Origin: Pseudohalioglobus sediminis
GTDB taxonomy: Bacteria > Pseudomonadota > Gammaproteobacteria > Pseudomonadales > Halieaceae
Length of the DNA: 64,000 nt
Assembly: GCF_008370495.1 (NCBI RefSeq)
Contig: NZ_VTUX01000004.1
Coordinates: 186,001 to 250,000, forward strand
Direction of reading: 5' to 3'
Shown: positions 1 through 64,000 of the stretch, in pieces
Numbering within the stretch: the stretch's first letter is position 1
How the letters are laid out: each line of letters starts with the position of its first letter
Notes under the pieces: generated by a model
What the model saw: the letters and a program-made list of their open reading frames with translations, nothing else
Databases searched by the model: none
Told to the model about the DNA's origin: nothing
Program-made: the position numbers and the translations under genes

Positions 1-1282
1 CCAGTTCTTCAGGGCGCAGTCGCGGCGTTACCTTGCGCAGCCCGTTACGCTGCATGTGTGATACCAGGCGGCAGAGGAACTCGGCCAGCAGGTCCGCACG
101 CAGGGTCCAGGAAGAGTTGATATACCCGAAGATGTTTATCAGGTTTGGCACGTCGGAAAACATCATGCCCTTGTAAGTGTAACTGTCGGCCAGGTCGTGC
201 GGCTTGCCATCGACAGAGAAGGCCACTTCGCCCGCCATAACCAGGTCAAGGCCGGTGGCGGTCACCACGATATCCGCGTCGAGGTGCGCGCCGGACTGCA
301 ATTTAATGCCGGTCTCGGTGAACTCCTCGATATGATCGGTGACCACATCTGCTTTGCCTTCACTGATCACTTTGAACAGGTCATTCTCCGGTACTGCGCA
401 GAGACGCTGGTCCCAAGGGTTATAGTGGGGTGTGAAGTGCGTCTCCACGTCATAGCCCTCGGGTAGTTGCTTACGCGCGCCATCTATCAGGTAGCGTTTC
501 ATCCGCTGCGGCCAGATCCGGGTCAGCGTATAGATGAGCCACTGCATCTTCACGTTGAGCCAGCGTGTCATTCGATAGGCGGTCTGCGAGGGCAGTATTT
601 TATCGAGTATGCGCCACACCGGATCATACTCGGACCGGTTGATCATGTAGGTCGGGGAGCGCTGCAACATGGTGACCCTGGCGGCAGTTTCGGCCATCGC
701 GGGTACCACGGTTACCGCTGTTGCCCCGGAACCGATCACCACCACCTTTTTGCCGCTGTAATCCAGGTCCTCGGGCCAGAATTGAGGGTGCACAACCTGT
801 CCGCGGAAACGATCGATGTTGGCGAACTCCGGGGTGTAACCCTGTTTGTAGCTATAGTACCCGGCGCACATGTACAGGATGTTGCCGCGAAACAGGTGAG
901 ACTCCCCATCCGCCGTCACTGCGGTCACGGTCCAGCAGGCGTCATTGCTTGACCATTCGGCGCTGACTACCCGGTGCCCGAAACGGATATGCGGTTCAAT
1001 ATCGTTCTCGGCCGCGGTCTCCTGAACGTAGTGGCGAATCGATGGCCCGTCGGCGAGAACCTTGCCTCCGCGCCAGGGCTTGAATTTGTAACCCAGGGTG
1101 AACATGTCACTGTCAGAACGGATGCCCGGGTAGCGGAAAATATCCCAGGTGCCGCCGATGGATTCCCTGCTCTCGAGAATGGTGTAGCGGGTATCGGGCA
1201 GGTTGGCCTGCAGTTGCCGTGCTGCGCCTATTCCGGAAAGCCCGGCACCGATTATCAGTACGTCGTTTATGTCAGGTTGCAT
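1..1282 (-). CDS. Flavin-containing (Baeyer-Villiger type) monooxygenase, 3' end outside window
   Basis: Read by translating the minus strand; the stop lies beyond base 1, so the C-terminus is missing. The N-terminus shows an FAD Rossmann motif (IIGAGLSGIGAA), the Baeyer-Villiger/FMO fingerprint FRGQVVHPQFWP (FxGxxxHxxxWP), and a second nucleotide-binding motif (VVVIGSGATAV). Enzymes of this family use NADPH and O2 to insert oxygen into ketones or to oxygenate heteroatoms; the substrate here is unknown. The ATG at 1282 overlaps the stop of the upstream oxidoreductase gene by 11 bases, which suggests translational coupling and a shared pathway, plausibly of cyclic ketones or steroid/terpenoid-like compounds (inference). 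Confidence 0.9.
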   Translation of the reverse strand, partial: MQPDINDVLIIGAGLSGIGAARQLQANLPDTRYTILESRESIGGTWDIFRYPGIRSDSDMFTLGYKFKPWRGGKVLADGPSIRHYVQETAAENDIEPHIRFGHRVVSAEWSSNDACWTVTAVTADGESHLFRGNILYMCAGYYSYKQGYTPEFANIDRFRGQVVHPQFWPEDLDYSGKKVVVIGSGATAVTVVPAMAETAARVTMLQRSPTYMINRSEYDPVWRILDKILPSQTAYRMTRWLNVKMQWLIYTLTRIWPQRMKRYLIDGARKQLPEGYDVETHFTPHYNPWDQRLCAVPENDLFKVISEGKADVVTDHIEEFTETGIKLQSGAHLDADIVVTATGLDLVMAGEVAFSVDGKPHDLADSYTYKGMMFSDVPNLINIFGYINSSWTLRADLLAEFLCRLVSHMQRNGLRKVTPRLRPEEL

Positions 1283-2552
1283 TGGCTTCTGCGCTCGTGG
1301 TTGGTGCCTGGGCCGCGGGAATGCGGTTCAGTTCGAGATCATTTGGCGGGTTGTGCACACACCAGGTCCCGGCTGGATGATAGATGTAGGCGACACAGGC
1401 GTTGCAGTTGTCACAGCCTGACTCAGTCAATTCCCCGCTGCGGAATTTGTTGACCAGGGCTGGATCATGAATCAGTGCACGGGCCATCACCACGCAGTCG
1501 AAGCCCTCGGCCACCAGTTGTTCGGCATTGGCGAGGGACTTGGCGCCGCCCACATAGGCCAGGGGTATCTGCACTGCAGCGCGGATGCGGCGGGAGTTTT
1601 CCAGAAAGTACAGCTCCCGGAAGGTGACCTTGCGCTCGCTGGAGGCGGCGGCCTTCATCATCAGCGCCGTCAGCCGCTCACCCTGGGATTTCAGCACCCG
1701 GCTGATGGCTTCACGGTTCATATTGCTGCCAAACATGTACCAGGTGGACTCGACATTGCGACCGCCGGAAAGCACCAGCATGTTCGCGCCGGCCCGCTCC
1801 AGCGCTTGCGCGGTGATAATGGAGTCTTCTACCTGGGTGCCGCGGCTGATGCCATCCGCCACACTGATTTTTGCCAGCACCGCCAGGTCATCGCCCACCG
1901 CCTGCCTGACGGCGGCCAGTACGCGAGCCGGAAAGCGCACGCGGTTTTCCGCGCTGCCGCCATATTCATCACTGCGCTTGTTGCTCAGTGGGGATATGAA
2001 CTGGTTCAGCAGGTAGCCATGTCCCATGTGCAGTTCAATAGCGTCAAAGCCGGCCTCTCGGCAGAGTTGTGCCGCACGCACAAACTCGTTGATAACGCGG
2101 GTCATGTCCTCTTCATTCATTGCGCGGCTGAAAAAGTTGCCCTTCAGGGCCCCTGCCGCATTGAAGCCACCGGAGGAACTGATGGTCCGTCCCTTGACTT
2201 TCATGCCCGTCACGAATGATCCGCCATGGGTAAGCTGGGCGGAGATAGCACCGCCCTCTTCATGCACGGCGTCGGTGAGAACCTTGAGGTCGGGCAGTGC
2301 CTCCTCGCGCATCCATATCTGGTTGGGCAGTGTGCGCCCCTCGGGGGCGACTGACATGTAGGCGACCGTCGTCATTCCCACGCCCCCGGCGGCAAGCTCG
2401 CGGTGATGCCTGACCAGCGCCCTGGTGGGTTTGCCATCTATGCACATGGCTTCGTTGGCGCCGGACTTCACAAAGCGATTGCGCAGGGTGATTGGGCCGA
2501 TAGTTACTGCATCAAAAGGATTCGGGGCAGCAGTCATGGGCAGGGCTTCCAT
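1272..2552 (-). CDS. Old-yellow-enzyme family NADH:flavin oxidoreductase with cysteine cluster
   Basis: A 426-residue protein with the TIM-barrel old yellow enzyme fold: the HMGHGYLLNQFISP block, then SDEYGGSAENRVRF, both family hallmarks for FMN and substrate binding. Near the C-terminus are four cysteines (C380, C383, C386, C398) spaced like the 4Fe-4S ligands of 2,4-dienoyl-CoA reductase. The protein stops soon after them and lacks the FAD/NAD(P)H domain that FadH-type enzymes carry. Such enzymes reduce activated C=C bonds. It overlaps the monooxygenase gene downstream, so the pair may act in sequence on the same compound. An in-frame ATG at residue 6 (2537) is a possible alternative start. 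Confidence 0.88.
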   Translation of the reverse strand: MEALPMTAAPNPFDAVTIGPITLRNRFVKSGANEAMCIDGKPTRALVRHHRELAAGGVGMTTVAYMSVAPEGRTLPNQIWMREEALPDLKVLTDAVHEEGGAISAQLTHGGSFVTGMKVKGRTISSSGGFNAAGALKGNFFSRAMNEEDMTRVINEFVRAAQLCREAGFDAIELHMGHGYLLNQFISPLSNKRSDEYGGSAENRVRFPARVLAAVRQAVGDDLAVLAKISVADGISRGTQVEDSIITAQALERAGANMLVLSGGRNVESTWYMFGSNMNREAISRVLKSQGERLTALMMKAAASSERKVTFRELYFLENSRRIRAAVQIPLAYVGGAKSLANAEQLVAEGFDCVVMARALIHDPALVNKFRSGELTESGCDNCNACVAYIYHPAGTWCVHNPPNDLELNRIPAAQAPTTSAEANAT

Positions 2553-2718
2553 CTGGTCAGGTTCAATACCGGGATAATAGCAATCTGCCTACCCGGCGAG
2601 TGAGTCTTTCGCCGAGCGGGAACCTCACGGTTCAACAATGCAGGCGAAACGAGGCCTGTCCGGCCGCGATGCGGAACATGCCCGGCGCACCTGCGCGCGG
2701 GCCCGGGCCAGGTGTGCA

Positions 2719-3645
2719 TCAAAGCCGGAAATCGCTGATCTGGATTTCCGTACCCGCATCGGCGTAGTCGCCCGCCGCACGGCCGGCACGGAATTCCCCC
2801 CAATTGATCGGCCGGTAGTGTGGCGCGGCACCTTGCAGGGCGCCAGGCAGCGGCGCGTATACGGTATCGTATCCGGGATTGAGAAAGAACGGTGCGCTGT
2901 AACGCGAATGCGCGGCATTGGCCAGGACACGGTGCAGCGGCGCCCGGTAGCGATCATTGGACCAGACCTGGACAATATCCCCGATGTTGATGATCAGTGC
3001 GCCGGGCTCCGCCAGCACCGTGTGCCATTGCCCTGCTCGAAAAAACTGCAGCCCGGGCTGGGCATCAGGTAGCAGCACCGTGAGCGCCCCGGCGTCCGTG
3101 TGGTGGCTGATGCCCAGGTGCCGGTCCGGTTCACCACAGGGCGGATAATAATTCAGGCGAAGGAAGCTGGAGTGGCCCTCGCCAAATTCGCTCTCCAGTT
3201 TTCCCCTCGGCACACCCAGGCATTCACCAATGTCGGCCAGCAGGGTCAGGGCCAGGGCCTGGTTGGCGGCAAAGTGCGCCTCCATGGTTGCCCTGAAACC
3301 GGGAAGCTGCGCCGGCCAGCGCGTCTGCGCGCCGCTGAAGGGGCCCTGCGCAGACGCGGGCCCGATATCGAGAATCTGTTTCCAGTCGCGCACATTCTTG
3401 GTGAGCTCCCGGTCGTAAAACCCCCAGGGGTTGGCGGCCGTGCGCTCGATGTCCAATTTATCCTGGTGGGGCAGCGCGAAGAACTGCTGCATGCCGGACA
3501 GCACGCTGCGGCAAAGCTGGGCTCCCAGAGGGTGATTGCTGAGCTGAAAGCAACCCCATTCCCGGCAGGCGGCGTCCAGCGTGTCCAGCCAGCCGGTCTC
3601 TCCGCGCCGGGTGAAATCGAGTGTGGGCACCGCCTGTGATTGCAT
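2719..3645 (-). CDS. 2-oxoglutarate/Fe(II)-dependent oxygenase (isopenicillin-N-synthase-like)
   Basis: A 308-residue enzyme of the 2OG-Fe(II) oxygenase superfamily. The non-haem iron triad is visible: H182 and D184 in SHHTDAG and H238 in PLHRVL. The 2-oxoglutarate-binding arginine is R248 in SRYSAPFF. The DIOX_N region precedes it (WGCFQLSNH). I place the start at the ATG at 3645, not the upstream in-frame codon at 3681, because a GGGAG ribosome site lies 8 bases before it. It likely hydroxylates or desaturates a small molecule; the substrate cannot be told. It follows the divergent protease gene at 3737 and is not tightly linked to the genes downstream. Confidence 0.88.
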   Translation of the reverse strand: MQSQAVPTLDFTRRGETGWLDTLDAACREWGCFQLSNHPLGAQLCRSVLSGMQQFFALPHQDKLDIERTAANPWGFYDRELTKNVRDWKQILDIGPASAQGPFSGAQTRWPAQLPGFRATMEAHFAANQALALTLLADIGECLGVPRGKLESEFGEGHSSFLRLNYYPPCGEPDRHLGISHHTDAGALTVLLPDAQPGLQFFRAGQWHTVLAEPGALIINIGDIVQVWSNDRYRAPLHRVLANAAHSRYSAPFFLNPGYDTVYAPLPGALQGAAPHYRPINWGEFRAGRAAGDYADAGTEIQISDFRL

Positions 3646-3736
3646 TGTTCGTCTCCCGACGCATTGACGCAGGGCTAGCATTATAGAAGCAGGTGGACAC
3701 GAGTGGGAGCCAGTCAGACCCTGCTATGATGATGGC

Positions 3737-4939
3737 ATGAATCAGCAAGCATCAACGCCGGGCGGGCCCGATCCGTCGCCGGCAGAACGCCGTGGGCTGG
3801 AGCTGGGCAGTGTGTTCGGTATTCGCATCTGCCTGGACTCCAGCCTGATCCTGATCTTCGCACTTATTGTCTACCTGTTGGGCGCGAACGTGTTTCCCGG
3901 TTGGCACCCGGAGTGGCCCGGCGTCACGACGTGGACGACGGCCGCCATCGCCGGCGTGATGTTCTGCGTCTCGGTGCTGGCCCATGAACTGGCGCACTCA
4001 CTGGTGTCCCTTGGCTTCGGTGTGCAGGTCAAGCGTATCACCCTGTTCCTGTTCGGAGGCCTGGCGGAGATCGAGGAGGAGCCGCCGACGCCGCGGGCGG
4101 AGTTCCTGATTGCCATTGCCGGTCCCCTGACCAGCCTGTTTATCGGTGTTGTCTGCATCCAGGTCGCGACCGCTTCCGCGGGCGTGGAGCTGGTGGAATT
4201 GCTTGCCCAGGGACAGGAAGAGGCCCTGGCTGAACTGTCGCCATTGGCAACCCTGTGCCTGTGGCTGGGGCCGTTCAATATTGTCCTCGGGCTTTTCAAC
4301 ATGGTTCCGGGTTTCCCCCTCGACGGCGGGCGGGTGCTGCGCGCCCTGCTGTGGTGGCTCTCTGGCGACCAGCGTCAGGCCACCCGTATCGCCTCGGCCA
4401 GCGGGCGCATCTTTGGCTGGATGCTGATGCTGCTGGGGGTGATGCAGGCGGTTTCAGGGGCGGTCATGCAGGGTCTGTGGCTGGTGCTGATTGGCTGGTT
4501 CCTGTCTCATGCCGCCTCCAGCAGTTATAGCCAGATCGTTATCCGCGACCTGCTGCGCGGGGTGACTGCCCGGCAACTGATGCGCACTCACTTTGAGACC
4601 GTGTCACCGCAGACCCGGGTCAGCGCGTTCATCGATGACTACCTGCTGCAGAGCGCGCAGCTGCTGTGGCCGGTAGTGGAGGGCGAGCAACTGGTTGGCC
4701 TGCTCACACTGGAAGAGGTGCGCAAGGTGCCGGAGGATGACAGGAGTGTGGTGACCGTGGGCCAGGTGATGCATACGCAGCTCGGTCGCTACACACTGGC
4801 CCCGGATAGCGATGCCCAGAAAACCCTGGCAGCCCTGTCTCAGCACGACTCGCCCATGGCCGTGGTGGAGGGCGGCCGCGTGTTGGGGCTGCTGTCCCAG
4901 GTCGACGTCGTCAAGTGGATGCGCCTGCACGATCTTTAA
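3737..4939 (+). CDS. Site-2 protease family (M50) intramembrane metalloprotease with CBS pair
   Basis: A 400-residue membrane protein. Zinc ligands are in HELAH (H83, E84, H87) inside a transmembrane helix, with the third ligand in NMVPGFPLDGG (N188-D196), the second signature of S2P proteases. Several hydrophobic helices span residues 30-260. The C-terminal 130 residues (from about 270) form a pair of CBS domains, which usually bind adenosine nucleotides and tune activity. The architecture matches the Rip/SpoIVFB-like S2P-CBS subgroup. A target membrane protein is not evident from the neighbours. The ATG start fits the translated N-terminus; the gene is divergent from the 2OG oxygenase. Confidence 0.92.
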   Translation: MNQQASTPGGPDPSPAERRGLELGSVFGIRICLDSSLILIFALIVYLLGANVFPGWHPEWPGVTTWTTAAIAGVMFCVSVLAHELAHSLVSLGFGVQVKRITLFLFGGLAEIEEEPPTPRAEFLIAIAGPLTSLFIGVVCIQVATASAGVELVELLAQGQEEALAELSPLATLCLWLGPFNIVLGLFNMVPGFPLDGGRVLRALLWWLSGDQRQATRIASASGRIFGWMLMLLGVMQAVSGAVMQGLWLVLIGWFLSHAASSSYSQIVIRDLLRGVTARQLMRTHFETVSPQTRVSAFIDDYLLQSAQLLWPVVEGEQLVGLLTLEEVRKVPEDDRSVVTVGQVMHTQLGRYTLAPDSDAQKTLAALSQHDSPMAVVEGGRVLGLLSQVDVVKWMRLHDL

Positions 4940-5025
4940 GCCACCGGCAGCAGCTGGTTGAAACCTGACGCGCCGGCTTGGCGTTGGCGGCACTGGCGCC
5001 CGCGACGGGCAAAGCGCTCCGCGGT

Positions 5026-6765
5026 TCAGGTCGCCTGCGGGCTGACCATCACCCCGGGGCGAGCATCCGTTGCCTTGCTGCCGTCGAAGGTCGGCACACC
5101 GTTCACCAGGGTCAGGCGCATTGGCGCCGGTTGCCGGGTCCAGCGCCAGGTATGGCCACCCTTTCCATCGGGTACATCGTAGACCCGTTCCATCTCCCTG
5201 GACTCGATCTCGTCGAGATTGAACACGGCAATGTCCGCGCGCTTGCCTACCGCGATTTCACCCCGGTCCGGCAGTGAGAAGTGCCGGGCCAGTTTGCCGG
5301 TCATGGAGTGGATCGCCTCCTCGATGCTGATCCTGCCGGTATCGCGCACCCAGTAGGTCAGCAGCTTCACGTTCTCCCCGCCGCCACACAGCATCTGCCC
5401 ATGTGCTCCGCAATCATTGATGTTGCCCGCGGCGAGGGGGTCACGAATCAGGGCTTCCACCACGTCTTCGGTAATGGCGAAAGGCGGCATGGTCACAGTG
5501 GATTCAAGACCGTTGGCCAGCAGCCACTCCGCCATCGCATCGGACGGGTGCTGCGCGCCGATCTGCTGCTGGTACTCACCCAGCGTGGTGTGGGTGGGCC
5601 CGACCCCATTGTCACTGTTCAATAATTGCAGATTCTCTGCGCGTCCCTGCGGGAACGGGGAGAACTCGAAGGTTTCCTCGTCCCAGGACTTGCGCGCCCG
5701 CGCGCGCCAATCCGGGTCGCGCAGGATGCGGGCCTTGGCCTCGTCGCCCTCGGCCACCACGACCTCGTGCCACACATAGTCATTGGACTGGGCAAAAATC
5801 AGCGAGTTTTGCACGCTGAGCGTGGACGTGATCGGGATATGTGCAAAGCCTGTCCAAAAGTCCTTGCCCTGCTCCTTGAGCTGGTTATGCAGTTCCACCA
5901 GCGGCGCCTGTATACCCATCAGGTCGCGCTGGAATTCGAGTGTGGGTACGCCCCCCCATTGCACACGTACATCGAGTCCCTCCGACAGGCGCGCGAGGCG
6001 CTGCAGCGAGTCGGCGGCGGTCATGTTGCGGAAGGTATCGAGAATGATTTGCAAACTGCAGCCGGGATAGCGGTCGAGCACTTCCATCAGTGCGCGGAAC
6101 TCGGCATCGTCGGCCTTCAGGCTCGGTACCGGGCGGTCTTCGCCGTCGTGGTCCATGAGGTTGGATGACATGCCCATGGCGCCGGCCTGCATGGCCTCGT
6201 CCAGCATCCGGGCCATGTGCTCGATCTCCGCCGGCGTAGCAGCGCGATCCCAGGCCTCCAGTCCCATCGCCGCCAGGCGCAGGGCGATATGTCCGCAGTA
6301 CACGCCGTAGTTCAGCGGCACCTTGCAGTTGGCGACCATCGAATCCTTGTACTCCGGCCAGCTGCGCCAGTTCCAGGGCAGCGACTCGATAAAAGGTGCT
6401 TCGGGTATGTCTTCGAAAAAGGAAAAGATCTTCACCACCTCGCGGCGGGCTGCCTCGTCGTCGGAAATCGGGGCGGTAGCGAAACCGCAGTTGCCCATCA
6501 CCTGCGTGGTGGCGCCGTAACCGGGTAGCGGGTCGAGCCGGTCATCCCACCACATGGCTCCGTCGTAATGGGTATGCGATTCGATAAAGCCGGGCGCCAC
6601 GTAGCAGCCACTGGCGTCGTAGACCTGTTCGCCCTCGGCCGTGAGCTCGTCGCCGATTTCAGCGATCAAACCGTCGCGCAGGCGCAGGTCGGCCCTGTAG
6701 ACCGGGGCGCCGGTGCCATCGACCACGGTGCCGTTCTTGATAAGGAGGTTATCTGACTGGCTCAT
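5026..6765 (-). CDS. Amidohydrolase family protein (N-acyl-D-amino-acid deacylase-like)
   Basis: A 579-residue metal-dependent hydrolase. It begins with the short beta domain (LLIKNGTVVDGTGAP) and then the metal-binding ESHTHYD motif, with further conserved parts HGQMLCGGGEN and a C-terminal beta segment GKRADIAVFN, all typical of D-aminoacylase/urease-superfamily amidohydrolases. It probably cleaves an amide or cyclic amide bond; the substrate is unknown. The start is set at the ATG at 6765 because AGAGGA precedes it; an in-frame start at 6801 lacks such a site. It is divergent from the AraC regulator at 6867, its likely controller. Confidence 0.9.
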   Translation of the reverse strand: MSQSDNLLIKNGTVVDGTGAPVYRADLRLRDGLIAEIGDELTAEGEQVYDASGCYVAPGFIESHTHYDGAMWWDDRLDPLPGYGATTQVMGNCGFATAPISDDEAARREVVKIFSFFEDIPEAPFIESLPWNWRSWPEYKDSMVANCKVPLNYGVYCGHIALRLAAMGLEAWDRAATPAEIEHMARMLDEAMQAGAMGMSSNLMDHDGEDRPVPSLKADDAEFRALMEVLDRYPGCSLQIILDTFRNMTAADSLQRLARLSEGLDVRVQWGGVPTLEFQRDLMGIQAPLVELHNQLKEQGKDFWTGFAHIPITSTLSVQNSLIFAQSNDYVWHEVVVAEGDEAKARILRDPDWRARARKSWDEETFEFSPFPQGRAENLQLLNSDNGVGPTHTTLGEYQQQIGAQHPSDAMAEWLLANGLESTVTMPPFAITEDVVEALIRDPLAAGNINDCGAHGQMLCGGGENVKLLTYWVRDTGRISIEEAIHSMTGKLARHFSLPDRGEIAVGKRADIAVFNLDEIESREMERVYDVPDGKGGHTWRWTRQPAPMRLTLVNGVPTFDGSKATDARPGVMVSPQAT

Positions 6766-6866
6766 GTTGCGGATCCTCTGGTTGGTTGGGCAGGTCACCA
6801 ATTTACCTCTGTCGCCGGGCGCACTAGTATTAGTATCACACCGAATACTTGGACGATCTTGCCAAC

Positions 6867-7961
6867 ATGAGTCACCAGCGGGAAACCGCGAACACCCTCT
6901 ACAGGGCCCTGTTGGGCGAAGCGGTCAGTGCCCCTGACCTGGACCGGGCCAGGGCCTGGTTCGGGCGCCAGGGAACGCCGCTGGATGACAGGAGTTTCGC
7001 CGCATACATGCACGCCCTGCAGGACGGCCTGGACGCCGACAGCCCACTCGCAGCGCTGGTGCCAAAGTGGCGCCGGGCCTACCGTGACAGGGTGGGTTTC
7101 GACGAGCGCTCGGCCGCCAGTTTCTTGCAGGATTACACCAGTCACCTTGATCCAAACCTGCTGTTCCAGGCCACCATTACCGCCGGTTTCGCACGCTGGG
7201 ACCAGCGGCGACTCGAGCAGGGGTTCGCCTACGGCAGCCAGAGCGAGCAGGCGTGGAGCCTGCTTTGCGTTGACGGGGGCGGCGCGCGCCTGCGCGCGGG
7301 CGGCCGTGACCTGGCCCTGGCCACCGGCCAGGTACTGCTGGTGGAGCCGGGGGCCCTCTACAGCCTGCACCCCCTGCACGGTCATCGACACTGGGCCTAC
7401 CACTGGGTGGTATTCCACCCGGACTCGCGCTGGCGCGACTGGTTGCGCTGGCCGCACTTTGCCACCCACGTGAGTCATCTGCGCCTGCCCGCAGAGGCAC
7501 AGGATACGGTGATCAGGTTGTTCCGTGAACTCGATGACAGCCTGCGCTCCAGTCGGGACATGGCAATGGAGTTGTCACACAATCTGCTCGAACAAGTGAT
7601 ATTGCGCTGTCGCGCACAACTGCCCCCTGGGTTCCAGCTTCATCTCGACCCCCGTGTCGAGCGCGCCAGGGCCTATATCGAAGGCCACTATCATCAGCCC
7701 TTTACCCTGGCGACCGTGGCCAGTGCCGCCAGCATGTCTGCGTCCCGGCTGGCAAGCCTGTTCAAGGCGCAGTGTGGGCTGAGTGTTATGGGGTACCGCG
7801 ACGAACTGCGCATGGTGCGGGCGGCGCAGTTGCTGCGTAACCATGCCATGGGCATTGCCGCGGTTGGCGAAGCCGTGGGCTATCCCGACCCGGCGTATTT
7901 TTCGCGCACCTTCAGCCGTCACGTTGGTGTGTCACCCAGGGAGTACCGACGCCAGGGCTGA
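6867..7961 (+). CDS. AraC family transcriptional regulator with extra N-terminal region
   Basis: A 364-residue regulator. The last 100 residues hold two helix-turn-helix motifs of the AraC/XylS type (FTLATVASAASMSASRLASL and the YPDPAYFSRTFSRHVGVSP block). The middle (about 130-230) is a cupin-like effector domain (WSLLCVDGGGARLRAGGRDL, then the GHRHWAYHWVVFHP strand). About 90 residues before the cupin do not resemble the usual AraC N-terminus. It is divergent from the amidohydrolase and starts about 100 bases away, so it probably controls that gene and responds to its substrate. A TTG 18 bases upstream (6849) is an alternative start; neither start has a strong ribosome site. Confidence 0.88.
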   Translation: MSHQRETANTLYRALLGEAVSAPDLDRARAWFGRQGTPLDDRSFAAYMHALQDGLDADSPLAALVPKWRRAYRDRVGFDERSAASFLQDYTSHLDPNLLFQATITAGFARWDQRRLEQGFAYGSQSEQAWSLLCVDGGGARLRAGGRDLALATGQVLLVEPGALYSLHPLHGHRHWAYHWVVFHPDSRWRDWLRWPHFATHVSHLRLPAEAQDTVIRLFRELDDSLRSSRDMAMELSHNLLEQVILRCRAQLPPGFQLHLDPRVERARAYIEGHYHQPFTLATVASAASMSASRLASLFKAQCGLSVMGYRDELRMVRAAQLLRNHAMGIAAVGEAVGYPDPAYFSRTFSRHVGVSPREYRRQG

Positions 7962-8034
7962 GTTACCCGGCGAACAGGCGCGCCGATCGTGGGCGCGAGG
8001 TGCAGTGTGATGGGGCGCTGCCTGGTCGTCTGCC

Positions 8035-9288
8035 CTATATCTCGTTCGGTACGTTGTAGGCCTGCTGGTAGCGGCGAAACAGTGGCCGGTCCCTGCTGCG
8101 CTGCTCATCCACTGTGTATCGGTGCTTGCCGAACTGCCCCTGGGGCTTGGCTTTCAGGTAGGCAAGCATCCTCTCTCTTGCCACCGCGGTCAGTGTGAGC
8201 TGGAAGTGGCGGTAAATGGCCTCGATACACTCCATGGGTGTGTCCATCAAGTCCTGGTACCGTGAGTCGATAATGCTGGCTTCCGGCACCAGGCCAGCCT
8301 CACGCTGCGCCATGACATGCTCCAGCCGCTGTGCCGTGGCCTCACCCATAATGATGTTTTCGAACAGCGCCGCATTGAATGGCTGGTCGCTGCGCATGCT
8401 GTACAGCGTGCCCATCAGGCTGGTGGTGGAGGCCATGCACTTGATGGGGTCGCGGTGTGTCTGCACGATACGGGCGTCGGGGTAGACCTCGAGCAGTGTA
8501 TCGAGGTGTACCTGGTGTTCCGGCGCTTTCAGCAGCCAGCGTTGGCGCGGGTTCTTCCATTGCAGGATCTGCAGGATGGTCTTGTGGTACTGGTAAACCG
8601 GCAGATAGTCGGCCCCGGCGCACCATTGGCTGTAGCCCGGTGTTTGATGCAGCGCGGCGATCTGGTCGCTGATGAAGGTGCCCACCATGAGCTGACCGCA
8701 TTCGGATGGAATTCTGCCGCCCATCTCGTGCATGCTGGCGAACGCCGGTGCCACCCGGTTCCATTGTGTTGCCAGTTGGTGCGCCCGCTCTATGCGGGGG
8801 TCGTTGTGGTAGCTCGACTGCTCGGGCGGCGGGCACGGCATCATCGCCTCCCAGGTCAGCGGCACGCCCACATCCGGGTCTTGCGCGAGCAGTTCAAACA
8901 GGATCGAGGTGCCCGAGCGCGGCAGGCCGGTTATGACCATGGGCGCCTCGATCTTCTCTTCGAGAATCTCCGGGTGCCGTTTGAGCGTGTCGGTAACCTG
9001 CAGCCGGGTGACCAGCCAGAGCAGCACATCATTCCTCGCCATCAGCCGACCCATCAGCGTGAGCTGCGCCTCGTCCTCCAGCGCTTTTATCAACACTCGG
9101 AACGGTTCCAGCCAGCTTGTGCCGCCAAAGTCGGACAGGCCGGTCATCCGGCGGGCGTGGCTGACCAGGGAGTCCTCGTCCAGGGGTACTACCGCGGCAA
9201 GATTGAAATAGCTGCCCTCGGTGTTGACGGTAGCCAGCCAGTCCGGCTGCGGAGGCGCTGTCCAGACAGGAGGAGATGATTGGCTCAT
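8035..9288 (-). CDS. Sulfotransferase family protein
   Basis: A 417-residue protein with the PAPS-binding 5'-phosphosulfate loop GLPRSGTSILFELLA around residue 120 and a later 3'-phosphate region (RIVQTHRDPIKCMASTTS). These are the two signatures of the Sulfotransfer_3 family common in marine Proteobacteria and Mycobacteria. The family transfers sulfate from PAPS to hydroxyl groups, although many bacterial members have unknown acceptors. It is the last gene of a four-gene minus-strand set (12748 to 8035) with a DUF1214 protein, an LLM oxidoreductase and a lipocalin-like protein, which suggests a role in modifying or processing a hydrophobic molecule. Confidence 0.9.
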   Translation of the reverse strand: MSQSSPPVWTAPPQPDWLATVNTEGSYFNLAAVVPLDEDSLVSHARRMTGLSDFGGTSWLEPFRVLIKALEDEAQLTLMGRLMARNDVLLWLVTRLQVTDTLKRHPEILEEKIEAPMVITGLPRSGTSILFELLAQDPDVGVPLTWEAMMPCPPPEQSSYHNDPRIERAHQLATQWNRVAPAFASMHEMGGRIPSECGQLMVGTFISDQIAALHQTPGYSQWCAGADYLPVYQYHKTILQILQWKNPRQRWLLKAPEHQVHLDTLLEVYPDARIVQTHRDPIKCMASTTSLMGTLYSMRSDQPFNAALFENIIMGEATAQRLEHVMAQREAGLVPEASIIDSRYQDLMDTPMECIEAIYRHFQLTLTAVARERMLAYLKAKPQGQFGKHRYTVDEQRSRDRPLFRRYQQAYNVPNEI

Positions 9289-9328
9289 GACTATACTCTC
9301 GTTCGCTGCAGGCGGGTGCCCGGATTGC

Positions 9329-10516
9329 CTAGTAAGGGAAGCGTTTCAGAACGCCAGTGCGGCGTGCCTGTAACTGTGCTTTACGCTGTTGTGGCGTCAG
9401 CTTGCGAACCGAGTCGCCAAGGATCGAGCGCAGCTCGGTAGCGGCTACGCGCTGGCACTGCGGCTGCGGGTAGTGCGTGGCATTGATCCAGCGCACGGCG
9501 ATGTAACCTTCTCCGTGGCCGGAGGGGTCCAGCCAGTTGGGCACCCCGGGGTCATCGTGTGCGACCACGAGTATCAGCTCACCATTGTCTTCCAATTGCG
9601 CATGGTGGCAGTTGGTACTGCACAGGCGATAGCGGTAGTCCATGGACTCCCACCAGTAGTTGCCGAACTCCACCGCCCAGTAGCTGGCCTCCGGCGGGGT
9701 GACGCGTATTACCAGCGCTTCATCTTCCGCCACCTGCCAGAAGCAGATCAGCGGCTCGCCTCCCGGTGTCGCATCAATGGCGTTGTCGTCGAGCTGCCGG
9801 TAGGACACGAACTCGCCGGGGCGCGCTTTCCAGCGTTGCAGCATGTCTGTCCAGTAGCCGGTGGATTCCCTCACCCACCTCGCCGTATCGGCCAGGCCCT
9901 GCTGAAGCTGTTCCGGGGTCAGCATCGGATCGTGTTCAGTCTCGCTGAGGCAATCGATGCGCGCTGTCATGGGTTCCTCGTTCTCCCAGTCGGCAAAGAA
10001 CTGGCGAAAAGTCACCCGCCAGGCGCCCGGGGTGGTCTTGATGAAGTTGCCGGGTTGTTCTTCCGGCCCGATGAGGATTTCAAACGAGCCGTCCTCCTCT
10101 GTCTCTATGTCGCTGTCGATCAGGTTGCCGATCACCCGGCCGCCCCAGGGTGTATCACCGTCCTCCAGCACCGTTACGGCGAAATAGCGCGCGCTGCCAC
10201 GGCGGCCAGACACGCGGTAGGTGTGCGTGCCGTTGATCGGCGCGCCAACATACAGTGCATCGGTGTTGTCGCCGCCCTGTTTCCGCAGGGGGTCGAAATA
10301 GTGCAGGAGCTCGGGAAAGGCGGGGTCGTTGTTTTCCAGCTGGAACTGCATTCCCAGGGCGATGTTCCTGGCCAGAAGCCTGAAGCCCTTGGCGCGGTCG
10401 ATATCCCGGCTGGGTGCGCCGTCACGGAATACCAGTTCGCCGGCCTGTTTTAGCTGCTCGCAGAAATCGGCCCAGCTGGCTCTGAGTTCCGCATCGTGAG
10501 GGTTGTCACCGAACAT
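9329..10516 (-). CDS. DUF1214 domain-containing protein
   Basis: A 395-residue protein. The C-terminal half has the DUF1214 pattern (ASYWAVEFGNYWWESMDYR, then DPGVPNWLDPSGHGEGYIAVRW). No signal peptide is visible, and biochemical activity is unknown for the family. The start is the ATG at 10516, because AGGAG lies 8-9 bases before it; an upstream in-frame GTG at 10534 would place that ribosome site inside the gene. Such proteins often sit in gene sets for degradation of steroids or other hydrophobic compounds (general knowledge). Here it lies between the sulfotransferase and the LLM-class oxidoreductase. Confidence 0.82.
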   Translation of the reverse strand: MFGDNPHDAELRASWADFCEQLKQAGELVFRDGAPSRDIDRAKGFRLLARNIALGMQFQLENNDPAFPELLHYFDPLRKQGGDNTDALYVGAPINGTHTYRVSGRRGSARYFAVTVLEDGDTPWGGRVIGNLIDSDIETEEDGSFEILIGPEEQPGNFIKTTPGAWRVTFRQFFADWENEEPMTARIDCLSETEHDPMLTPEQLQQGLADTARWVRESTGYWTDMLQRWKARPGEFVSYRQLDDNAIDATPGGEPLICFWQVAEDEALVIRVTPPEASYWAVEFGNYWWESMDYRYRLCSTNCHHAQLEDNGELILVVAHDDPGVPNWLDPSGHGEGYIAVRWINATHYPQPQCQRVAATELRSILGDSVRKLTPQQRKAQLQARRTGVLKRFPY

Positions 10517-10690
10517 ATAACAGGCTCCTGCCACGTAAACCGTTTCAGTCTATCGCTACAGGATAGTCCAGAAGTGTCGTCCGAACCCGCGGAATGCGCC
10601 AGCCGGTTGTTACAGCGCGCTCGGGCATTATTGGCTGCCCATCCCGGATGGGTCGGCGACACATGCCGGCTACGGGCGCCTGGGCCCGCG

Positions 10691-11713
10691 TCAGTCTGCG
10701 GTGGCGGCTTTGACCTCTTCAATAATCGGCTTCCAGAAGCCCGCGGGAGTGGCATAGGGTGTGTAGAGACTCAGTCGGTCAGGCATTGAGCCGTACTTCT
10801 CGGCCAGCCGGGTGGCAACATTCTGCGGTTCGTCGTAAATACAGAAGGCCTCGAAAAACTTGTCGTCAATGAGGTCCGCCAATTGGTCCCACTTACCTTC
10901 CTTGGTCAACCGGTTCGCCTCTGGCTGCAGGTCCTCATAGCCGATCGCAGCCATGGGGGGTATGTAGGCCGGTGTGGAGGCATAGAATCCAAGCAGGCCC
11001 TTGATACTGGCCTTGGCGGCCTGCATGGCGGCTTCGTCCTCACCGGTGGCGATCATCGCGCCCAGCGAAATGATGAAATCGGATTCGGTCTTGTCGGCTT
11101 TTGCCAGCCCTTTTTTCACGGCGGGCAGGGCATGCTGCTCGATGAAGGTCTGGTTGTTGAAGGGATGCATGATGATTCCGTCGGCCACTTCGCCCGCCAC
11201 CTCGGTCATTTTCGGACCCAGTGCGCCCAGCAGGACAGGCGGCTTGCCGTAGGGGTTTTCGCCCGCGTTGAACATGGGCGTCATCAGCGTGTGACGGGTA
11301 AACTCGCCTTGAAAATCCAGCCGCTTGCCGTCCTGCCAGCAATCGAAGAATGCCTTGATGGCCAGGATGTGCTCGCGCATTCGGGCAGCCGGGCGCGAGA
11401 ATTCACAGCCGAAGCGGTTTTCAATATGCGTCTTTATCTGTGAACCCAGGCCGAGGAGGAACTTGCCCTTGCTGAATTTCTGCAGGTCCCAGGCCTGGTA
11501 GGCGAGATGGGACGGGTTGCGCGGGAAGGCAACGGCTATGCCGGTGGCGATGTCCAGTTGCGGCGCATGCTCGGAAGCGAGTAACAGCGGAAAGAACGGG
11601 TCGGTGTTCCCCTCGAGGGTATACACCCCGTCGAATCCTTCAGCTGCCAGGCGCCGGGCCTCTTCGGCTGCGTTCTCTACGGTGGCGTAAAACGGTGCGT
11701 CAATGCTTAACAT
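10691..11713 (-). CDS. LLM-class flavin oxidoreductase (TIGR03617-like)
   Basis: A 340-residue luciferase-like monooxygenase-fold protein: ATGIAVAFPRNPSHLAYQAW and FLLGLGSQIKTHIENRFGCEF are typical of the LLM class, and the overall pattern matches the subgroup often annotated as F420-dependent (TIGR03617). Whether this organism makes F420 cannot be told from the window, so FMN use is equally possible. It lies 12 bases downstream of the lipocalin-like gene on the same strand, so the two are almost certainly co-transcribed. Likely role: oxidation or reduction of a carbonyl or alcohol in the TetR-controlled pathway. Confidence 0.88.
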   Translation of the reverse strand: MLSIDAPFYATVENAAEEARRLAAEGFDGVYTLEGNTDPFFPLLLASEHAPQLDIATGIAVAFPRNPSHLAYQAWDLQKFSKGKFLLGLGSQIKTHIENRFGCEFSRPAARMREHILAIKAFFDCWQDGKRLDFQGEFTRHTLMTPMFNAGENPYGKPPVLLGALGPKMTEVAGEVADGIIMHPFNNQTFIEQHALPAVKKGLAKADKTESDFIISLGAMIATGEDEAAMQAAKASIKGLLGFYASTPAYIPPMAAIGYEDLQPEANRLTKEGKWDQLADLIDDKFFEAFCIYDEPQNVATRLAEKYGSMPDRLSLYTPYATPAGFWKPIIEEVKAATAD

Positions 11714-11725
11714 GGGCAGGTTTCC

Positions 11726-12748
11726 CTAGTTGTTTTCAACAGTATCGTCGGTGACGTTGCGGTTGCACTCAAACCAGCCCGGGCTCACCACGCCCTCGTG
11801 CTCGCCATGGAACCGGCACTGTACCAGCGAACGCCGATATTCCGTTCGCCTGGGGCTGGCAAACGTGTGGGTAATATCGATTTCCGTCCCCGTTACCGGG
11901 ATAAGATCTGCGCTGATCACCGTGTCGTTTTCACAGCTTAGCGAGATTTTCCCCTGCACGGCCTGCTCCGGAGCGCCAGCATTGTAGTCCACTTGGAAGT
12001 CCACGTCGGTGAGGTTGAGCATTTCGCCGTCGGCCCCCTTGAAGTAGCCCATCTTGATGGGGGGCCACTCGGGAATCCTGACCACGGTCGCCTGCAGGCT
12101 GAAATCCTCGTTGTTGATAACCAGGAAGGACCACTCCATGTCCCAGGGTCTCGGCCCCCAGGAGTGATCGCGTTCGCCGCGCACCTGGCAGGTTTGCGCG
12201 TGACCATCAATAGTGGCCGCGCACTCAGCTTTGATGGGCTGTTCATAGCGGTTGGTCGAATAGCCCTGGGCGCTGTGGCTCTCGACTTCACCCGCACCCC
12301 TGGAGTGGGGCGGCGCGACAGCTTCCAGTGTCAGGTTCAGGGCTACCGGCAGGACCATGCCCAGGCGCTGGCCACTGATCACCCTGGCAAAACCGCTGAC
12401 GTCCAGGGTGCCGTTCAGCAGCGGCTCCCCGGGGGTGTAACTGAACTCCAGGCCCCAGCCCTCATAGTTAAAGGCCTTGCCTGTGCTGTCCAGCTGCAGG
12501 GCCGATAGTGGCAGGCGATATTCCTCAATCATCAACCATTCCTGGTTGTGATAGACGAACAACCAGAACAGCACCCGATTTTGTCCCGGATGCCAGCCAA
12601 CCCTGCAGTGGCCGGCGAAGGTGGCGTCTTCGCTGTACCAGTCGAAGAAATAGGACTCGTTCCAGTCCGCGTGATCCGGGCTGAAGGGATGCGTGTATTC
12701 GTCCTCGGCGACAATACCAAACTGACTGATGTCAAAGGATGGGCTCAT
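11726..12748 (-). CDS. Lipocalin-like / AttH-CrtC-related protein (DUF7064/7065-like)
   Basis: A 340-residue beta-rich protein with the motif GERDHSWGPRPW near its middle, typical of the AttH/CrtC (hydroxyneurosporene synthase-like) calycin superfamily, which includes carotenoid hydratases and many proteins of unknown role. No signal peptide is seen. GGGAG precedes the ATG by about 10 bases. It is the first gene of the minus-strand set divergent from the TetR regulator, with the operator array between them, so it is the likely first cistron of a TetR-repressed operon. Binding or hydrating a hydrophobic substrate is a guess from the fold. Confidence 0.72.
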   Translation of the reverse strand: MSPSFDISQFGIVAEDEYTHPFSPDHADWNESYFFDWYSEDATFAGHCRVGWHPGQNRVLFWLFVYHNQEWLMIEEYRLPLSALQLDSTGKAFNYEGWGLEFSYTPGEPLLNGTLDVSGFARVISGQRLGMVLPVALNLTLEAVAPPHSRGAGEVESHSAQGYSTNRYEQPIKAECAATIDGHAQTCQVRGERDHSWGPRPWDMEWSFLVINNEDFSLQATVVRIPEWPPIKMGYFKGADGEMLNLTDVDFQVDYNAGAPEQAVQGKISLSCENDTVISADLIPVTGTEIDITHTFASPRRTEYRRSLVQCRFHGEHEGVVSPGWFECNRNVTDDTVENN

Positions 12749-12903
12749 GATCTTGTACTCCCGGGTTTGATGCCTGCGCTATAGCTGGCGTTGCCCGCCG
12801 GATTTGGTTCGGCCTTGCCGACCGGGTTCCGGTTCGAGCGGGTAACGGGTCGAGGCAATGGGCTGCGCTCCCATGCCTCTCTCTGCGTGTCTTGCATTGC
12901 TTA

Positions 12904-12943
12904 CTATACGATCGGATAGCGTATAGACTATACGGTCGCATAG
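12904..12943. promoter_or_regulatory. Operator array for the divergent TetR regulator
   Basis: Five copies of a 7-base half-site occur in 40 bases: CTATACG at 12904 and 12928, and its inverted forms CGGATAG (12913-12919), CGTATAG (12920-12926) and CGCATAG (12937-12943). They form two imperfect 16-base palindromes (12904-12919 and 12928-12943) flanking a perfect 7-1-7 palindrome (12920-12934). The block lies between the lipocalin-like gene and the TetR gene, so it most likely binds that repressor and overlaps both promoters. The repeats are seen directly; the binding protein is inferred. Confidence 0.75.
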
Positions 12944-13045
12944 TCGTGTATAAGGGTCAAGACGCATGCTTTTCCTAACGGTTCAGGTGAGCGACCTGGC
13001 GACGGAAAAGTGAAACGGGCAGCGCTATTGCAGGGGACAGGTGTT

Positions 13046-13669
13046 GTGAACAGTGATAAAACTTGCCGCCGGACTGCCATCCTCGAGGCCGCGGCAGAAC
13101 TTTTTGGCCAGGTGGGGTTCGAGGGTGCGTCAATGACAGCCGTGGCCAGCGCCGCAGGTGAGAAAAAGACCCTCGTGCAGTATCACTTCCGATACAAACA
13201 CCAGTTATGGGAAGAGACGGTGGCCCATGTCTGGCGGCAACGCGATGAGGCCTTACCGAAGTATGTGAAGACGGCGTTGGAGGACATCTCCGCGCTGGAG
13301 ACCATGGAAGACTTGTGTCGGTACATCCTGGAGTTCACCTTCGCCAACCCTACCTGGGTGAAGATCATGTTCCAGGAGGCCTCCACCCCGGGGCCGAGAC
13401 TGGACTGGATGGTGGAGCAATTTTTTACCAGGGACTTTGCTGGTGGAAAAGCGGTGGTGGAGATGGCCCAGGCCCGCGGGGTATTGCCCGAGGTGGACCC
13501 GATGCACCTGTTGTACACACTGTCGGGCGCCCTGATTTACCTGGTGAATGTGGCGCCCATCATCGAGCGCGTGACAGGGCAGCACGCTGCCGATGAGGTC
13601 TTCATAGAGCATTATGTCGCGACATTGCTGCAGATTTTGTCAGGCGTGAAGTCGACGCGAGGCGGGTAG
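13046..13669 (+). CDS. TetR/AcrR family transcriptional regulator
   Basis: About 207 residues. The N-terminal helix-turn-helix is clear (TAILEAAAELFGQVGFEGAS then TAVASAAGEKKTLVQYHF). The rest is the helical ligand-binding domain, with a hydrophobic C-terminus (LLYTLSGALIYLVNVAPI). I favour the GTG at 13046, with AGGGGA 8 bases before it; an in-frame GTG at 13010 would add 12 residues. It is divergent from the four-gene set and separated from it by the half-site array at 12904-12943, so autoregulation plus repression of that set is likely. A short-chain dehydrogenase follows on the same strand. Confidence 0.88.
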   Translation: MNSDKTCRRTAILEAAAELFGQVGFEGASMTAVASAAGEKKTLVQYHFRYKHQLWEETVAHVWRQRDEALPKYVKTALEDISALETMEDLCRYILEFTFANPTWVKIMFQEASTPGPRLDWMVEQFFTRDFAGGKAVVEMAQARGVLPEVDPMHLLYTLSGALIYLVNVAPIIERVTGQHAADEVFIEHYVATLLQILSGVKSTRGG

Positions 13670-13778
13670 TGCAGTGTCTTGGGACCCGAGCGGCAGCCTG
13701 CTCGCCGCGGCAGTAACTACGAAATTGGCCTGAGTCTTCGAGGGTGGAGAATCAGGGATATGTAAAGGGAGGGTTGTG

Positions 13779-14576
13779 GTGAATAAGGTGGTGAAAGAGA
13801 GCGCGAGTCATGCGGGAGTGACGCTGGTCACTGGAGGCGCCAGCGGTATGGGCCTGCTGCTGACGAAAAAGCTGGCGGCGCGGGGTGACAAGATCGCCGT
13901 GGCCGACGTCAATCCGCTGCCTGCGGATGATGCCATCGCCTCCAACCCAGGCGTCACTGCCTTCATTTGCGATATGTCAGATACCGCCGCAGTCGAGAAC
14001 ATGGTGGCGGAGATATCCAGCCGTCTCGGGGAGGTCACCCGGCTGATTCACTGCGCCGCTATCATGCCCGCAGGGGACCTGAGCGAGATGGAGGCGACAC
14101 AGACCAACCGGGTGATGGCCATTAATTACATGGGAACGGTGAATATCACCAGGACGGTACTGCCGGGCATGCTGGCGCGAGACGCGGGTGCCATTGCCGT
14201 GATCGGCTCAATGGCGGGCAGCGTGTTGACCCACGGCATGGGTGCTTACTGTGCGTCGAAGGCGGCCACGAACACCTATATGGAAGTGCTGCAGGAAGAG
14301 AACAGGCACAACAAGGTGCAGATTCTGCTGATCTGCCCGCCGATGGTAAATACGCCACTGGTAGACCAGGCACTGGACGGCGGACCCAAGAGTCTTGGCC
14401 TGGCAAAGTCGACAAATCGCATGGCGTCACCGGAATCCATAGTCGATGCAATCCTGGGTGGACTGGAAAACGGCGCCTCCACGGTACGGCCCGGCGAGGC
14501 CGGCTTCATGATGTGGCTGCGTCGCTTTTCGCCCGCTTTGCTGTGGTGGATCATGCGCAAGGCGAATGCGCGCTAG
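13779..14576 (+). CDS. Short-chain dehydrogenase/reductase (SDR)
   Basis: About 265 residues with the classical SDR features: the nucleotide-binding TGGASGMG near the N-terminus, an NAG-equivalent region (HCAAIMPAG), a catalytic serine (GSMAGS) and the YCASK tyrosine-lysine pair. It oxidises or reduces an alcohol/ketone with NAD(P). The GTG at 13779 fits the GGGAGG site about 5 bases upstream; a GTG at 13776 is directly adjacent. It follows the TetR gene after about 100 bases on the same strand, so it may belong to the same regulon as the divergent LLM/DUF1214 set. Confidence 0.9.
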   Translation: MNKVVKESASHAGVTLVTGGASGMGLLLTKKLAARGDKIAVADVNPLPADDAIASNPGVTAFICDMSDTAAVENMVAEISSRLGEVTRLIHCAAIMPAGDLSEMEATQTNRVMAINYMGTVNITRTVLPGMLARDAGAIAVIGSMAGSVLTHGMGAYCASKAATNTYMEVLQEENRHNKVQILLICPPMVNTPLVDQALDGGPKSLGLAKSTNRMASPESIVDAILGGLENGASTVRPGEAGFMMWLRRFSPALLWWIMRKANAR

Positions 14577-14689
14577 GGCGCTGGCAGCGGTCGCGCTTGC
14601 GCCAGCAGAATTATTTTCTCGCCCGCTGTAACTTTTTGCCGGGCTGTTGCGAATTGGGTAGTACACCCACAACAGCAGGACGGCGCACC

Positions 14690-15343
14690 ATGTTCAAGAA
14701 ACATTTTCTGGCTCTTACACTCACCCTGGCCGGTACCCAGGCTATGGCCCAGCAGGGTATCGAGTATGAGGTTTCCATTACCAATCTGTCTCCCGGCCAG
14801 TCATTTACCCCGCAACTGGTGGTGACGCACCCCGGTAATGTCAGGCTTTTCCGTATTGGCAACCCGGCCCGGGAAACGCTGGAGATACTCGCCGAGGGCG
14901 GTGACACCGGGCCGCTGGCGGAGCGCCTGGCACCTTCGGCGGATGAGGTGAAGACAGTGGACGGGTTGCTGGGCCCGGGCCAGACCGTCACCACCACCAT
15001 CAATGCGACTGACGCGCGCCACTTCCTGAGTATCGCGGCCATGATGATTCCGACCAACGATACCTTCATGGCGCTGAACCGGGCCCGGCTGCCGGTCGCG
15101 GGCACGGCGACCTTTACGGTGCCTGCCTACGATGCCGGTACCGAAGCGAACGACCAGGACTGCGCCAATATCCCGGGACCCACCTGTGGCGGCGTTGGTT
15201 ATGTCGGTGCACCCGCTGAGGGTGACGAGGGCTTTGTCCACGTCAGCAACGGCATGCACGACCTGGGCGGCGATACGCTGTCGCCTGCATTATATGATTG
15301 GCGGAACCCGGTTGCCCGAATCAGTGTCAGACGCATGAGATAA
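14690..15343 (+). CDS. Secreted spondin-domain protein
   Basis: A 217-residue protein that begins with a signal peptide (MFKKHFLALTLTLAGTQAMA, cut before QQG). The mature part matches the bacterial Spondin_N pattern: YEVSITNLSPGQSFTPQLVV, then TLEILAEGGDTGPLAE, GQTVTTTINA and a C-terminal VSNGMHDLG segment. The fold is a beta-sandwich, and bacterial members are secreted or periplasmic with unknown ligands. The real start is the ATG at 14690; the open frame extends upstream to 14513 but has no signal peptide there. It lies just before an ECF sigma/anti-sigma pair on the same strand and may be part of its regulon. Confidence 0.85.
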   Translation: MFKKHFLALTLTLAGTQAMAQQGIEYEVSITNLSPGQSFTPQLVVTHPGNVRLFRIGNPARETLEILAEGGDTGPLAERLAPSADEVKTVDGLLGPGQTVTTTINATDARHFLSIAAMMIPTNDTFMALNRARLPVAGTATFTVPAYDAGTEANDQDCANIPGPTCGGVGYVGAPAEGDEGFVHVSNGMHDLGGDTLSPALYDWRNPVARISVRRMR

Positions 15344-15393
15344 GCAGATAATGGCCCGGCGGCCACCAGTGGGTGGCTGCCAGCCCGGGAAGC

Positions 15394-15957
15394 ATGCCGA
15401 CACCTGAACAGCGAGACTATGCCGCAGACGACGTACGTTGGGGGGTACTTATGTCCAGCGCACAGGCAGGTAACGAGGCGGATTACCGCCAGTTACTGTC
15501 AGAGCTTTCTACTGTGGTGAATCGCTACCTGGTTTCCCGGTTCGGCGGCTATGAGTTTACCGAGGACTGTGTGCAGGAGGTGCTGATCGCAGTCCATGAG
15601 GCACGACATACCTATGACCCGCGCAAGCAGTTCAGACCCTGGTTATTTGCCATTGTCCGGCATAAAACCATCGACGCCATCCGCAGGCAGAAAGCCCGTG
15701 AGAATCAGCAGGCGCAGCATTGTCTGGCCGAAGAGCCCAGCGTCAGCGACGCGTCCCTGTATGCAGAGGTCAGCGGAGGGCGCCTGATCGCTGCGTTGTC
15801 GCCGGCACATCGGGAGGCAATTACACTCACCAAGATCCTGGGTTATACGGCGGCGGAAGCCGCATCCAGGCTCGAAATATCGGAGAGCGCGATGAAAGTG
15901 CGTATACATCGCGCGATCGCCAGGTTGCGCAAATTAATGGAGAAGGAAGCGCTGTGA
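15394..15957 (+). CDS. ECF-type RNA polymerase sigma factor
   Basis: About 187 residues with sigma region 2 (EDCVQEVLIAVHEARHTYDP then FRPWLFAIVRHKTIDAIRR) and region 4 (ALSPAHREAITLTKILGY, AAEAASRLEISESAMKVRIHRA). There is no region 1 or 3, as in ECF factors. The next gene starts inside its stop codon and encodes an NrsF-type membrane anti-sigma factor, which fixes the pair. The exact start is uncertain: GTG 15373, ATG 15394 and ATG 15451 (the last with a G-rich site just upstream) are all in frame. NrsF-paired ECF factors are known to respond to oxidative or metal stress in other Proteobacteria; the signal here is unknown. Confidence 0.9.
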   Translation: MPTPEQRDYAADDVRWGVLMSSAQAGNEADYRQLLSELSTVVNRYLVSRFGGYEFTEDCVQEVLIAVHEARHTYDPRKQFRPWLFAIVRHKTIDAIRRQKARENQQAQHCLAEEPSVSDASLYAEVSGGRLIAALSPAHREAITLTKILGYTAAEAASRLEISESAMKVRIHRAIARLRKLMEKEAL

Positions 15958-16598
15958 ACGAGCGAGACATGCTCATTGATAGATTGGCAGATGATCTGCA
16001 GCCGGTCCGTAGCGTCGGCCCCCGCCTGGGTCGCGGTACGCTGTTGTGGCTCACCCTCAGCGCCGTTTATGTCGCAGTAATGACAGCCTTGATCGGGCCG
16101 CTGCGGCCCGGGGCGATGGAACAGCTGGTCACGCACCCGCGTTTTCTGGCTGAATGCCTGGCCGGGGTGCTGGCCATCGCGGTGCTTGCACGGGTGGGTT
16201 TTCGCTCTGCCATACCCGGTGCGCTGTCGCGCAGGGCCCTGGCTATAGCGGCTGGCCTGACCCTGCTCTGGCTGCTGAACTACGTGGTGGGGTTTGTGAG
16301 CCCGGCTTTGGAACCGAGCATGCTTGGCAAGCGCCCCCACTGTTACCTTGAAACGCTGGTACTCGGGCTGCCGCCCGCGCTCGCAGCGGTATACTGGCAG
16401 CACAAGCTGTTCCCGCTCAGGCCGCTGCTGAGCGCCGCGCTCATCGGGCTGGCTGCGGGATTGCTGCCGGCGCTGTACATGCAGATCGCCTGCATGTACG
16501 CACCGGGCCACATCCTGATGTGGCATATTCTGCCCGGGGTCCTGGTTGCGTGCCTGGCGCCCCTGGCGCTGGTGCCGGGTCTGCTGCGCCGCGGCTGA
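15954..16598 (+). CDS. NrsF family (DUF1109) membrane anti-sigma factor
   Basis: A 214-residue protein with about six hydrophobic helices after a short cytoplasmic N-terminus (MNERDMLIDRLADDLQPV). Conserved-looking cysteines (in RPHCYLETL and QIACMYAPGH) and a histidine (LMWHILPG) fit the DUF1109/NrsF family, which holds ECF sigma factors at the membrane and releases them on a redox or stress signal. Its GTG start overlaps the sigma factor stop (GTGA), so the two are translationally coupled at matched amounts. The open frame runs upstream to 15720, but that part is the antisense-like shadow of the sigma gene. Confidence 0.88.
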   Translation: MNERDMLIDRLADDLQPVRSVGPRLGRGTLLWLTLSAVYVAVMTALIGPLRPGAMEQLVTHPRFLAECLAGVLAIAVLARVGFRSAIPGALSRRALAIAAGLTLLWLLNYVVGFVSPALEPSMLGKRPHCYLETLVLGLPPALAAVYWQHKLFPLRPLLSAALIGLAAGLLPALYMQIACMYAPGHILMWHILPGVLVACLAPLALVPGLLRRG

Positions 16599-16624
16599 AC
16601 CGGTGGCAGGCACGGGCTGCGCTG

Positions 16625-17863
16625 TCAGTCGCGGTTCTTCGCTTCTATCCACTGCGACATGTACTGGGTGCTCCTGTGCAAATGGTGCCGCAGCATGGCC
16701 CCGGTAAAGTTATCCAGCCGGTGCTGCGCAAGGTTCTGCTGCAGCTCCTGAATGCGTTCCAGCAAGTACTGGTCGTGATGTCGCCGGCAAAAACGCTCGG
16801 TTACTATGCGGTAGCCGTTTTCCTGTGCCTGCTGCCAGCGTGCACTATCCTCGTGCAGCGTCACCGCGTGCCTGGCTAGCTGTTCGACCTGGTCGCTGAC
16901 TGCGCCGGCAAATGGCAGCTCGCCTGCCATGCCTTCGGCGCCGATGCTGGTAGTGACGCTGGGCGTGCCGCAGGCCATCGCCTCGGCAATTTTTCCTTTC
17001 AGCCCGGCGCCAAAGCGCAAGGGCGCGAGGTTGACGCGAGCCGCGCGCAGCACGGCGGCGGCGTCATCGGCCCGGCCCATGATATGCAGGCCCTGCCGCG
17101 GGTTGTGCAGCGCGGTGGCTTTGGGCGGGGTGTAGGCGCCGTATACCCGGCACTCGGCCTGCGGCAGTAAAGCGCGAATCCGCGGCCAGATAGCTTCTTT
17201 CAGCCAGCGCACCGCGTCCCAGTTGGGTGCGTGCCGGAAATTACCGATCGCGACGAAGCCTGCCCGCTCATCAAAACCCGGTGCGCGATGCCCTGGTGCC
17301 TCTGGGGCGTAGCACAGCGGATAGTAGTGCAACAGTGAGGGATCAACCCGGAACAGGTCCGTCAGCAACCGCTGTTCGGCCTCAGAGATAATCAGCGACA
17401 GGTCGCAGCGCAGGATGCTCGCTATTTCCCGCTGTGCCAGCTCCGTGAATAACAGGGAAGGGCCCGGTGGCGGGTTCACTACACCCTGTTTTTTGAAGGC
17501 GTCATGGCGTGCCTGGCGCAGGCAGACGAGATCCTCCGTGTCGAGGATGCGCAGCGCGTCGGGACAATTCTTTTCCACGCGCCAGCCGAACTGCTCCTCC
17601 ATCATAAAGCGGTCAAACAATACCGCCTGTGGCTGAAGCTGGCTGATGAAGGCATCGAAGCTGCTGTGGTTCAGCGCGATCTCAGCGCAGTGAATGCCCT
17701 CACGGGCCAGGTCGGCCATGTGCTCAGAGTGGCCTGCCGGGCTGGCAAAGGTGATGTCCCAGCCGCTGCTGCGGAACAGGTTCAGCAGTGACATCATATG
17801 GGCGCCCGCAGCGGTGGATGCCGGCTCTGGCCAGACGTAACCAATGATCAGAAGGCGTTGCAT
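16625..17863 (-). CDS. Glycosyltransferase family 4 (GT-B) protein
   Basis: A 412-residue GT-B fold protein. The C-terminal Rossmann part contains the sugar-nucleotide binding block LAPLRFGAGLKGKIAEAMAC followed by GTPSVTTSIGAEG, characteristic of the Glyco_trans_1_4 group. The N-terminus (LLIIGYVWPEPASTAAGAH) is the usual first strand with a glycine-rich loop. It transfers a sugar to a glycan or lipid acceptor in the cytoplasm. No other polysaccharide gene is adjacent, apart from a UDP-glucose-dehydrogenase homologue 11 kb away. It stands alone between the sigma pair and glutamine synthetase. Confidence 0.88.
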   Translation of the reverse strand: MQRLLIIGYVWPEPASTAAGAHMMSLLNLFRSSGWDITFASPAGHSEHMADLAREGIHCAEIALNHSSFDAFISQLQPQAVLFDRFMMEEQFGWRVEKNCPDALRILDTEDLVCLRQARHDAFKKQGVVNPPPGPSLLFTELAQREIASILRCDLSLIISEAEQRLLTDLFRVDPSLLHYYPLCYAPEAPGHRAPGFDERAGFVAIGNFRHAPNWDAVRWLKEAIWPRIRALLPQAECRVYGAYTPPKATALHNPRQGLHIMGRADDAAAVLRAARVNLAPLRFGAGLKGKIAEAMACGTPSVTTSIGAEGMAGELPFAGAVSDQVEQLARHAVTLHEDSARWQQAQENGYRIVTERFCRRHHDQYLLERIQELQQNLAQHRLDNFTGAMLRHHLHRSTQYMSQWIEAKNRD

Positions 17864-18120
17864 GAACAGATAATCCCTTGACCCTGGGGCCGTGCGGTGA
17901 ATCGCCGGAGTTGGGCTAAAAAGGGCAGTGTCCTATGCAGGGCCGGGCGTGGCAATGAGATTCAACGCCAGTGGGCAAGGCAATGCAGTGTTGGCGGGCC
18001 AGATGCAAGCGGGGCGCAGGAATCTCGCGTTGGTTCCTGGGCCCCGGTTTGTTGAAACAACGTATGCTTTCGCAAGCGCGTCCGTGCGCACCCGGTATGC
18101 CTGCTGACAGGGGCAGGGTA

Positions 18121-20295
18121 CTACTTGATAAACAGCATCTCCTGGTACTTCGGCAGCGGCCAGAGCTCATCGGACACATAGCCCTCAAGGGTGTCCGCGG
18201 CAGCGCGAACTGCGTCCATGAGTGGGCGTATTTCCGTGGCACAGAACTGCATGTGCTCCTCGGTCGAGGGGAAATCGTGTTTCGCCAGCGCCGTTTCCAG
18301 ACTGGCCGTGGCTGCAATCATCTCATTGAGTTTCGGTGCGACCGCCTCGGGGATAGAGGTGTCGAGCTCCACGCCTATGGCTGCAAGGCTTGCCGAGGTG
18401 CTCGCCAGGCTGCCGAGATAGGCGGTAGCTGCCGGGCAGATCATGGTGCGCGCCATATCGATGACCAGCTTGGCCTCTACCTCGATCGAGAGGATGTATT
18501 GTTCGGCGTAGACCTCGAAACGGCTCTCAAGCTCTACCGGGCTGAGCACGCCGGTACTGGAGAATAGCTCGATCACGGACGCTTCGCGCAGGGCCGGCAG
18601 GGCATCTGCGGTAGTGGGAATATTTTTCAGGCCGCGCTCCTCGACCGCCATGCGATGCCACTCCTCCGAGTAACCGTCACCGCCGAACACCACGTTGCCG
18701 TGCTGGTTCATCAATTCCTTGAGTACTGTCACCACGGCTTCAGCCTGGCTGCCAGCCGATTCGAGCGCCGTTTCCAGCCGTTCGGCAATCCAGTTGAGCG
18801 AATCTGCCAGCATGGTGTTCATGGCTACCAATGGGCCGGACACGGATTGCGAGGAGCCGACCGCGCGGAACTCAAAGCGGTTGCCGGTGAAGGCGAAGGG
18901 CGAGGTGCGATTGCGATCACCGGGATCGCGTTCGAAATTGAGAATCTGTGAAAGACCGAGATCCATCTTGCCGCCACCTGCACTGGTGTGGATGTTGCCC
19001 TCCTTGATATCGGTGAACACTTTTTCCAGTTGGTCACCAAGATACACCGAGAGGATCGCAGGGGGCGCTTCATTTGCTCCCAGCCGGTGGTCATTGGAGG
19101 CGGTGGCGATTACCGCTCGCAGCAAGGGACCGTGCAGGTGCACGCCACGGATCACCGCTCCGCAGAACAGCAGGAACAGCAGGTTGTCGTGTGGGGTAGA
19201 GCCCGGATCGAGCAGGTTGCCCTGGGTTGAATTTCCGACCGACCAGTTGACGTGTTTACCTGAGCCGTTTACGCCGGCGAAGGGCTTCTCGTGCAGCAGG
19301 CACATGAAGCCGTGCTTCTTCGCTGTGGCTTTCATCAGTGTCATCATCAGCTGCTGGTGATCTGCGGCGACATTGGCTGCCTCAAAGTAGGGGGCTATTT
19401 CAAACTGTCCCGGTGCCACCTCGTTATGGTGGGTTTTGGCAGGTATGCCGAGCTTGTAGAGCTGGTCTTCGAAGTCCTGCATGAAGACCTGCACTCGCGC
19501 AGGTATCGCGCCGAAGTAGTGATCGTCGAATTCCTGTCCCTTGGCCGGTGGTGCGCCAAACAGGGTGCGCCCCGCCAGCAGCAGGTCAGGGCGACTGTTG
19601 GCGAAATTCGCATCCACCAGGAAATATTCCTGTTCCGCGCCACAGCTGGAGTTGAGCGGCGCGACATCGGTTTCACCCATCAACTCGAGGACTCTTTGCC
19701 CGGCCTTGTTCATGGCCGCATTGGAGCGCAACAGTGGAATTTTCTTGTCGAGGGCCTCTCCGGTCCAGGACATGAAGACGCTCGGTATCATCAGCGTGGC
19801 GCCGTTGTCCGTTTGCATGATGTACGCCGGACTGGTGGGGTCCCAGGCGGTGTAGCCGCGTGCGGCGTTGGTCATGCGTAAACTGCCGTTGGGGAAGGAA
19901 GAACCGTCCGGTTCACCCTTTATCAGCAGGCTACCGGAGAACTCTGTTATCGCGCCGCCATCAGAGTTGGTGACAATGAATCCGTCGTGTTTCTCGGCGG
20001 TAATATTGGTCATGGGATAGAAAATGTGGGAGAAGAATTTCGCACCCTTGGAAACTGCCCACTCCTTCATGGCCGCGGCCACCACATCGGCCGTGGCCGG
20101 GTCCAGTGGTTCCCCGGTCTGCACGGTCTTCTTGATTGATTTGAAAGCTGTCTTGGACAGTGCCCACTCCATCCGGCGCAGGTCGAATACATCCTCTGCC
20201 CAGATCTTGCCAAGATATTCGGTTGGGGCCACCTGTTTCGGGGCGCGATTAGTGATGTGGTTAATGGCCTGCTGGCGGCCTGGGTTGGCACTCAT
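18121..20295 (-). CDS. glnN: Glutamine synthetase type III
   Basis: At 724 residues it fits the type III (GlnN) class (about 700-730), far longer than GlnA. Recognisable parts include GAKFFSHIFYPMTNITAEKHD, NSSCGAEQEYFLVD, KTHHNEVAPGQFEIAP and GVNGSGKHVNWSVG, the metal and ATP/glutamate sites of this class. It makes glutamine from glutamate and ammonia with ATP, in the cytoplasm. Type III enzymes are best known in Bacteroidetes and cyanobacteria and are less common in Proteobacteria. A canonical sigma-54 element at 20385-20401 lies about 90 bases before the ATG, pointing to nitrogen-starvation control. Confidence 0.93.
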   Translation of the reverse strand: MSANPGRQQAINHITNRAPKQVAPTEYLGKIWAEDVFDLRRMEWALSKTAFKSIKKTVQTGEPLDPATADVVAAAMKEWAVSKGAKFFSHIFYPMTNITAEKHDGFIVTNSDGGAITEFSGSLLIKGEPDGSSFPNGSLRMTNAARGYTAWDPTSPAYIMQTDNGATLMIPSVFMSWTGEALDKKIPLLRSNAAMNKAGQRVLELMGETDVAPLNSSCGAEQEYFLVDANFANSRPDLLLAGRTLFGAPPAKGQEFDDHYFGAIPARVQVFMQDFEDQLYKLGIPAKTHHNEVAPGQFEIAPYFEAANVAADHQQLMMTLMKATAKKHGFMCLLHEKPFAGVNGSGKHVNWSVGNSTQGNLLDPGSTPHDNLLFLLFCGAVIRGVHLHGPLLRAVIATASNDHRLGANEAPPAILSVYLGDQLEKVFTDIKEGNIHTSAGGGKMDLGLSQILNFERDPGDRNRTSPFAFTGNRFEFRAVGSSQSVSGPLVAMNTMLADSLNWIAERLETALESAGSQAEAVVTVLKELMNQHGNVVFGGDGYSEEWHRMAVEERGLKNIPTTADALPALREASVIELFSSTGVLSPVELESRFEVYAEQYILSIEVEAKLVIDMARTMICPAATAYLGSLASTSASLAAIGVELDTSIPEAVAPKLNEMIAATASLETALAKHDFPSTEEHMQFCATEIRPLMDAVRAAADTLEGYVSDELWPLPKYQEMLFIK

Positions 20296-20808
20296 GTTAT
20301 TTCCTCGGTAGGGATGAAGGGCCTAAACAAGCCGCACCATAATGGGGAAGGCACGCCGCCGATTAGACTGATTGCGCGAGATGCTGCAATAGTCGGGCCA
20401 ATAAGTGGGGAAGCCTGCAACTCGCTGTTTTCAATAGGATAAAAACGGCCACCCTGCAGGCAAGACGCAGGCCGGCAGGTGCAGAGACCGGGAAACGCCG
20501 CAAAAGGGTGCGTTTTCCGCAACCCTGTGCCCGCCGTTTGCCTTGCAGCCAGCGCTGCTGCCATGAACGAAACAATAACGTTTCGCGCCATACCGGTTTA
20601 CGATCAAGGCATCACGCTGGCTGTGGTCATCCCCCTGCGTTGCTGATCGCCATCGCGTTCAACCCGTAAGTGATCAGGGCGCAAACACCGCTGGCTGGTG
20701 GGCGATAAGCCAATGCGTCTTATGCGGTATCGAACCGGGTTTGGGGTTACACTGCACAAGCGTCTGGTTCGCCAATCAACATGCCTGCAGAGGGCTCACG
20801 ATAACAAC
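20296..20808. other. Intergenic region between glnN and the Na/Pi transporter
   Basis: About 500 bases without a credible gene. It holds the sigma-54 promoter of glnN near its left end and must contain the promoter of the transporter gene at its right end. The short open frames here (for example a 99-residue one on the minus strand) show no recognisable protein features. An in-frame GTG at 20698 could extend the transporter, but it would add a non-hydrophobic tail. Confidence 0.5.
20385..20401 (-). promoter_or_regulatory. Sigma-54 (RpoN) promoter of glnN
   Basis: On the minus strand the 17 bases read TTGGCCCGACTATTGCA. The -24 GG and -12 GC elements are exactly 7 bases apart between TGGC and TTGCA, as in the consensus TGGCAC-N5-TTGCW. 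It would place the transcription start near 20374 and give a leader of about 80 bases before the glutamine synthetase start. NtrC is the expected activator (inference); I could not identify a convincing NtrC site upstream. Confidence 0.7.
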
Positions 20809-22608
20809 ATGCTTGGCCGCATTCTTTTACCATCGATCTTTGTGCTGCTTTCATACGGGTTCTGGGCAAGCAGCAGCTTCCAGGATATATCCGCTGGCGT
20901 GGCGCTTTTCCTCTTTGGAATGTTCTGCATGGAGCAGGGCCTGAAGATATTTGGTGGCAGCGGCCTGCAAAGGGTACTCGCGGCCAGCACCGACAGGCTT
21001 TGGAAGAGCCTGAGCTTCGGGATTGTTACCACCACGCTGATGCAGTCGTCCTCGCTGGTGTCGGTGCTGACAATCTCTTTCCTCAGTGCCCAGCTTATCG
21101 GGCTGGTGCAGGGTATCGGCATCGTTTTCGGCGCCAACCTCGGCACCACCACGGGCGCCTGGATCGTCGCCGGATTTGGCCTCAAGGTTAAGATTTCGGC
21201 TTATGCCATGCCGATACTGGTGTTTGGCGTAATACTCCTGAATCGGACCTCCGAGCGCTCCAAGGGTGTGGGCTGGGTACTGATTGGTATCGGTTTTCTC
21301 TTCCTCGGTATCCATTTCATGAAAGAGGGCTTTGCCTCCTACGCCGATACCATTGACCTGACCAAATATGCGATCCCCGGGCTGGCGGGACTATTGATAT
21401 TCACCCTGGTCGGCATCGTGGCCACGGTAGTGATGCAGTCGAGTCACGCCACCATGACGCTTATCATTACAGCCCTGGCCGCATCGCAAATCACCTATGA
21501 AAATGCGCTGGCACTGGCGATCGGTGCGAACGTGGGCACCACCGTAACCGCCGTGCTCGGCTCGTTGAGCGCAAACGCCAGCGGTAAAAGGCTCGCCGCA
21601 GCGCACCTGATATTCAATGTGGTCACGGGTCTCGTTGCACTGGTACTCATCCATCCGCTGCAATGGGCCGTCAACGGGATCAGCGACTCGGTCGGTATTG
21701 CGCAGGATAACTACACCCTGAAGCTCGCCGTATTCCATACCCTGTTCAACTTGCTGGGTGTCCTGTTGATGATACCCATGATCCAGAAGATGGCTGATTT
21801 CCTGGAGCAGCGTTTCCGAGAAGAAACGGGGGACTTTGATCGGCCGCGCTACCTGAGCAGTTCGGCACTGGAAGTGCCGGCAGTGGCGCTGCACGCGGGT
21901 ATTCGTGAGACCGAGCACCTGTTCAGGAATGCGCAGACACTGATCGCCCACGGGGTTTGCCTGAAGCGCTCACTGATCAACAGCGACGAGGATCTGCAGT
22001 CACTGATTGAACCGCGAGGTACCGTAATACCGATCGATATCGACGATATTTACAGCAAAACGATCAGGGACCTCTATGGCGACCTCATCACCTTTTTGAG
22101 CAAGGCCCAGGTCAGGGCTACGCCGGAGCTGGCACCGGCATTCGGCAACCTGCGGCGTGCCAACACCGAGGCGGTGAAGGCGATCAAGGCCGTAAAGCAC
22201 CTGCACAAGAATCTCTTGCTCTACATGCGCAGCGACAATGAGCATTTGCGCCGCGAGTACAACCGTTTCCGCGTGAGAACAGGCAGCGTGATTCGCGAAC
22301 TGCAGGCCCTGTATGACACCGATGACGCCTCCCTCAGGCTGTTGGCGCTTGATCAGATAAAGGTAGGCGTCCTCTACGGAGAGCAGATAACGCAGCAGAA
22401 CATCGACACGTTGATCAGTTCAGGGAAAATCAACGCGAATCTCGCCACTTCGTTGATCAATGACAGTAACTACACAAAGATAATCGTCGATGCTCTGGTT
22501 GACATGACGGAAGCCTGGAACAAGGCTCTTTTGTCTGACGATACCCTCGAGGACATATTGTCCTTACAGCCTGAAGAGATCGAGAGTATCGCCGGCCAGG
22601 TGCACTGA
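20809..22608 (+). CDS. Na+/phosphate cotransporter family protein with PhoU-like C-terminus
   Basis: About 599 residues. The first 360 form the NptA/PNaS membrane part with its inverted-repeat signatures TLMQSSSLVSVL and VVMQSSHATMTL, each followed by a GAN(L/V)GTT loop. The last 230 residues are helical and soluble, resembling a PhoU domain. It imports or exports phosphate with sodium at the inner membrane. I prefer the ATG at 20809, directly before the first hydrophobic helix; a GTG at 20698 is in frame but adds 37 polar residues. A small charged protein follows after 30 bases on the same strand. Confidence 0.9.
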   Translation: MLGRILLPSIFVLLSYGFWASSSFQDISAGVALFLFGMFCMEQGLKIFGGSGLQRVLAASTDRLWKSLSFGIVTTTLMQSSSLVSVLTISFLSAQLIGLVQGIGIVFGANLGTTTGAWIVAGFGLKVKISAYAMPILVFGVILLNRTSERSKGVGWVLIGIGFLFLGIHFMKEGFASYADTIDLTKYAIPGLAGLLIFTLVGIVATVVMQSSHATMTLIITALAASQITYENALALAIGANVGTTVTAVLGSLSANASGKRLAAAHLIFNVVTGLVALVLIHPLQWAVNGISDSVGIAQDNYTLKLAVFHTLFNLLGVLLMIPMIQKMADFLEQRFREETGDFDRPRYLSSSALEVPAVALHAGIRETEHLFRNAQTLIAHGVCLKRSLINSDEDLQSLIEPRGTVIPIDIDDIYSKTIRDLYGDLITFLSKAQVRATPELAPAFGNLRRANTEAVKAIKAVKHLHKNLLLYMRSDNEHLRREYNRFRVRTGSVIRELQALYDTDDASLRLLALDQIKVGVLYGEQITQQNIDTLISSGKINANLATSLINDSNYTKIIVDALVDMTEAWNKALLSDDTLEDILSLQPEEIESIAGQVH

Positions 22609-22638
22609 TAAACACACCACAAGGGATGAGTCCGTAAT

Positions 22639-22917
22639 ATGAACAGGAAAAAACTGCTGAAAAAACTGCAGTCTCTTCTCGACAAGCCCGACGGTGCCAG
22701 GAAGAAGGACATCAAGAAGCTGGACAAGGTTGTCAAAGAGCTGAAGCAGAAACAAAAGCGCCTTGAGCAGCGCCTGGAAGACACTCAGGATGAAAAAGAA
22801 CGGAGCAGGTTGATCAAGGAGATCGAGGTCATCAAGCTGCAGCGCAGGAAGGGAATAGACGCGCACAGGCACCTGAAGGGTGAGCACATCGACGAAAGTA
22901 TCGCTGGCCCGGATTGA
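22639..22917 (+). CDS. Small highly charged coiled-coil protein
   Basis: A 92-residue protein, mostly Lys/Glu/Arg/Asp with heptad-like hydrophobics (KLDKVVKELKQKQKRLEQRL), so it is probably a long helix or coiled coil. No signal peptide and no recognised family. AAGGGA sits about 13 bases before the ATG. It starts 30 bases after the Na/Pi transporter and is likely in the same transcript. The helical PhoU-like tail of the transporter could be its partner, but that is a guess. Confidence 0.72.
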   Translation: MNRKKLLKKLQSLLDKPDGARKKDIKKLDKVVKELKQKQKRLEQRLEDTQDEKERSRLIKEIEVIKLQRRKGIDAHRHLKGEHIDESIAGPD

Positions 22918-22997
22918 CAGCGTTTGCAGTGGTAAGCCGCGGCAGCTGCGCGCCCGGGATCTATAGCATTTATTGTGCCGGGTCAGAAATCGCTGCG

Positions 22998-24422
22998 CTA
23001 TGCGGGCAGGTCACTCAACAACTGCTCGTAGCTTTGTTGCAGTGCCCGGCGATAGGCCACGCCGTCACCGACAATTTCAGTGGTACTGGTAAAGCTGATA
23101 TTCACATGCCCGGGCGTGCTTGAGATAGTCTGGAAAAGGCCGAGGCCCGGGCCGAGGGGGCCAAAGCCGAGGTAGTCGATAAGTCGCGAGCCCAGCAGGT
23201 AGGTTTCTTCGGCGAAGCCTGGCACGTTGCTGACGGTCATGTTAACGACCGGGGGGAGTGTGTCCAGGTAGCCGGAATAATAGAGCTGTCGTGTCAGCAG
23301 AAGGATGGCTGCCGGGTGGATCTCATCGATGATATTCAGGGGGACACGGGCGCTACTGCTTTTACTGTCACGCTTGTCCCCCCGGGTTTCACTGACGATG
23401 GCTTGCAGCCGCGTTTCCATATCATCCATTTCGGTAAAAAGTGGTACGCGTGCAACGGTGACCCTGGTGCCGATTTCGCCGTCTTTTTGCTGCTTGCGGA
23501 TATTGATGGGCATGGCCGCAACCAGGCTCTGCTCCGGCAACTCGTTGTTGTCCAGGAGATACTGTCTCTGCGCGCCACCCACCACGCACAGGGCGAGGTC
23601 GTTGATGGTGCAGTCGTAGGCTTTTTCCAGCCTGCGCAGGGCGGCCATGTCCATGCGCATGTGTCCGACCACCCGGTTGGCGCTGACCGCCTGGTTGAAA
23701 CGCGAACGCGGAACCACGCGCTTCTTTCCTTTGCTACCTGCGCGCCTGGGTTGCACCAGCCCGGGCAGCGTTTTCAGTAGCGTACCGGTGCGCAGCACCG
23801 GCCTGGTCAGGGCATGGCGCCAGCCCCGGGCGTATTTGTCCAACAGGGATGGCGCGGAGTAGGTTTCCTGGATGGAATCTGCCGTGCCCGGCGCCGATTT
23901 AAGGATGGATGGCTTCGACCTGGGGCCCGTGCTGTGTAGTCCGCGCATGAGGCGTATGGCGCTGGTGCCATCCATCACCGAGTGATGGATTTTGAGGAAG
24001 AGCGCCGTGCTGCCCGGAGGTATGCCTTCCAGTGCGTCCAGTCCCTCAACCTGGACAATCTGCCACAAGGGTTTGTCCTGGGGCAGGCGGGTGGCGTGAA
24101 ACCGGCCGAGCAGCATGTAGAACTCCTGCCAGTCCGCCGGCGCTGGCAGCGCGATACGGCTCATCTGGGCGGTCAGGTCGAAATCTTCGTCGAGCACCCA
24201 ATAGGCCTTGTCGAACCACAACGGCACCGTATCAGCCTTGCACTTGAGGATGGGAAAATGCTGATCGATGATGTCCGTCAACGCATTGACCAGCTTGTCA
24301 AAGTTGATCGCCCCGGTCCTGCTGCCAGCGCTGTCGTACAGCATCGCTGCCGACATGTGCATGGGCAGGCCCGGTACCTCGCCTTGCAGCATAATGTTGT
24401 CGAGGCCGTCCAGTTGATACAT
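22998..24422 (-). CDS. Wax ester synthase / diacylglycerol acyltransferase (WS/DGAT)
   Basis: A 474-residue acyltransferase with the catalytic HHxxxDG motif (H146-H147...D151-G152, in KIHHSVMDGTSA). The N-terminal MYQLDGLDNIMLQGE and C-terminal NMTVSNVPGFAEETYLLGS segments are typical of the family (PF03007/PF06974). It joins acyl-CoA to fatty alcohol or diacylglycerol, making storage wax esters or triacylglycerol on the membrane. WS/DGAT enzymes are common in marine gammaproteobacteria. The gene stands apart from the asparaginase operon; a structured region (24494-24557) lies between them. Confidence 0.93.
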   Translation of the reverse strand: MYQLDGLDNIMLQGEVPGLPMHMSAAMLYDSAGSRTGAINFDKLVNALTDIIDQHFPILKCKADTVPLWFDKAYWVLDEDFDLTAQMSRIALPAPADWQEFYMLLGRFHATRLPQDKPLWQIVQVEGLDALEGIPPGSTALFLKIHHSVMDGTSAIRLMRGLHSTGPRSKPSILKSAPGTADSIQETYSAPSLLDKYARGWRHALTRPVLRTGTLLKTLPGLVQPRRAGSKGKKRVVPRSRFNQAVSANRVVGHMRMDMAALRRLEKAYDCTINDLALCVVGGAQRQYLLDNNELPEQSLVAAMPINIRKQQKDGEIGTRVTVARVPLFTEMDDMETRLQAIVSETRGDKRDSKSSSARVPLNIIDEIHPAAILLLTRQLYYSGYLDTLPPVVNMTVSNVPGFAEETYLLGSRLIDYLGFGPLGPGLGLFQTISSTPGHVNISFTSTTEIVGDGVAYRRALQQSYEQLLSDLPA

Positions 24423-24493
24423 GCTTGGTTATTCCCGTTGGCTGCTATTTCTGTTCCCGGATGCTCCCATGGCCTGGCAGTAAGCCGGTTGCA

Positions 24494-24557
24494 GCGCCCC
24501 TGCCGGAGCCAGCGTTCAGCTTCCGGGAGAGTACAACATGCTGCAGGACAGGGGCGC
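24494..24557 (-). terminator. Long stem-loop downstream of the asparaginase operon
   Basis: Perfect 9-base arms GCGCCCCTG (24494-24502) and CAGGGGCGC (24549-24557) enclose 46 bases that contain a nested pair CCGGA (24503-24507) and TCCGG (24522-24526). It begins within about 10 bases of the asparaginase stop. No U-rich tract follows on the minus strand, so it may be an mRNA 3'-end stabilising structure rather than a classic intrinsic terminator. Confidence 0.4.
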
Positions 24558-24565
24558 GGGCCCGG

Positions 24566-25621
24566 TCAGTACTGGTAAAACAGTTCCTGGATCTCACCCG
24601 CATCGCTGGTCTTGAGCAGGGCAAGTTTCAGCAGCACCCTCGCCTTGGCCGGGTTGAGTTCGCCGGAGGCCACCGTACCCAGTTCATCGTCATTGGCCTC
24701 GACATTGCGTCCGGTCGAACCGCTGTATACCCGCGAAGAACGCACCACCACCACGCCGCTTTTCACCGCGCGCCTGACCGCCTCCTGGGCCGCGGCTGTC
24801 ATATTGCCGTTACCAACGCCGGCGATCACCAGCCCCCTGGCACCGTTGGCCACGGCGCTGTCGATGAGGTCCGGCGAGAAGCTGGCGTGCATGTACATGA
24901 CATCCACCCGCGGCAGCGCCTTCACGCCCTTGAGAGAGAACTCGCTGTCCTCTGTATGTGCGCGGTAGGGCGTGCGAAAGAACGTATTCACACCGTACAG
25001 GCTGGTGCCGATCAGGCCGTGCTCCGGCGACTGGAAGGTCTGTACGTCTGTGGGGTTGGTCTTGGTGAGCGCGCGGGCGCCGTGGATGTCGTCGTTGACC
25101 ACTACCAGTACGCCGCGCCCGCTGGCGTCTTCGTCGGCGGCAACCGCCACCGCGTTGTAAATATTCAGGGGCCCGTCAGCGGACAGCGCCGTCGACGGGC
25201 GCATGGCGGCGGTCAGGACTACCGGCTTGTCGCTGTCGACTACCAGGTGCAGAAAATACGCTGTCTCTTCTATCGTATCGGTGCCGTGGGTAATCACGAT
25301 GCCGTCTACCTTGCGCGAAGCGGCCAGCTCATTGACCCGCGCGGCCAGTTGCAGCCATATCTCGTCGCTCATATCCTGGCTGCCGACGTTGGCGACCTGC
25401 TCACCGCTTACATTGGCCAGGTCCTTGAGCTGGGGCACTGCCGCCAACAGGGTTTCTACCCCGACCTGGCCCGAGGTGTAACCCGCCTGGGTCTGGGTTT
25501 CGGCGGAGCCGGCGATGGTACCGCCGGTGGCGAGGATGGAAATATTCTGCTCGGCCTTTACCGGCCCCGCCAGTGCCATCGCACTTAGCGCAGCGGCGAT
25601 CAACAGTCCTTTGGTTTTCAT
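24566..25621 (-). CDS. ansB: Type II (periplasmic) L-asparaginase
   Basis: A 351-residue enzyme with a signal peptide (MKTKGLLIAAALSAMALAGP, cut near VKA). Active-site parts are visible: the nucleophile threonine T35 in ATGGTIAGS, the second triad HGTDTIEETAYFL, and the AMRPSTALSADGPLN loop. It hydrolyses asparagine to aspartate and ammonia in the periplasm. GGAG lies 7 bases before the ATG. It starts 14 bases after the aspartase stop and is the last gene of a transporter-aspartase-asparaginase operon, so asparagine scavenging as a nitrogen and carbon source is the likely role. Confidence 0.93.
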   Translation of the reverse strand: MKTKGLLIAAALSAMALAGPVKAEQNISILATGGTIAGSAETQTQAGYTSGQVGVETLLAAVPQLKDLANVSGEQVANVGSQDMSDEIWLQLAARVNELAASRKVDGIVITHGTDTIEETAYFLHLVVDSDKPVVLTAAMRPSTALSADGPLNIYNAVAVAADEDASGRGVLVVVNDDIHGARALTKTNPTDVQTFQSPEHGLIGTSLYGVNTFFRTPYRAHTEDSEFSLKGVKALPRVDVMYMHASFSPDLIDSAVANGARGLVIAGVGNGNMTAAAQEAVRRAVKSGVVVVRSSRVYSGSTGRNVEANDDELGTVASGELNPAKARVLLKLALLKTSDAGEIQELFYQY

Positions 25622-25635
25622 TGCTCTACTCCTGC

Positions 25636-27111
25636 TTACTTATACTTGCGTTTATCGAGTCCGGTGAGATTGGCCGGGTCGAGTATCTCGTCTATCTGTT
25701 CTTCACTCAGCACCCCCTTCTCGCGGATCACTTCCAGGATGCCTTTGTCGGAAGCATAGGCTTCTTTGGCCAGTTCAGTAGCCGCCTCGTAACCGATCAC
25801 CGGATTCAGTGCGGTCACGATGCCCACGGTACGCTCGATATTGGCCGCCAGTGTCGCCTCGTTGACGGTGATGCCGTCGACACACTTTTCCCGCAGCGTG
25901 CGCATGGTGTTGGTCATCAGGCGCTGTGAATCCAGTATCGCCATGGCTTCCATCGGCTCATAGGCATTCAACTGCAATTGTCCGGCCTTCGCCGAGAGCA
26001 TGACCGAGGTGTCGTTGCCGATAACTCTGAATGCCACCACGTTGACCAGCTCAGCCATCACCGGGTTCACTTTCCCGGGCATGATGGAAGAGCCGGGCTG
26101 CACCGGGGGCAGGTTGATCTCACCCAGTCCGGCCCGCGGTCCCGAGGAGAGCAGGATCAGGTCGCTGGCAATCTTCGACAGTTTCACCGCCAGTGAACGA
26201 TTGGCACTGGAGGCCGAGAGGAAGGCCTGCTGGTCCCAGGTTGCAGCGATCAGGTCGTCCGCGACCACAAAATCCTTGTCGGTCAGTTTCGAGAGATGCC
26301 TGGCTACCTTGCCGGCGTAACCTGCAGGCGCATTCAAACCGGTGCCGATGGCAGTGCCGCCCATGTTCAGTTGCAGCAGCGGTTTCTCATAGCTGCGAAT
26401 AATAGCGATTTCACTTTCCAGCGCCGCGGCAAAGGCGTGGAATTCCTGCCCCACGGTCATCGGTACCGCGTCCTGCATTTCGGTGCGACCCATCTTCAGG
26501 ATGTCGATAAAGGCATTGCCCTTGGCGCGGAACGCGGCCACCAGCGCCTCCAACTCCGTGACCATGGCATCGTTGTTCATCAGTATCGCCACCTTCAGCG
26601 CGGTGGGGTAGCTGTCATTGGTGGACTGGGACATGTTGAGGTCATCGTGGGGTTCCACCACGTGGTAGTCGCCAATGCTGTGGCCGGTCTCCAGTAGCGC
26701 GGCATTGGCCATGACCTCATTGGCATTCATATTGGTGGATGTGCCCGCGCCACCCTGGAAGGGATCGATGGGGAACTGGTCGCGGTACTTGCCGGCCAGT
26801 ATGGCCATGCCGCCGGCCTCAATCGCCTTGCGCACATCCTTGTCCATTTTGCCCACATCGGTATTGGCGCGGGCGGCGGCGATCTTGGTGTAGACAAAAC
26901 CGTCTACCAGTTCCGGGTAGTCCGATAAATTGCGACCGGATATCTGGAAATTTTCCAGGGCCCGGGCGGTCTGCACCCCATACAGCGCGGAGGCGGGAAT
27001 GGCCTTCTCTCCCAGCAGATCGTGTTCGATTCGTACCTCGCCCGGTGCCGGCGCCTCCGCCCAGCTGATTGAGGTGGCCAGGATTAAGATCAATCCCCAT
27101 GGTGTGCGCAT
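25636..27111 (-). CDS. aspA: Aspartate ammonia-lyase with N-terminal signal peptide
   Basis: A 491-residue fumarase/aspartase-superfamily enzyme. The signature GSSIMPGKVNPV with its catalytic serine loop is present, as are GGAGTSTNMNANEV and GRTEMQDAVPMTVGQEF, which match aspartase rather than fumarase. It converts aspartate to fumarate and ammonia. Compared with E. coli AspA it has about 20 extra N-terminal residues forming a good Sec signal (MRTPWGLILILATSISWAEA). AAGGGAG 7 bases before this ATG supports the long form. The enzyme is therefore probably periplasmic, alongside the exported asparaginase encoded next to it. Confidence in the family is high; confidence in export is moderate. Confidence 0.92.
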   Translation of the reverse strand: MRTPWGLILILATSISWAEAPAPGEVRIEHDLLGEKAIPASALYGVQTARALENFQISGRNLSDYPELVDGFVYTKIAAARANTDVGKMDKDVRKAIEAGGMAILAGKYRDQFPIDPFQGGAGTSTNMNANEVMANAALLETGHSIGDYHVVEPHDDLNMSQSTNDSYPTALKVAILMNNDAMVTELEALVAAFRAKGNAFIDILKMGRTEMQDAVPMTVGQEFHAFAAALESEIAIIRSYEKPLLQLNMGGTAIGTGLNAPAGYAGKVARHLSKLTDKDFVVADDLIAATWDQQAFLSASSANRSLAVKLSKIASDLILLSSGPRAGLGEINLPPVQPGSSIMPGKVNPVMAELVNVVAFRVIGNDTSVMLSAKAGQLQLNAYEPMEAMAILDSQRLMTNTMRTLREKCVDGITVNEATLAANIERTVGIVTALNPVIGYEAATELAKEAYASDKGILEVIREKGVLSEEQIDEILDPANLTGLDKRKYK

Positions 27112-27138
27112 TCGCTTGCTCCCTTTCCAGGTTGTCGT

Positions 27139-28473
27139 TCAGCCGAGGACCAGCTGGCTCAATGCCAGTGCTGTGATTGTAGCAGCGCTGGTTGCTACCA
27201 GTCCCGGGCGCATGAAACTGTGGTTGAGTACATACTTGCCGATGCGCGTGGTGCCGGTCTGGTCGAACGACACCGCCGCCAGCACGGTGCCGTAGGTGGG
27301 CAGGAAAAAGTTGCCGTTTACCGCCGGATACAGGCCCAGCAGCAGGTGCGCGGGCAGGCCCAGGGCCACGCCCACCGGGGCGAGAATGACGATGGTCGCC
27401 GCCTGGCTGAACAGCAGGATGCTGAGCACAAACAGGCCCAGCGCAAACAGGTAGGGTGCGGACTCGATCACGTCGGCAATGGCGTCCACGATTTGTTCTT
27501 CGTTACTGGCAAAGAATGACGAGCCCAGCCAGGACACCCCGAGTATTGAAATTACCGCCACCACCCCGCTGCGCATCAGCGCGCCTGCCACCGCTGTGGC
27601 CGGACTGGCGCGGAACAGCAAGGCGATCAGGCCCGCTGCAGCCAGCATCACGATCATGATGGCAGAGGCCATGCCAATGCGCACGGGGGAGCCGTCTGCG
27701 CTGGTTTCATAGACCGGGCGCAGCTCGGGGAAAATACCCATGGCGACGATCATGCCTACGGCCAGCAGGAACACGGTGCAGGATCCCCAGCCACCGGGCC
27801 CGGCCAGCGCAGCATTAGGTGCTGCTGTTGCCGGGGCCTGTGCGTACAGTTCGTCCCCGCTGGCCAGTCGCGCCTGGTACTCGGCGTCCTCGGCCAGGCT
27901 GGGCCCACGCCAGGCGACCGAAAGCGTGCCCAGCAACACGCCGACCAGGGAGGAAGGAATGGTCACCATCAGGATCTGTGGCAGGCTCACCTCCAGCCCT
28001 GCCAGCACGCCGACCAGTGCCACGCTCACGGCAGAGATGGGCGAGGCTATCAGCCCCTGCTGTGCCGCGATCACGCTTATCGAGAGCGGCCTTTCCGGCC
28101 TGACGCCGGCCTTGCGGGAGACCTCCGCAATCACCGGTAGCAGTGAATAGATCACGTGCTGTGTGCCGGCGGCAAATATCAGCAGGTAGGTGACGAAAGG
28201 TGCGACAAAGGTGATGCGCTGGGGATTCTTGCGCAGTAGTTTCTCTGCGGTCATCACCAGGAAATCCAGCCCGCCGGCGGCTTCCATGAGAGCCAGGGCG
28301 GTAATGACTGCGAGAATCATACCCAGCACCACCGCGGGAGGCTGGCCTGGCGGCATACCCAGCACGAATACGTAGAACACCAGCCCCAGGCCAGACACGA
28401 TACCCAGGCCGATGCCACCAATGCGGGCACCCACCAGGATACAGGCCAGCAGTATCACCAGTTCGAACAACAA
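27139..28473 (-). CDS. Dcu family C4-dicarboxylate transporter
   Basis: A 444-residue protein with 10-12 membrane helices. It matches the DcuA/DcuB family: ARIGGIGLGIVSGLGLVFYV at the start, PFVTYLLIFAAGTQHVIYSL, GLYPAVNGNFFLPTYGTVLA, and FDQTGTTRIGKYVLNHSFM at the end. The family exchanges or takes up aspartate, fumarate, malate and succinate at the inner membrane. It starts with TTG, with AGGGAG about 9 bases before it. It is the first gene of the operon with aspartase and asparaginase, so it would import fumarate or aspartate formed outside, or exchange them for succinate. Confidence 0.92.
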   Translation of the reverse strand: MLFELVILLACILVGARIGGIGLGIVSGLGLVFYVFVLGMPPGQPPAVVLGMILAVITALALMEAAGGLDFLVMTAEKLLRKNPQRITFVAPFVTYLLIFAAGTQHVIYSLLPVIAEVSRKAGVRPERPLSISVIAAQQGLIASPISAVSVALVGVLAGLEVSLPQILMVTIPSSLVGVLLGTLSVAWRGPSLAEDAEYQARLASGDELYAQAPATAAPNAALAGPGGWGSCTVFLLAVGMIVAMGIFPELRPVYETSADGSPVRIGMASAIMIVMLAAAGLIALLFRASPATAVAGALMRSGVVAVISILGVSWLGSSFFASNEEQIVDAIADVIESAPYLFALGLFVLSILLFSQAATIVILAPVGVALGLPAHLLLGLYPAVNGNFFLPTYGTVLAAVSFDQTGTTRIGKYVLNHSFMRPGLVATSAATITALALSQLVLG

Positions 28474-28888
28474 GATCGGATTCTCTCCCTGTTAAGGTCA
28501 TGGATTGGCCGGCACGTGCATGGAGGAAAGTGGCCCGCCGGTGTCAGCACCTGCAGTGCTACCTGCCTGAACAGGCCCGGGCGAAACTGCTGGCGAGGTC
28601 AGAACAGCCAGCCCCGGCTTACAGAGATATAGACTAACCTGGATTCCCCGGCAACTCACCGCGCAGAGCGGCGCTGTCCATGCAGGCCCCGTGCAGCGCG
28701 TTATTCACGTGGCTTGATAAGCCGGTGCGCTCCTAGATCCGACCTTTGCCTCTTGTGTTGGCTACTTTTCTGCATTGCGCGCTTAAGCCCTTTCATTTTC
28801 GTGATTCTGGACTATATTCCCTGTTTGGGGGCTGATTTCGAAGCAGGGAAAAAAGCTGCTGCTGCCAGCGCATGGAAGGCGCCAGCTC
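28474..28888. other. Divergent intergenic region between the Dcu operon and the UGD homologue
   Basis: About 415 bases without a credible coding region on either strand. It must hold the promoter of the Dcu-aspartase-asparaginase operon on the left and of the dehydrogenase homologue on the right. AT-richer sequence around 28790-28830 is a plausible promoter zone for the right-hand gene. I found no clear repeat or riboswitch. Confidence 0.4.
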
Positions 28889-30226
28889 ATGAAAATTAGC
28901 ATCTTCGGCACCGGGTACGTAGGCCTGGTTAAAGCCGCTATTTTCGCTGACGTGGGCCATCTCGTGGTCTGCGTTGACAAAAACGCCGGCCTGGTGGCTC
29001 GGTTGCAGCGAGCCGATATACCCTTTTTCGAACCTGGTCTTGAGGCATTGGTCCGCAGTGGTATGGACAATGGCCTGCTCAGCTTTACCACCGATACCCC
29101 TCGCGCAGTGCGCGACAGCGACTTCCTGTTTATTTGTGTCAGCCCTCCTGCCCGCGGCGACGGCTCGGTAGACCTGCGCGAGGTGGAGCAGGTGGCGCTC
29201 GACATCGCAACACACATGCAGGAGCGAAAGCTGGTAATCACCGCGTCTACCGTGCCGGTGGGCACCACCGAGCGCTTGCGCAAGCTGATCCGGTCGGAAC
29301 TGGTAATCCGGGGCAGCGATCTCTCTGTCGACGTGGCCTGTGTCCCGGAGTTTCTCGAGGAAGGTTCGGCGGTGGCGGATAGCCAGGGCCCGGACAATAT
29401 TATTATTGGCGCGGACTCCCCCGCTGTGCTCGAGGAACTACGCCGCCTGTACCAGGCTTTTCGTCGTAACCTGGATAACATCGTTACCATGGATGCTCGC
29501 AGCGCCGAGTTCACCAAGTTTGCCTGCAGCGCCATGCTTGCCACGCGGATCAGCCTGATGAACGAGGTATCCGACATTGCCGAAGCGGTAGGCGCCGATA
29601 TCGAGGCGGTGCGCCATGGTGTGGGTTCAGACCCGCGTATCGGCTACCAGCACATCTATCCCAGTAGCGACTACGGGGGCTCGCGCTTTCCCAGGGTCGT
29701 GCGCGCGTTGCGCGACTTTGGCCGCGAGGAAGGCCAGCGCGTGGATATTCTCACCGCGGTGCAGGACTGTAACCAGCGGCACAAGAGCAAGTTGCCGGAG
29801 CGACTTATTGGGCTGTTCGGGTTCGACCTGTCACAAAAAGTCATCGCCCTCTGGGGTCTTTCTTTCACACCCAACACGGATGATATGCGCGACGCAGCCA
29901 GCCGCTATGTGATGGAGTGGGTCTGGTCATGCAATGGCACCGTGAGAGCCTATGATCCCCGTGCCATGAAGGCCTGCCGCGCACTCTACGGCAAGCGCGA
30001 CGACCTGGTGCTGACCCTCACCAAGGAACATGCACTGGAGGGCGCCGACGCGCTTGTGATCTGCACCGACTGGCAGGCTTTCCATTCTCCCGACTTCGAG
30101 CTGATCAAGTCCACCATGAATACGCCGCTGATTATCGACGGCAGTAACCTCTATGACCCGGCAGATATGCACAGGCTGGGCATCAGTTATTACGGGATAG
30201 GGCATGGGCTGTCACTGATCCACTGA
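28889..30226 (+). CDS. UDP-glucose/GDP-mannose dehydrogenase family protein lacking the catalytic cysteine
   Basis: A 445-residue homologue of UDP-glucose 6-dehydrogenase. The NAD site (MKISIFGTGYVGLV), the TVPVGTTERLR region, FACSAMLATRISLMNEV and the C-terminal UDP-binding domain are all present. The catalytic loop, normally GGSCFPKD, reads GGSRFPRV here: codon CGC (Arg266) replaces the nucleophile Cys, and the following K and D are also changed. The usual SFKPNTDD reads SFTPNTDD. Without the cysteine the normal two-step oxidation to UDP-glucuronate should not proceed. The reading frame is otherwise intact, so it may have another role (binding, or a one-step reaction). Confidence 0.85.
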   Translation: MKISIFGTGYVGLVKAAIFADVGHLVVCVDKNAGLVARLQRADIPFFEPGLEALVRSGMDNGLLSFTTDTPRAVRDSDFLFICVSPPARGDGSVDLREVEQVALDIATHMQERKLVITASTVPVGTTERLRKLIRSELVIRGSDLSVDVACVPEFLEEGSAVADSQGPDNIIIGADSPAVLEELRRLYQAFRRNLDNIVTMDARSAEFTKFACSAMLATRISLMNEVSDIAEAVGADIEAVRHGVGSDPRIGYQHIYPSSDYGGSRFPRVVRALRDFGREEGQRVDILTAVQDCNQRHKSKLPERLIGLFGFDLSQKVIALWGLSFTPNTDDMRDAASRYVMEWVWSCNGTVRAYDPRAMKACRALYGKRDDLVLTLTKEHALEGADALVICTDWQAFHSPDFELIKSTMNTPLIIDGSNLYDPADMHRLGISYYGIGHGLSLIH

Positions 30227-30337
30227 GTCCCGTCCCGGCGCAAGCCAGGGCGGCGCGGGAAAAAACCATTGCAAGCGTACCGCAACAGTCGGCGCTGTTG
30301 GCGTTGCGGTTAGCGGCGCCGACCGCTGCAGCGCGGT

Positions 30338-30892
30338 CTACTGCGAGAAGGCAGTCAGGTTGACCACCGCCCCGCCAGTGGGAACCAGGCAGGAAACAGT
30401 AGCCTGCGCCGAGGGTGGCAGCAGGTTGGGCGACGGGTTGGTAATGCTCCACTCGAACACCACGCCGAAATTCAGTGGCCCCAGCACCGCGTTCAGTTCC
30501 GGGTCGCTATCGAGTGACGCGGTCGTCCCGCTGATATTGCTCGACTGGTACTCGAGCGTTGACCAGTTGAGAAATCTCAGTCGGCAAGTGAAGCTCTGCC
30601 CCTGTTGGTCGCTGCCGGCCACCAGTATCACGCCGAAAGTGTCTTCAAGGCTGCTGGTAACAGGCGTCGCCACCGGGCACAGCATCCATAAATCCTTGTC
30701 GGGATGTTTGTTGACGAGTCCATACCAGCGGCGCTCCATGCGGTGGCCCTGGTTGGCGAAGAAGGGGTCACAGATGCTGCCGTTATGCATGGTGAAGGTT
30801 TGGCCAAGCGCTGTGCTGGAAAATAACGTACCGGAGATTGCTGTTAGCGATGTCAGAACGACACTATTCAGAACCAGAGCCACTTTCTTCAT
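30338..30892 (-). CDS. Secreted protein of unknown function
   Basis: A 184-residue protein with a signal peptide (hydrophobic VALVLNSVVLTSLTAISGTL, cut near ALG-QTF). The mature part has four cysteines (in SICDPFF, LWMLCPVA, SFTCRLRF and TVSCLVPT), suggesting two disulfides, and is rich in Ser/Thr and beta-type residues. I recognise no family. It is divergent from the C-terminally anchored protein at 31258 across a 365-base gap. It could be an extracytoplasmic beta-sandwich protein. Confidence 0.72.
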   Translation of the reverse strand: MKKVALVLNSVVLTSLTAISGTLFSSTALGQTFTMHNGSICDPFFANQGHRMERRWYGLVNKHPDKDLWMLCPVATPVTSSLEDTFGVILVAGSDQQGQSFTCRLRFLNWSTLEYQSSNISGTTASLDSDPELNAVLGPLNFGVVFEWSITNPSPNLLPPSAQATVSCLVPTGGAVVNLTAFSQ

Positions 30893-31257
30893 GAGAACAC
30901 CTGCCCGCGAATTGCTTGGATTTCCCGTTAACCGGTCTCTAATCCACGGCCCCGCTGACCAGATGCCCGCATGCGATGCACACCCAACCAGCCTGGATTC
31001 TTAAAACAAACCTAGTATAAATCAGGCTTTTTGCAACTTTTGCTCGCGTTCATCCGGCACGAAGAGGACACGCATCAGTGGGTTTAACGGGGCGACCTGT
31101 ACAGTATTTCAGCCGGTGCGGGCGGTGGCGGTTTTATCCTTCCGCGGGATGTACTGGCGTTCTTGCCTTGACATCCGCAAGACGCACGGGGTATGAAATC
31201 ATTCAGGGATGTGAGCACAACAGAATAAAAGGCGTTAATAGGCGCAAGGGCGTGTAG
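30893..31257. other. Divergent intergenic region between two secreted-protein genes
   Basis: About 365 bases with no credible gene. An AT-rich stretch near 31000-31035 (with CTAGTATAAAT) looks like a promoter zone for one or both divergent genes. I see no strong inverted repeat or known riboswitch. Confidence 0.35.
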
Positions 31258-32097
31258 GTGAACATTTCGGGAACCTGGCTATGCCGAGGAATGATCCTGC
31301 TGCTGTTACAAGCTGGCATGGGGCAGGCTGCCGAATTCGTGCCAGATGAAGATTTTGCCCTGCATACGCTGTTGAACCTGCTGGCGACTGCTGAAGCGAG
31401 AATCGATCGCACCAGTGCGTCGCTGTCGACCCAGGCCCTGGCCGAGATCACCTTGCTTGATGCGCCGGCCTTCCTCGATGGTGCGAGCGAGGCCAATGCC
31501 GGTGCCCTGCTGCAGCTGGTGCCCAACGGGACAGAGCGGTTCGGGCAATGTGTACAGGTCCAGTACACATACAGCAATATCCTGAGCAGCAGTGCACAGG
31601 GCGCCGAGCTGCAGGCCTCCGCATCTCTCGGGACCGAGCCGCTGCGTTTCCAGGGGCAGGTGTTGGCGCAAACCGCGACTGCCATACCGGCGGGCGGCAC
31701 ACTGCGAACCGGACTGACCGATACCATTGATTACTACAACACCGAAGGCCAGTGCCGCATCGCCTTTATGGGGCCCGGTGATATCAATACCACCGACCAG
31801 AGTGAATTGACGATGAGTGAGAGCTTCGTCGCGCGAATCGGTGACCGCATCCGTATCAGCATCGGTTCGGCTGCTTTTGTCGGTGGGCGGGGGACGGGGC
31901 AATCGAGTGCAGCATCCACCACGAGCCTGCTGATGGAGATTGTCAGCGCTGAAGCCTTCAGCTGCAGTGCTCCGCCACCCTGCAACATCCCGCCAGTAGT
32001 GCCCGTCGCCAATCGTTGGTTGTTGGGCATCATGGCATTACTTCTGGCCTGTGCGGCGGCGGCCTCCCTGGTCGGGCGTCGGGACAGGTTTTCCTGA
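31258..32097 (+). CDS. Secreted protein with C-terminal membrane anchor resembling an exosortase sorting signal
   Basis: A 279-residue protein. A signal peptide is followed by a mostly beta-type, Ser/Thr/Ala-rich region with cysteines (ERFGQCVQV, EGQCRIAFM, AFSCSAPPPCN). The end has three parts: a Pro-rich patch VVPVANRW, one hydrophobic helix (LLGIMALLLACAAAASLV) and the basic GRRDRFS. This resembles IPTL-CTERM/PEP-CTERM-type sorting signals. No exosortase gene is in the window. AAGGG precedes the GTG by 8 bases. It converges with the outer-membrane barrel gene at 32140, with only 42 bases between their stops. Confidence 0.75.
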   Translation: MNISGTWLCRGMILLLLQAGMGQAAEFVPDEDFALHTLLNLLATAEARIDRTSASLSTQALAEITLLDAPAFLDGASEANAGALLQLVPNGTERFGQCVQVQYTYSNILSSSAQGAELQASASLGTEPLRFQGQVLAQTATAIPAGGTLRTGLTDTIDYYNTEGQCRIAFMGPGDINTTDQSELTMSESFVARIGDRIRISIGSAAFVGGRGTGQSSAASTTSLLMEIVSAEAFSCSAPPPCNIPPVVPVANRWLLGIMALLLACAAAASLVGRRDRFS

Positions 32098-32139
32098 CCC
32101 GGCGATACGGGCTTGCCACTGGTGCAGCGATGCCAACTG

Positions 32140-33312
32140 CTACCAGAAGCGCATGGGCAGGCTGAAACTCAGGGTGTAGTCAGGTGAGTCCGTGGTGAGG
32201 CCAATACCCGCATTGAACGACAACAGCGTTCTGCGCCCCAGGACAGAGGACGCGCCAAATAGCAGCAGGCTGGATCTGGCATCGCTGCCTTCCAGTTCTG
32301 TGCCCCCTATCTTGAGTTCCTGCTCAAACGTCTGTGCAATGGCAATTGAAAGTGAGGTCTCCGGACTGGCAGCCAATGAAGCGCCCAGCGTGATGTTGAA
32401 CTGCTGGCCGGGCTGTATGTCATCCTTTTCTTCCGCGTATCGATAGGAGATATTGGCGGTAAAGGCCAGCGGATCCTGCCGTTTCAGCGCACTGAAAGCC
32501 AGTTCGTATTCATTGAAGCCGATGCCCAGGGGTACACCGCCATCGCTGCGGTCGCCCGTATCCGTATCCCAGACCAAACGCCCGATCACATCAGGCCACC
32601 AATGGTCTTCGCGCAGAAGGGTCTTGGCGACTCCGACCCTGACGTCGCCAAAGGATGAACCGGAGTTGCTTGTATGGACAGTTGGCACACCGCCCACCAG
32701 GGTTTTGGTGTCCTGCTCTACATAACGGTAGGGGATGCTCAACTCTAGCTGGGTGTCAAAGGGTAAACCGACGGCTGCGTTGATGCCGGAGCTGAACTCA
32801 TCGCGTTCTACACGCAGGTTGCTTACGGCCACATCGTTTGGCAACAGGGTAAATATAGGGATATCCGTCTCGTTGCGGGCGTAGCTGGTGAATGGCGTTA
32901 TTTCGAATACGCGGTTGGGTAGCAACAATGCGCCCTGTATCACCAGCGTGCGCTCAAGCGCACGGTCCGCTGCCCGCTCGTCCACCATAACCACGCCGGG
33001 CCCCGCAGGAGGTTGCCCCTGCGGTGTTGCCGTTTGCGCCGGTGCGCCAGCAACGGCAGGTGCTGCGGCTTTGGTTTCTGGCTGGGGTGCGGGTGCGCTC
33101 GGCTTACCACCCTGCGCCCGCTCAAGTTGCTCTACGCGCTGGAGTAATTGCTGGATGATGACATCACGTTTGCGTAACTCTTCCTGCAGCAACGCATCGG
33201 AATCGGTGTCGGCCAGTGCACTCGTGGCGCAAAAGCTACCTGCCGTCGCAGCGATAACCAGCGCTGCTGCCGGGCGGTGACCGTGAAACGCTAGGTATCG
33301 TTTGCTTGCCAT
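32140..33312 (-). CDS. FapF-like outer-membrane protein: coiled coil plus beta-barrel
   Basis: About 390 residues. A signal peptide (cut near SALA-DTDS) is followed by a short coiled coil at about 40-66 (LQEELRKRDVIIQQLLQRVEQLE) and an Ala/Pro-rich linker (70-106). A long beta-strand region of alternating residues ends in an aromatic residue (MRFW), the outer-membrane insertion signal. This order of N-terminal coiled coil, linker and barrel matches FapF, the amyloid export pore, whose barrel falls in the phenol-MetA family. AAGGA precedes the ATG at 33312. It follows the C39 protease gene on the same strand, so it is probably the export channel for the small secreted proteins at 34307 and 34969. 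Confidence 0.78.
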   Translation of the reverse strand: MASKRYLAFHGHRPAAALVIAATAGSFCATSALADTDSDALLQEELRKRDVIIQQLLQRVEQLERAQGGKPSAPAPQPETKAAAPAVAGAPAQTATPQGQPPAGPGVVMVDERAADRALERTLVIQGALLLPNRVFEITPFTSYARNETDIPIFTLLPNDVAVSNLRVERDEFSSGINAAVGLPFDTQLELSIPYRYVEQDTKTLVGGVPTVHTSNSGSSFGDVRVGVAKTLLREDHWWPDVIGRLVWDTDTGDRSDGGVPLGIGFNEYELAFSALKRQDPLAFTANISYRYAEEKDDIQPGQQFNITLGASLAASPETSLSIAIAQTFEQELKIGGTELEGSDARSSLLLFGASSVLGRRTLLSFNAGIGLTTDSPDYTLSFSLPMRFW

Positions 33313-33353
33313 GAGCACATCCTTGATTTCTGGCTTCGCAGTCTCTCGCTATC

Positions 33354-33381
33354 AGCATAGACCAGCCGTCATTAAGTGCAA
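33354..33381 (-). promoter_or_regulatory. Possible sigma-70 promoter for the FapF-like gene
   Basis: On the minus strand, TTGCAC (33381-33376) and TATGCT (33359-33354) are separated by 16 bases, about 42 bases before the ATG at 33312. Each hexamer has two mismatches to consensus. The 180-base gap between the protease and barrel genes makes a second promoter reasonable. It is weak evidence. Confidence 0.3.
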
Positions 33382-33493
33382 TAAAGCGCCTGCGCGTGAC
33401 ATGCGTTGGTCGCGTCCCGACCTTGCCTTTGCGCCGCCAGTTTTTGCCGGAGATCACCAGCGCTCTTGCCAGGTTGATGCTTGCACTGAACCT

Positions 33494-34216
33494 TCAGTTG
33501 AGCGTGACGAAGTCGCTCTCCCGCGGCGCCAGTTGCGCCGGCGGATGACCCGCTGGCTTGCCTTTATGGGCGACCACAAAGCCCACCCTGCCGAGGTCAA
33601 GGTAATCGATCCATACGCGCTCGAAGCGGGCCAGTGTCATCGTTCGGTTGCCCCAGGCCGGGTCGGCCAGCAGCACCCTGTCACCCAGGCGCCCGCGAAA
33701 TATCACGAAGTGGTTGTAGCCAGTGATATTGACCGGGATCAGCACGGGTGCCCGGCGCTCCAGATCCTGCAGGCTCATGCCGCCGAATCCCATGCCGAGG
33801 TAACCCCTTTTATCCACGTAGCGTTTCAGGTCCAGCAGCGAGAAACCCTGCCTCAGTTGCACCAGTATCGGGTTGGCGATGTAGACGTCGCGATTGATTA
33901 GCCCGGTCGCTACCTCACGCTCTGTGACAGTGTCGCCAAACTGGTATTGCAACAGGGTGGTCAGCGCCGCCGCGCCACAACTCAGGTCCCAGTTTTGCAT
34001 GACGACACCGTCGCGTCGTAACTCCAGCAATGAGGTCACAGTGCGCTGGGCGTCGCCGCGTGAACCGGCGCCGAATGACGCGAATGGCGCAGCCAGGATC
34101 AGCAAAAAGACGAAAGCACATAAAAAAAACTGCACGGGGAAGAGGGGGGCGCATGGTTTTGCCGGTGAGCAGGTGCCCCCCGGGCTGCAGCGTGTTGTTG
34201 GTCTGGGCAGTCTCAC
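33494..34216 (-). CDS. Exported C39 family cysteine protease (FapD-like)
   Basis: A 240-residue protein as read from GTG 34216. A hydrophobic export segment (residues 28-48, VQFFLCAFVFLLILAAPFA) precedes the C39 protease domain: oxyanion Q74 and nucleophile C80 in QNWDLSCGAAAL, H169 in GYNHFVIF, and D185 in LLADPAWG. C39 proteases cut after double-glycine-type leaders. Stand-alone exported forms such as FapD occur with functional-amyloid export genes. The true start is unclear: a GTG at 34135 would begin exactly at the signal peptide, and an 8-base A/T run lies there. It sits between two leader-bearing secreted proteins and the FapF-like barrel, so processing them is its likely job. Confidence 0.85.
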   Translation of the reverse strand: MRLPRPTTRCSPGGTCSPAKPCAPLFPVQFFLCAFVFLLILAAPFASFGAGSRGDAQRTVTSLLELRRDGVVMQNWDLSCGAAALTTLLQYQFGDTVTEREVATGLINRDVYIANPILVQLRQGFSLLDLKRYVDKRGYLGMGFGGMSLQDLERRAPVLIPVNITGYNHFVIFRGRLGDRVLLADPAWGNRTMTLARFERVWIDYLDLGRVGFVVAHKGKPAGHPPAQLAPRESDFVTLN

Positions 34217-34242
34217 GGCCTTTCACCAGGCCTGCGAAAATG

Positions 34243-34277
34243 CCCCACAGGCCACCCGTGACCGGGTGGATGTGGGG
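34243..34277 (-). terminator. GC-rich stem-loop between secreted-protein gene and C39 protease
   Basis: Arms CCCCACA/TGTGGGG (34243-34249 and 34271-34277) and CCACCCG/CGGGTGG (34252-34258 and 34263-34269) stack with a small internal loop and a 4-base loop. On the minus strand a short U-run (ATTTT) follows within 2-3 bases. It looks like a leaky intrinsic terminator or processing site that would lower protease and barrel expression relative to the substrates upstream. Confidence 0.5.
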
Positions 34278-34306
34278 CGATAGGGCTGGGCATTTCCCGG
34301 CAACTA

Positions 34307-34804
34307 TCAGGTCGGGTTGGCCAAAGCCGCTGCAGAGGCAGCTGTGCTTTGTGCCGCTGTCGGGAAGCCGAACAGTATCGATGCAGCGATCGACGTGTTA
34401 GCCGCAGCGGCGGCCGCTACCGGCAGCGCAGCGATGGTGTCTGTAGCCGTTTGTGCGGCGCTCACAGTGTCAGACAGCAGACTGCCCTGGGTGGCACCCG
34501 CAGCTTCACCCACGGCAATCGCGGTGCCGTCGGAAGTAGAGGCCGCTCCGGCCTGGGCCACCGACAGTATGTCGTAGATGGCACCCAACTGCCCGACACC
34601 GAGCGAGACAGCCTGTACCGTGGTTGTGGTCGCAGTTTGCGTAGTGGTTGCCACGTTGCCCAGGGCCTGAGCCACGGCTTCGGCTAACGCGGAGCCACCG
34701 GCGCTGACACCGTCCATCTGTGCGGATGTCAGGGGTTGCTCTGCGCTTGCGGCTGCGGACAGTACGACGATGGATGCTGCGGTAAGGTTACGTAAAAAGT
34801 TCAT
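34307..34804 (-). CDS. Small secreted Ala/Thr-rich protein with double-glycine-like leader (substrate B)
   Basis: A 165-residue protein. A Sec signal peptide (cut after AASA, about residue 21) is followed at once by LTSAQMDGVSAGG (25-37), which resembles the LSxxELxxVxGG leader cut by C39 proteases. The rest is low in complexity: Ala, Thr, Ser, Val and Gly with no cysteine or lysine, including a TTTQTATTTT stretch and ALGNV. AAGGAG lies 7 bases before the ATG. It is located directly upstream of the C39 protease gene. I infer an exported structural or amyloid-like polypeptide; no family is recognised. Confidence 0.75.
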   Translation of the reverse strand: MNFLRNLTAASIVVLSAAASAEQPLTSAQMDGVSAGGSALAEAVAQALGNVATTTQTATTTTVQAVSLGVGQLGAIYDILSVAQAGAASTSDGTAIAVGEAAGATQGSLLSDTVSAAQTATDTIAALPVAAAAAANTSIAASILFGFPTAAQSTAASAAALANPT

Positions 34805-34860
34805 GATGTTTCTCCTTGGAGCAAGCTCCTTTTTTTGCTTTCTACTTCGGTCTTTTTAGC

Positions 34861-34876
34861 GGCGCCAGGTGGCGCC
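34861..34876 (-). repeat. Hairpin between the two secreted-protein genes
   Basis: GGCGCCAGGTGGCGCC forms 7-base arms around 2 bases. A smaller inverted repeat GGAGCAAGCTCC (34818-34829) lies just before the ribosome site of the next gene. Neither is followed by U-residues on the minus strand. They may mark mRNA processing or stabilise the transcript of this small operon. Confidence 0.4.
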
Positions 34877-34968
34877 ATTGGTGACCCTGCCTTTGTGCAG
34901 ATCACCCGTTCCTACCACGTCGCAGGGCGTGCGGTAGAAAACTCTCGCTCAAACACGCGGTTCACCGC

Positions 34969-35475
34969 TTACCTGTTGAGCGCTTGATACAGATTTGTGG
35001 CGAGGATTCCGACCGGTTGCACCGACGAATACACGCTCAGCTGGGTATTGCCAAAGCCCACGGACCAGAAAATGCGCGCGCCGAACGGGCTCAGTCCGCT
35101 GCCGTCCTCGCCATTCTCACTGACGGAGATCGACGTGCTGCGGCTGCTGTCGCCTGTTGCATGGGCCCGCGCTCCCAGGATGGTGACCGCGTTGAAACCA
35201 CTGCCGAAGACTGCCGGGGTGGGATTTCCCGCCGCCACCGCCGCAACGGTATTGGTGCCGGCAATAGACATGTTCCCGATAGCTTCTGCCGCGGCGGTAA
35301 TCGCTACCACCGGGTCGGATTCGAGATTCACGATGCCGGCGGTAACAGCGTCAAGTTGCGGCGCGCTCAGTGCAAACATTGCGCTGTCATCATCAGCAAA
35401 AGACAGCGCAGATAGCGCGCTTGCGAGAGCAATAACCAGTGGGGTTTTAAACCTGTGGGGAGTTGAAGTGCGCAT
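34969..35475 (-). CDS. Small secreted protein with double-glycine-like leader (substrate A)
   Basis: A 168-residue protein with a Sec signal peptide (hydrophobic 11-27, cut near SFA-DDD). It then has LSAPQLDAVTAG (36-47), which aligns with LTSAQMDGVSAG of the neighbouring protein. After it comes a similar segment, AEAIGNMSIAGTNT against AQALGNVATTTQT. The C-terminal half is beta-type (ILGARAHATGDSSRSTSISV, then ARIFWSVGFGNTQLSVYS). GGGAG lies about 8 bases before the ATG. It is the first gene of the operon that ends with the FapF-like barrel, and I infer that it is a secreted substrate of that machinery. Confidence 0.75.
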   Translation of the reverse strand: MRTSTPHRFKTPLVIALASALSALSFADDDSAMFALSAPQLDAVTAGIVNLESDPVVAITAAAEAIGNMSIAGTNTVAAVAAGNPTPAVFGSGFNAVTILGARAHATGDSSRSTSISVSENGEDGSGLSPFGARIFWSVGFGNTQLSVYSSVQPVGILATNLYQALNR

Positions 35476-35520
35476 AGTGATTCTCCCTGAATCCTTGTCT
35501 TTGTTCTGCTCCTGAACACC

Positions 35521-35545
35521 GTGCTTTCTTTATTACAAGAAGCAC
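35521..35545. promoter_or_regulatory. Inverted repeat upstream of the secretion operon
   Basis: GTGCTTTCTT (35521-35530) and AAGAAGCAC (35537-35545) pair with one bulged base around a 6-base AT-rich centre, 46 bases before the start of the first secreted-protein gene. It could be an operator or a 5'-leader hairpin. No regulator gene is adjacent. Confidence 0.4.
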
Positions 35546-35997
35546 TCCTGCTAACCATCAAGGTAGTATCTGCCAAGCACTACTGTGCGAGTTTCCTGTG
35601 AATTTTTGGTGACCGCCGAGCGCAAAAAACCGCGTATTCTTCCCTTTGGCGATAACAGGGATGTGGCAAGGAAGTGCCTGGAATATAAAGAGGGAATTAT
35701 GAAGGTTTTGTTACAGGAACTGGCTGCGCCGAAGGAATGGTTGCGCAGTAAATTGTGCGCACATGCTGTTGCTTCGGACTGCTTTCCGGGGGAGAGGCCG
35801 CACCTGCGATGGCATGACCGGGTCCACGTATTCGCCAATTGACGCTGAGGGCTGAGAAGCGCAGCGACGGGTTGCGCTGTAAGTCGTGCCTGCAGATCGT
35901 GACCTGGGGTTCGCAGAGCCTGGTGTTTTCGCAATGCGGGCCAACGGGGCTTACTCGGCCGCTTCTGCGTCCTTGCTGTCGGGCCCTGCGGTCGCAG
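35546..35997. other. Intergenic region upstream of the secretion operon
   Basis: About 450 bases between the first secreted-protein gene and the cyclase-family gene. A 47-codon frame on the plus strand (35699-35842) has an AGAGGGA site just before its ATG and could be a small protein (MKVLLQELAAPKEWLRSKL at its start). It shows no recognisable domain, so I do not call it a gene. The promoter of the secretion operon must lie in the left part. Confidence 0.35.
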
Positions 35998-36933
35998 TTA
36001 GCGAATGGCCACCGGGTTGATGATCATCTGCACGGCACCGCGGATCTTGGCCTGACCCAGAACAAAAAGGAATTCATGCGCACCGTCGCGCACCAGCGGA
36101 CCGGTGTTCATGGTTTCCAGCAGGTAGATACCGCTCTCTTTGAGCAGGATTACATGTCCCGGGAAGGGTGCGTTGGCATCCACTGCCGGAATCACGTCTA
36201 CCCCCCAGGTATCCGCGCCCACGGCGACAACGTTTTTTCCCGCCAGGTAGTGCGCAACACTGGGATCTATTCCCGGTTCAGCCGCCACCCACTCTTCTGG
36301 TGCTGACTCCAGCTTGGCATCTGTCCAGCCGGTGTGGAACAGCACCACGTCACCCTCGCGCACCGCAGTGCCCTGCTTTTTTTCCACGGCTTTCACATCC
36401 TCTGCGCTGAAATGCTCACCCGCCTTCAGGTAAGGCACGCCCCGGTAGGCGGCCATGTCGAGGATGATGCCGCGGGCAACCATGGGGGGAACGGTGTGAA
36501 TGCCCAGTTTGGTCAGACCGGTAAACTGGGCGATATCCCTGGCATCGAAACAGTTGTAATGGATGCCGTTCTCGTCACCGATGTGGCCGAGGCCGTCCAG
36601 CTGCGAACCGATGCCAAGCCAGCCGATGAATACGTCGTCATTGTAGGTGGAATTCGGCATTGCGCGAGCGCCTTGCTGTTGCCCGGGTTGCACCACTTGC
36701 AGGTCGAGACTGCGCGGGGGGAAGGCCGGTGTTGTGCTGTCCACGGTGATGCCCAGGGAATAGGCCTTTCCCGTCCTGACCAGTTTGCTGGCCGCGAGCA
36801 CAGATTCCGCGGTGATCAGATTGGCGTTGCCGATCTCGTCATCCGGCCCCCAGCGTGAGGGCTGGCAGTCCTCTTGCGCGCCACTTACCGCACTCAGCGT
36901 ACATAACAGTACAAAACCCAGTATCCTGCTCAT
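35998..36933 (-). CDS. Secreted cyclase family protein (kynurenine-formamidase-like fold)
   Basis: A 311-residue protein with a signal peptide (MSRILGFVLLCTLSAVSGA). It matches the PF04199 cyclase family: RWGPDDEIGNANLIT near the start, the metal-site region SQLDGLGHIG, then GDVVLFHTGWTD and VGADTWGVDV. Members are metal-dependent hydrolases such as arylformamidase or isatin hydrolase. The substrate here is unknown; it would act in the periplasm. GGGAGGG lies 7 bases before the ATG. The gene shares its strand with the plant-type asparaginase at 37056 but the two are separated by over 120 bases. Confidence 0.88.
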   Translation of the reverse strand: MSRILGFVLLCTLSAVSGAQEDCQPSRWGPDDEIGNANLITAESVLAASKLVRTGKAYSLGITVDSTTPAFPPRSLDLQVVQPGQQQGARAMPNSTYNDDVFIGWLGIGSQLDGLGHIGDENGIHYNCFDARDIAQFTGLTKLGIHTVPPMVARGIILDMAAYRGVPYLKAGEHFSAEDVKAVEKKQGTAVREGDVVLFHTGWTDAKLESAPEEWVAAEPGIDPSVAHYLAGKNVVAVGADTWGVDVIPAVDANAPFPGHVILLKESGIYLLETMNTGPLVRDGAHEFLFVLGQAKIRGAVQMIINPVAIR

Positions 36934-37055
36934 AGACTTGCCCTCCCGGCTGGAACGACAGTATAGGTCAAAGAGATGACTGCGTGATCCGCGTGCAGGA
37001 GCCAGCTGCTGTGCTCGTTGGCCGAGACTGGGAGCACGGGGATAAAACGCGGTGG

Positions 37056-38099
37056 TTACCGGAATATGCCAACGGACCTGTCACCATTGGAAGATCGGCT
37101 GGCACGATACATACCTACGGTATTGAACGGCATGGCGATGTTCCCGGCTGCGTCGACAGCAATGATGCCACCGCTTCCGCCAGCGTCTTTCAGCACCTGG
37201 TTGACGACGGTGTCACTGGCCTTTGCAAGTGAAACGCCCTGGTACTTGACCCGCGCACAGATGTCGGCAGCGACGTTGTAGCGGATAAAGTACTCCCCGT
37301 GGCCGGTAGCCGAAACCGCACAGCTGGCGTTATCGGCGTAGGTGCCTGCACCAATGATAGGGGAGTCGCCAACACGGCCATAGCGTTTGGCGGTCATGCC
37401 GCCGGTAGAGGTGCCAGCGGCGAGATTGCCCCGTTTGTCCAGGGCCACCGCCCCGACGGTTCCCATCCGGTATGATTCGGGCAACGCGTCATGGCCAGCA
37501 CGGAAGTCTGCGGTGCCGTCTTCCTGCTGCAGCAGTTTTTCCCTGGCTTTCAGCAGCGACTGATAGCGCTCCTCGGTATCGAAATAGTCGTTACTGACGC
37601 GCGCGAGGCCCTGCTCGGCGGCAAACGCCTCCGCGCCCTCACCGAACAGCAGCACGTGTGGCGAATGATCCATGACTGCTTTCGCAAGAGCGATAGGGCT
37701 CTTGACGGTTTTCACGCCAGCCACGGCGCCCACCTGCAGGGTCGCACCGTCCATGAGCGAAGCGTCCAGCTCATGGGTGCCGTCGAAGGTATATACGGCG
37801 CCTTTGCCGGCGTTGAATAACGGTGAATCCTCGAGGATCTTAATGGCGGCAATAACCGCCTCCTGGCTGCTGCTCCCTTTTTCGAGTAAGGCATAGCCGC
37901 TATCCAGGGCTTCCAGCAGCTTTGCCTCGTACTGGAGCTTGAGCTCACCTTGAAGCTTTTCCTCGTCGATGGTACCGGCGCCACCGTGGATGGCGATGGC
38001 AAATTGCCCGGTGTCGGCATAGGCTCCGGCAGGCACCAGGGTCGCGGCGAGTATGGCTGGGGCGGCCCGGTGAAGCAGGCGATGGAAAAGGCTGGGCAT
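37056..38099 (-). CDS. Plant-type (Ntn) isoaspartyl peptidase / L-asparaginase with signal peptide
   Basis: A 347-residue N-terminal-nucleophile hydrolase. The self-cleavage site is in MGTVGAVALD (nucleophile T214), followed by GTSTGGMTAKRYGRVGDSPI, the substrate-binding region of the family. The opening AIAIHGGAGTI is also characteristic. It normally cuts itself into alpha and beta subunits, then hydrolyses isoaspartyl dipeptides or asparagine. A signal peptide (cut near AYA-DTG) predicts the periplasm. GGAG lies 6 bases before the ATG. The window thus encodes two unrelated exported asparaginase types. Confidence 0.92.
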   Translation of the reverse strand: MPSLFHRLLHRAAPAILAATLVPAGAYADTGQFAIAIHGGAGTIDEEKLQGELKLQYEAKLLEALDSGYALLEKGSSSQEAVIAAIKILEDSPLFNAGKGAVYTFDGTHELDASLMDGATLQVGAVAGVKTVKSPIALAKAVMDHSPHVLLFGEGAEAFAAEQGLARVSNDYFDTEERYQSLLKAREKLLQQEDGTADFRAGHDALPESYRMGTVGAVALDKRGNLAAGTSTGGMTAKRYGRVGDSPIIGAGTYADNASCAVSATGHGEYFIRYNVAADICARVKYQGVSLAKASDTVVNQVLKDAGGSGGIIAVDAAGNIAMPFNTVGMYRASRSSNGDRSVGIFR

Positions 38100-38444
38100 A
38101 AATTTCTCCGCTATAAGATCTTACCGTGGGGCCCGGCATGGCTGCATGTTGCCTGATTGTCGACGCAGCGCCACCGGCACCACGTGGCGGCGTTTCAGTT
38201 CAGCGAAAAAACGCATACGGACAGATCTACGTTGTATTCAATACCAGCATGATCGCCGAAAGGTGATGCGATGAGAAGCCCAGGGTGCAATCCTGACGCT
38301 GCTCGCCAGAGCCAGGACTATTCGCCTGCCCACCACCGGGCTTGCCGGGAACCAGTGCATCGGCAACCTGCAATATAGATCAGGCCTTCACTGCAGTAGT
38401 AGACTGATGGCTCATGCCACAAACCGCGCGAGAACTGCAGCAAT
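38100..38444. other. Intergenic region, no gene seen
   Basis: About 345 bases between the plant-type asparaginase (minus) and the epimerase-like gene (plus). I find no credible coding region, tRNA or recognised riboswitch; it should hold both divergent promoters. Confidence 0.35.
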
Positions 38445-39446
38445 ATGCCAGGCAAAAAGCGAATCGTTACCATCACCGGTGCTACCGGGTTTGTCGGGCG
38501 TGCCACAGTGGCCCGGCTGCTTGAGGAGAAAAATGTCCAGGTGCGCTGTATGCTGCGCCCGGGCAGCGACCGCAGCGCGCTGGCGGCACTGTCCGGCTCG
38601 CTAAGTTACTGTGAGGGTGACATCACCCGTCCCGACACGCTGGAAGCGGCCTTCGACGGCAGTTGGGGGGTGATAAACCTGGCCGGCTACCGGGAGTTCT
38701 GGGCGCGGGATCGGCAGCACTTCTATACCATCAACCAGCAAGGCGCGGAGAACGTATTCAGGGCCTGCCTGGCGGTGGGGGTCGACAAGGTCGTACAGGT
38801 CAGCACGCCGCTGGCTTACGGCGTGCCAAAGAAACTGCCGTTCAATGAGAGCAGCGCCCCCGGGCCCCACCCCAGCGACTATGGCCGCTCCAAGCACCTG
38901 GGCGACAATGCCGGCTGGAGCCTGTACAAGGAGTCAGGGCTGCCGCTCACTATCGTCTACCTGGCTGCAGTGATCGGCGCCGGCGATGACAAGGCCACCA
39001 TGGAAGTACGTCGAGCCGTGGAGAAAAAGCTGCCGGCGCTGGTGGGTGCCGATACCACTTACACCTACCTGTACCGGGGCGACGCTGCCGAGGCCATCAC
39101 CCGCGCTTTGCTCGCACCCGACAGCGTGGGTCAGCGCTTCCTGATAGGGGACCAGCGCGCGACCACGCGCGAGTACTTCAATATCATTGGCGACCTGGCT
39201 GATGTGCCCATACCCCGTGCCAACATCCCGGAGCGTTGGCTGCTGCCAACCGCCAGGGCGATGGAGTGGGTGGCCCGGCGCACTGGCAAGCGGCCGGTGA
39301 TACCGCTGGACGTCATCAAGACGACTGCCGCCGGTTCCCTGTTGTTCAGCGCCGAAAAGAGCAAACGCAAGCTGAAGCTGCAGTACACGCCCCTGCAAGA
39401 GGCGCTGGCCGAGTCGGTGGCGGAGATTCAGCAGGAATCGGGCTGA
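38445..39446 (+). CDS. NAD(P)-dependent epimerase/3-beta-hydroxysteroid dehydrogenase-like protein
   Basis: A 333-residue extended SDR. The nucleotide-binding TGATGFVGRATV is at residues 11-22, and the catalytic YxxxK appears as DYGRSKHLGD. The overall pattern (VVQVSTPLAYGV, YLYRGDAAEAITRAL) fits the epimerase/3-beta-HSD group. It acts on a sugar nucleotide, steroid or dihydroflavonol-type substrate; the neighbours do not decide which. It stands upstream of an M28 peptidase on the same strand with a gap of about 100 bases. Confidence 0.88.
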   Translation: MPGKKRIVTITGATGFVGRATVARLLEEKNVQVRCMLRPGSDRSALAALSGSLSYCEGDITRPDTLEAAFDGSWGVINLAGYREFWARDRQHFYTINQQGAENVFRACLAVGVDKVVQVSTPLAYGVPKKLPFNESSAPGPHPSDYGRSKHLGDNAGWSLYKESGLPLTIVYLAAVIGAGDDKATMEVRRAVEKKLPALVGADTTYTYLYRGDAAEAITRALLAPDSVGQRFLIGDQRATTREYFNIIGDLADVPIPRANIPERWLLPTARAMEWVARRTGKRPVIPLDVIKTTAAGSLLFSAEKSKRKLKLQYTPLQEALAESVAEIQQESG

Positions 39447-39544
39447 CTCACAGAGAACGTTCCCGGGCGAACGTGAAAGTTGTAACGAAGACCTGCGACG
39501 GTAATTTCGTTACCCTGAAGCCGATGACGCCAATGGAGAACGAC

Positions 39545-41212
39545 ATGCTGCGCCTGCTGACCACCACAGTGACATTTCTCTGGTCGCTGAATTCACTTGC
39601 CACCAATCAGGAGGAGCCTGTGGACATCAGTGCCGAACGGCTTTCCCAGATCGTGAAAGTGATGGCCGCGGACGAATTCGAGGGCAGGGCCCCCGGGACC
39701 CCGGGTGAAGACAAAACCGTTGCCTACCTGATCAGGCAGATGCAGGCCATCGGGCTGGAACCGGGCGGCCGCGATGGCCAGTGGATACAGGCTGTGCCCA
39801 TGATGCGCTCGGTGGTTGCGCCGCGCCCGAAGATGACTTTCCTGGGCGACAACCTCAGCCTTGGGCTGGAACAGGGCGCATCGGTATCAGTGGAGACCCC
39901 TCAAGCGATAGAAGCGATCGCGGTTGCGGACATCCCGGTCGTGTTTGTGGGTTTCGGTGCGGATGCGCCGGAGCAGGACTGGGATGACTACGGCGATATC
40001 GATCTAACCGGCAAACTCGCGGTGTATCTCGTCAACGACCCTGACTTTGCTGCGGGACCGGACGAGCCTGTTGCCGGCCGCTTTGGTAATCGCCGCATGA
40101 CCTACTACGGGCGCTGGGCCTACAAGTTTGAAGAGGCAGCACGGCGCGGGGCGTTTGGCGCGCTGGTGATCCACGAGACCGAGGCCGCGGGTTATGACTG
40201 GAGTGTGGCCTCTGCCGGTGCGGGCGAAAATGTGTCCCTTGGAATCAAAGACCCGGCTTCGCTGCCCGTGACGCTGCAGGGGTGGCTGCACAATGATGCA
40301 GCGGACGAGTTGCTGGCCGCCGCCGGCCACGACCTGGATGCACTTCGCGTGGCTGCGCGCAGCCCGGATTTCAAGGCGTTTGAACTCGAAGGTATTCGCT
40401 TTGCGGCAGACCTCAAGGTCGACATCACCCGTTTCGACAGCCGCAACGTGCTCGGGCTCCTGCCCGGTGCCGAGCGTCCGCAGGAGGTCATCATGGCCTC
40501 GGCACACTGGGACGCTTACGGGGTGGGTGCCCCGGATGATCAGGGCAGGACCGTGCGCCCCGGAGCCAATGATGATGCCCTCGGCAGTGCCGGGATTCTC
40601 GAGATCGCGCGCGTGTTGAAAGCAGGGCCGCCACTGGACCGTAGCGTCCTGTTCGCGTTCTGGACGGCAGAGGAATCCGGGCTGGTCGGCTCGCGGGCCT
40701 ATACCGAGGATCCTGTTTTCCCCATCGAGACCACCGTCGCCAACTTCACCCTGGATATTCTGCAGACTGCGGGCGCGGCCAATGACGTAATCCTTGTCGG
40801 TAAAGGTCAAAGCGAACTGGAGGACGACATGGCTCGGGTAGCCAGGGAGCAGGGTCGCTACGTGACCGAGGAAAACCTGCCGGAGAACGGCCTGTTCTAT
40901 CGCGCCGATCATTTCTCGATGGCGAGGGTGGGTGTGCCGGTACTGCTGATTATGGGCATCGCCGGCGGTGCCGACCTCGTTGACGGTGGCCGCGAGGCCG
41001 GGAACCAGTGGATCGCTGACTATGTCGGCAACTGTTATCACAAACCCTGCGATGCCTGGTCTGCCGACTGGGACCTGACCGGGGCCGTGCAGGATATCGA
41101 GCTGATCCGCCGTATTATTGCGGCGCTGGCAAACTCCTCGCGCTGGCCCGAGTGGAAGGCCGGCTCTGAGTTCAAGGCGGTGCGGGCACAGTCGGCGGCG
41201 GCGAGAAAATGA
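39545..41212 (+). CDS. Secreted M28 family zinc metallopeptidase
   Basis: About 555 residues with a short signal peptide (MLRLLTTTVTFLWSLNSLA). The PA-like insert spans roughly 110-260. The M28 peptidase domain follows with its two-zinc ligands: SAHWDAYG, RPGANDDALGSAG, FWTAEESGLVGS, the LDIL aspartate and CYHKPCD. It is an aminopeptidase or glutamate carboxypeptidase-like enzyme that acts on peptides in the periplasm or outside. The ATG at 39545 has GGAG 6 bases upstream; the frame is open back to 39236, but that part overlaps the preceding gene and is not coding in this frame. Confidence 0.92.
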   Translation: MLRLLTTTVTFLWSLNSLATNQEEPVDISAERLSQIVKVMAADEFEGRAPGTPGEDKTVAYLIRQMQAIGLEPGGRDGQWIQAVPMMRSVVAPRPKMTFLGDNLSLGLEQGASVSVETPQAIEAIAVADIPVVFVGFGADAPEQDWDDYGDIDLTGKLAVYLVNDPDFAAGPDEPVAGRFGNRRMTYYGRWAYKFEEAARRGAFGALVIHETEAAGYDWSVASAGAGENVSLGIKDPASLPVTLQGWLHNDAADELLAAAGHDLDALRVAARSPDFKAFELEGIRFAADLKVDITRFDSRNVLGLLPGAERPQEVIMASAHWDAYGVGAPDDQGRTVRPGANDDALGSAGILEIARVLKAGPPLDRSVLFAFWTAEESGLVGSRAYTEDPVFPIETTVANFTLDILQTAGAANDVILVGKGQSELEDDMARVAREQGRYVTEENLPENGLFYRADHFSMARVGVPVLLIMGIAGGADLVDGGREAGNQWIADYVGNCYHKPCDAWSADWDLTGAVQDIELIRRIIAALANSSRWPEWKAGSEFKAVRAQSAAARK

Positions 41213-41273
41213 CAGGCGCTTACACTACAACTGCATCAGAGCGCAGCAGCAGCCACGCACAGGGAGCACACTG

Positions 41274-42494
41274 ATGGCCACCGGCAAGCGAGTTGTTGTA
41301 GTTGGTGCGAATTTCGGCGGCCTCGCCTGCGCCATGGCCTTGCCCCGGGGCCTCGATGTGACGGTCGTGGACGCTTCACCGCATTTCGAATTTTTACCCA
41401 ATATTCATGAGCTGATCTCCGAAGTAAAAACCCCGGAGCTGTTGCGGCTTGCGCGTGAGCGGCTGATCAGTCGACTGGGCCACCGCTTCCTCCTGGACAG
41501 CGTCACCCGGATCGATGCCGCTGGCAGGGCGGTGCATACCGCCTCCGGCCGCAGCTTGCCCTTCGATGCCTGTGTGGTCGCGGCGGGCGGTGTCAATAAC
41601 ACCTACGGACTGCCCGGTGTGGAGCGTTATACCTTGCCCTTCAAGACGGTTGCTGACTGCGCGGCCATCGGCCGGCGGTTGCGCGACCTTGAGAGCTCGG
41701 GTAAGGCGCTATCTATTGTGATTGTTGGCGGTGGGCTCGAGGGCGTCGAGGCGCTGGGGGAGATCCTGCGCAAGTATCGACATCTTGCACAGCTGCAGGT
41801 CCACCTGGTGGAACGCGAGCGGCAGCTCGTTCCCGGCAGCCCGTCGGCACTGGGCCGTGAGATCGAGCAGCGCTGCCAGCCCCACCCGGTTCACTTCCAC
41901 AAAGGCCACGGCGTCAAGTCGGTAACGAAAACCCGCGTCACGCTCACCTCGGGCCAGGTGCTGAGGTCGGACATGACACTGTGGACCGGTGGTGCCGCAC
42001 CCTCGCCGCTGCTATTCCAGAGTGGGCTGGCAAGCAAAAAGGGTGCGTGGGCCAGGGTGAATAACGCATTGCAAAGTGGCGTTCACGATAATATTTTCGT
42101 CGTTGGCGATGACGCCCAACTGAAGAATTCGCTGAGCAAGCAGGCCTACCATGCCCTGGCGATGGGTGCCCATGCGGCAGGCAACGTGCGCCGTTTCCTC
42201 GCGGGATCGCGGTTGCAGGACTTCAAGCCGGGCCCGGAGATCAGCCTGATCTCGCTGGGCGATCTCGATACCTATTGCGTCATCGGTAAGCGAGTCATCG
42301 CCGGGCGCGCGCTGGCGCCGGCGAAGGAGCTGATTTTTCAGGCCAACATGGCCAGGCTGGACCCACCGCTGCGACTCGCCCCGGCATGGGATCTCCAGGC
42401 GCGTTACTGGCGCAGCATCCACGAGCTGGCAATTCCCACCCTGTGGCCACCATCCAGGCTGACGCGACTGGCTGATCTGCGCAAACTGGCCTGA
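41274..42494 (+). CDS. FAD-dependent NAD(P)-disulfide-type oxidoreductase (NDH-2-like)
   Basis: About 406 residues with two Rossmann folds: FAD motif VVVVGANFGGLACAMAL at the N-terminus and NAD motif IVIVGGGLEGVEALG near 150. The conserved VGDDAQLKNSL (second FAD contact) follows. The layout resembles type II NADH dehydrogenases and sulfide:quinone reductases but lacks their cysteines. It would pass electrons from NAD(P)H to a quinone or small acceptor. AGGGAG lies 8 bases before the ATG at 41274. It follows the M28 peptidase by 60 bases. Confidence 0.88.
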   Translation: MATGKRVVVVGANFGGLACAMALPRGLDVTVVDASPHFEFLPNIHELISEVKTPELLRLARERLISRLGHRFLLDSVTRIDAAGRAVHTASGRSLPFDACVVAAGGVNNTYGLPGVERYTLPFKTVADCAAIGRRLRDLESSGKALSIVIVGGGLEGVEALGEILRKYRHLAQLQVHLVERERQLVPGSPSALGREIEQRCQPHPVHFHKGHGVKSVTKTRVTLTSGQVLRSDMTLWTGGAAPSPLLFQSGLASKKGAWARVNNALQSGVHDNIFVVGDDAQLKNSLSKQAYHALAMGAHAAGNVRRFLAGSRLQDFKPGPEISLISLGDLDTYCVIGKRVIAGRALAPAKELIFQANMARLDPPLRLAPAWDLQARYWRSIHELAIPTLWPPSRLTRLADLRKLA

Positions 42495-42603
42495 TCCGCA
42501 ACGGGGGAGGCGTTCACTGATCCCCGGTGTCTGGCGCCATGCAATTGCCGGGTCCAGTGCCAGTGGAGGTATTCGCCAATGACCTGCCCCCCGCAACCCG
42601 GGA

Positions 42604-43038
42604 TCACCGGCAGCACAGGCCCAGCTTCTCGAGGCGCGGCAGTTCGATGGCCGGGCAGCGATCCGCCACCACGCTCATGCCGGCGGTTTCAGCGGCCGCG
42701 ATAGCCTCGGCGTGCATCACGCCCAGCTGCGTCCAGATCACGCCAATGCCTGCATTCACCGCCTCGCTGACGATCTGTGGCAGGAACTTTGACTGCCGGA
42801 AGACATCCACCATATCTATTTTGACGGGGATGGCCGCGAGGTCCGGGTACACTCTGCAGCCCAGCAGTTCCTGTCCTGCCAGGCCCGGGTTGACCGGGTA
42901 CACCTGGTAACCCTGCGCCAGCAGGAATCGCATCACCCGGTGGCTCGGCCGCTGCGGCTTATGGCTGGCGCCCAGCAGGGCAATGGTTCGCGTGGTGGCG
43001 AGAATCCGCGCGATGTCGCGATCTTCTGTCAGCGGCAT
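42604..43038 (-). CDS. CoA-binding domain protein (YccU-like)
   Basis: A 144-residue single-domain protein with the CoA_binding_2 Rossmann fold: TIALLGASHKPQRPSHRVMR at the start, then YPVNPGLAGQELLGCRVYP and GIGVIWTQLGV. Family members bind CoA or acyl-CoA; their catalytic role is unclear. It begins 6 bases after the stop of the enoyl-CoA hydratase gene on the same strand, so the two are almost certainly co-transcribed and may share an acyl-CoA substrate. Confidence 0.9.
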   Translation of the reverse strand: MPLTEDRDIARILATTRTIALLGASHKPQRPSHRVMRFLLAQGYQVYPVNPGLAGQELLGCRVYPDLAAIPVKIDMVDVFRQSKFLPQIVSEAVNAGIGVIWTQLGVMHAEAIAAAETAGMSVVADRCPAIELPRLEKLGLCCR

Positions 43039-43044
43039 TGCGGT

Positions 43045-43860
43045 TCAGGCGTCTGCCCATACCGGCGCCCGCTTTTCGAAGAAGGCCCGGCTACCCTCTT
43101 CGGCATCACCGCACATCATCCCATCGAGCATGGCCTCATTGGCGTAGGCGAAGGCCTCTTCGATGGGCATTTCGACTTGACGGTAGAAAGCTTCCTTGCC
43201 CGAGCGAATACCCAGGGCGGATTTGGAGGCAATTTTCTGCGCCAGTTCCTCTGTCGCGGCGCGCACATCCGCTTCCGGCACGGCGCGGTTTACCAGGCCC
43301 ATGCGCACGGCCTCCTCGGCGCTGAACATGTCGCCGGTGAGCGCGAGTTCCATGGCGTGCTTGCGCTGCAGGTTGCGGCCGATACCCACCAGCGGCGTGG
43401 TGCAGAAGGTGCCAATATTGACGCCCGGTGTGCAGAACTGTGCCCGCTCCGAGGCAATGGCCAGGTCACAGGCCGACACCAGCTGGCAACCGGCGGCTGT
43501 GGCAGTCGCCTGCACACAGGCGACAAGGGCCTTGGGGGAGTGAACGATGCCCAGCATCATTCGCGCGCAGGCCTCCAGTATCTGCCGCACCCGGGCCTCG
43601 CGCGCCGCGGCCTCCTCACCTTCCTGCGGCGCCATCTCCCGCAGGTCGTGGCCGGCGGAAAACACCGGGCCACTGCCGGTGATAACGATAACGCGCACGT
43701 CTGCGGACTTGTTGGCACGGTCTATCGCGTCAGTCAGCGCAGCGAGCATGCCACTCGACAGCGGGTTGCGCTGCTTCGGCCGGTTCAGGGTGAGCCAGAG
43801 CACATGCCCCGACATGTCTTCCAGCAGGTAGGGATCGCTATTGGGTTCAGCTGTAGTCAT
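43045..43860 (-). CDS. Enoyl-CoA hydratase/isomerase family protein
   Basis: A 271-residue crotonase-fold enzyme. The oxyanion-hole segments are FSAGHDLREM and ATAAGCQLVSACDLAIA, with the hexamer-interface region FCTPGVNIGTF. It hydrates or isomerises an acyl-CoA double bond, or acts as a related hydrolase. It is the upstream partner of the CoA-binding protein gene and probably works in fatty-acid or side-chain beta-oxidation. A glutamate pair typical of true hydratases is not obvious, so an isomerase or other crotonase activity remains possible. Confidence 0.9.
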   Translation of the reverse strand: MTTAEPNSDPYLLEDMSGHVLWLTLNRPKQRNPLSSGMLAALTDAIDRANKSADVRVIVITGSGPVFSAGHDLREMAPQEGEEAAAREARVRQILEACARMMLGIVHSPKALVACVQATATAAGCQLVSACDLAIASERAQFCTPGVNIGTFCTTPLVGIGRNLQRKHAMELALTGDMFSAEEAVRMGLVNRAVPEADVRAATEELAQKIASKSALGIRSGKEAFYRQVEMPIEEAFAYANEAMLDGMMCGDAEEGSRAFFEKRAPVWADA

Positions 43861-44006
43861 TCTGTTCTCCCACGGGTCAGGGTTGAGGTCCGATCGGCGC
43901 TATGCGGAAACCGGCTGGCATCCTCAAGACTAGCAGATGGTCAGACACTGGAAAATTACTGCGCCGTCGCGGGCAGACAACCGGTGAAGCGTCGGCCCGC
44001 CCGAAC

Positions 44007-45581
44007 TCACTGGCCACCACCCTGGGCGCGACCGGGTGCGCCTGTGCCACGCCGGCCGGCCTGCAGCATTTGCTGCATCTGCTGCATCATTCTGTCGATA
44101 GTAAAGCTTGCCGTTGCCTGCCGGGGTGGGTAGTCGCGAAACGTCATCAGCCATTTGCCCACTTCCTGCTGTACCGGCACGAACAGCCACAGCTGGTCGG
44201 CAAAGAAACGGCTGTAGAGGCCGGAATCGATGGAGGTCTCGTAGGGGTCGCTGCGCAGATTGATGATCCGCGGGAAATTGAGCGCTTCCCGCGGACCTGA
44301 CCAGCCGTCCATCTGGAAGGCGAAGTGAATCTTCCAATCGTTCCAGCGCAGGGCGTTGAACTGGGCATTGTCATCGAAATAAAAGATATTCTCGCGTTTT
44401 CCGGGACCCTTGCCGGCGAGCAATTCGGTCTGGTCGTAACCGTCGAGGTGCACCTTGTAAACCTGCTTGCCGGCGCGATGGCCGGCTAGCAGTTTCTGCT
44501 TGATATCCGGCTCTCCGGCAGCACTGAGCAGGGTGGGCAGCCAGTCCTGGTGCGAAAAGATGTCGTTTATCACTGTGCCGGGTTCGACCACACCGGGCCA
44601 GCGGATCAGCGCCGGTACGCGGAAGCCGCCTTCCCAGGTGGAGCCTTTCTCCCCGCGGAACGGCTCGGCGCCGCCGTCGGGGTAGGTATTGGTTTGCGAG
44701 CCGTTATCGGTTGAATACACCACGATGGTGTTGTCGGTGATGCCAAGTTCATCCAGCTTGTCGAGCAGCTGGCCCACATGATGGTCGTGCTCCATCAGGC
44801 CATCTGCGTACAGTCCGTGACCGGACGCACCCTGCCATTTCGGTGCCAGCCGTGTCCACACGTGCATGCGTGTGGAGTTGAACCACACAAAGAAGGGCTT
44901 GTCGTCGCTGTGGGCCTTGTCGATGAACTTCAGCGCGGCATCGGTGAATTCCTGGTCCACGTTTTCCATGCGCTTGCGGGTCAGCGGCCCCGTGTCCTCG
45001 ATCTTGCCATCTGCGAAAGAGCGAATCACGCCGCGTGGCGCAAAGCGCTGGTGAAACGCGGGATCTTTCGGATAGTAATAGGTTTCCGGTTCTTCCTCGG
45101 CGTTGAGGTGATAGAGATTGCCGAAGAACTCATCGAAGCCATGATTGCTGGGCAGGAACTCATCCTTGTCGCCGAGGTGGTTCTTGCCAAACTGCCCCGT
45201 GGCATAGCCGTGGGGTTTCAGAAGTCCGGCAATTGTCGGGTCCTTGTCGCTGAGGCCGATATCGGCTCCCGGCATCCCCACCTTGAGCAAACCCGTGCGC
45301 AGGGGGTGTTGTCCGGTAATGAAAGCCGAGCGACCGGCCGTGCAACTCTGTTCGCCGTAGTAGTCTGTGAACAGCGCGCCCTCGTTGGCAATGCGGTCGA
45401 TGTTCGGTGTGCGCGCGCCGAGCATACCGCGGTGATAGGCACTGAGATTGGACCAGCCGATATCGTCACCCCAGATCACCAGAATATTGGGTTTTTCGGC
45501 CGCTGCTACAGGGCCTGTCAGTAGGGCTGCGATGGTGGCGAACAAGGCCAGCCAGTGAGTCCTGCGGGAAATCGGTGACAT
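44007..45581 (-). CDS. Secreted sulfatase (arylsulfatase-type)
   Basis: A 524-residue sulfatase with a signal peptide (cut near VAA-AEKP). Metal-site aspartates are in IWGDDIGW (D39, D40), and the formylglycine cysteine C80 is in SCTAGR, so the recognition motif is CxAxR, not the commoner CxPxR. The C-terminus has an unusual Gln/Met-rich then Gly/Arg-rich tail (RMMQQMQQMLQ onwards). It releases sulfate from an organic sulfate ester in the periplasm. It follows the AmrS radical SAM gene on the same strand after 135 bases. AmrS is not a known sulfatase maturase, so the maturing enzyme is not identified here. Confidence 0.92.
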   Translation of the reverse strand: MSPISRRTHWLALFATIAALLTGPVAAAEKPNILVIWGDDIGWSNLSAYHRGMLGARTPNIDRIANEGALFTDYYGEQSCTAGRSAFITGQHPLRTGLLKVGMPGADIGLSDKDPTIAGLLKPHGYATGQFGKNHLGDKDEFLPSNHGFDEFFGNLYHLNAEEEPETYYYPKDPAFHQRFAPRGVIRSFADGKIEDTGPLTRKRMENVDQEFTDAALKFIDKAHSDDKPFFVWFNSTRMHVWTRLAPKWQGASGHGLYADGLMEHDHHVGQLLDKLDELGITDNTIVVYSTDNGSQTNTYPDGGAEPFRGEKGSTWEGGFRVPALIRWPGVVEPGTVINDIFSHQDWLPTLLSAAGEPDIKQKLLAGHRAGKQVYKVHLDGYDQTELLAGKGPGKRENIFYFDDNAQFNALRWNDWKIHFAFQMDGWSGPREALNFPRIINLRSDPYETSIDSGLYSRFFADQLWLFVPVQQEVGKWLMTFRDYPPRQATASFTIDRMMQQMQQMLQAGRRGTGAPGRAQGGGQ

Positions 45582-45716
45582 CTTTCTTATCTCTTTATGG
45601 TTCTGGATTGTCGATTATGAGACACATCAACGTGGGCGGAAATGACCGCAACGGCAAATTTCCGTTGCTACAACCGCTCACGGGCGCGCGGTTTAAAAAT
45701 ACGCTGGCAGGCCGCG

Positions 45717-46790
45717 TCAGCTGACGCGGATGCGCACCGGCGTCGAGGCGGCATGCTCCGCGGCGGCGCCAAAGTGGCCGGCCAGCCTCGTGCCGCAGTT
45801 GGCGCAGCACCCTTTTGTGTCGAGGCCCCAGCCGCCGATACGGTGCCAGTCACGCTCGATCAGCAGTTCACCGCACTGGTGGCAGTAGGTGCTGCCGCCT
45901 TCCGGGTCGCGCACGTTACCGGTGTAGGCATGGCGCACGCCAGTGTCGAGGGCGATGCGGCGCGCCCGGCCCAGGGTCGCGGCGGGGGTGCGCTGGTGAT
46001 CCCGCATCTTCCAGTCGGGGTGGAAGGCGGTGAAGTGCATGGGCACGTCGGGGCCGAGGCGTTCAACCACCCAGCGGGTCATCTGTTCCAGTTCCGCGTC
46101 GGAATCGTTCTCCCCGGGTATGAGCAGCGTGGTCAGCTCCAGCCAGGTATCCGTCTCGTGGTGGATGTACTCCAGTGTCTCCAGCACCGGGTTGAGGTGG
46201 GCACCGCAAATCTTGTAGTAAAAGCGGTCCGTGAACGCCTTCAGGTCCACGTTGGCCGCATCGATGGCGCTGAAGAAATCCGCGCGGGGCTCCGGGTCGA
46301 TGTAACCGGCGGTGACGGCCACGGTGCGGATATCCAGCTCGCGGCAGGCGGCGGCGACATCCACCGCGTACTCCATGAAGATGATCGGGTCGTTGTAGGT
46401 GAAGGCCACGCTGCGGCAGCCCGCGTCGCGGGCCGCTCGTGCCAGCTGTTCCGGGCTGGCCGCATCCGCGAGGATGTCCATTTCCCGGGACTTCGTCGTG
46501 TCCCAGTTCTGGCAGAACTTGCAGGCCAGGTTACAGCCGGCGGTACCGAAGGAGAGCACGCCGCTGCCCGGATAGAAATGGTTGAGGGGTTTTTTCTCGA
46601 TGGGATCCACACAGAAGCCGGTGGAGCGCCCGTAGCTCACCAGCTTGACCTGGCCGTCCAGGCGCTGGCGCACGTAACACAGGCCGCGCTGGCCCTCCTG
46701 CAGGTGGCAGTGGCGCGGGCAGAGGTCGCACTGGACCTGGCCGTCGTCGAGCTGGTGCCAGTAGCGTGTGGCGACTATGGTTTGGGACAT
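45717..46790 (-). CDS. amrS: AmmeMemoRadiSam system radical SAM enzyme
   Basis: A 357-residue radical SAM protein. The cluster cysteines are CNLACKFC (CxxxCxxC), and a further N-terminal set CDLCPRHC plus a C-terminal zinc-like set (TYCHQCGEL, GCCANCGTRL) fit the AmrS family. Family members are always found with the AMMECR1-like and Memo-like proteins encoded divergently here; the reaction is not settled. It starts at 46790, only about 11 bases after a perfect -10 element on its strand, so the message would be nearly leaderless. Confidence 0.92.
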   Translation of the reverse strand: MSQTIVATRYWHQLDDGQVQCDLCPRHCHLQEGQRGLCYVRQRLDGQVKLVSYGRSTGFCVDPIEKKPLNHFYPGSGVLSFGTAGCNLACKFCQNWDTTKSREMDILADAASPEQLARAARDAGCRSVAFTYNDPIIFMEYAVDVAAACRELDIRTVAVTAGYIDPEPRADFFSAIDAANVDLKAFTDRFYYKICGAHLNPVLETLEYIHHETDTWLELTTLLIPGENDSDAELEQMTRWVVERLGPDVPMHFTAFHPDWKMRDHQRTPAATLGRARRIALDTGVRHAYTGNVRDPEGGSTYCHQCGELLIERDWHRIGGWGLDTKGCCANCGTRLAGHFGAAAEHAASTPVRIRVS

Positions 46791-46807
46791 GGATGGTATT
46801 TCATGGC

Positions 46808-46825
46808 ATTATACCCATATATAAT
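46808..46825. promoter_or_regulatory. Back-to-back promoters of the AmmeMemoRadiSam genes
   Basis: Two perfect TATAAT -10 hexamers face in opposite directions: 46813-46808 on the minus strand (towards amrS) and 46820-46825 on the plus strand (towards amrB), 6 bases apart. No good -35 is seen for either. Their closeness suggests that transcription of the two sides is mutually exclusive or co-regulated. Confidence 0.5.
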
Positions 46826-46869
46826 GTATGGAATTAGTCTACAGTACTCCACCACAGGATAGTAGTTCA

Positions 46870-47652
46870 ATGCATGTTCGAGCGCCGGCCGTGGCCGGCT
46901 TGTTCTATGACGCCGACCCCGGCCTGCTGCAGCACCACGTTGAGGAACTGGTGTCTGCCGTGAGCGCGGAAGCACAGCCCTGTCCGCGAGCACTGGTGGT
47001 GCCCCATGCCGGTTATGCCTACTCCGGCGCGATCGCCGCGGCGGCTTACGCCCGTCTGCGGCAGCGGGAGCGCCCCATCAGGCGCGTGGCCCTGTTCGGG
47101 CCCGCGCACCGGGTCTACCTGGAGGGCATGGCCGTTCCCGCCGCCGATGCCTTCGCCACCCCGTTGGGAAATATCCCGCTGGATACGGCAGGCATGGCCC
47201 GATTGGCTGGCTTACCCCAGGTCCGTGTCTCTGATGCGGCGCACCGTGAGGAGCACAGCCTGGAAGTGCAGCTGCCGTTTCTGCAGGCAGTACTTGGCGA
47301 CTTCTCCCTGGTGCCGGTGGTGGTAGGCCGCTGCGACCCTGACAGCGTCGCTGCCGCCATGGACTGTGTGTGGCAGGAACCGGATACCCTGCTGGTGGTG
47401 AGCACTGACCTGTCGCATTTCCACCGTTACGGGGTGGCATGCCGGCAGGATGCCCGCACCTGCCAGCGTCTGCTGGACCGGGAGCATAGTCTTGTGAGTG
47501 AAGACGCATGCGGTGCGCAGGCGCTCAACGGCCTGATGTGCACTGCCCGGGGCCGTACGCTGGAGATGGAGTTGATCGCGATGTGCAACTCCGGCGATAC
47601 CGCGGGGGACCGTGGTCGTGTAGTGGGCTATGGCGCCTTCAGCCTGCATTGA
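46870..47652 (+). CDS. amrB: AmmeMemoRadiSam system protein B (Memo-like)
   Basis: A 260-residue protein of the MEMO1 family: VRAPAVAGLFYDADPGLL at the start, VVPHAGYAYSGAIAA with metal-site histidine, FGPAHRVYLEGMAVP, EEHSLEVQLPF and VVSTDLSHF. These are the dioxygenase-like metal ligands of the family. It is divergent from the radical SAM gene and overlaps the AMMECR1-like gene by 23 bases. The ATG at 46870 fits the family start; an ATG at 46828 lies too close to the promoter. Confidence 0.9.
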   Translation: MHVRAPAVAGLFYDADPGLLQHHVEELVSAVSAEAQPCPRALVVPHAGYAYSGAIAAAAYARLRQRERPIRRVALFGPAHRVYLEGMAVPAADAFATPLGNIPLDTAGMARLAGLPQVRVSDAAHREEHSLEVQLPFLQAVLGDFSLVPVVVGRCDPDSVAAAMDCVWQEPDTLLVVSTDLSHFHRYGVACRQDARTCQRLLDREHSLVSEDACGAQALNGLMCTARGRTLEMELIAMCNSGDTAGDRGRVVGYGAFSLH

Positions 47653-48229
47653 CCTGCGCCCCGGAGAGCGGGTGCACCTGCTGGGCGTCGCCCGGGCATC
47701 GATCGAGTCCGGGCTGCACCAGGGCCGCGCGCTGAGCATCGACGACGCGGACATCACCGCGACGCTGGCCGCCCGCCTTGGCGTGTTTGTGACCCTCACC
47801 CGCCAGTGTGCCCTACGCGGCTGTATCGGCTCCCTGGAGTCCGCCGAGCCACTGCCCCGTAGCGTGGCTGACTCCGCCTACGGCGCGGCCTTTCGGGACC
47901 CGCGTTTCCCGCGCCTGGAGGCGGCGGAACTGGGTGAGATCCGCATCGAGATTTCCGTGCTCTCGGCAATGGTGCCTGTGCGCGCCGCCAGCCGGGAGGC
48001 GCTGCTGGCGCAGCTCGCGCCAGCTGCGGACGGGCTGCTGTTGAAGGACGGGGCGCATCGCTCGACCTTCCTGCCCAAGGTCTGGGAGCAGTTGCCGGAG
48101 CCCGCGCATTTCCTGGAGCAGTTGATGATCAAAGCGGGGCTGCCGGCAAACCACTGGTCCTCCGGCCTGCGCTTCTATCGCTACGGGGCGACCTGCTTCT
48201 CGGAGACGTTTGCAGACACCCCGGCGTAG
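47630..48229 (+). CDS. amrA: AmmeMemoRadiSam system protein A (AMMECR1-like)
   Basis: A 199-residue AMMECR1-domain protein: FVTLTRQCALRGCIGSLES and YGAAFRDPRFPRLEAAEL are family signatures. The function is unknown. Its start lies 23 bases inside the amrB gene, so translation is coupled. With amrS and amrB the AmmeMemoRadiSam trio is complete, which is expected for the system to work. Confidence 0.92.
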   Translation: MAPSACIDLRPGERVHLLGVARASIESGLHQGRALSIDDADITATLAARLGVFVTLTRQCALRGCIGSLESAEPLPRSVADSAYGAAFRDPRFPRLEAAELGEIRIEISVLSAMVPVRAASREALLAQLAPAADGLLLKDGAHRSTFLPKVWEQLPEPAHFLEQLMIKAGLPANHWSSGLRFYRYGATCFSETFADTPA

Positions 48230-48417
48230 CAGCGGTTTTCAGCCCCCTGCATGTGGCCACGCTACCCACCTCGGCATGATTGTGACTTATGCCGACCTGC
48301 AGTACGCAGGATCGAAGCTGATGCCAGCTCAGGACCTTTTCGGCTATCGCGATCTTTTTGCCGGCACTCTGCGTAGCAACAGGGATATAAGCAACCCTAA
48401 GAGATGGAGGTTCAGCA

Positions 48418-49554
48418 ATGAGCATACGTAACCTGGCGTTGATTGCGCTGCTCGCCGTAACGATTAATGCGCGCGCGCAGGAGAGTTTGCCCTTCAATGT
48501 CGAGCCGATTGTCGACTTCGATGAGCCCTGGGCGATCACCTTCCTGCCCGATGGGCGCATGCTGGTAACCGAAAAGAAGGGGGTGCTGAATATCGTCACC
48601 CGTGAGGGTGAAAAGACGCGTGTCGAAGGCGTGCCGGATGTCGATTACGGTGGTCAGGGCGGTCTGGGTGATGTGGTGCTGCATCCCGACTTCGGCGACA
48701 ACGGCAGTGTGTACCTCAGCTACGTGGAAGCCGGCATTGGCGACACACGCGGCGCAGCGGTTGCCCGCGGCACCCTCGACCTGTCCGGCGACCGCCCGAC
48801 GCTAAGCGATGTGCAGGTGTTGTGGCGGCAATACCCCAAAATGCTCGGTTACGGCCACTATGGGCATCGCCTGGTGGTCGATGACGACGGCTATCTTTGG
48901 ATCAGTTCCGGGGACCGGCAGAAGTTCACGCCCGCGCAGGACATGCAGTCCAATGTCGGCAAGGTACTGCGGCTGAAAGACGATGGCACAATTCCCGGCG
49001 ATAACCCCTTTGCAGATTATTTTTCAAAGGACCCGCTGGTGGATGACGTCGGTGTCTACCCGGAGATCTGGTCGCTGGGGCACCGCAATCCCCTGGGTAT
49101 GGATCTCGACCTCGACGGACAGCTCTGGGTGCTGGAAATGGGCCCGCTGCACGGCGATGAGTTGAACCTGATTCGCCGCGGCGGTAACTACGGGTATCCG
49201 GAAGTGTCCGACGGTGATCACTATGACCGCCGCGAGATCCCGGATCACAGTACGCGGCCTGAGTTCCTGGCCCCGGCCATCAGCTGGGTGCCGGCGATTT
49301 CACCGGGTGACCTGACCTTCCTGCAAGGCAAATTGTTTCGTGCCTGGCGCGGTAATGCATTGGCGGCGGCGCTGGGCGAACAGGCGATCGTGCGCATTGA
49401 AGTTGATGGCGAATCCGCCCGCGAAGTCGAGCGCTATGCGATGGGCGCGCGCATTCGCGCGATAGCCGAGGGCCCCGAAGGCGCCATCTGGGTGCTGGAA
49501 GATGAGCGTCGCAACAGCCAGGGCAGACTGCTGAAACTCACGCCCAAGCCCTGA
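48418..49554 (+). CDS. PQQ-dependent sugar dehydrogenase family protein (YliI/Asd-like)
   Basis: A 378-residue six-bladed beta-propeller of the soluble aldose dehydrogenase family. A signal peptide (cut near ARA-QES) precedes conserved parts: DEPWAITFLPDGRMLVTEK, GGQGGLGDVVLHPDF, GYGHYGHRLVV, GHRNPLGMDL and EMGPLHGDELNLI. Such enzymes oxidise sugars in the periplasm with PQQ, or act as lectin-like propellers if PQQ is absent. No PQQ synthesis genes are in the window. GGAGG lies 7 bases before the ATG. Confidence 0.92.
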   Translation: MSIRNLALIALLAVTINARAQESLPFNVEPIVDFDEPWAITFLPDGRMLVTEKKGVLNIVTREGEKTRVEGVPDVDYGGQGGLGDVVLHPDFGDNGSVYLSYVEAGIGDTRGAAVARGTLDLSGDRPTLSDVQVLWRQYPKMLGYGHYGHRLVVDDDGYLWISSGDRQKFTPAQDMQSNVGKVLRLKDDGTIPGDNPFADYFSKDPLVDDVGVYPEIWSLGHRNPLGMDLDLDGQLWVLEMGPLHGDELNLIRRGGNYGYPEVSDGDHYDRREIPDHSTRPEFLAPAISWVPAISPGDLTFLQGKLFRAWRGNALAAALGEQAIVRIEVDGESAREVERYAMGARIRAIAEGPEGAIWVLEDERRNSQGRLLKLTPKP

Positions 49555-49656
49555 GGCTGGCGCCCGCGGCCAACCACTGCGGCCAGTCTGTTCACAGCCT
49601 CTTGAGTCCAGCGGGATCGGTTCTGTGTGAGGCGGTAGTTCATGAGAACGACTTGC

Positions 49657-49676
49657 AGAGGTTCGTTTGAACCTCT
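49657..49676. terminator. Stem-loop between convergent genes
   Basis: AGAGGTTC (49657-49664) and GAACCTCT (49669-49676) form an 8-base stem with a GTTT loop between the convergent sugar dehydrogenase and LysR genes. Neither strand has a U-run after it, so it may end or protect either transcript but is not a classic intrinsic terminator. Confidence 0.38.
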
Positions 49677-49700
49677 CGAGGAATTAATTGCGAGTGCGTT

Positions 49701-50585
49701 TTATGTGTCTGCAAGGCAACGCTCAATAAACCAGTTGAGTGCTTTCCCATTGTTGGCAGTGCGCCAGGCAATGTGTAATTGGGTGGCCGGAAACGGAACT
49801 TCCGTCTCCACAGTCACTAGTGCCCCCTGATCCAGCAAGTGCTCAATGCGCTGCCTGGGAAGAAAACCGGCGCCGAGGCCAGCCTGTTGCGCGCTGATCT
49901 TGTGGCTCATGGTCGGTACGACAATGCGCTGTTGCCTGTCGAATACGCGCAGGGTGCGGGCAGGGTGCTCGCGTGAGGAGTCCCTGGCCACGATAGCGCG
50001 GTGCTGCATGCGTTCGGCCTCGGAGAGCGGTCCACGGTGATGCGCCAGGGGATGACCCGGGGCGACGGCGAAAACCCATTGCACCTCCATCAGGGGGCGC
50101 TTGGTGATGCCCTTCTTGTCCACGATGCCGTCGGGGGCGCCAATGGCCAGATCGACGCGTCCCAGTTGGATCGCCTCCCAGGTGCCGCCCAATACCTCCT
50201 GGGAAAGCTCTATCTCTGTGTCCGGACGCATGTCCGCAAAGGCGGCGAGGTGGGGTGACAGGTAGTCTTCCTGGAGCACGGAATCCACCGCAATACGCAG
50301 CCGGGATTCCCAGCCCCGGTCTCTTTGTCGAGTGGCCTCGACCAGCCGACTGGTTGCCTCCAGTATCTCCCGGCCCTGCTCCAGCAGCAGGCGGCCTGCG
50401 GGCGTCAGCACCGAGCGCCTGCCTTCGCGCCGAAACAGGGTCACGCCGAGGTCTTCTTCCATGCGATTCACCGTATAGGTGACCTTCGAAGGCACGCGGT
50501 AGAGGCTGGCAGCGGCGGCAGCGAAGCTGCCCTTGCGGTCGATGGCGTCCAGAACTTCCAGTCCTTCCAGGGTGATTTCACTCAT
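49701..50585 (-). CDS. LysR family transcriptional regulator
   Basis: A 294-residue LysR protein. The N-terminal winged helix is clear (LEGLEVLDAIDRKGSFAAAA then LYRVPSKVTYTVNRMEEDLG). The C-terminal periplasmic-binding-like domain binds an inducer. It is divergent from the DoxX/pirin/nitroreductase genes, with a palindromic LysR-box candidate at 50595-50611 just upstream of its own start. Control of that set, probably in response to an electrophile or oxidant, is likely. Confidence 0.92.
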   Translation of the reverse strand: MSEITLEGLEVLDAIDRKGSFAAAAASLYRVPSKVTYTVNRMEEDLGVTLFRREGRRSVLTPAGRLLLEQGREILEATSRLVEATRQRDRGWESRLRIAVDSVLQEDYLSPHLAAFADMRPDTEIELSQEVLGGTWEAIQLGRVDLAIGAPDGIVDKKGITKRPLMEVQWVFAVAPGHPLAHHRGPLSEAERMQHRAIVARDSSREHPARTLRVFDRQQRIVVPTMSHKISAQQAGLGAGFLPRQRIEHLLDQGALVTVETEVPFPATQLHIAWRTANNGKALNWFIERCLADT

Positions 50586-50594
50586 CGTCTTTTA

Positions 50595-50611
50595 ATTCAA
50601 AAATATTGAAT
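50595..50611. promoter_or_regulatory. LysR-type binding site
   Basis: ATTCAA-AAATA-TTGAAT is a perfect 6-5-6 palindrome containing the T-N11-A core of LysR sites. It lies 10 bases before the LysR start and about 100 bases before the divergent DoxX gene, within an AT-rich promoter region. It probably serves autoregulation and activation of the divergent genes. Confidence 0.6.
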
Positions 50612-50707
50612 ATTAATGTCATTATATTTCGATTTTTTTATTCCGGGCAATGCATATCATGGTCTCAACATTCAGCAAATATGAAACAAAACGAAAGGAG
50701 ATAGACC

Positions 50708-51160
50708 ATGAATACACGTTACGAGAACCGAATCAAGGCGGTACTGACAACTGATGCCGGCATAGGCGGTCTGGTGTTGCGGGTACCACTGGGTGTGGTG
50801 CTGGCCGCCCACGGTGCGCAGAAACTTTTCGGCTGGTTTGGCGGATACGGCCTGGAAGGCACAGCCGGATGGATGGAGTCCGTCGGTTTCGCCCCCGGTT
50901 TGCTGATGGCCCTGCTGGCAGGCAGTGCCGAGTTCTTTGGCGGTATTTTCCTGGCCCTCGGGCTGTTAACGCGGCCGGCCGCGCTTGTAGCAGCGTTTAC
51001 CATGCTGATGGCGTTGACCGTGCACATCGGTAACGGCCTGTTCATCAGCAACAACGGTTATGAGTTCGCGCTGACCTTACTGGCTGCGAGCCTGGCCCTG
51101 GTGTTCCTTGGCGGCGGCTCACTGTCCGCCGATCGGCAAGTTGCGGCCAGGCTGTCATAG
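50708..51160 (+). CDS. DoxX family membrane protein
   Basis: A 150-residue protein with four hydrophobic helices. LVLRVPLGVVLAAHGAQKLF and the WFGGYGLEGTAGWMESVGF loop are typical of DoxX. Family members are linked to redox and thiol stress, but their activity is uncertain. GAAAGGAG precedes the ATG by a few bases. It is the first gene divergent from the LysR regulator, and pirin and nitroreductase genes follow. Confidence 0.92.
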   Translation: MNTRYENRIKAVLTTDAGIGGLVLRVPLGVVLAAHGAQKLFGWFGGYGLEGTAGWMESVGFAPGLLMALLAGSAEFFGGIFLALGLLTRPAALVAAFTMLMALTVHIGNGLFISNNGYEFALTLLAASLALVFLGGGSLSADRQVAARLS

Positions 51161-51307
51161 CGTGGCGGTGACTGGCAGTCATTTTGGGCAAGGGGCGATG
51201 CGGCATGGCGGGCAGGTGGGTGGCAGTAGCGGGACAGCAACGCAATGTGGCAGTCTGGTTGACCTGCACGGCCACTGTCGGCCAGGCCTTCAGTTGAGGA
51301 GAATGTG

Positions 51308-52210
51308 ATGAGTCGTTTTGAAGCCAGGGAAGCATCCTGCAGCACCCACACCGGCAGTATTGCACTGCGCGCGAAAACCCGTGCGGCCGACCTCGGTGAG
51401 TTTACGGTGCGCAGGGCGTTGCCGAATCGGGAGCAGCGCATGGTGGGGCCTTTCGTGTTCCTCGATCACATGGGCCCGGCGGAGTTCCCGCCGGGAAAGG
51501 GGATTGCCGTGCGGCCTCACCCCCACATCGGCATTGCCACCATCACCTACCTGTTTGAGGGCGAGATCATGCATCGCGACAGCCTCGGCGTGGAGCAGCC
51601 GATCACTGCTGGGGCGGTCAACCTCATGGTGGCGGGCAGTGGCATCGTGCACTCGGAACGCGCCGGGGCTGACCTGGACCAGACTTCTATCCTGCATGGC
51701 ATCCAGAGCTGGATTGCCCTGCCCGCTGAACAGGAGGAAATCGACGCGGCCTTCACCCACTATCCCGCATCAGCGTTGCCGGATGTCGCCGGCGAGGGCA
51801 CTCGAGTGCGGATCATTATGGGCGAGGCCTACGGGCAGCGCTCGCCCGTCGAGACCTTCTCTCGCACGCTCTATCTCGATGTGCAATTGGAGTCCGGCGC
51901 CCGATTGGCCCTGCCCGAGGGTGAAGCGGAACTCGCCTTCTACGTCGCCGTCGGCGCTGTCGAGGTCGACAGCGAGGTGTTTACGGCCGGGACGCTGGCG
52001 GTAGCCGGGGAGGGCAAAAAGGTGGCGCTCCAGGCCAGGGAATCCAGCCGGGTCATGGTCGTTGGCGGCGATAATATCGGCCCGCGCCACATGTTCTGGA
52101 ACTTCGTTTCCAGCAGCCGCGAGCGTATCGAACTGGCCAAAAAGGACTGGGGTGAACAGCGCTTTGCCCCTGTGCCCGGCGACGCAGAATTCATTCCATT
52201 ACCAGATTAG
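51308..52210 (+). CDS. Pirin family protein
   Basis: A 300-residue bicupin. The pirin N-terminal cupin carries the metal histidines (VRPHPHIGIATITYLFEGEI with the earlier FLDHMGP block), then GSGIVHSERA. The C-terminal cupin ends with HMFWNFVSSSRERI. Bacterial pirins may have quercetinase-like or regulatory roles. GAGGAG is 5 bases before the ATG. It is followed 10 bases later by the nitroreductase gene, so the two form an operon, probably with DoxX upstream. Confidence 0.93.
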   Translation: MSRFEAREASCSTHTGSIALRAKTRAADLGEFTVRRALPNREQRMVGPFVFLDHMGPAEFPPGKGIAVRPHPHIGIATITYLFEGEIMHRDSLGVEQPITAGAVNLMVAGSGIVHSERAGADLDQTSILHGIQSWIALPAEQEEIDAAFTHYPASALPDVAGEGTRVRIIMGEAYGQRSPVETFSRTLYLDVQLESGARLALPEGEAELAFYVAVGAVEVDSEVFTAGTLAVAGEGKKVALQARESSRVMVVGGDNIGPRHMFWNFVSSSRERIELAKKDWGEQRFAPVPGDAEFIPLPD

Positions 52211-52220
52211 GGAGTTAATC

Positions 52221-52805
52221 ATGAACAGAGCAGCCAACACCGATATTGATATTCATCCGCTGTTGCAACAGCGGCACAGCCCTTACGCGTTTGATCCGGG
52301 GCGCGACGTCGCAGAGAATGACGTACGTGCCTTATTCGAGGCCGCGCGCTGGACCATGTCTTCCTATAATGCGCAGCCCTGGCGTTATATCGTGGGCGTC
52401 AAGGCACGGGACCGGGAGACCTGGGATAAAATTCACGGGACGCTGGTAGAGGGTAACCAGCCCTGGGCCGCGAATGCGCCGGTGCTTGCCCTGGGATTGA
52501 CCGAGCACCAGTTCGAGCACAACGGTAAGCCCAACTCTGCGGCCCACCACGACCTGGGCGCTGCCTCTGCCATGTTGACGCTGGAGGCGACGGCACGCGG
52601 GTTGGTGGTGCACCAGATGATTGGTATCGAGCCCGACAAGGCCCGCGAGGTCTTTGGCATTACCGGTTCACTGGAGCCGGTCACGGCGCTGGCTATCGGC
52701 TACCAGGGGACCCCGGGCGACGTCGACGCGAAATACGCGGAGCGCGACAACAAACCCAGAGAGCGTAAGTCGCTGGAGGAACTGCTCATCTCCGGCGGGT
52801 TCTGA
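52221..52805 (+). CDS. Nitroreductase family protein
   Basis: A 194-residue FMN-dependent reductase: HPLLQQRHSPYAFDPGRDV at the start, ARWTMSSYNAQPWRYIVG for FMN binding, and AHHDLGAASAMLTLEA in the helical part. It reduces nitro groups, quinones or other electrophiles with NAD(P)H. The ATG at 52221 has GGGAG 6 bases before it; the frame is open further upstream only inside the pirin gene. It is the last gene of the LysR-linked set, consistent with detoxification. Confidence 0.93.
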   Translation: MNRAANTDIDIHPLLQQRHSPYAFDPGRDVAENDVRALFEAARWTMSSYNAQPWRYIVGVKARDRETWDKIHGTLVEGNQPWAANAPVLALGLTEHQFEHNGKPNSAAHHDLGAASAMLTLEATARGLVVHQMIGIEPDKAREVFGITGSLEPVTALAIGYQGTPGDVDAKYAERDNKPRERKSLEELLISGGF

Positions 52806-53033
52806 TGTTCTCGGTATTTGCGTCGCTGCTGTCTTTTGATGGCGGCTTCCGCTGACACGACGTGCCCGGTACAAAGTTGGCGGCGCGATCCCCAAAAAGG
52901 CGCACTCTCGAGCTTACCGTGCCGCGCCTGCACCACTTTGTGGCGCCGCTACAGGGTGATCTGCACGGATAGCGGCAAACCTGGGCGGCCCGGAACTTGC
53001 ATTGGTCCAGGATCGCTTATGGAGGGCGCGCAG

Positions 53034-54440
53034 ATGGATCACTCAAAAAACTCACAGTCCGTCGAACGGCCTGAAGACCCCTCCCTGGAGAGTAGTGGCT
53101 GGCGCACTCGGCCGGGTATCCTGGGGCATCATGCGGCGAGCCCCCAGTCCATTCACGCCCTGCTTGGCTATTTTCTCAAAGACAGGAACTCCCCGACCCC
53201 TTTTCCCGGACGCGATATGTTGCTCGATGGCAGCCTCTTCGAGTGGGGGGTCGCGCCGCCGCTGGAGAAGGTCATCGGCGGACCGGGTGAACTGGACTTG
53301 CTGCTGCGTTTACCCGAAATCTACCGCCACAGTGTGTCCGTGGTTGAACCCTGGGAGAACGTCGGCATCAACCTGCAGGGCGAGGCAGTAAGGGCCTCAA
53401 AAAATATCGCCTACATCCTGCAACAACTGGCGGATGCCGACTCCATACTGTATCCACTTTGGCAGAGCGGCTGCGTCAATCCGCAGCGTCTCGCCAACGT
53501 GTTGAGTGCGGGTATCGCCACGGTGGTGCAGGGCGGAAACCCCTCTGTCTACGACGCTGCTTCGTTCGACGGTTCGAAGTCCGGCGTTGAGGACATCCTG
53601 GCCCTGGTGGATGAGCTGCTGCTGCGGCGATCGAGCAACAGCGGTCCCAGTATCTTTATCTGCCTGGGTCACCAGTTGGCTGCGGCCTCGCAGGTTCGCC
53701 TGTTGAAACGCGCCTGTCGCGAGGTGGCGAACCTGCAGCACCTTCCCCTCGACCCGGAGGGCATTGCGTTGCGCACCCTGCGCCGCGTTTGCAGCAGGAT
53801 CAGCGACGTGGGTGAGAATCTGTCGGTTATCAAGAATGGGCAGCGTATCGCCGAAGGTTGGCACGATACTCGGTTCTCAGTAGCCCCCAATGAGGCTTTC
53901 GAAGTGGGTACGCGCAGGCTGTTGCCGTACCGGCGCCGGGGGGCGTCGGACCATGTTCCGGGTGAGCTGCATGACGCTCACGCCCTGGTTGCTGACGAAC
54001 TGGAGGGTGTGATCGATACCATGCTGGTGATGGAGCGTGAGCTGAACATCGAAATGTTCCATGGCGACGAGGTTAACGAGGAGGCAGCACTTTTTGCCAA
54101 CTGGGCCTTCAAGTTATTGCATGACACGCTTGTCCCCCTGCGCTACGAAGTAGCAGTGTCGCCATTATCGTGGCTGCTCAGCCTGCCCTACGCGGTGGAA
54201 ATCCTGTCGCAGACAGAGGTGGATAGTGCTCATCTCACCGAGGTCTCCACGACCTGTATTTACTATAAAGACTGGGAGACTCACACTATTCGTCGCTCGT
54301 TCACCAGCCAGTTCCACCCCGAGCTGATGGCGGATATCCGTGATATCGGCAAGCGCGACGGGCCGCGTTACGCAGAACTGAAAGATAACGACGGTGTGCG
54401 TTTGTTGATTCGGCTGCTCTATCATGGCATGCAGGAATAG
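53034..54440 (+). CDS. Class I glutamine-amidotransferase-like protein with large insertion
   Basis: A 468-residue protein. The GATase1 elements are visible: ICLGHQ (C210) and QFHPE (H428, E430), the cysteine-histidine-glutamate triad. They are 218 residues apart, far more than the roughly 90 usual in this family. The extra region and the 200-residue N-terminus have no recognised domain. No ATPase or synthetase partner is fused to it or adjacent. The GGAGG site 8 bases before 53034 supports this start. It could release ammonia from glutamine or act as a hydrolase. Its long N-terminus resembles nothing I can name. Confidence 0.75.
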   Translation: MDHSKNSQSVERPEDPSLESSGWRTRPGILGHHAASPQSIHALLGYFLKDRNSPTPFPGRDMLLDGSLFEWGVAPPLEKVIGGPGELDLLLRLPEIYRHSVSVVEPWENVGINLQGEAVRASKNIAYILQQLADADSILYPLWQSGCVNPQRLANVLSAGIATVVQGGNPSVYDAASFDGSKSGVEDILALVDELLLRRSSNSGPSIFICLGHQLAAASQVRLLKRACREVANLQHLPLDPEGIALRTLRRVCSRISDVGENLSVIKNGQRIAEGWHDTRFSVAPNEAFEVGTRRLLPYRRRGASDHVPGELHDAHALVADELEGVIDTMLVMERELNIEMFHGDEVNEEAALFANWAFKLLHDTLVPLRYEVAVSPLSWLLSLPYAVEILSQTEVDSAHLTEVSTTCIYYKDWETHTIRRSFTSQFHPELMADIRDIGKRDGPRYAELKDNDGVRLLIRLLYHGMQE

Positions 54441-54647
54441 TGGGTGCTGCCTGCGGCGAGGGTACTGCGATGAGGGGATACGCCCCCCGTATGAATCATC
54501 AGGCATAGCCCTGTTCGCTGCTGCCCCGGTGAACTAAAACCGCATCGTTAATACGATTAGAACGTTTCGGCTTCACAGGAACCGAACGCTGCATACACAG
54601 ACCTGCCGTCGTTGGCCTTAACCCGCTGACTCCTGTATAAGGGCGCA

Positions 54648-55502
54648 ATGAAAACCCCCAAGAGAATTCAGCCACTGGTTGATGACGGTCTGGTGGACGA
54701 GGTTTTAAGCCAGCTGATGAGTGGCAAGGAAGCCACCGTCTACGTGGTGCGCTGTGGCGAAGAGGTTCGCTGCGCCAAGGTTTATAAAGAGGTCGCGAAG
54801 CGCAGCTTCAAACAGGCGGTGGAATACACCGAGGGCCGCAAGGTGCGCAACAGCCGGCGTGGCCGGGCAATGGAGCGCCGCTCGAAGTACGGCCGCAAGC
54901 AACAGGAAGAAGCCTGGCAAAATGCTGAAGTAGACGCGCTTTACAAACTGGCTGCGGCTGATGTGCGTGTGCCTACCCCTTATGGCTGCTTTGACGGCGT
55001 GTTGCTGATGGAGCTGGTCACGGACGACGAGGGCAATGTGGCGCCGCGCCTGAGCGAGGTCGAGCTCAGCGAAGCACAGGCACTGGAAGATCACGCCCTG
55101 ATGATGACCTATGTCGTGCGCATGCTCTGCGCCGGCCTGGTGCATGGCGACCTGTCTGAATTCAACGTCCTGGTGGATGACTACGGCCCGGTCGTCATTG
55201 ACCTGCCCCAGGCGGTGAATGCCGCTGCCAATCAGCACGCCAGGTCCATGCTGGAGCGCGATGTCAACAACATGACCAGCTACTACGGCCAGTTCGCGCC
55301 GCAGTTGCTGGGGCGGCTGTATGCCGATGAACTGTGGGAGTTGTATGAAGAGGGCAGTTTGCACCCGGACACACAGCTCAGCGGGGGGTACGAGGCCAGC
55401 ACCGAGCAGGCTGACGTGGATGCAGTCATGATGGAGATCAGGGCGGCATTGGCGGAAGAGGAAAAACGCCTTGAGCGAGCGCGCGAGGCCGATGAGTTGT
55501 GA
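54648..55502 (+). CDS. RIO-type serine/threonine protein kinase
   Basis: A 284-residue RIO1-like kinase. The P-loop region is LMSGKEATVYVVRCG with the lysine in CAKVYK. The catalytic loop is LVHGDLSEFNVL, and the metal-binding aspartate is in VVIDLPQAV. The C-terminus is acidic. Eukaryal and archaeal RIO kinases act in small-subunit ribosome maturation; bacterial ones are poorly known. It overlaps the DbpA start by 4 bases, which ties it to a ribosome-assembly helicase. Confidence 0.93.
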   Translation: MKTPKRIQPLVDDGLVDEVLSQLMSGKEATVYVVRCGEEVRCAKVYKEVAKRSFKQAVEYTEGRKVRNSRRGRAMERRSKYGRKQQEEAWQNAEVDALYKLAAADVRVPTPYGCFDGVLLMELVTDDEGNVAPRLSEVELSEAQALEDHALMMTYVVRMLCAGLVHGDLSEFNVLVDDYGPVVIDLPQAVNAAANQHARSMLERDVNNMTSYYGQFAPQLLGRLYADELWELYEEGSLHPDTQLSGGYEASTEQADVDAVMMEIRAALAEEEKRLERAREADEL

Positions 55503-56878
55503 GTGATGCCAGTTTTTCCCAGCTGCCACTGGCCGCGGCTCAACTGGAGAACCTGGAAAGCCTCGGCTATACGCGGATGACCGACATCCAGGCCGCGGCC
55601 CTGCCGCCGGCCCTCGCCGGTAAAGACCTGATCGCACAGGCCAAGACCGGCAGTGGCAAAACCGCAACGTTTACGCTGCCACTGTTGAGCAAGCTCAACC
55701 CGAGAGATTTTGGTGCGCAGGCACTTATTTTGTGTCCCACCCGGGAGCTGGCAACCCAGGTGGCGGCGGAAACGCGGCGCCTGGCCCGGCACCAGCCCAA
55801 CGTCAAAGTGGTCACGCTCTGTGGCGGACAGCCCATTGGCCCGCAGATTGGCTCGCTGGAACACGGTGCCCACATTGTCGTGGGCACGCCCGGGCGCATC
55901 AAGGATCACCTGCGCAAGGCAACGCTGGATATCTCCCGAATCAATACTCTCGTGCTGGACGAAGCGGACCGCATGCTGGAGATGGGATTCCTGGACGACA
56001 TCAGCAGCATCATCGAAGCCACCCCGGAGAGCCGCCAGACCCTGCTGTTTTCCGCCACCTATCCCAGTGACATTCGCAAGATGAGCTCGCGTTTCCAGCG
56101 TGCTGCCCTTGAGGTAACAGTGGTGGCCACGCACGATGAACAGCATATCAGCCAGAAGTTTTATATCTGCTCCAGGGAGAAAAAGCTGGAGTCACTGAAC
56201 AGGATCATTGCATACCACGCGCCAGAAGCGGCGGTTATCTTCTGCAATACCAAGGCAACCGTTCGAGACGTCACTGCCCACCTCAAAGATCATGGCAATC
56301 GTGCCCTGGCATTGCACGGAGATCTGGAGCAGCGCGACCGGGACCAGGTACTGGTGCAGTTCACACAGCAGAGCTGCCGCCTTCTGGTTGCCACCGATGT
56401 GGCCGCGCGCGGGCTCGACATTGACGATCTGCCGGCGGTAATCAACTACGATCTGCCTCGTGACCCGGACCAGTACACCCACCGCATTGGCCGTACCGGT
56501 CGCGCGGGTAAAACCGGTCTGGCCCTGAGCCTGTTTGCCGACAACGAGCGTTACAAGCTGGAAGGCATCGCCGCAGATCACGATCGCGAAGTGGAATTCG
56601 AAGCGGTTGAAACGCTGCCCGCCTCCGGCGAAGCCCTGCCTGCTCCCGGTTTCGTCACACTGTGCATTGCCGGTGGCCGCAAACAGAAAGTGCGCCCCGG
56701 AGACATTCTTGGTGCGCTCACCGGCGCCGGCGGAATCGATGGCAAGGCCGTGGGTAAAATCAATGTGATGGAGCACGTGGCTTTTGTTGCGGTGCAAAGA
56801 AAACTGGCAAAGCCGGCGCTACAGCAGCTCCAGGCCGGCAAGATCAAGGGCCGTAAATTCAAGGTCCGCAGGCTTTAA
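55499..56878 (+). CDS. dbpA: ATP-dependent RNA helicase DbpA
   Basis: A 459-residue DEAD-box helicase. Motifs in order: AQAKTGSGKTAT (I), PTRELATQ (Ia), VLDEADRMLEMGF (II), FSATYP (III), HGDLEQRDRD region (IV), ATDVAARGLDIDDL (V) and HRIGRTGRAGKTG (VI). The C-terminal 70 residues are the DbpA RNA-binding domain (TLCIAGGRKQKVRPGDILGA), which recognises hairpin 92 of 23S rRNA. It acts in large-subunit assembly. Its GTG start sits inside the RIO kinase stop (GTGA), so the two are translationally coupled. Confidence 0.94.
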   Translation: MSDASFSQLPLAAAQLENLESLGYTRMTDIQAAALPPALAGKDLIAQAKTGSGKTATFTLPLLSKLNPRDFGAQALILCPTRELATQVAAETRRLARHQPNVKVVTLCGGQPIGPQIGSLEHGAHIVVGTPGRIKDHLRKATLDISRINTLVLDEADRMLEMGFLDDISSIIEATPESRQTLLFSATYPSDIRKMSSRFQRAALEVTVVATHDEQHISQKFYICSREKKLESLNRIIAYHAPEAAVIFCNTKATVRDVTAHLKDHGNRALALHGDLEQRDRDQVLVQFTQQSCRLLVATDVAARGLDIDDLPAVINYDLPRDPDQYTHRIGRTGRAGKTGLALSLFADNERYKLEGIAADHDREVEFEAVETLPASGEALPAPGFVTLCIAGGRKQKVRPGDILGALTGAGGIDGKAVGKINVMEHVAFVAVQRKLAKPALQQLQAGKIKGRKFKVRRL

Positions 56879-56958
56879 CGCGCCGGCTGTTCTCTAGCGC
56901 CTGCTGTTTTTCCACGGCGAGTTCACCTGATCTGGACTGCTAGCGTTAAAGCCCGCAT

Positions 56959-57792
56959 CTAGTAGAAGTTTTTACCGATGTCGAAATAGAGCCCGCTTTC
57001 AATGATTTCAACACCGTCGTTGGTGAACTCATCCCGACGCCAGCCGAGAGAGGCGAACCAACTTTCCCTGAATGAAATGGTATTAGTGACTTGCCAGCGG
57101 ATGGAGTCATCCTGACCCCAGGAAACGGATGCTGCCGCAGTGTTGTTATTATGCCATTGGTAGGTCGCAGATAAGCCGACAATAAACTCGGTCCAGCTGG
57201 TTTCTTCCTTGCTGCGAAACGGCTCCGGCTCGAAGCAACCAAACAATCCGCAATCGCCGTTCCATGCCGGTATGGTGCCGAAGACTTTTATAGTCTGGTC
57301 GTAGTAGCGAAAGCCCGCGATTGGCCCGAGGCTTAGACGGTGCCAGTCCTCCAGTAGAAACACACCCCACTCGCCCTGGGCGATTCGCTGCTGCATGTCG
57401 ACATTGACATCGAGGTACTCCTTCAGGACAGGCGGTGGTGCAATACCCGTCTCCGCCGTGATGTCGTCCATGTCCATATCATAGCCGCCGTGCCAGCCAT
57501 TCAGGTCAAACCACATGGGGCGGTCCAGCGCCCGGAAGCGATAGCCCATGCCCAGTGCAAAAAAGCTGTTCGCGTGCTTTGCGAGATCGAGCATGTCCGC
57601 TTCAATATGTATATTCGCGCCACCTTCGACGGGCTGCTCAAGTTCAAGACCCGGCATATGTACAGGGAAATAGAGACTCCATCCTGTTGCGCTGTGTGCG
57701 GCGTCTGCGTCACTCACCTCTGCCATTATCGGAAGAGACGTCAGTGTTAAAACCAGTGCGAGGCGAATATGCAGTGGGTGCTCTTGCTTCAT
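56959..57792 (-). CDS. Outer-membrane beta-barrel protein of unknown function
   Basis: About 277 residues with a signal peptide (MKQEHPLHIRLALVLTLTSL, cut near IMA). The mature part is a run of amphipathic beta strands, Trp/Tyr-rich, ending in an aromatic residue (DIGKNFY), as in outer-membrane proteins. Two cysteines lie in CGLFGC. I recognise no specific family. The ATG at 57792 begins the signal peptide; an in-frame ATG at 57831 would put 13 extra residues before it. Neither has a good ribosome site. It converges with dbpA. Confidence 0.72.
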   Translation of the reverse strand: MKQEHPLHIRLALVLTLTSLPIMAEVSDADAAHSATGWSLYFPVHMPGLELEQPVEGGANIHIEADMLDLAKHANSFFALGMGYRFRALDRPMWFDLNGWHGGYDMDMDDITAETGIAPPPVLKEYLDVNVDMQQRIAQGEWGVFLLEDWHRLSLGPIAGFRYYDQTIKVFGTIPAWNGDCGLFGCFEPEPFRSKEETSWTEFIVGLSATYQWHNNNTAAASVSWGQDDSIRWQVTNTISFRESWFASLGWRRDEFTNDGVEIIESGLYFDIGKNFY

Positions 57793-57998
57793 TATCTGCG
57801 ACGGCTTGAGTGTAGCTGGGGTGACCGGCATTACTCTAGCAGACCATTTGCGGGAACGACATCAACGACTAATACTGAGTTCACCAGCACAAGCTCCGCG
57901 AACCCGGTATTGTGACTTCCTGTGCTAGTCTATATTTATTAGCGCTTGTTTCCGCATCGCGCGGGCAGGGTGCGTCCACGTAACCAGAGGGAATAAAC

Positions 57999-58550
57999 AT
58001 GAGCATAGTTGAAACCATCAGCAAGAGCGCGAAAACGGCAAAGTGGGTAGGCGTCGTCATGATTATCGCCGGCGTCTTGTCACTCAGTGCGCCTATGGCT
58101 GCCGGGCTTTCAATTTCAATGCTGATCGGCGGCCTGTTTATCGTCAGCGGTGTCTTTCAACTGCTCGTCGTTTTCAGAGCCGGCTCGTTTCCCCGCGAGC
58201 TGCTACTCGGTCTGTTGGGTGTGCTCGGCATCATGGCAGGTGTCTATATGATCGCTCAGCCAGGGTTGGCACTGGCCACCCTGACCCTGTTCCTCTCCGG
58301 CTACTTTATTGCCAGCGGTATCCTGCAGATTGTTGCTGCATTCCAGGCGCGGTCGCAGCAGGGCTGGGGTTGGTTATTGTTCGGTGGCCTGGTGTCGATG
58401 CTGCTGGGTGCCATGATCTGGAGTCAGTTCCCGCTGTCTGGTATCTGGGCGGTGGGCACGCTGGTTGGTATCCACCTGATTTTCAGCGGAATGACGCTCC
58501 TGGCCATCGCCGGTGCAGTCAAGGACGCGGCCAGTGCCATAGCGGATTGA
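57999..58550 (+). CDS. HdeD family membrane protein (DUF308)
   Basis: A 183-residue protein with about six hydrophobic helices in three DUF308-type pairs, matching the HdeD family (VGVVMIIAGVLSLSAP and LFIVSGVFQLLVVFRAG are typical). HdeD is linked to acid resistance at high cell density in E. coli; other members have unknown roles. AGAGGGA lies just upstream of the ATG. It precedes the TonB receptor on the same strand but is separated by 200 bases. Confidence 0.92.
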   Translation: MSIVETISKSAKTAKWVGVVMIIAGVLSLSAPMAAGLSISMLIGGLFIVSGVFQLLVVFRAGSFPRELLLGLLGVLGIMAGVYMIAQPGLALATLTLFLSGYFIASGILQIVAAFQARSQQGWGWLLFGGLVSMLLGAMIWSQFPLSGIWAVGTLVGIHLIFSGMTLLAIAGAVKDAASAIAD

Positions 58551-58750
58551 CCGGCCCGATAATGCTAATACTGCCCGGTGCCAGCGACAGCCTCGGGAAC
58601 CAGGTAACAGTCAGCGACACCGTAGCTGCGGTATTGAACCGATGGGGAAATTGGCGTATATCTACGGGGGTAATAGTTGCCAGGCTTATGCCCTCGCAGG
58701 CCCGATTTCGGGTGCTATTCGCTTACACAATAATTAGAACGGAGAAAGAC

Positions 58751-61195
58751 ATGCCAAAGCTAGCACGCTACGCACTCACACCCGTTGCCGCCGCCGTGAT
58801 GGGATTGGCCGCGCTGCCGCAGTCATCGATGGTCCATGCGCAGTCAATGACACTGGAAGAGGTGGTTGTCACCGCCCAGCGGCGAGAGACCAATCTGCAG
58901 GACACACCTATCGCCGTCACCGCTTTCACCCCGGACAAATTGGCCGACCTCGGCGTCTTCGATATCACTGACCTGGGTAGTCGAGCGCCCAACACCAATA
59001 TCCAGAAACAGCCATCATCCAATTCCAACATGTCGATTGCCATTCGTGGCATCGGCAATGGCGAGACCTCGTTGATGGCTGATCCGAAGACGAGCTTTTA
59101 TGTTGACGGCGTCTACATGAGCAAGACCGTCGGCGCGGTCTTCGATATCGTCGACCTGCAAAGCGTCGAGGTGCTGCGCGGTCCGCAGGGGACCCTGTTC
59201 GGGCGTAACAGCACCGGTGGCGCCCTGAACGTGACGACCATCAAACCCAGCGGCGAATGGGGGGTCAAGCTCGAGGGCAGTCTTGGTAACGACGGCTATC
59301 AGCGCGCGGCGGGTTCGGTAGATTTCCCGCAGGTATTCGGCATGCTGTCGGCAAAAGTCTCCGGCATGCTCATGGAGTACGACGGCTGGGCTGACAACGA
59401 TTATCCAGGCAGCGAATCCGACCTGGGTTCGGAAGATAACAACGCCTACCGCATCGCGCTGCGACTCGAGCCCACTGAGGGTTTGACGATTGATTACGCC
59501 TACGACAAGACCGACAACGAGGGCGTGCCCACGCCGTTCCAGGTCACGGAAGTGAAGGACAGCATCTACAACGGCTTCACGGACACACCGTTCCCCTTCG
59601 AGTTTCTGGGGGGCGAGCTTTACCAGCAGATGGCGGCATTGGTCGGCGACCCCGACAAGCGCCGTGAAGACTATAATCTCGACGCCGTGTCCACGGAAAC
59701 CCTGGAAGTAGAAGGGCATAACCTCACCGTTACCTGGGCTTTGGACAACCTTACGCTGAAGTACATATTTGGCGACCGCGAAACTGATTCCGGTTATGAC
59801 AAGACCGACCTGGACGGTGGCGCGCTCACGGCGCGGGACCTTTTCTACGGTGGTGGCATGGAAATTCCGTCACCGGGCTTCGAGGCGACAATTGATGAGG
59901 GCTGGATCGACCTGCAGACCCATGAACTGCAGCTTTTCGGCAACGCATTCAATGATCGACTCCAGTACACGGTGGGCTACTACCAGTACGAGGAGGAAAT
60001 CTACCAGAGCAATCCACAGACCTTTTCGATTCCCATTCAGTTCCTCGTCGGGAGCCCATTGGAAGGCGCTTACGTCGCCGCGGGCTACTGTAACGAGATA
60101 CCCGGGGCCGGGGTGGTGTGTCAGGGCACGCAGCGCCAGCCACTGCCGTTCCCGTCCCCCGGGGCGGATCCTAACCTGAATGGCCAGGTCGACTTTATCT
60201 ACGGGCAGACGACGGAGTCCTGGGCGGCTTACGGGCAGGCGACGTATGCACTGACCGACGCACTGGGTGTCACCGCTGGCCTGCGCTACACCGATGACGA
60301 GCGCGATGCCTTCCTGTTCAACGAGAACCTGGGCCAGACTTCGGTGGACGAGCGACTGAAGAACTCCGACTCCTGGGACAACATCAGTTACCTGCTGACG
60401 CTGAATTATGCAGTGAGCGATTACGTCAATGTCTACGGAACTTACTCGACCGGGTTCAACAGTGGTGGCTTCAACTCGCGCGCGGGCAGTCCCTCGTCCT
60501 GGGATACCCCGTTTGATGAAGAAGAAGTGGAAGCGTTTGAGCTGGGCCTGAAGTCAGACTGGATGGACGGTCGACTGCGCGTGAACGCTGCGCTGTTCTA
60601 CAACGATTACACGGACATCCAGGTCACCCAGTTCGAGGCCGGTACCGGTGGTGCCTCCAGTCGCATTGTGAACGCCGGTGAAGCGACCTACCAGGGCCTG
60701 GAGCTGGAGATCACTGCGCTGATAACTGACGGGCTGCTGATGGACCTCACCTACGGCTATCTGGATGCCGAGTTCGACGAGTATGTAGCGCGCAACCCCG
60801 CGACCGACCTCGAAGAGGACATCTCGGGCGTGACCACGCCTGCGCGTGCGCCGGAGAACTCGGGTTCGCTTGGCCTGCAGTATGACTTCAACCCCTTCAG
60901 CTTCGGTACGCTGTCAGCGCGCGTCGACGTCATCTATACAGATGGCTACGTTTTCCACCCTTTCCAGAACCAGTTTGACTCGGCGGACGATCGTACCGTG
61001 GTCGATGCCCGGGTGACGCTACAGGATATCGGGCTGGGCCAGAACGGTAACTTGCGCCTGTCCGGGTGGGTCAAGAACGCGACCGACGAAGAGTACCGTG
61101 AGTGGGGTATCGACTTCGCCTCCCTCGGCTGGGCGGGCGCCACATACGGCAGGCCGCGCACCTACGGACTCGACCTGGTTTACGAATTCCGCTAG
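58751..61195 (+). CDS. TonB-dependent receptor
   Basis: About 814 residues. A signal peptide (cut near VHA-QSM) precedes the plug: EEVVVTAQRRETNLQDTPIA (TonB-box side), VDLQSVEVLRGPQGTLFGRN and the STGGALNVTT plug motif. The barrel follows and ends with a terminal aromatic/arginine (VYEFR). The pattern with LGVFDITDL and many Asp/Asn-rich loops is that of the large receptor family of unknown substrate found in sphingomonads and marine gammaproteobacteria (hydrophobic or sugar-like compounds). GGAG is 6 bases before the ATG; the frame is open back to 58043 but that overlaps hdeD. Confidence 0.93.
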   Translation: MPKLARYALTPVAAAVMGLAALPQSSMVHAQSMTLEEVVVTAQRRETNLQDTPIAVTAFTPDKLADLGVFDITDLGSRAPNTNIQKQPSSNSNMSIAIRGIGNGETSLMADPKTSFYVDGVYMSKTVGAVFDIVDLQSVEVLRGPQGTLFGRNSTGGALNVTTIKPSGEWGVKLEGSLGNDGYQRAAGSVDFPQVFGMLSAKVSGMLMEYDGWADNDYPGSESDLGSEDNNAYRIALRLEPTEGLTIDYAYDKTDNEGVPTPFQVTEVKDSIYNGFTDTPFPFEFLGGELYQQMAALVGDPDKRREDYNLDAVSTETLEVEGHNLTVTWALDNLTLKYIFGDRETDSGYDKTDLDGGALTARDLFYGGGMEIPSPGFEATIDEGWIDLQTHELQLFGNAFNDRLQYTVGYYQYEEEIYQSNPQTFSIPIQFLVGSPLEGAYVAAGYCNEIPGAGVVCQGTQRQPLPFPSPGADPNLNGQVDFIYGQTTESWAAYGQATYALTDALGVTAGLRYTDDERDAFLFNENLGQTSVDERLKNSDSWDNISYLLTLNYAVSDYVNVYGTYSTGFNSGGFNSRAGSPSSWDTPFDEEEVEAFELGLKSDWMDGRLRVNAALFYNDYTDIQVTQFEAGTGGASSRIVNAGEATYQGLELEITALITDGLLMDLTYGYLDAEFDEYVARNPATDLEEDISGVTTPARAPENSGSLGLQYDFNPFSFGTLSARVDVIYTDGYVFHPFQNQFDSADDRTVVDARVTLQDIGLGQNGNLRLSGWVKNATDEEYREWGIDFASLGWAGATYGRPRTYGLDLVYEFR

Positions 61196-61885
61196 GAAAG
61201 CCTCTGTACGATCTATCGGGCCAGCCATGCTGGCCCGGTATCTTGAAGCCCTCATTACAGGTCGGACTTTGTCTATTGGCCCGAAGCTTCAATCGCCTTC
61301 GAGGGCGCTTGGAGCTTAATTTGGCCAGATTGCAGCACCAATGCCGCCGAGTCTCGAACAACGGCTCTGCTCCACTCAGCAGACTCGCTAAGCCTAATAT
61401 CCCGATAATGCTGAGCTCTAACCATATGCCTACCCGAATTGAATAAGTAGTTTACAGCCGCATGCACTGTTTTTGGGCGATTGCTGCAGGCAGACGGAGA
61501 TGAGCCGAACCAGATCATGACAGCCGGCCGCGGTGCTGTGGCGTCATACGTCGGCAGCCGATTGCCGAGCCTGTCTACGATATAGAACGTAGTGCCAGCA
61601 AGCGTTCAGAGCGGCCGCATGAGACTTAACCAAGAAAATTTGCTATCCGGCTCTGTTTATTTACCAAGGTCTGCAAGCGGTATGATCGACATGGTCAACT
61701 GTCCGAATACCGTCAAACTCTGCCCGCACCCGCTCAGGGCTCTACACATCTGCGAAACTTGCGCTGTTCAAAAGTCTGTACTAGCTTTCTGCGAAGACTC
61801 AGAACACGCCCCGGGCTGGTTCATCCAGGTACAGGCGTGTGCTGGCTTCAGCATTTGACCCAAAGCACACATGTCGGGAGAAACA
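61196..61885. other. Intergenic region with terminator-like hairpin
   Basis: About 690 bases between the TonB receptor and the pectin-acetylesterase-like gene. A perfect 9-base stem CGGGCCAGC/GCTGGCCCG (61217-61225 and 61229-61237, CAT loop) begins 22 bases after the receptor stop, without a U-run. A plus-strand 88-codon frame (61592-61858) with six cysteines shows no known domain and I do not call it a gene. Promoter elements for the next gene lie near the right end. Confidence 0.45.
61217..61237 (+). terminator. Stem-loop downstream of the TonB receptor
   Basis: CGGGCCAGC-CAT-GCTGGCCCG is a perfect 9-base stem with a 3-base loop, 22 bases after the receptor stop. No U-tract follows, so it is either a weak terminator or a 3'-end protecting structure. 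Confidence 0.5.
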
Positions 61886-63037
61886 ATGAAAAACAAACTA
61901 TTCAAGAGTCTCTGGGCAGTTTCCCTGCTCTCTTTCGCGGCCACTGCGGTAGACGCGCGGCCACCAGGATTGGACCCGCAGGCACGCAAGGAACTTCGCA
62001 ATGCGGGCCTTGATCGCTACGTCGGGAAATTCAAACCGGGTGCCCCTGAAGTCATGGGCGATTGGGACAAGTACACTTTTGACACTGAGAATGGCGATGG
62101 TCCGATCTGCATTGCTGGTACGCCTTTGACAGTCTTCCACCAGCAACGCGAGGCGAAGAAGCTGCTGGTCGTCCTGGACGGCGGTGGCGCCTGTGTGCAG
62201 AATTCGTACGCCTGCTCGATACTGGCCGATGACACTCCGCCAGGAGACAGTGGCATATTTGCGGACGGTTTTGCGCCATTCGGCATCGACAATCCGCTGG
62301 CCGACTGGTCCAAGCTGTTCGTGAGTTACTGTGACGGTTCAGTTTTCAGCGGCGACAACGAACTTGAGGATCCCAACTTTCCGGTAGGTCCAGTACGCTA
62401 TCACCGTGGGGTCCGCAACCTGACCGCAGCCCTCGACCTGGCGCGGGACCTGCACCCCAATGCGAAGCAGGTGATGCTCTCGGGGATCAGTGCCGGCGGC
62501 TATGGCGTGAATAACTTTGCGCCATCGATCTACCGCTTGATCTTTCCACCGTCAGCGGACCTCTTTGTGTTGAACGATTCCGGCCCGGGGCTTTCTAACC
62601 CTTTCCTCGGTGCCGTATTGCAAGACAACGACTGGAATTTCTCGCAGTTCTACCCCGAGAGCTGTGTGGATTGCAGCCCCTTACCTGGCGCGAACCAGGC
62701 CGCCTACCTGCTGTGGACTCTGGAGAACGATCGGGGCTACAAGGGAGCACTCTACTCCACGGATGGCGATTCGGTGATTCGCTCGTTCACCTTCATTCCC
62801 ACCCAGCAGGGCTATCGTGACCTGCTTCTCGATACGACAGACCCGGTTGCCGCTGCGTATCCCGGTCGCTACAAGCGGTTTATCCGCAGTGGTTCCGAGG
62901 ACCATACCGCCCTTAGTTTCTTCGGTTACTATCTGTTCGAGGCGAACACGGTGCCGCTCTACCAGTGGGTCGGTGAATTTATTGCCGGCGGGCCGGGATG
63001 GGTCGACATCGTGGAGGATTTCGTGCCAGCGCCTTAG
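61886..63037 (+). CDS. Pectin acetylesterase family secreted hydrolase
   Basis: About 383 residues with a signal peptide (cut near VDA-RPP). It matches the pectin acetylesterase (PAE) alpha/beta-hydrolase family: LLVVLDGGGACVQNSYAC (oxyanion region), LSGISAGGYGV with the catalytic serine, and SEDHTALSF with the histidine. It probably removes acyl groups from a polysaccharide or other ester outside the cell; the substrate is unknown. GGGAG lies 6 bases before this ATG; an ATG 15 bases upstream (61871) would place that site inside the gene. Confidence 0.9.
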   Translation: MKNKLFKSLWAVSLLSFAATAVDARPPGLDPQARKELRNAGLDRYVGKFKPGAPEVMGDWDKYTFDTENGDGPICIAGTPLTVFHQQREAKKLLVVLDGGGACVQNSYACSILADDTPPGDSGIFADGFAPFGIDNPLADWSKLFVSYCDGSVFSGDNELEDPNFPVGPVRYHRGVRNLTAALDLARDLHPNAKQVMLSGISAGGYGVNNFAPSIYRLIFPPSADLFVLNDSGPGLSNPFLGAVLQDNDWNFSQFYPESCVDCSPLPGANQAAYLLWTLENDRGYKGALYSTDGDSVIRSFTFIPTQQGYRDLLLDTTDPVAAAYPGRYKRFIRSGSEDHTALSFFGYYLFEANTVPLYQWVGEFIAGGPGWVDIVEDFVPAP

Positions 63038-63124
63038 TACAATACTGCCCAACGCAGCAGCAGCGAGCCCCGGCTAACCACGGGGCTCCATTCACCGGCG
63101 CCGCATAACCAACAGGGCGGAAAC

Positions 63125-63503
63125 ATGGATGCGATAGAAGGCCGCTACCTTTGCGGGGACGTAAAGTTTAGCCACGCTCCGGCCAGCCTCTGGTGCGGCC
63201 ATTGTCACTGAAACCCTTGTCAACGCGCTCACGGTGCAACGCTGGCCACCTGGATCGGCGTGTCTGAGGGTCGGTGAGTTTACCCAGCAGCAGGCACTGC
63301 GCTGGTACGCGTCTTCGGACGACTCCGAACGTGGATTCTGTAGCTACTGCGGCACAACCCTGTTCTTTAAATCGAAACACTGGCCCGGTGAGATTCACTT
63401 GGTGCGCACGGCGTCTCCGGGCGAGATCGATCTCTGTCCGCAGGGGTACACACACAGGGATACGCGGGCGCCGTGGTTTGCGTTTCATGACGGACTGCCG
63501 CAC
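63125..63503 (+). pseudogene. Broken GFA family (glutathione-dependent formaldehyde-activating-like) gene
   Basis: The start reads MDAIEGRYLCGDVKFSHAP and WCGHCH in one frame, then TGA replaces the third zinc-ligand cysteine of the usual CHCxxC motif, with NPCQRAHGATLATWIGV after it. The match resumes in another frame (GEFTQQQALRWYASSDDSERG, FCSYCGTTLFFKSKHWPGEI, DTRAPWFAFHDGLPH), so there is a frameshift near 63265. Past 63503 the frame runs on without the family's usual end. Two independent lesions make it a decayed gene. It lay between the PAE gene and the glutathione S-transferase. Confidence 0.78.
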
Positions 63504-63654
63504 GTCTTGCTCTGTCGGGGCTATTTTACCAATTTCATTGGACTAGCTCGTCAGGAGCGATACTTGAAGACCCGGATGCGCCACCGATACCCACTCGTCA
63601 TGATCAGTTATGCAATCTGTTTCTTTGTGTTTGCCAAAACCGTCGGGAGCAATT

Positions 63655-64000
63655 TTGATTATTCAACGTATCAAACTCTATCACTTTCCCATGTCTCGCA
63701 GTGCCCGGGTGAAGTGGTTACTGCACGAACTGCTGGACGACGACTTCGATGTGGAAGTAATGGCCCTGTATGAAGGTGCGCAGTACCAGTCGGAATTTCT
63801 GCAGCGCAACCCCAATCATGCGGTACCGGTGCTGGAGATAACACAGGACGATGGCGATGTTTTCACCATGATAGAAAGTGGCGCCATGATCTCCTTGTTG
63901 GCCGACGCCTATCCAGCAAAAGCGCTGGCCCCGCCTGCTGTGGGCTATTCACCGGAACGGGCGGATTACCTGCAGATGCTGCACTTTGGTTCCTCCTGGA
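63655..64000 (+). CDS. Glutathione S-transferase family protein, 3' end outside window
   Basis: Only the first 115 codons are present. The thioredoxin-like N-terminal domain is clear: IKLYHFPMSRSARVKWLL (with the serine active-site region), then NPNHAVPVLE (cis-proline VPVL) and the ESGAM motif (glutathione contact). The domain conjugates glutathione to electrophiles or has related thiol roles. I read a TTG start at 63655 with GGGAG 5 bases before it; an ATG 36 bases later (63691) is possible. The C-terminal helical domain is cut off. Confidence 0.88.
   Translation, partial: MIIQRIKLYHFPMSRSARVKWLLHELLDDDFDVEVMALYEGAQYQSEFLQRNPNHAVPVLEITQDDGDVFTMIESGAMISLLADAYPAKALAPPAVGYSPERADYLQMLHFGSSW

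Follow-up and report, generated by a model that had tools for sequence, protein, structure and literature searches.

The closest described relatives of the locus analysed here pair a C39 cysteine protease with an outer-membrane barrel. In the Fap system, an exported C39 protease (FapD) accompanies the barrel FapF with its coiled coil, linker and plug, and in the part of PMC5557850 concerned with processing, complete N-terminal processing was seen for FapE only, even though export extends to FapB and FapC. In 2017 and 2018 the relevant sections of PMC5557850 and PMC6173800 called the FapD substrate unclear or undetermined and already voiced a suspicion of FapE. The Fil locus comprises FilA (DUF6160), the C39 protease FilB, and FilC. 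GG-motif peptides, a C39 peptidase and a FapF homologue also occur together in the nap island of Neisseria (NapA-C, NapP, NapF), which we compared by description only, and the sections of PMC11798529 devoted to it describe cationic autolysis peptides below 10 kDa and a holin-like NapH. Two further groups share one component each: the peptidase-containing ABC transporters of class II bacteriocins and microcins (PCAT1, ComA) have the C39 fold, and the COG4313/MetA-pathway channels (Pfam PF13557), for which the pertinent part of PMC6173800 gives uptake of hydrophobic molecules and reports no C39 partner, resemble the barrel. No description of the branch presented below was found among the papers listed, at most 20 per search, from the openly licensed (CC0/BY/BY-SA) PMC literature.

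Four open reading frames on the minus strand of the window, that is, the whole 64-kb stretch of Pseudohalioglobus sediminis DNA analysed, lie within positions 32140-35475 in the order substrate A, substrate B, C39 protease and barrel, just as an earlier sequence-only reading had it. Precursor A (168 aa, 34969..35475) consists of a Sec-type signal of about residues 1-27, a leader to residue 47 and a core of 121 aa that is rich in A, S, G and V, has a net charge of -3 and is devoid of Cys. Precursor B (165 aa, 34307..34804) has its signal at about residues 1-21, its leader to residue 36, and a Cys-free core of 129 aa with 30% Ala, 15% Thr and a net charge of -6; both signals were assessed by eye, from hydrophobicity. 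The leader segments are DDDSAMFALSAPQLDAVTAG in A (35335..35394, minus strand) and EQPLTSAQMDGVSAG in B (34697..34741, minus strand), each with a C39 cut predicted after AG from the family pattern. By eye, AGGGAG (A) and AAGGAG (B) precede the ATGs. The cores of A and B agree with the earlier description of non-repeat Ala/Thr-rich proteins adjoining the protease and the barrel. Pfam and NCBIfam at E<=1 gave no family for A or B or for the two genes that come next (31258-32097 and 30338-30892), FapA, FapB/C and FapE included, which is in line with the remark that these Fap components are not visible at the locus. In the other loci compared, neither of these two next genes has a relative.

The C39 protease (240 aa, 33494..34216, minus strand) matches Pfam Peptidase_C39 above the cut-off (1.1e-10), adopts the C39 fold in its model and carries an N-terminal hydrophobic export signal, so that its designation as an exported protease holds. 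It stops after the C39 domain, with no transporter domain in Pfam or NCBIfam, and the family scan of the four ORFs and the two next genes revealed no C39-ABC fusion of class II bacteriocin export. As with the peptidase-containing ABC transporters, the leader of its predicted substrates combines hydrophobic positions with an acidic residue and has small residues where the cut is expected, but the window protease is free-standing with its own export signal, and the window leader comes after a Sec signal. The best-scoring named family is NCBIfam FilB (1.1e-28, 100 of 475 bits, far under the cut-off), and the match to NCBIfam FapD is homologous (1.1e-22), again far under the cut-off at 80 of the 330 bits required.

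The barrel (32140..33318, minus strand) has 392 aa as listed, and by eye the ATG at 33312, with AAGGA ahead, is a better start than the listed one. Its model shows a signal, a helix at 38-68 (coiled coil), a disordered Pro/Ala linker at 71-102, a helix in the plug position at 114-127 and a beta-barrel at 138-391, which is the FapF-type layout. FapF accounts for every one of its 18 best PDB matches, confirming the proposed FapF-type pore. A separate search matched the PDB entry of FapF, 5o68_A, at 6e-7, and in Foldseek the COG4313-type structure 4rl8 ranks after FapF. The match to PF13557 is above the cut-off (7.3e-9), that to NCBIfam FilC is weak (9e-4), and that to NCBIfam FapF (1.6e-16) reaches 60 of 700 bits, under the equivalog cut-off.

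The small proteins near the C39 genes of the clade described below share a leader, LTxxQMDxVTAG, which directly follows the signal and is followed by dissimilar cores; in the window it reads LSAPQLDAVTAG (A) and LTSAQMDGVSAG (B). The sequence-only reading had called both small proteins leader-bearing, but the shared element was not described there. A pattern of leader plus hydrophobic stretch matched only A and B in six frames of the window, and a leader profile searched against the whole 4.43-Mb genome returned A and B (2e-13 and 3e-11), the next best match being at 0.129. Among 70 leaders, D7 is found in 70, A11 in 67 and G12 in 65, the positions fixed in the regular expression being conserved by construction, and at the leader/core boundary the information content falls from 4.1 bits at A11 and 4.0 bits at G12 to 1.0 and 0.6. 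A small-residue pair closing a conserved leader ahead of a variable core is the hallmark of double-glycine-type leaders, and a cut is predicted there. Searched by themselves, the cores of A and B gave no relative at E<=0.01, as against 18 ORFs for B and two for A when the full-length proteins were used. For A, B and one leader protein each from four other loci (L079, L119, L131 and L137), no Pfam or NCBIfam family lies above the cut-off; the leader points to all of these as unannotated, probably secreted proteins.

Relatives were gathered by a contig scan with a seven-row C39 alignment, the best 80 of 587 being used; a single-protein contig scan with the window C39 gave no relative, its patterns being too specific. 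In the tree, the window C39 falls within a distinct clade that comprises 26 sampled loci from alpha-, beta- and gammaproteobacteria (96/88), which supports the earlier idea of a separate branch related to Fap, and the clade is probably larger than this sample. It groups with a clade (99/91) of loci that we call Fil-type because two tested loci have DUF6160 neighbours, and not with Fap-type loci; true FapD loci were found separately and are not part of the tree. Elements resembling LSxxxMSxxTGQAG follow the signal in 14 of 35 Fil-type loci according to a relaxed detector, which is weaker than the regular expression and flags 19 of the 26 loci of the window clade. The Fil leader ends in TGQ, whereas that of the window branch ends in VTAG; two Fil-type small proteins tested match DUF6160 above the cut-off and FilA weakly, whereas A and B match neither at E<=1; and the window C39 sits beside, not within, the Fil-type clade. 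The locus differs from Fap in that A and B fall outside the FapA, FapB/C and FapE families, the C39 belongs to another clade, the leader is AG-type and the relatives carry several dissimilar cores per locus. Searches of the window's own genome for FapE and for DUF6160 were both empty, but the controls of both were likewise silent, so that these blanks carry little weight.

These comparisons indicate, at the level of sequence, that the locus represents a branch sister to the Fap and Fil pathways and not a fap operon, and the suggestion of a simplified Fap was given up because FilB is the best-scoring family for the C39, which clusters with Fil-type loci. A FapD-/FapF-like pair could also be what remains of a fap operon in partial decay, after loss of FapA-C and FapE, and the part of PMC3792158 on deviating fap operons names separation of fapF and absence of fapA as the most frequent deviations. 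However, we consider such decay very improbable, as the tree disfavours it by placing the C39 in a separate clade, Q74, C80, H169 and D185 of the protease are retained in 26 of 26 clade members, the FapD and FapF scores are far under their cut-offs, and the same leader-protein content recurs in distant proteobacteria.

A FapF-type barrel lies within 6 kb in 24 of the 26 clade loci; outside the clade a barrel is linked in 102 of 111 C39 loci, so this linkage is not peculiar to the clade. The regular expression for the leader found 69 matches in 23 clade loci and, with one position widened, 70 matches in 24, a count that is partly circular because the expression was composed after the window and the clade loci had been viewed. 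Small leader-bearing proteins near the C39 gene are the rule in the neighbourhood survey that the earlier reading had called for, the opposite of the outcome that would have refuted that reading, and there are one to six of them per locus, so that the arrangement is not especially minimal. All but one of the 70 leaders lie on the C39 strand (the exception is the sole match in L133), at a median distance of 1.2 kb and a maximum of 6.2 kb. In L128 and L138, the two clade loci with no leader match, the locus begins with the C39 gene or right next to it. No barrel is present in the 3.8 kb downstream in L128, nor in L132, where a 5.1-kb contig bears two C39 genes. In the 111 other C39 loci (1,589 kb) the expression matched once, in L082, which is placed just outside the clade, and it gave 0 matches in reversed DNA and a mean of 0 in 20 triplet shuffles. 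At E<=1e-3 the leader profile matched 5 of 369 genomes of the class, of which four carry the C39 clade; full leader matches were confined to these four, two of which (G228 and G303) had contributed no rows to the profile, and the match in the fifth (G340) spans profile positions 1-27 only, mainly signal, with an internal stop. A strict motif from the window alone had no match in 17 regions of the family and order, where the C39 genes belong to other clades. The window locus fits its own clade, with its C39 in the 26-row group and a FapF-type barrel and LTxxQMDxVTAG proteins nearby, and the barrel tree and the C39 tree each hold the group together, indicating co-inheritance of the two genes.

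The four genes look like a scattered, little-described export pathway with two successive removable tags, one per membrane, and we consider it probable that they form a secretion pathway across two membranes whose address has two parts, namely a Sec signal and then a C39-cut leader, followed by export through the barrel. On the evidence of their signal sequences, all four proteins would cross the inner membrane via Sec and shed their signal peptides, after which each precursor would begin with the leader or close to it. The periplasmic C39 protease would then grip the leader and cut after AG, as its fold, its catalytic residues and the leader suggest, in analogy to the C39 domains of peptidase-containing ABC transporters gripping double-glycine leaders. 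The freed core would cross the FapF-like pore to the cell exterior, with the coiled coil and the plug acting in the periplasm, and might form a polymer of the surface or matrix; for A and B, the cut, the export and the role of the core are all predictions. Since FapE alone showed complete processing in Fap, C39 cleavage may act as a switch and not serve to mature cargo. Accordingly, the small proteins might not be cargo at all, the cut instead activating regulators or plugs so that processed A and B gate the barrel. A helix does occupy the plug position in the barrel model, and gating by FapE/FapF is discussed for Pseudomonas in part of PMC5557850, but a locus can hold as many as six leader proteins, and these, with core lengths of 41-145 aa, resemble cargo more than a conserved gate, so that we regard a gating role as unlikely.

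Release of the cores as peptides of a bacteriocin-like or autolysis system, through a pair of the NapP/NapF type, is suggested by the likeness of the leader to double-glycine leaders, by the gene content of the nap island and by the net positive charge of 23 of 70 clade cores. It appears improbable, though, because the cores of A and B are too long and too acidic for cationic peptides below 10 kDa, and K+R make up just 4.1% over the 70 cores. A functional amyloid or surface fibre built from new subunits, which is compatible with the secretion pathway and concerns only the cargo role, is a tentative possibility that we would put somewhat short of even. The barrel and protease are akin to amyloid exporters, and stretches of the SPVxVxQI..L..G..N type in some L119, L124 and L134 cores look curlin/Fap-like by eye; however, A and B have neither such stretches nor the Fap repeat. 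A leader protein of L131 matches CsgA weakly (E 0.028, far under the cut-off), in an alignment that takes in the signal peptide.

More broadly, it is about an even bet that C39 proteases with FapF-type barrels form one secretion class, in which a Sec signal, a double-glycine-like leader cut in the periplasm and barrel passage are common to Fap, Fil, nap and the window branch. These would be variants differing in leader ending (RGG/RGR/RGK, TGQ, GG and VTAG) and cargo, the FapE leader being the FapD site and the window branch the most cargo-diverse, with interchangeable cores behind one leader. Genuine FapE proteins of P. citronellolis and P. nicosulfuronedens carry a comparable element directly after the signal (PIELKDAEMAQLRGR and PIELKDQELAQLRGK), and because it lies at the expected place, the question of the FapD substrate becomes testable. 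A leader this sharp near 24 of 26 sampled proteases amounts to a recognition rule open to in-vitro test. Should the leader be sufficient, it would be a portable tag with which unrelated proteins could pass both membranes, no dedicated ATP-driven transporter being needed, and the locus also hints at how related biofilm-amyloid exporters may choose cargo.

Regarding the setting of the locus, no sigma-70-like promoter was found in 30300-36000, and the GC content (60.0% in the locus, 60.5% in the window) does not inform the question of transfer. A plasmid tblastn search gave 75 records, all below 60% identity. In a synteny comparison, a flanking gene was absent in six of seven genus mates and present at 42% identity in the seventh.

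The four genes of this locus all lie on the minus strand and, in reading order, encode two small leader-bearing precursors, A (35475-34969) and B (34804-34307), a C39 protease (34216-33494) and a barrel protein (33318-32140), with intergenic gaps of 164, 90 and 175 bases. A Sec-signal-like N-terminal stretch was seen on all four products (by eye and with a scripted hydrophobicity rule), and at E<=1 neither Pfam nor NCBIfam gave a match for A or B. Two further frames, a minus-strand ORF of 184 aa (30338-30892) and a convergent plus-strand ORF of 279 aa (31258-32097), both open with a signal-like stretch; at E<=1 they too matched nothing in Pfam or NCBIfam, and neither has a relative in the other loci. 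At its C-terminus the 279-aa product has a hydrophobic stretch and then RRDR, resembling a CTERM sorting tail.

The small proteins near the C39 genes of one clade, which holds 26 C39 rows including that of the window, have a common 12-residue element directly after the signal, with the consensus L-[TS]-x-x-Q-[ML]-D-x-V-[TS]-A-G. A regular expression for this leader, which also demands a hydrophobic stretch upstream, gave 69 matches in 23 of the 26 clade loci (362 kb); small leader-bearing proteins thus recur near the C39 gene in other genomes, the opposite of the outcome that the sequence-only reading had named as refuting. Other C39 loci gave 0 matches in 58, one in 37 and 0 in 16 (1,589 kb in total), the sole match belonging to L082, a locus grouped just outside the clade in the C39 tree, while reversed DNA gave 0 and 20 triplet shuffles a mean of 0. 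Because the expression was composed after the window and the clade loci had been viewed, the clade count is partly circular, and the contrast with the other C39 loci is its informative part. Among the three negative clade loci (L128, L138 and L135), the contigs of L128 and L138 start with the C39 gene or next to it, and the leader of L135, LTDEVLDQITAG, was matched once one position had been widened, which brought the total to 70 leaders in 24 of 26 loci, one to six in each. A proline stands three residues ahead of the leader L in 53 of these 70, at a position outside the expression. The information content is 4.1 bits at A11 and 4.0 bits at G12, and falls to 1.0 and then 0.6 bits immediately after.

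The cores that follow are 41-145 aa long and abound in A, S, G, T and V; K+R make up 4.1%, and 23 of 70 carry a net positive charge. At E<=0.01, full-length B matched 18 ORFs of other loci, the best at 4.9e-10, and full-length A matched two (0.004 and 0.006), whereas the cores of A and B alone had no relative there. A conserved leader joined to dissimilar cores is a leader-core anatomy. In L119, L124 and L134, several short leader proteins per locus have a common core with SPVxVxQI..L..G.GN....SGN..xIxQ-like stretches, which by eye recall curlin or Fap strands. In Nitrococcus mobilis and a close MAG, an ATP-grasp protein lies between the leader-bearing small proteins and the C39 gene (L139:6882-7829 and L122:2831-3772); that of L139 is related to RiPP maturases (GRASP_SAV_5884, 3e-21, under the cut-off; RimK domain, 6e-11, above it), hinting that the cargo may be modified in some loci.

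The association was also seen at genome scale. A profile built from 19 signal-plus-leader stretches, to which the window's own genome and genome G193 contributed rows and G228 and G303 none, found A (2e-13) and B (3e-11) in the own genome, the next best match being 0.129, and reached only 0.073 in four same-genus genomes. Among 369 genomes sampled from the class, presumed to be the same draw as that used for C39 and with at most 20 candidates scored in some of them, five had a match at E<=1e-3: the four C39-clade genomes and G340, where the match covered profile positions 1-27, mainly the signal, with a stop within. None of the 39 other C39-bearing genomes of the sample was among the matches, indicating that the leader accompanies this clade rather than C39 genes generally. 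A weak leader-like match far from the C39 locus (G193:C1:3005948-3006001, 8.4e-4) may be an orphan substrate.

A C39 relative at E<=1e-3 was found in 15 of 58 near relatives (own genome counted). The seven other genomes of the genus had none, which makes the locus accessory there. At E<=1e-12, 43 of the 369 class genomes had a relative, and besides the own genome G193, G303 and G228 held copies 50-59% identical over most of the protein. Scanning genome contigs gave at least 592 matching stretches, of which at least 587 were relatives; the best 80 of these, kept for analysis, formed two sets with a gap between, namely 22 loci (L119-L140) with E<=5e-60 and 52-65% identity, and L141-L198 with E>=3e-39 and 48% identity or less. 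The 22 loci include Nitrosomonas, Nitrococcus, Herbaspirillum, Noviherbaspirillum, Keguizhuia, Methylobacter, Qipengyuania and alphaproteobacterial MAGs.

The window protease is above the Pfam Peptidase_C39 cut-off. The sequence-only reading had likened it to FapD of the Fap amyloid export system; FapD is indeed a relative in NCBIfam (1.1e-22), but FilB, the C39 protein of the Fil system, scores better (1.1e-28), and both are far below the curated cut-offs. Its predicted structure (pLDDT 86.0, alignment of 28 rows) resembles the peptidase domains of PCAT1, ComA and a leader-peptide-bound double-glycine protease (6mpz), and all 26 clade members retain Q74, C80, H169 and D185. The own genome has two more C39 domains (G000:C21:41801-42175 and G000:C17:214572-214988) in frames of 745 aa, as long as a C39-ABC exporter, and of 409 aa.

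A maximum-likelihood tree of 137 C39 proteins places the window, G193, G303, G228 and the 22 loci in a single 26-row group (96/88), with about 23 independent rows since three pairs are >85% identical. L141, L142, L143 and L082 join it (98/89), and a branch of 99/91 unites these 30 rows with a 35-row Fil-type clade, apart from a 56-row Fap-type clade. The Fil-type label refers to DUF6160 neighbours in both loci tested (L176 and L198); the Fap-type clade includes L034-L036, L089, which has a FapE-like protein (1e-22, under the cut-off), as well as L170 and L171, which have C39 proteins scoring 1.8e-41 and 1.0e-61 against FapD, better than the six Fil-type proteins in the same search (about 1e-34). 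The clade groups with Fil-type rather than Fap-type loci; as the tree is midpoint-rooted only and its bootstrap unsettled (0.986), sister status hangs on the root.

FapF was the best NCBIfam relative of the barrel (1.6e-16), as had been proposed, but below the cut-off, and FapF crystal structures were among its best relatives. The expected coiled coil and barrel appeared in an AlphaFold2 model from 22 aligned loci (mean pLDDT 83.9), which predicts a helix at 38-68 in the coiled-coil position, a disordered linker at 71-102, a helix at 114-127 in the plug position and a beta-barrel from 138 to the C-terminus. When the model was compared with the PDB in Foldseek, FapF chains took all of the top 18 places (best E 5.8e-20, 21% identity), and the COG4313 channel 4rl8 came next. 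The C39 gene has a FapF-type barrel no more than 6 kb away in 24 of 26 clade loci and 102 of 111 others, the latter including weak scores in the type-II loci described below; thus, the pairing is a trait of the whole superfamily. The group also holds together in a quick tree of 117 barrels (24 group rows and 4 ungrouped; support 96).

The anatomy, linkage and clade of the locus are direct observations. The simplest reading, in which we infer cleavage, export, step order and the role of the core, is that Sec would carry the precursors across the inner membrane, the periplasmic C39 protease would recognise the leader and cut after AG, and the core would then leave through the FapF-type pore. Against this reading count two clade loci without a visible barrel, L128 (none in the 3.8 kb visible downstream of C39, nothing being visible upstream) and L132 (none on its 5.1-kb contig). 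Also against it is an idea put forward for Fap, by which cleavage may turn the pore on rather than mature the cargo. Two tandem C39 genes adjoin four leader proteins in L132 (2481-3947).

FapD and FapF were regarded in 2013 as probable members of two larger families (PMC3792158), co-located homologues of fapD and fapF were noted in five further phyla in 2018 (PMC6173800), and the Neisseria nap island similarly combines GG peptides, a C39 peptidase and a FapF homologue (PMC11798529). The pairing of C39 with a FapF-type protein is thus already known; of the clade, its leader and its multi-substrate loci we found no description in the literature searched.

The window's own family also has a recurring second type of C39 locus (L037-L046; e.g. 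L043:7799-10134 and L040:1268-3767), whose ten C39 rows form one clade (100/95) in the 137-protein tree. These type-II loci encode a C39 protease and a barrel-like protein of about 255-305 aa, mostly F-terminated; L037, L040, L042, L043, L046 and loosely L044 add a small protein of about 110-165 aa with a 'GxxAPL...DLAL..FWGVYVPNY'-like stretch. Neither Pfam nor NCBIfam gave a match at E<=0.01 for the barrel-like and small proteins tested from L041 and L043.

A relaxed leader pattern was scored on signal-bearing ORFs, divided into those less than 3 kb from the C39 gene and those further away. It matched 38/98 near and 1/47 far ORFs in the 26-row clade, 22/102 and 5/79 in the Fil-type clade, 17/180 and 0/85 in the Fap-type clade, and 0/23 and 0/11 in the ten type-II loci. 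The matches in L154 and L108 are plainly chance, the proteins being barrels; other Fap-type matches have the form of a classic double-glycine leader, for example LDDDTLDTLRGG (L092) and VSNQELDQLRGG (L107). Only 14 of 35 Fil-type and 15 of 56 Fap-type loci were flagged; since most were not, a wider leader rule spanning both types is a lead. FapD has been described as having an unclear target, with canonical C39 sites missing from Fap proteins, and FapE, alone with complete N-terminal processing, as its likely target (PMC5557850); a review calls the substrate yet to be determined (PMC6173800), and a later paper gives FapC, in a figure legend, as the protein that is processed, there without new evidence (PMC10638192). 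In the loci of P. nicosulfuronedens and P. citronellolis, where both FapD and FapE are above their NCBIfam cut-offs, PIELKDQELAQLRGK and PIELKDAEMAQLRGR stand just after the FapE signal, and this element offers a testable place for the idea of FapE as the FapD target.
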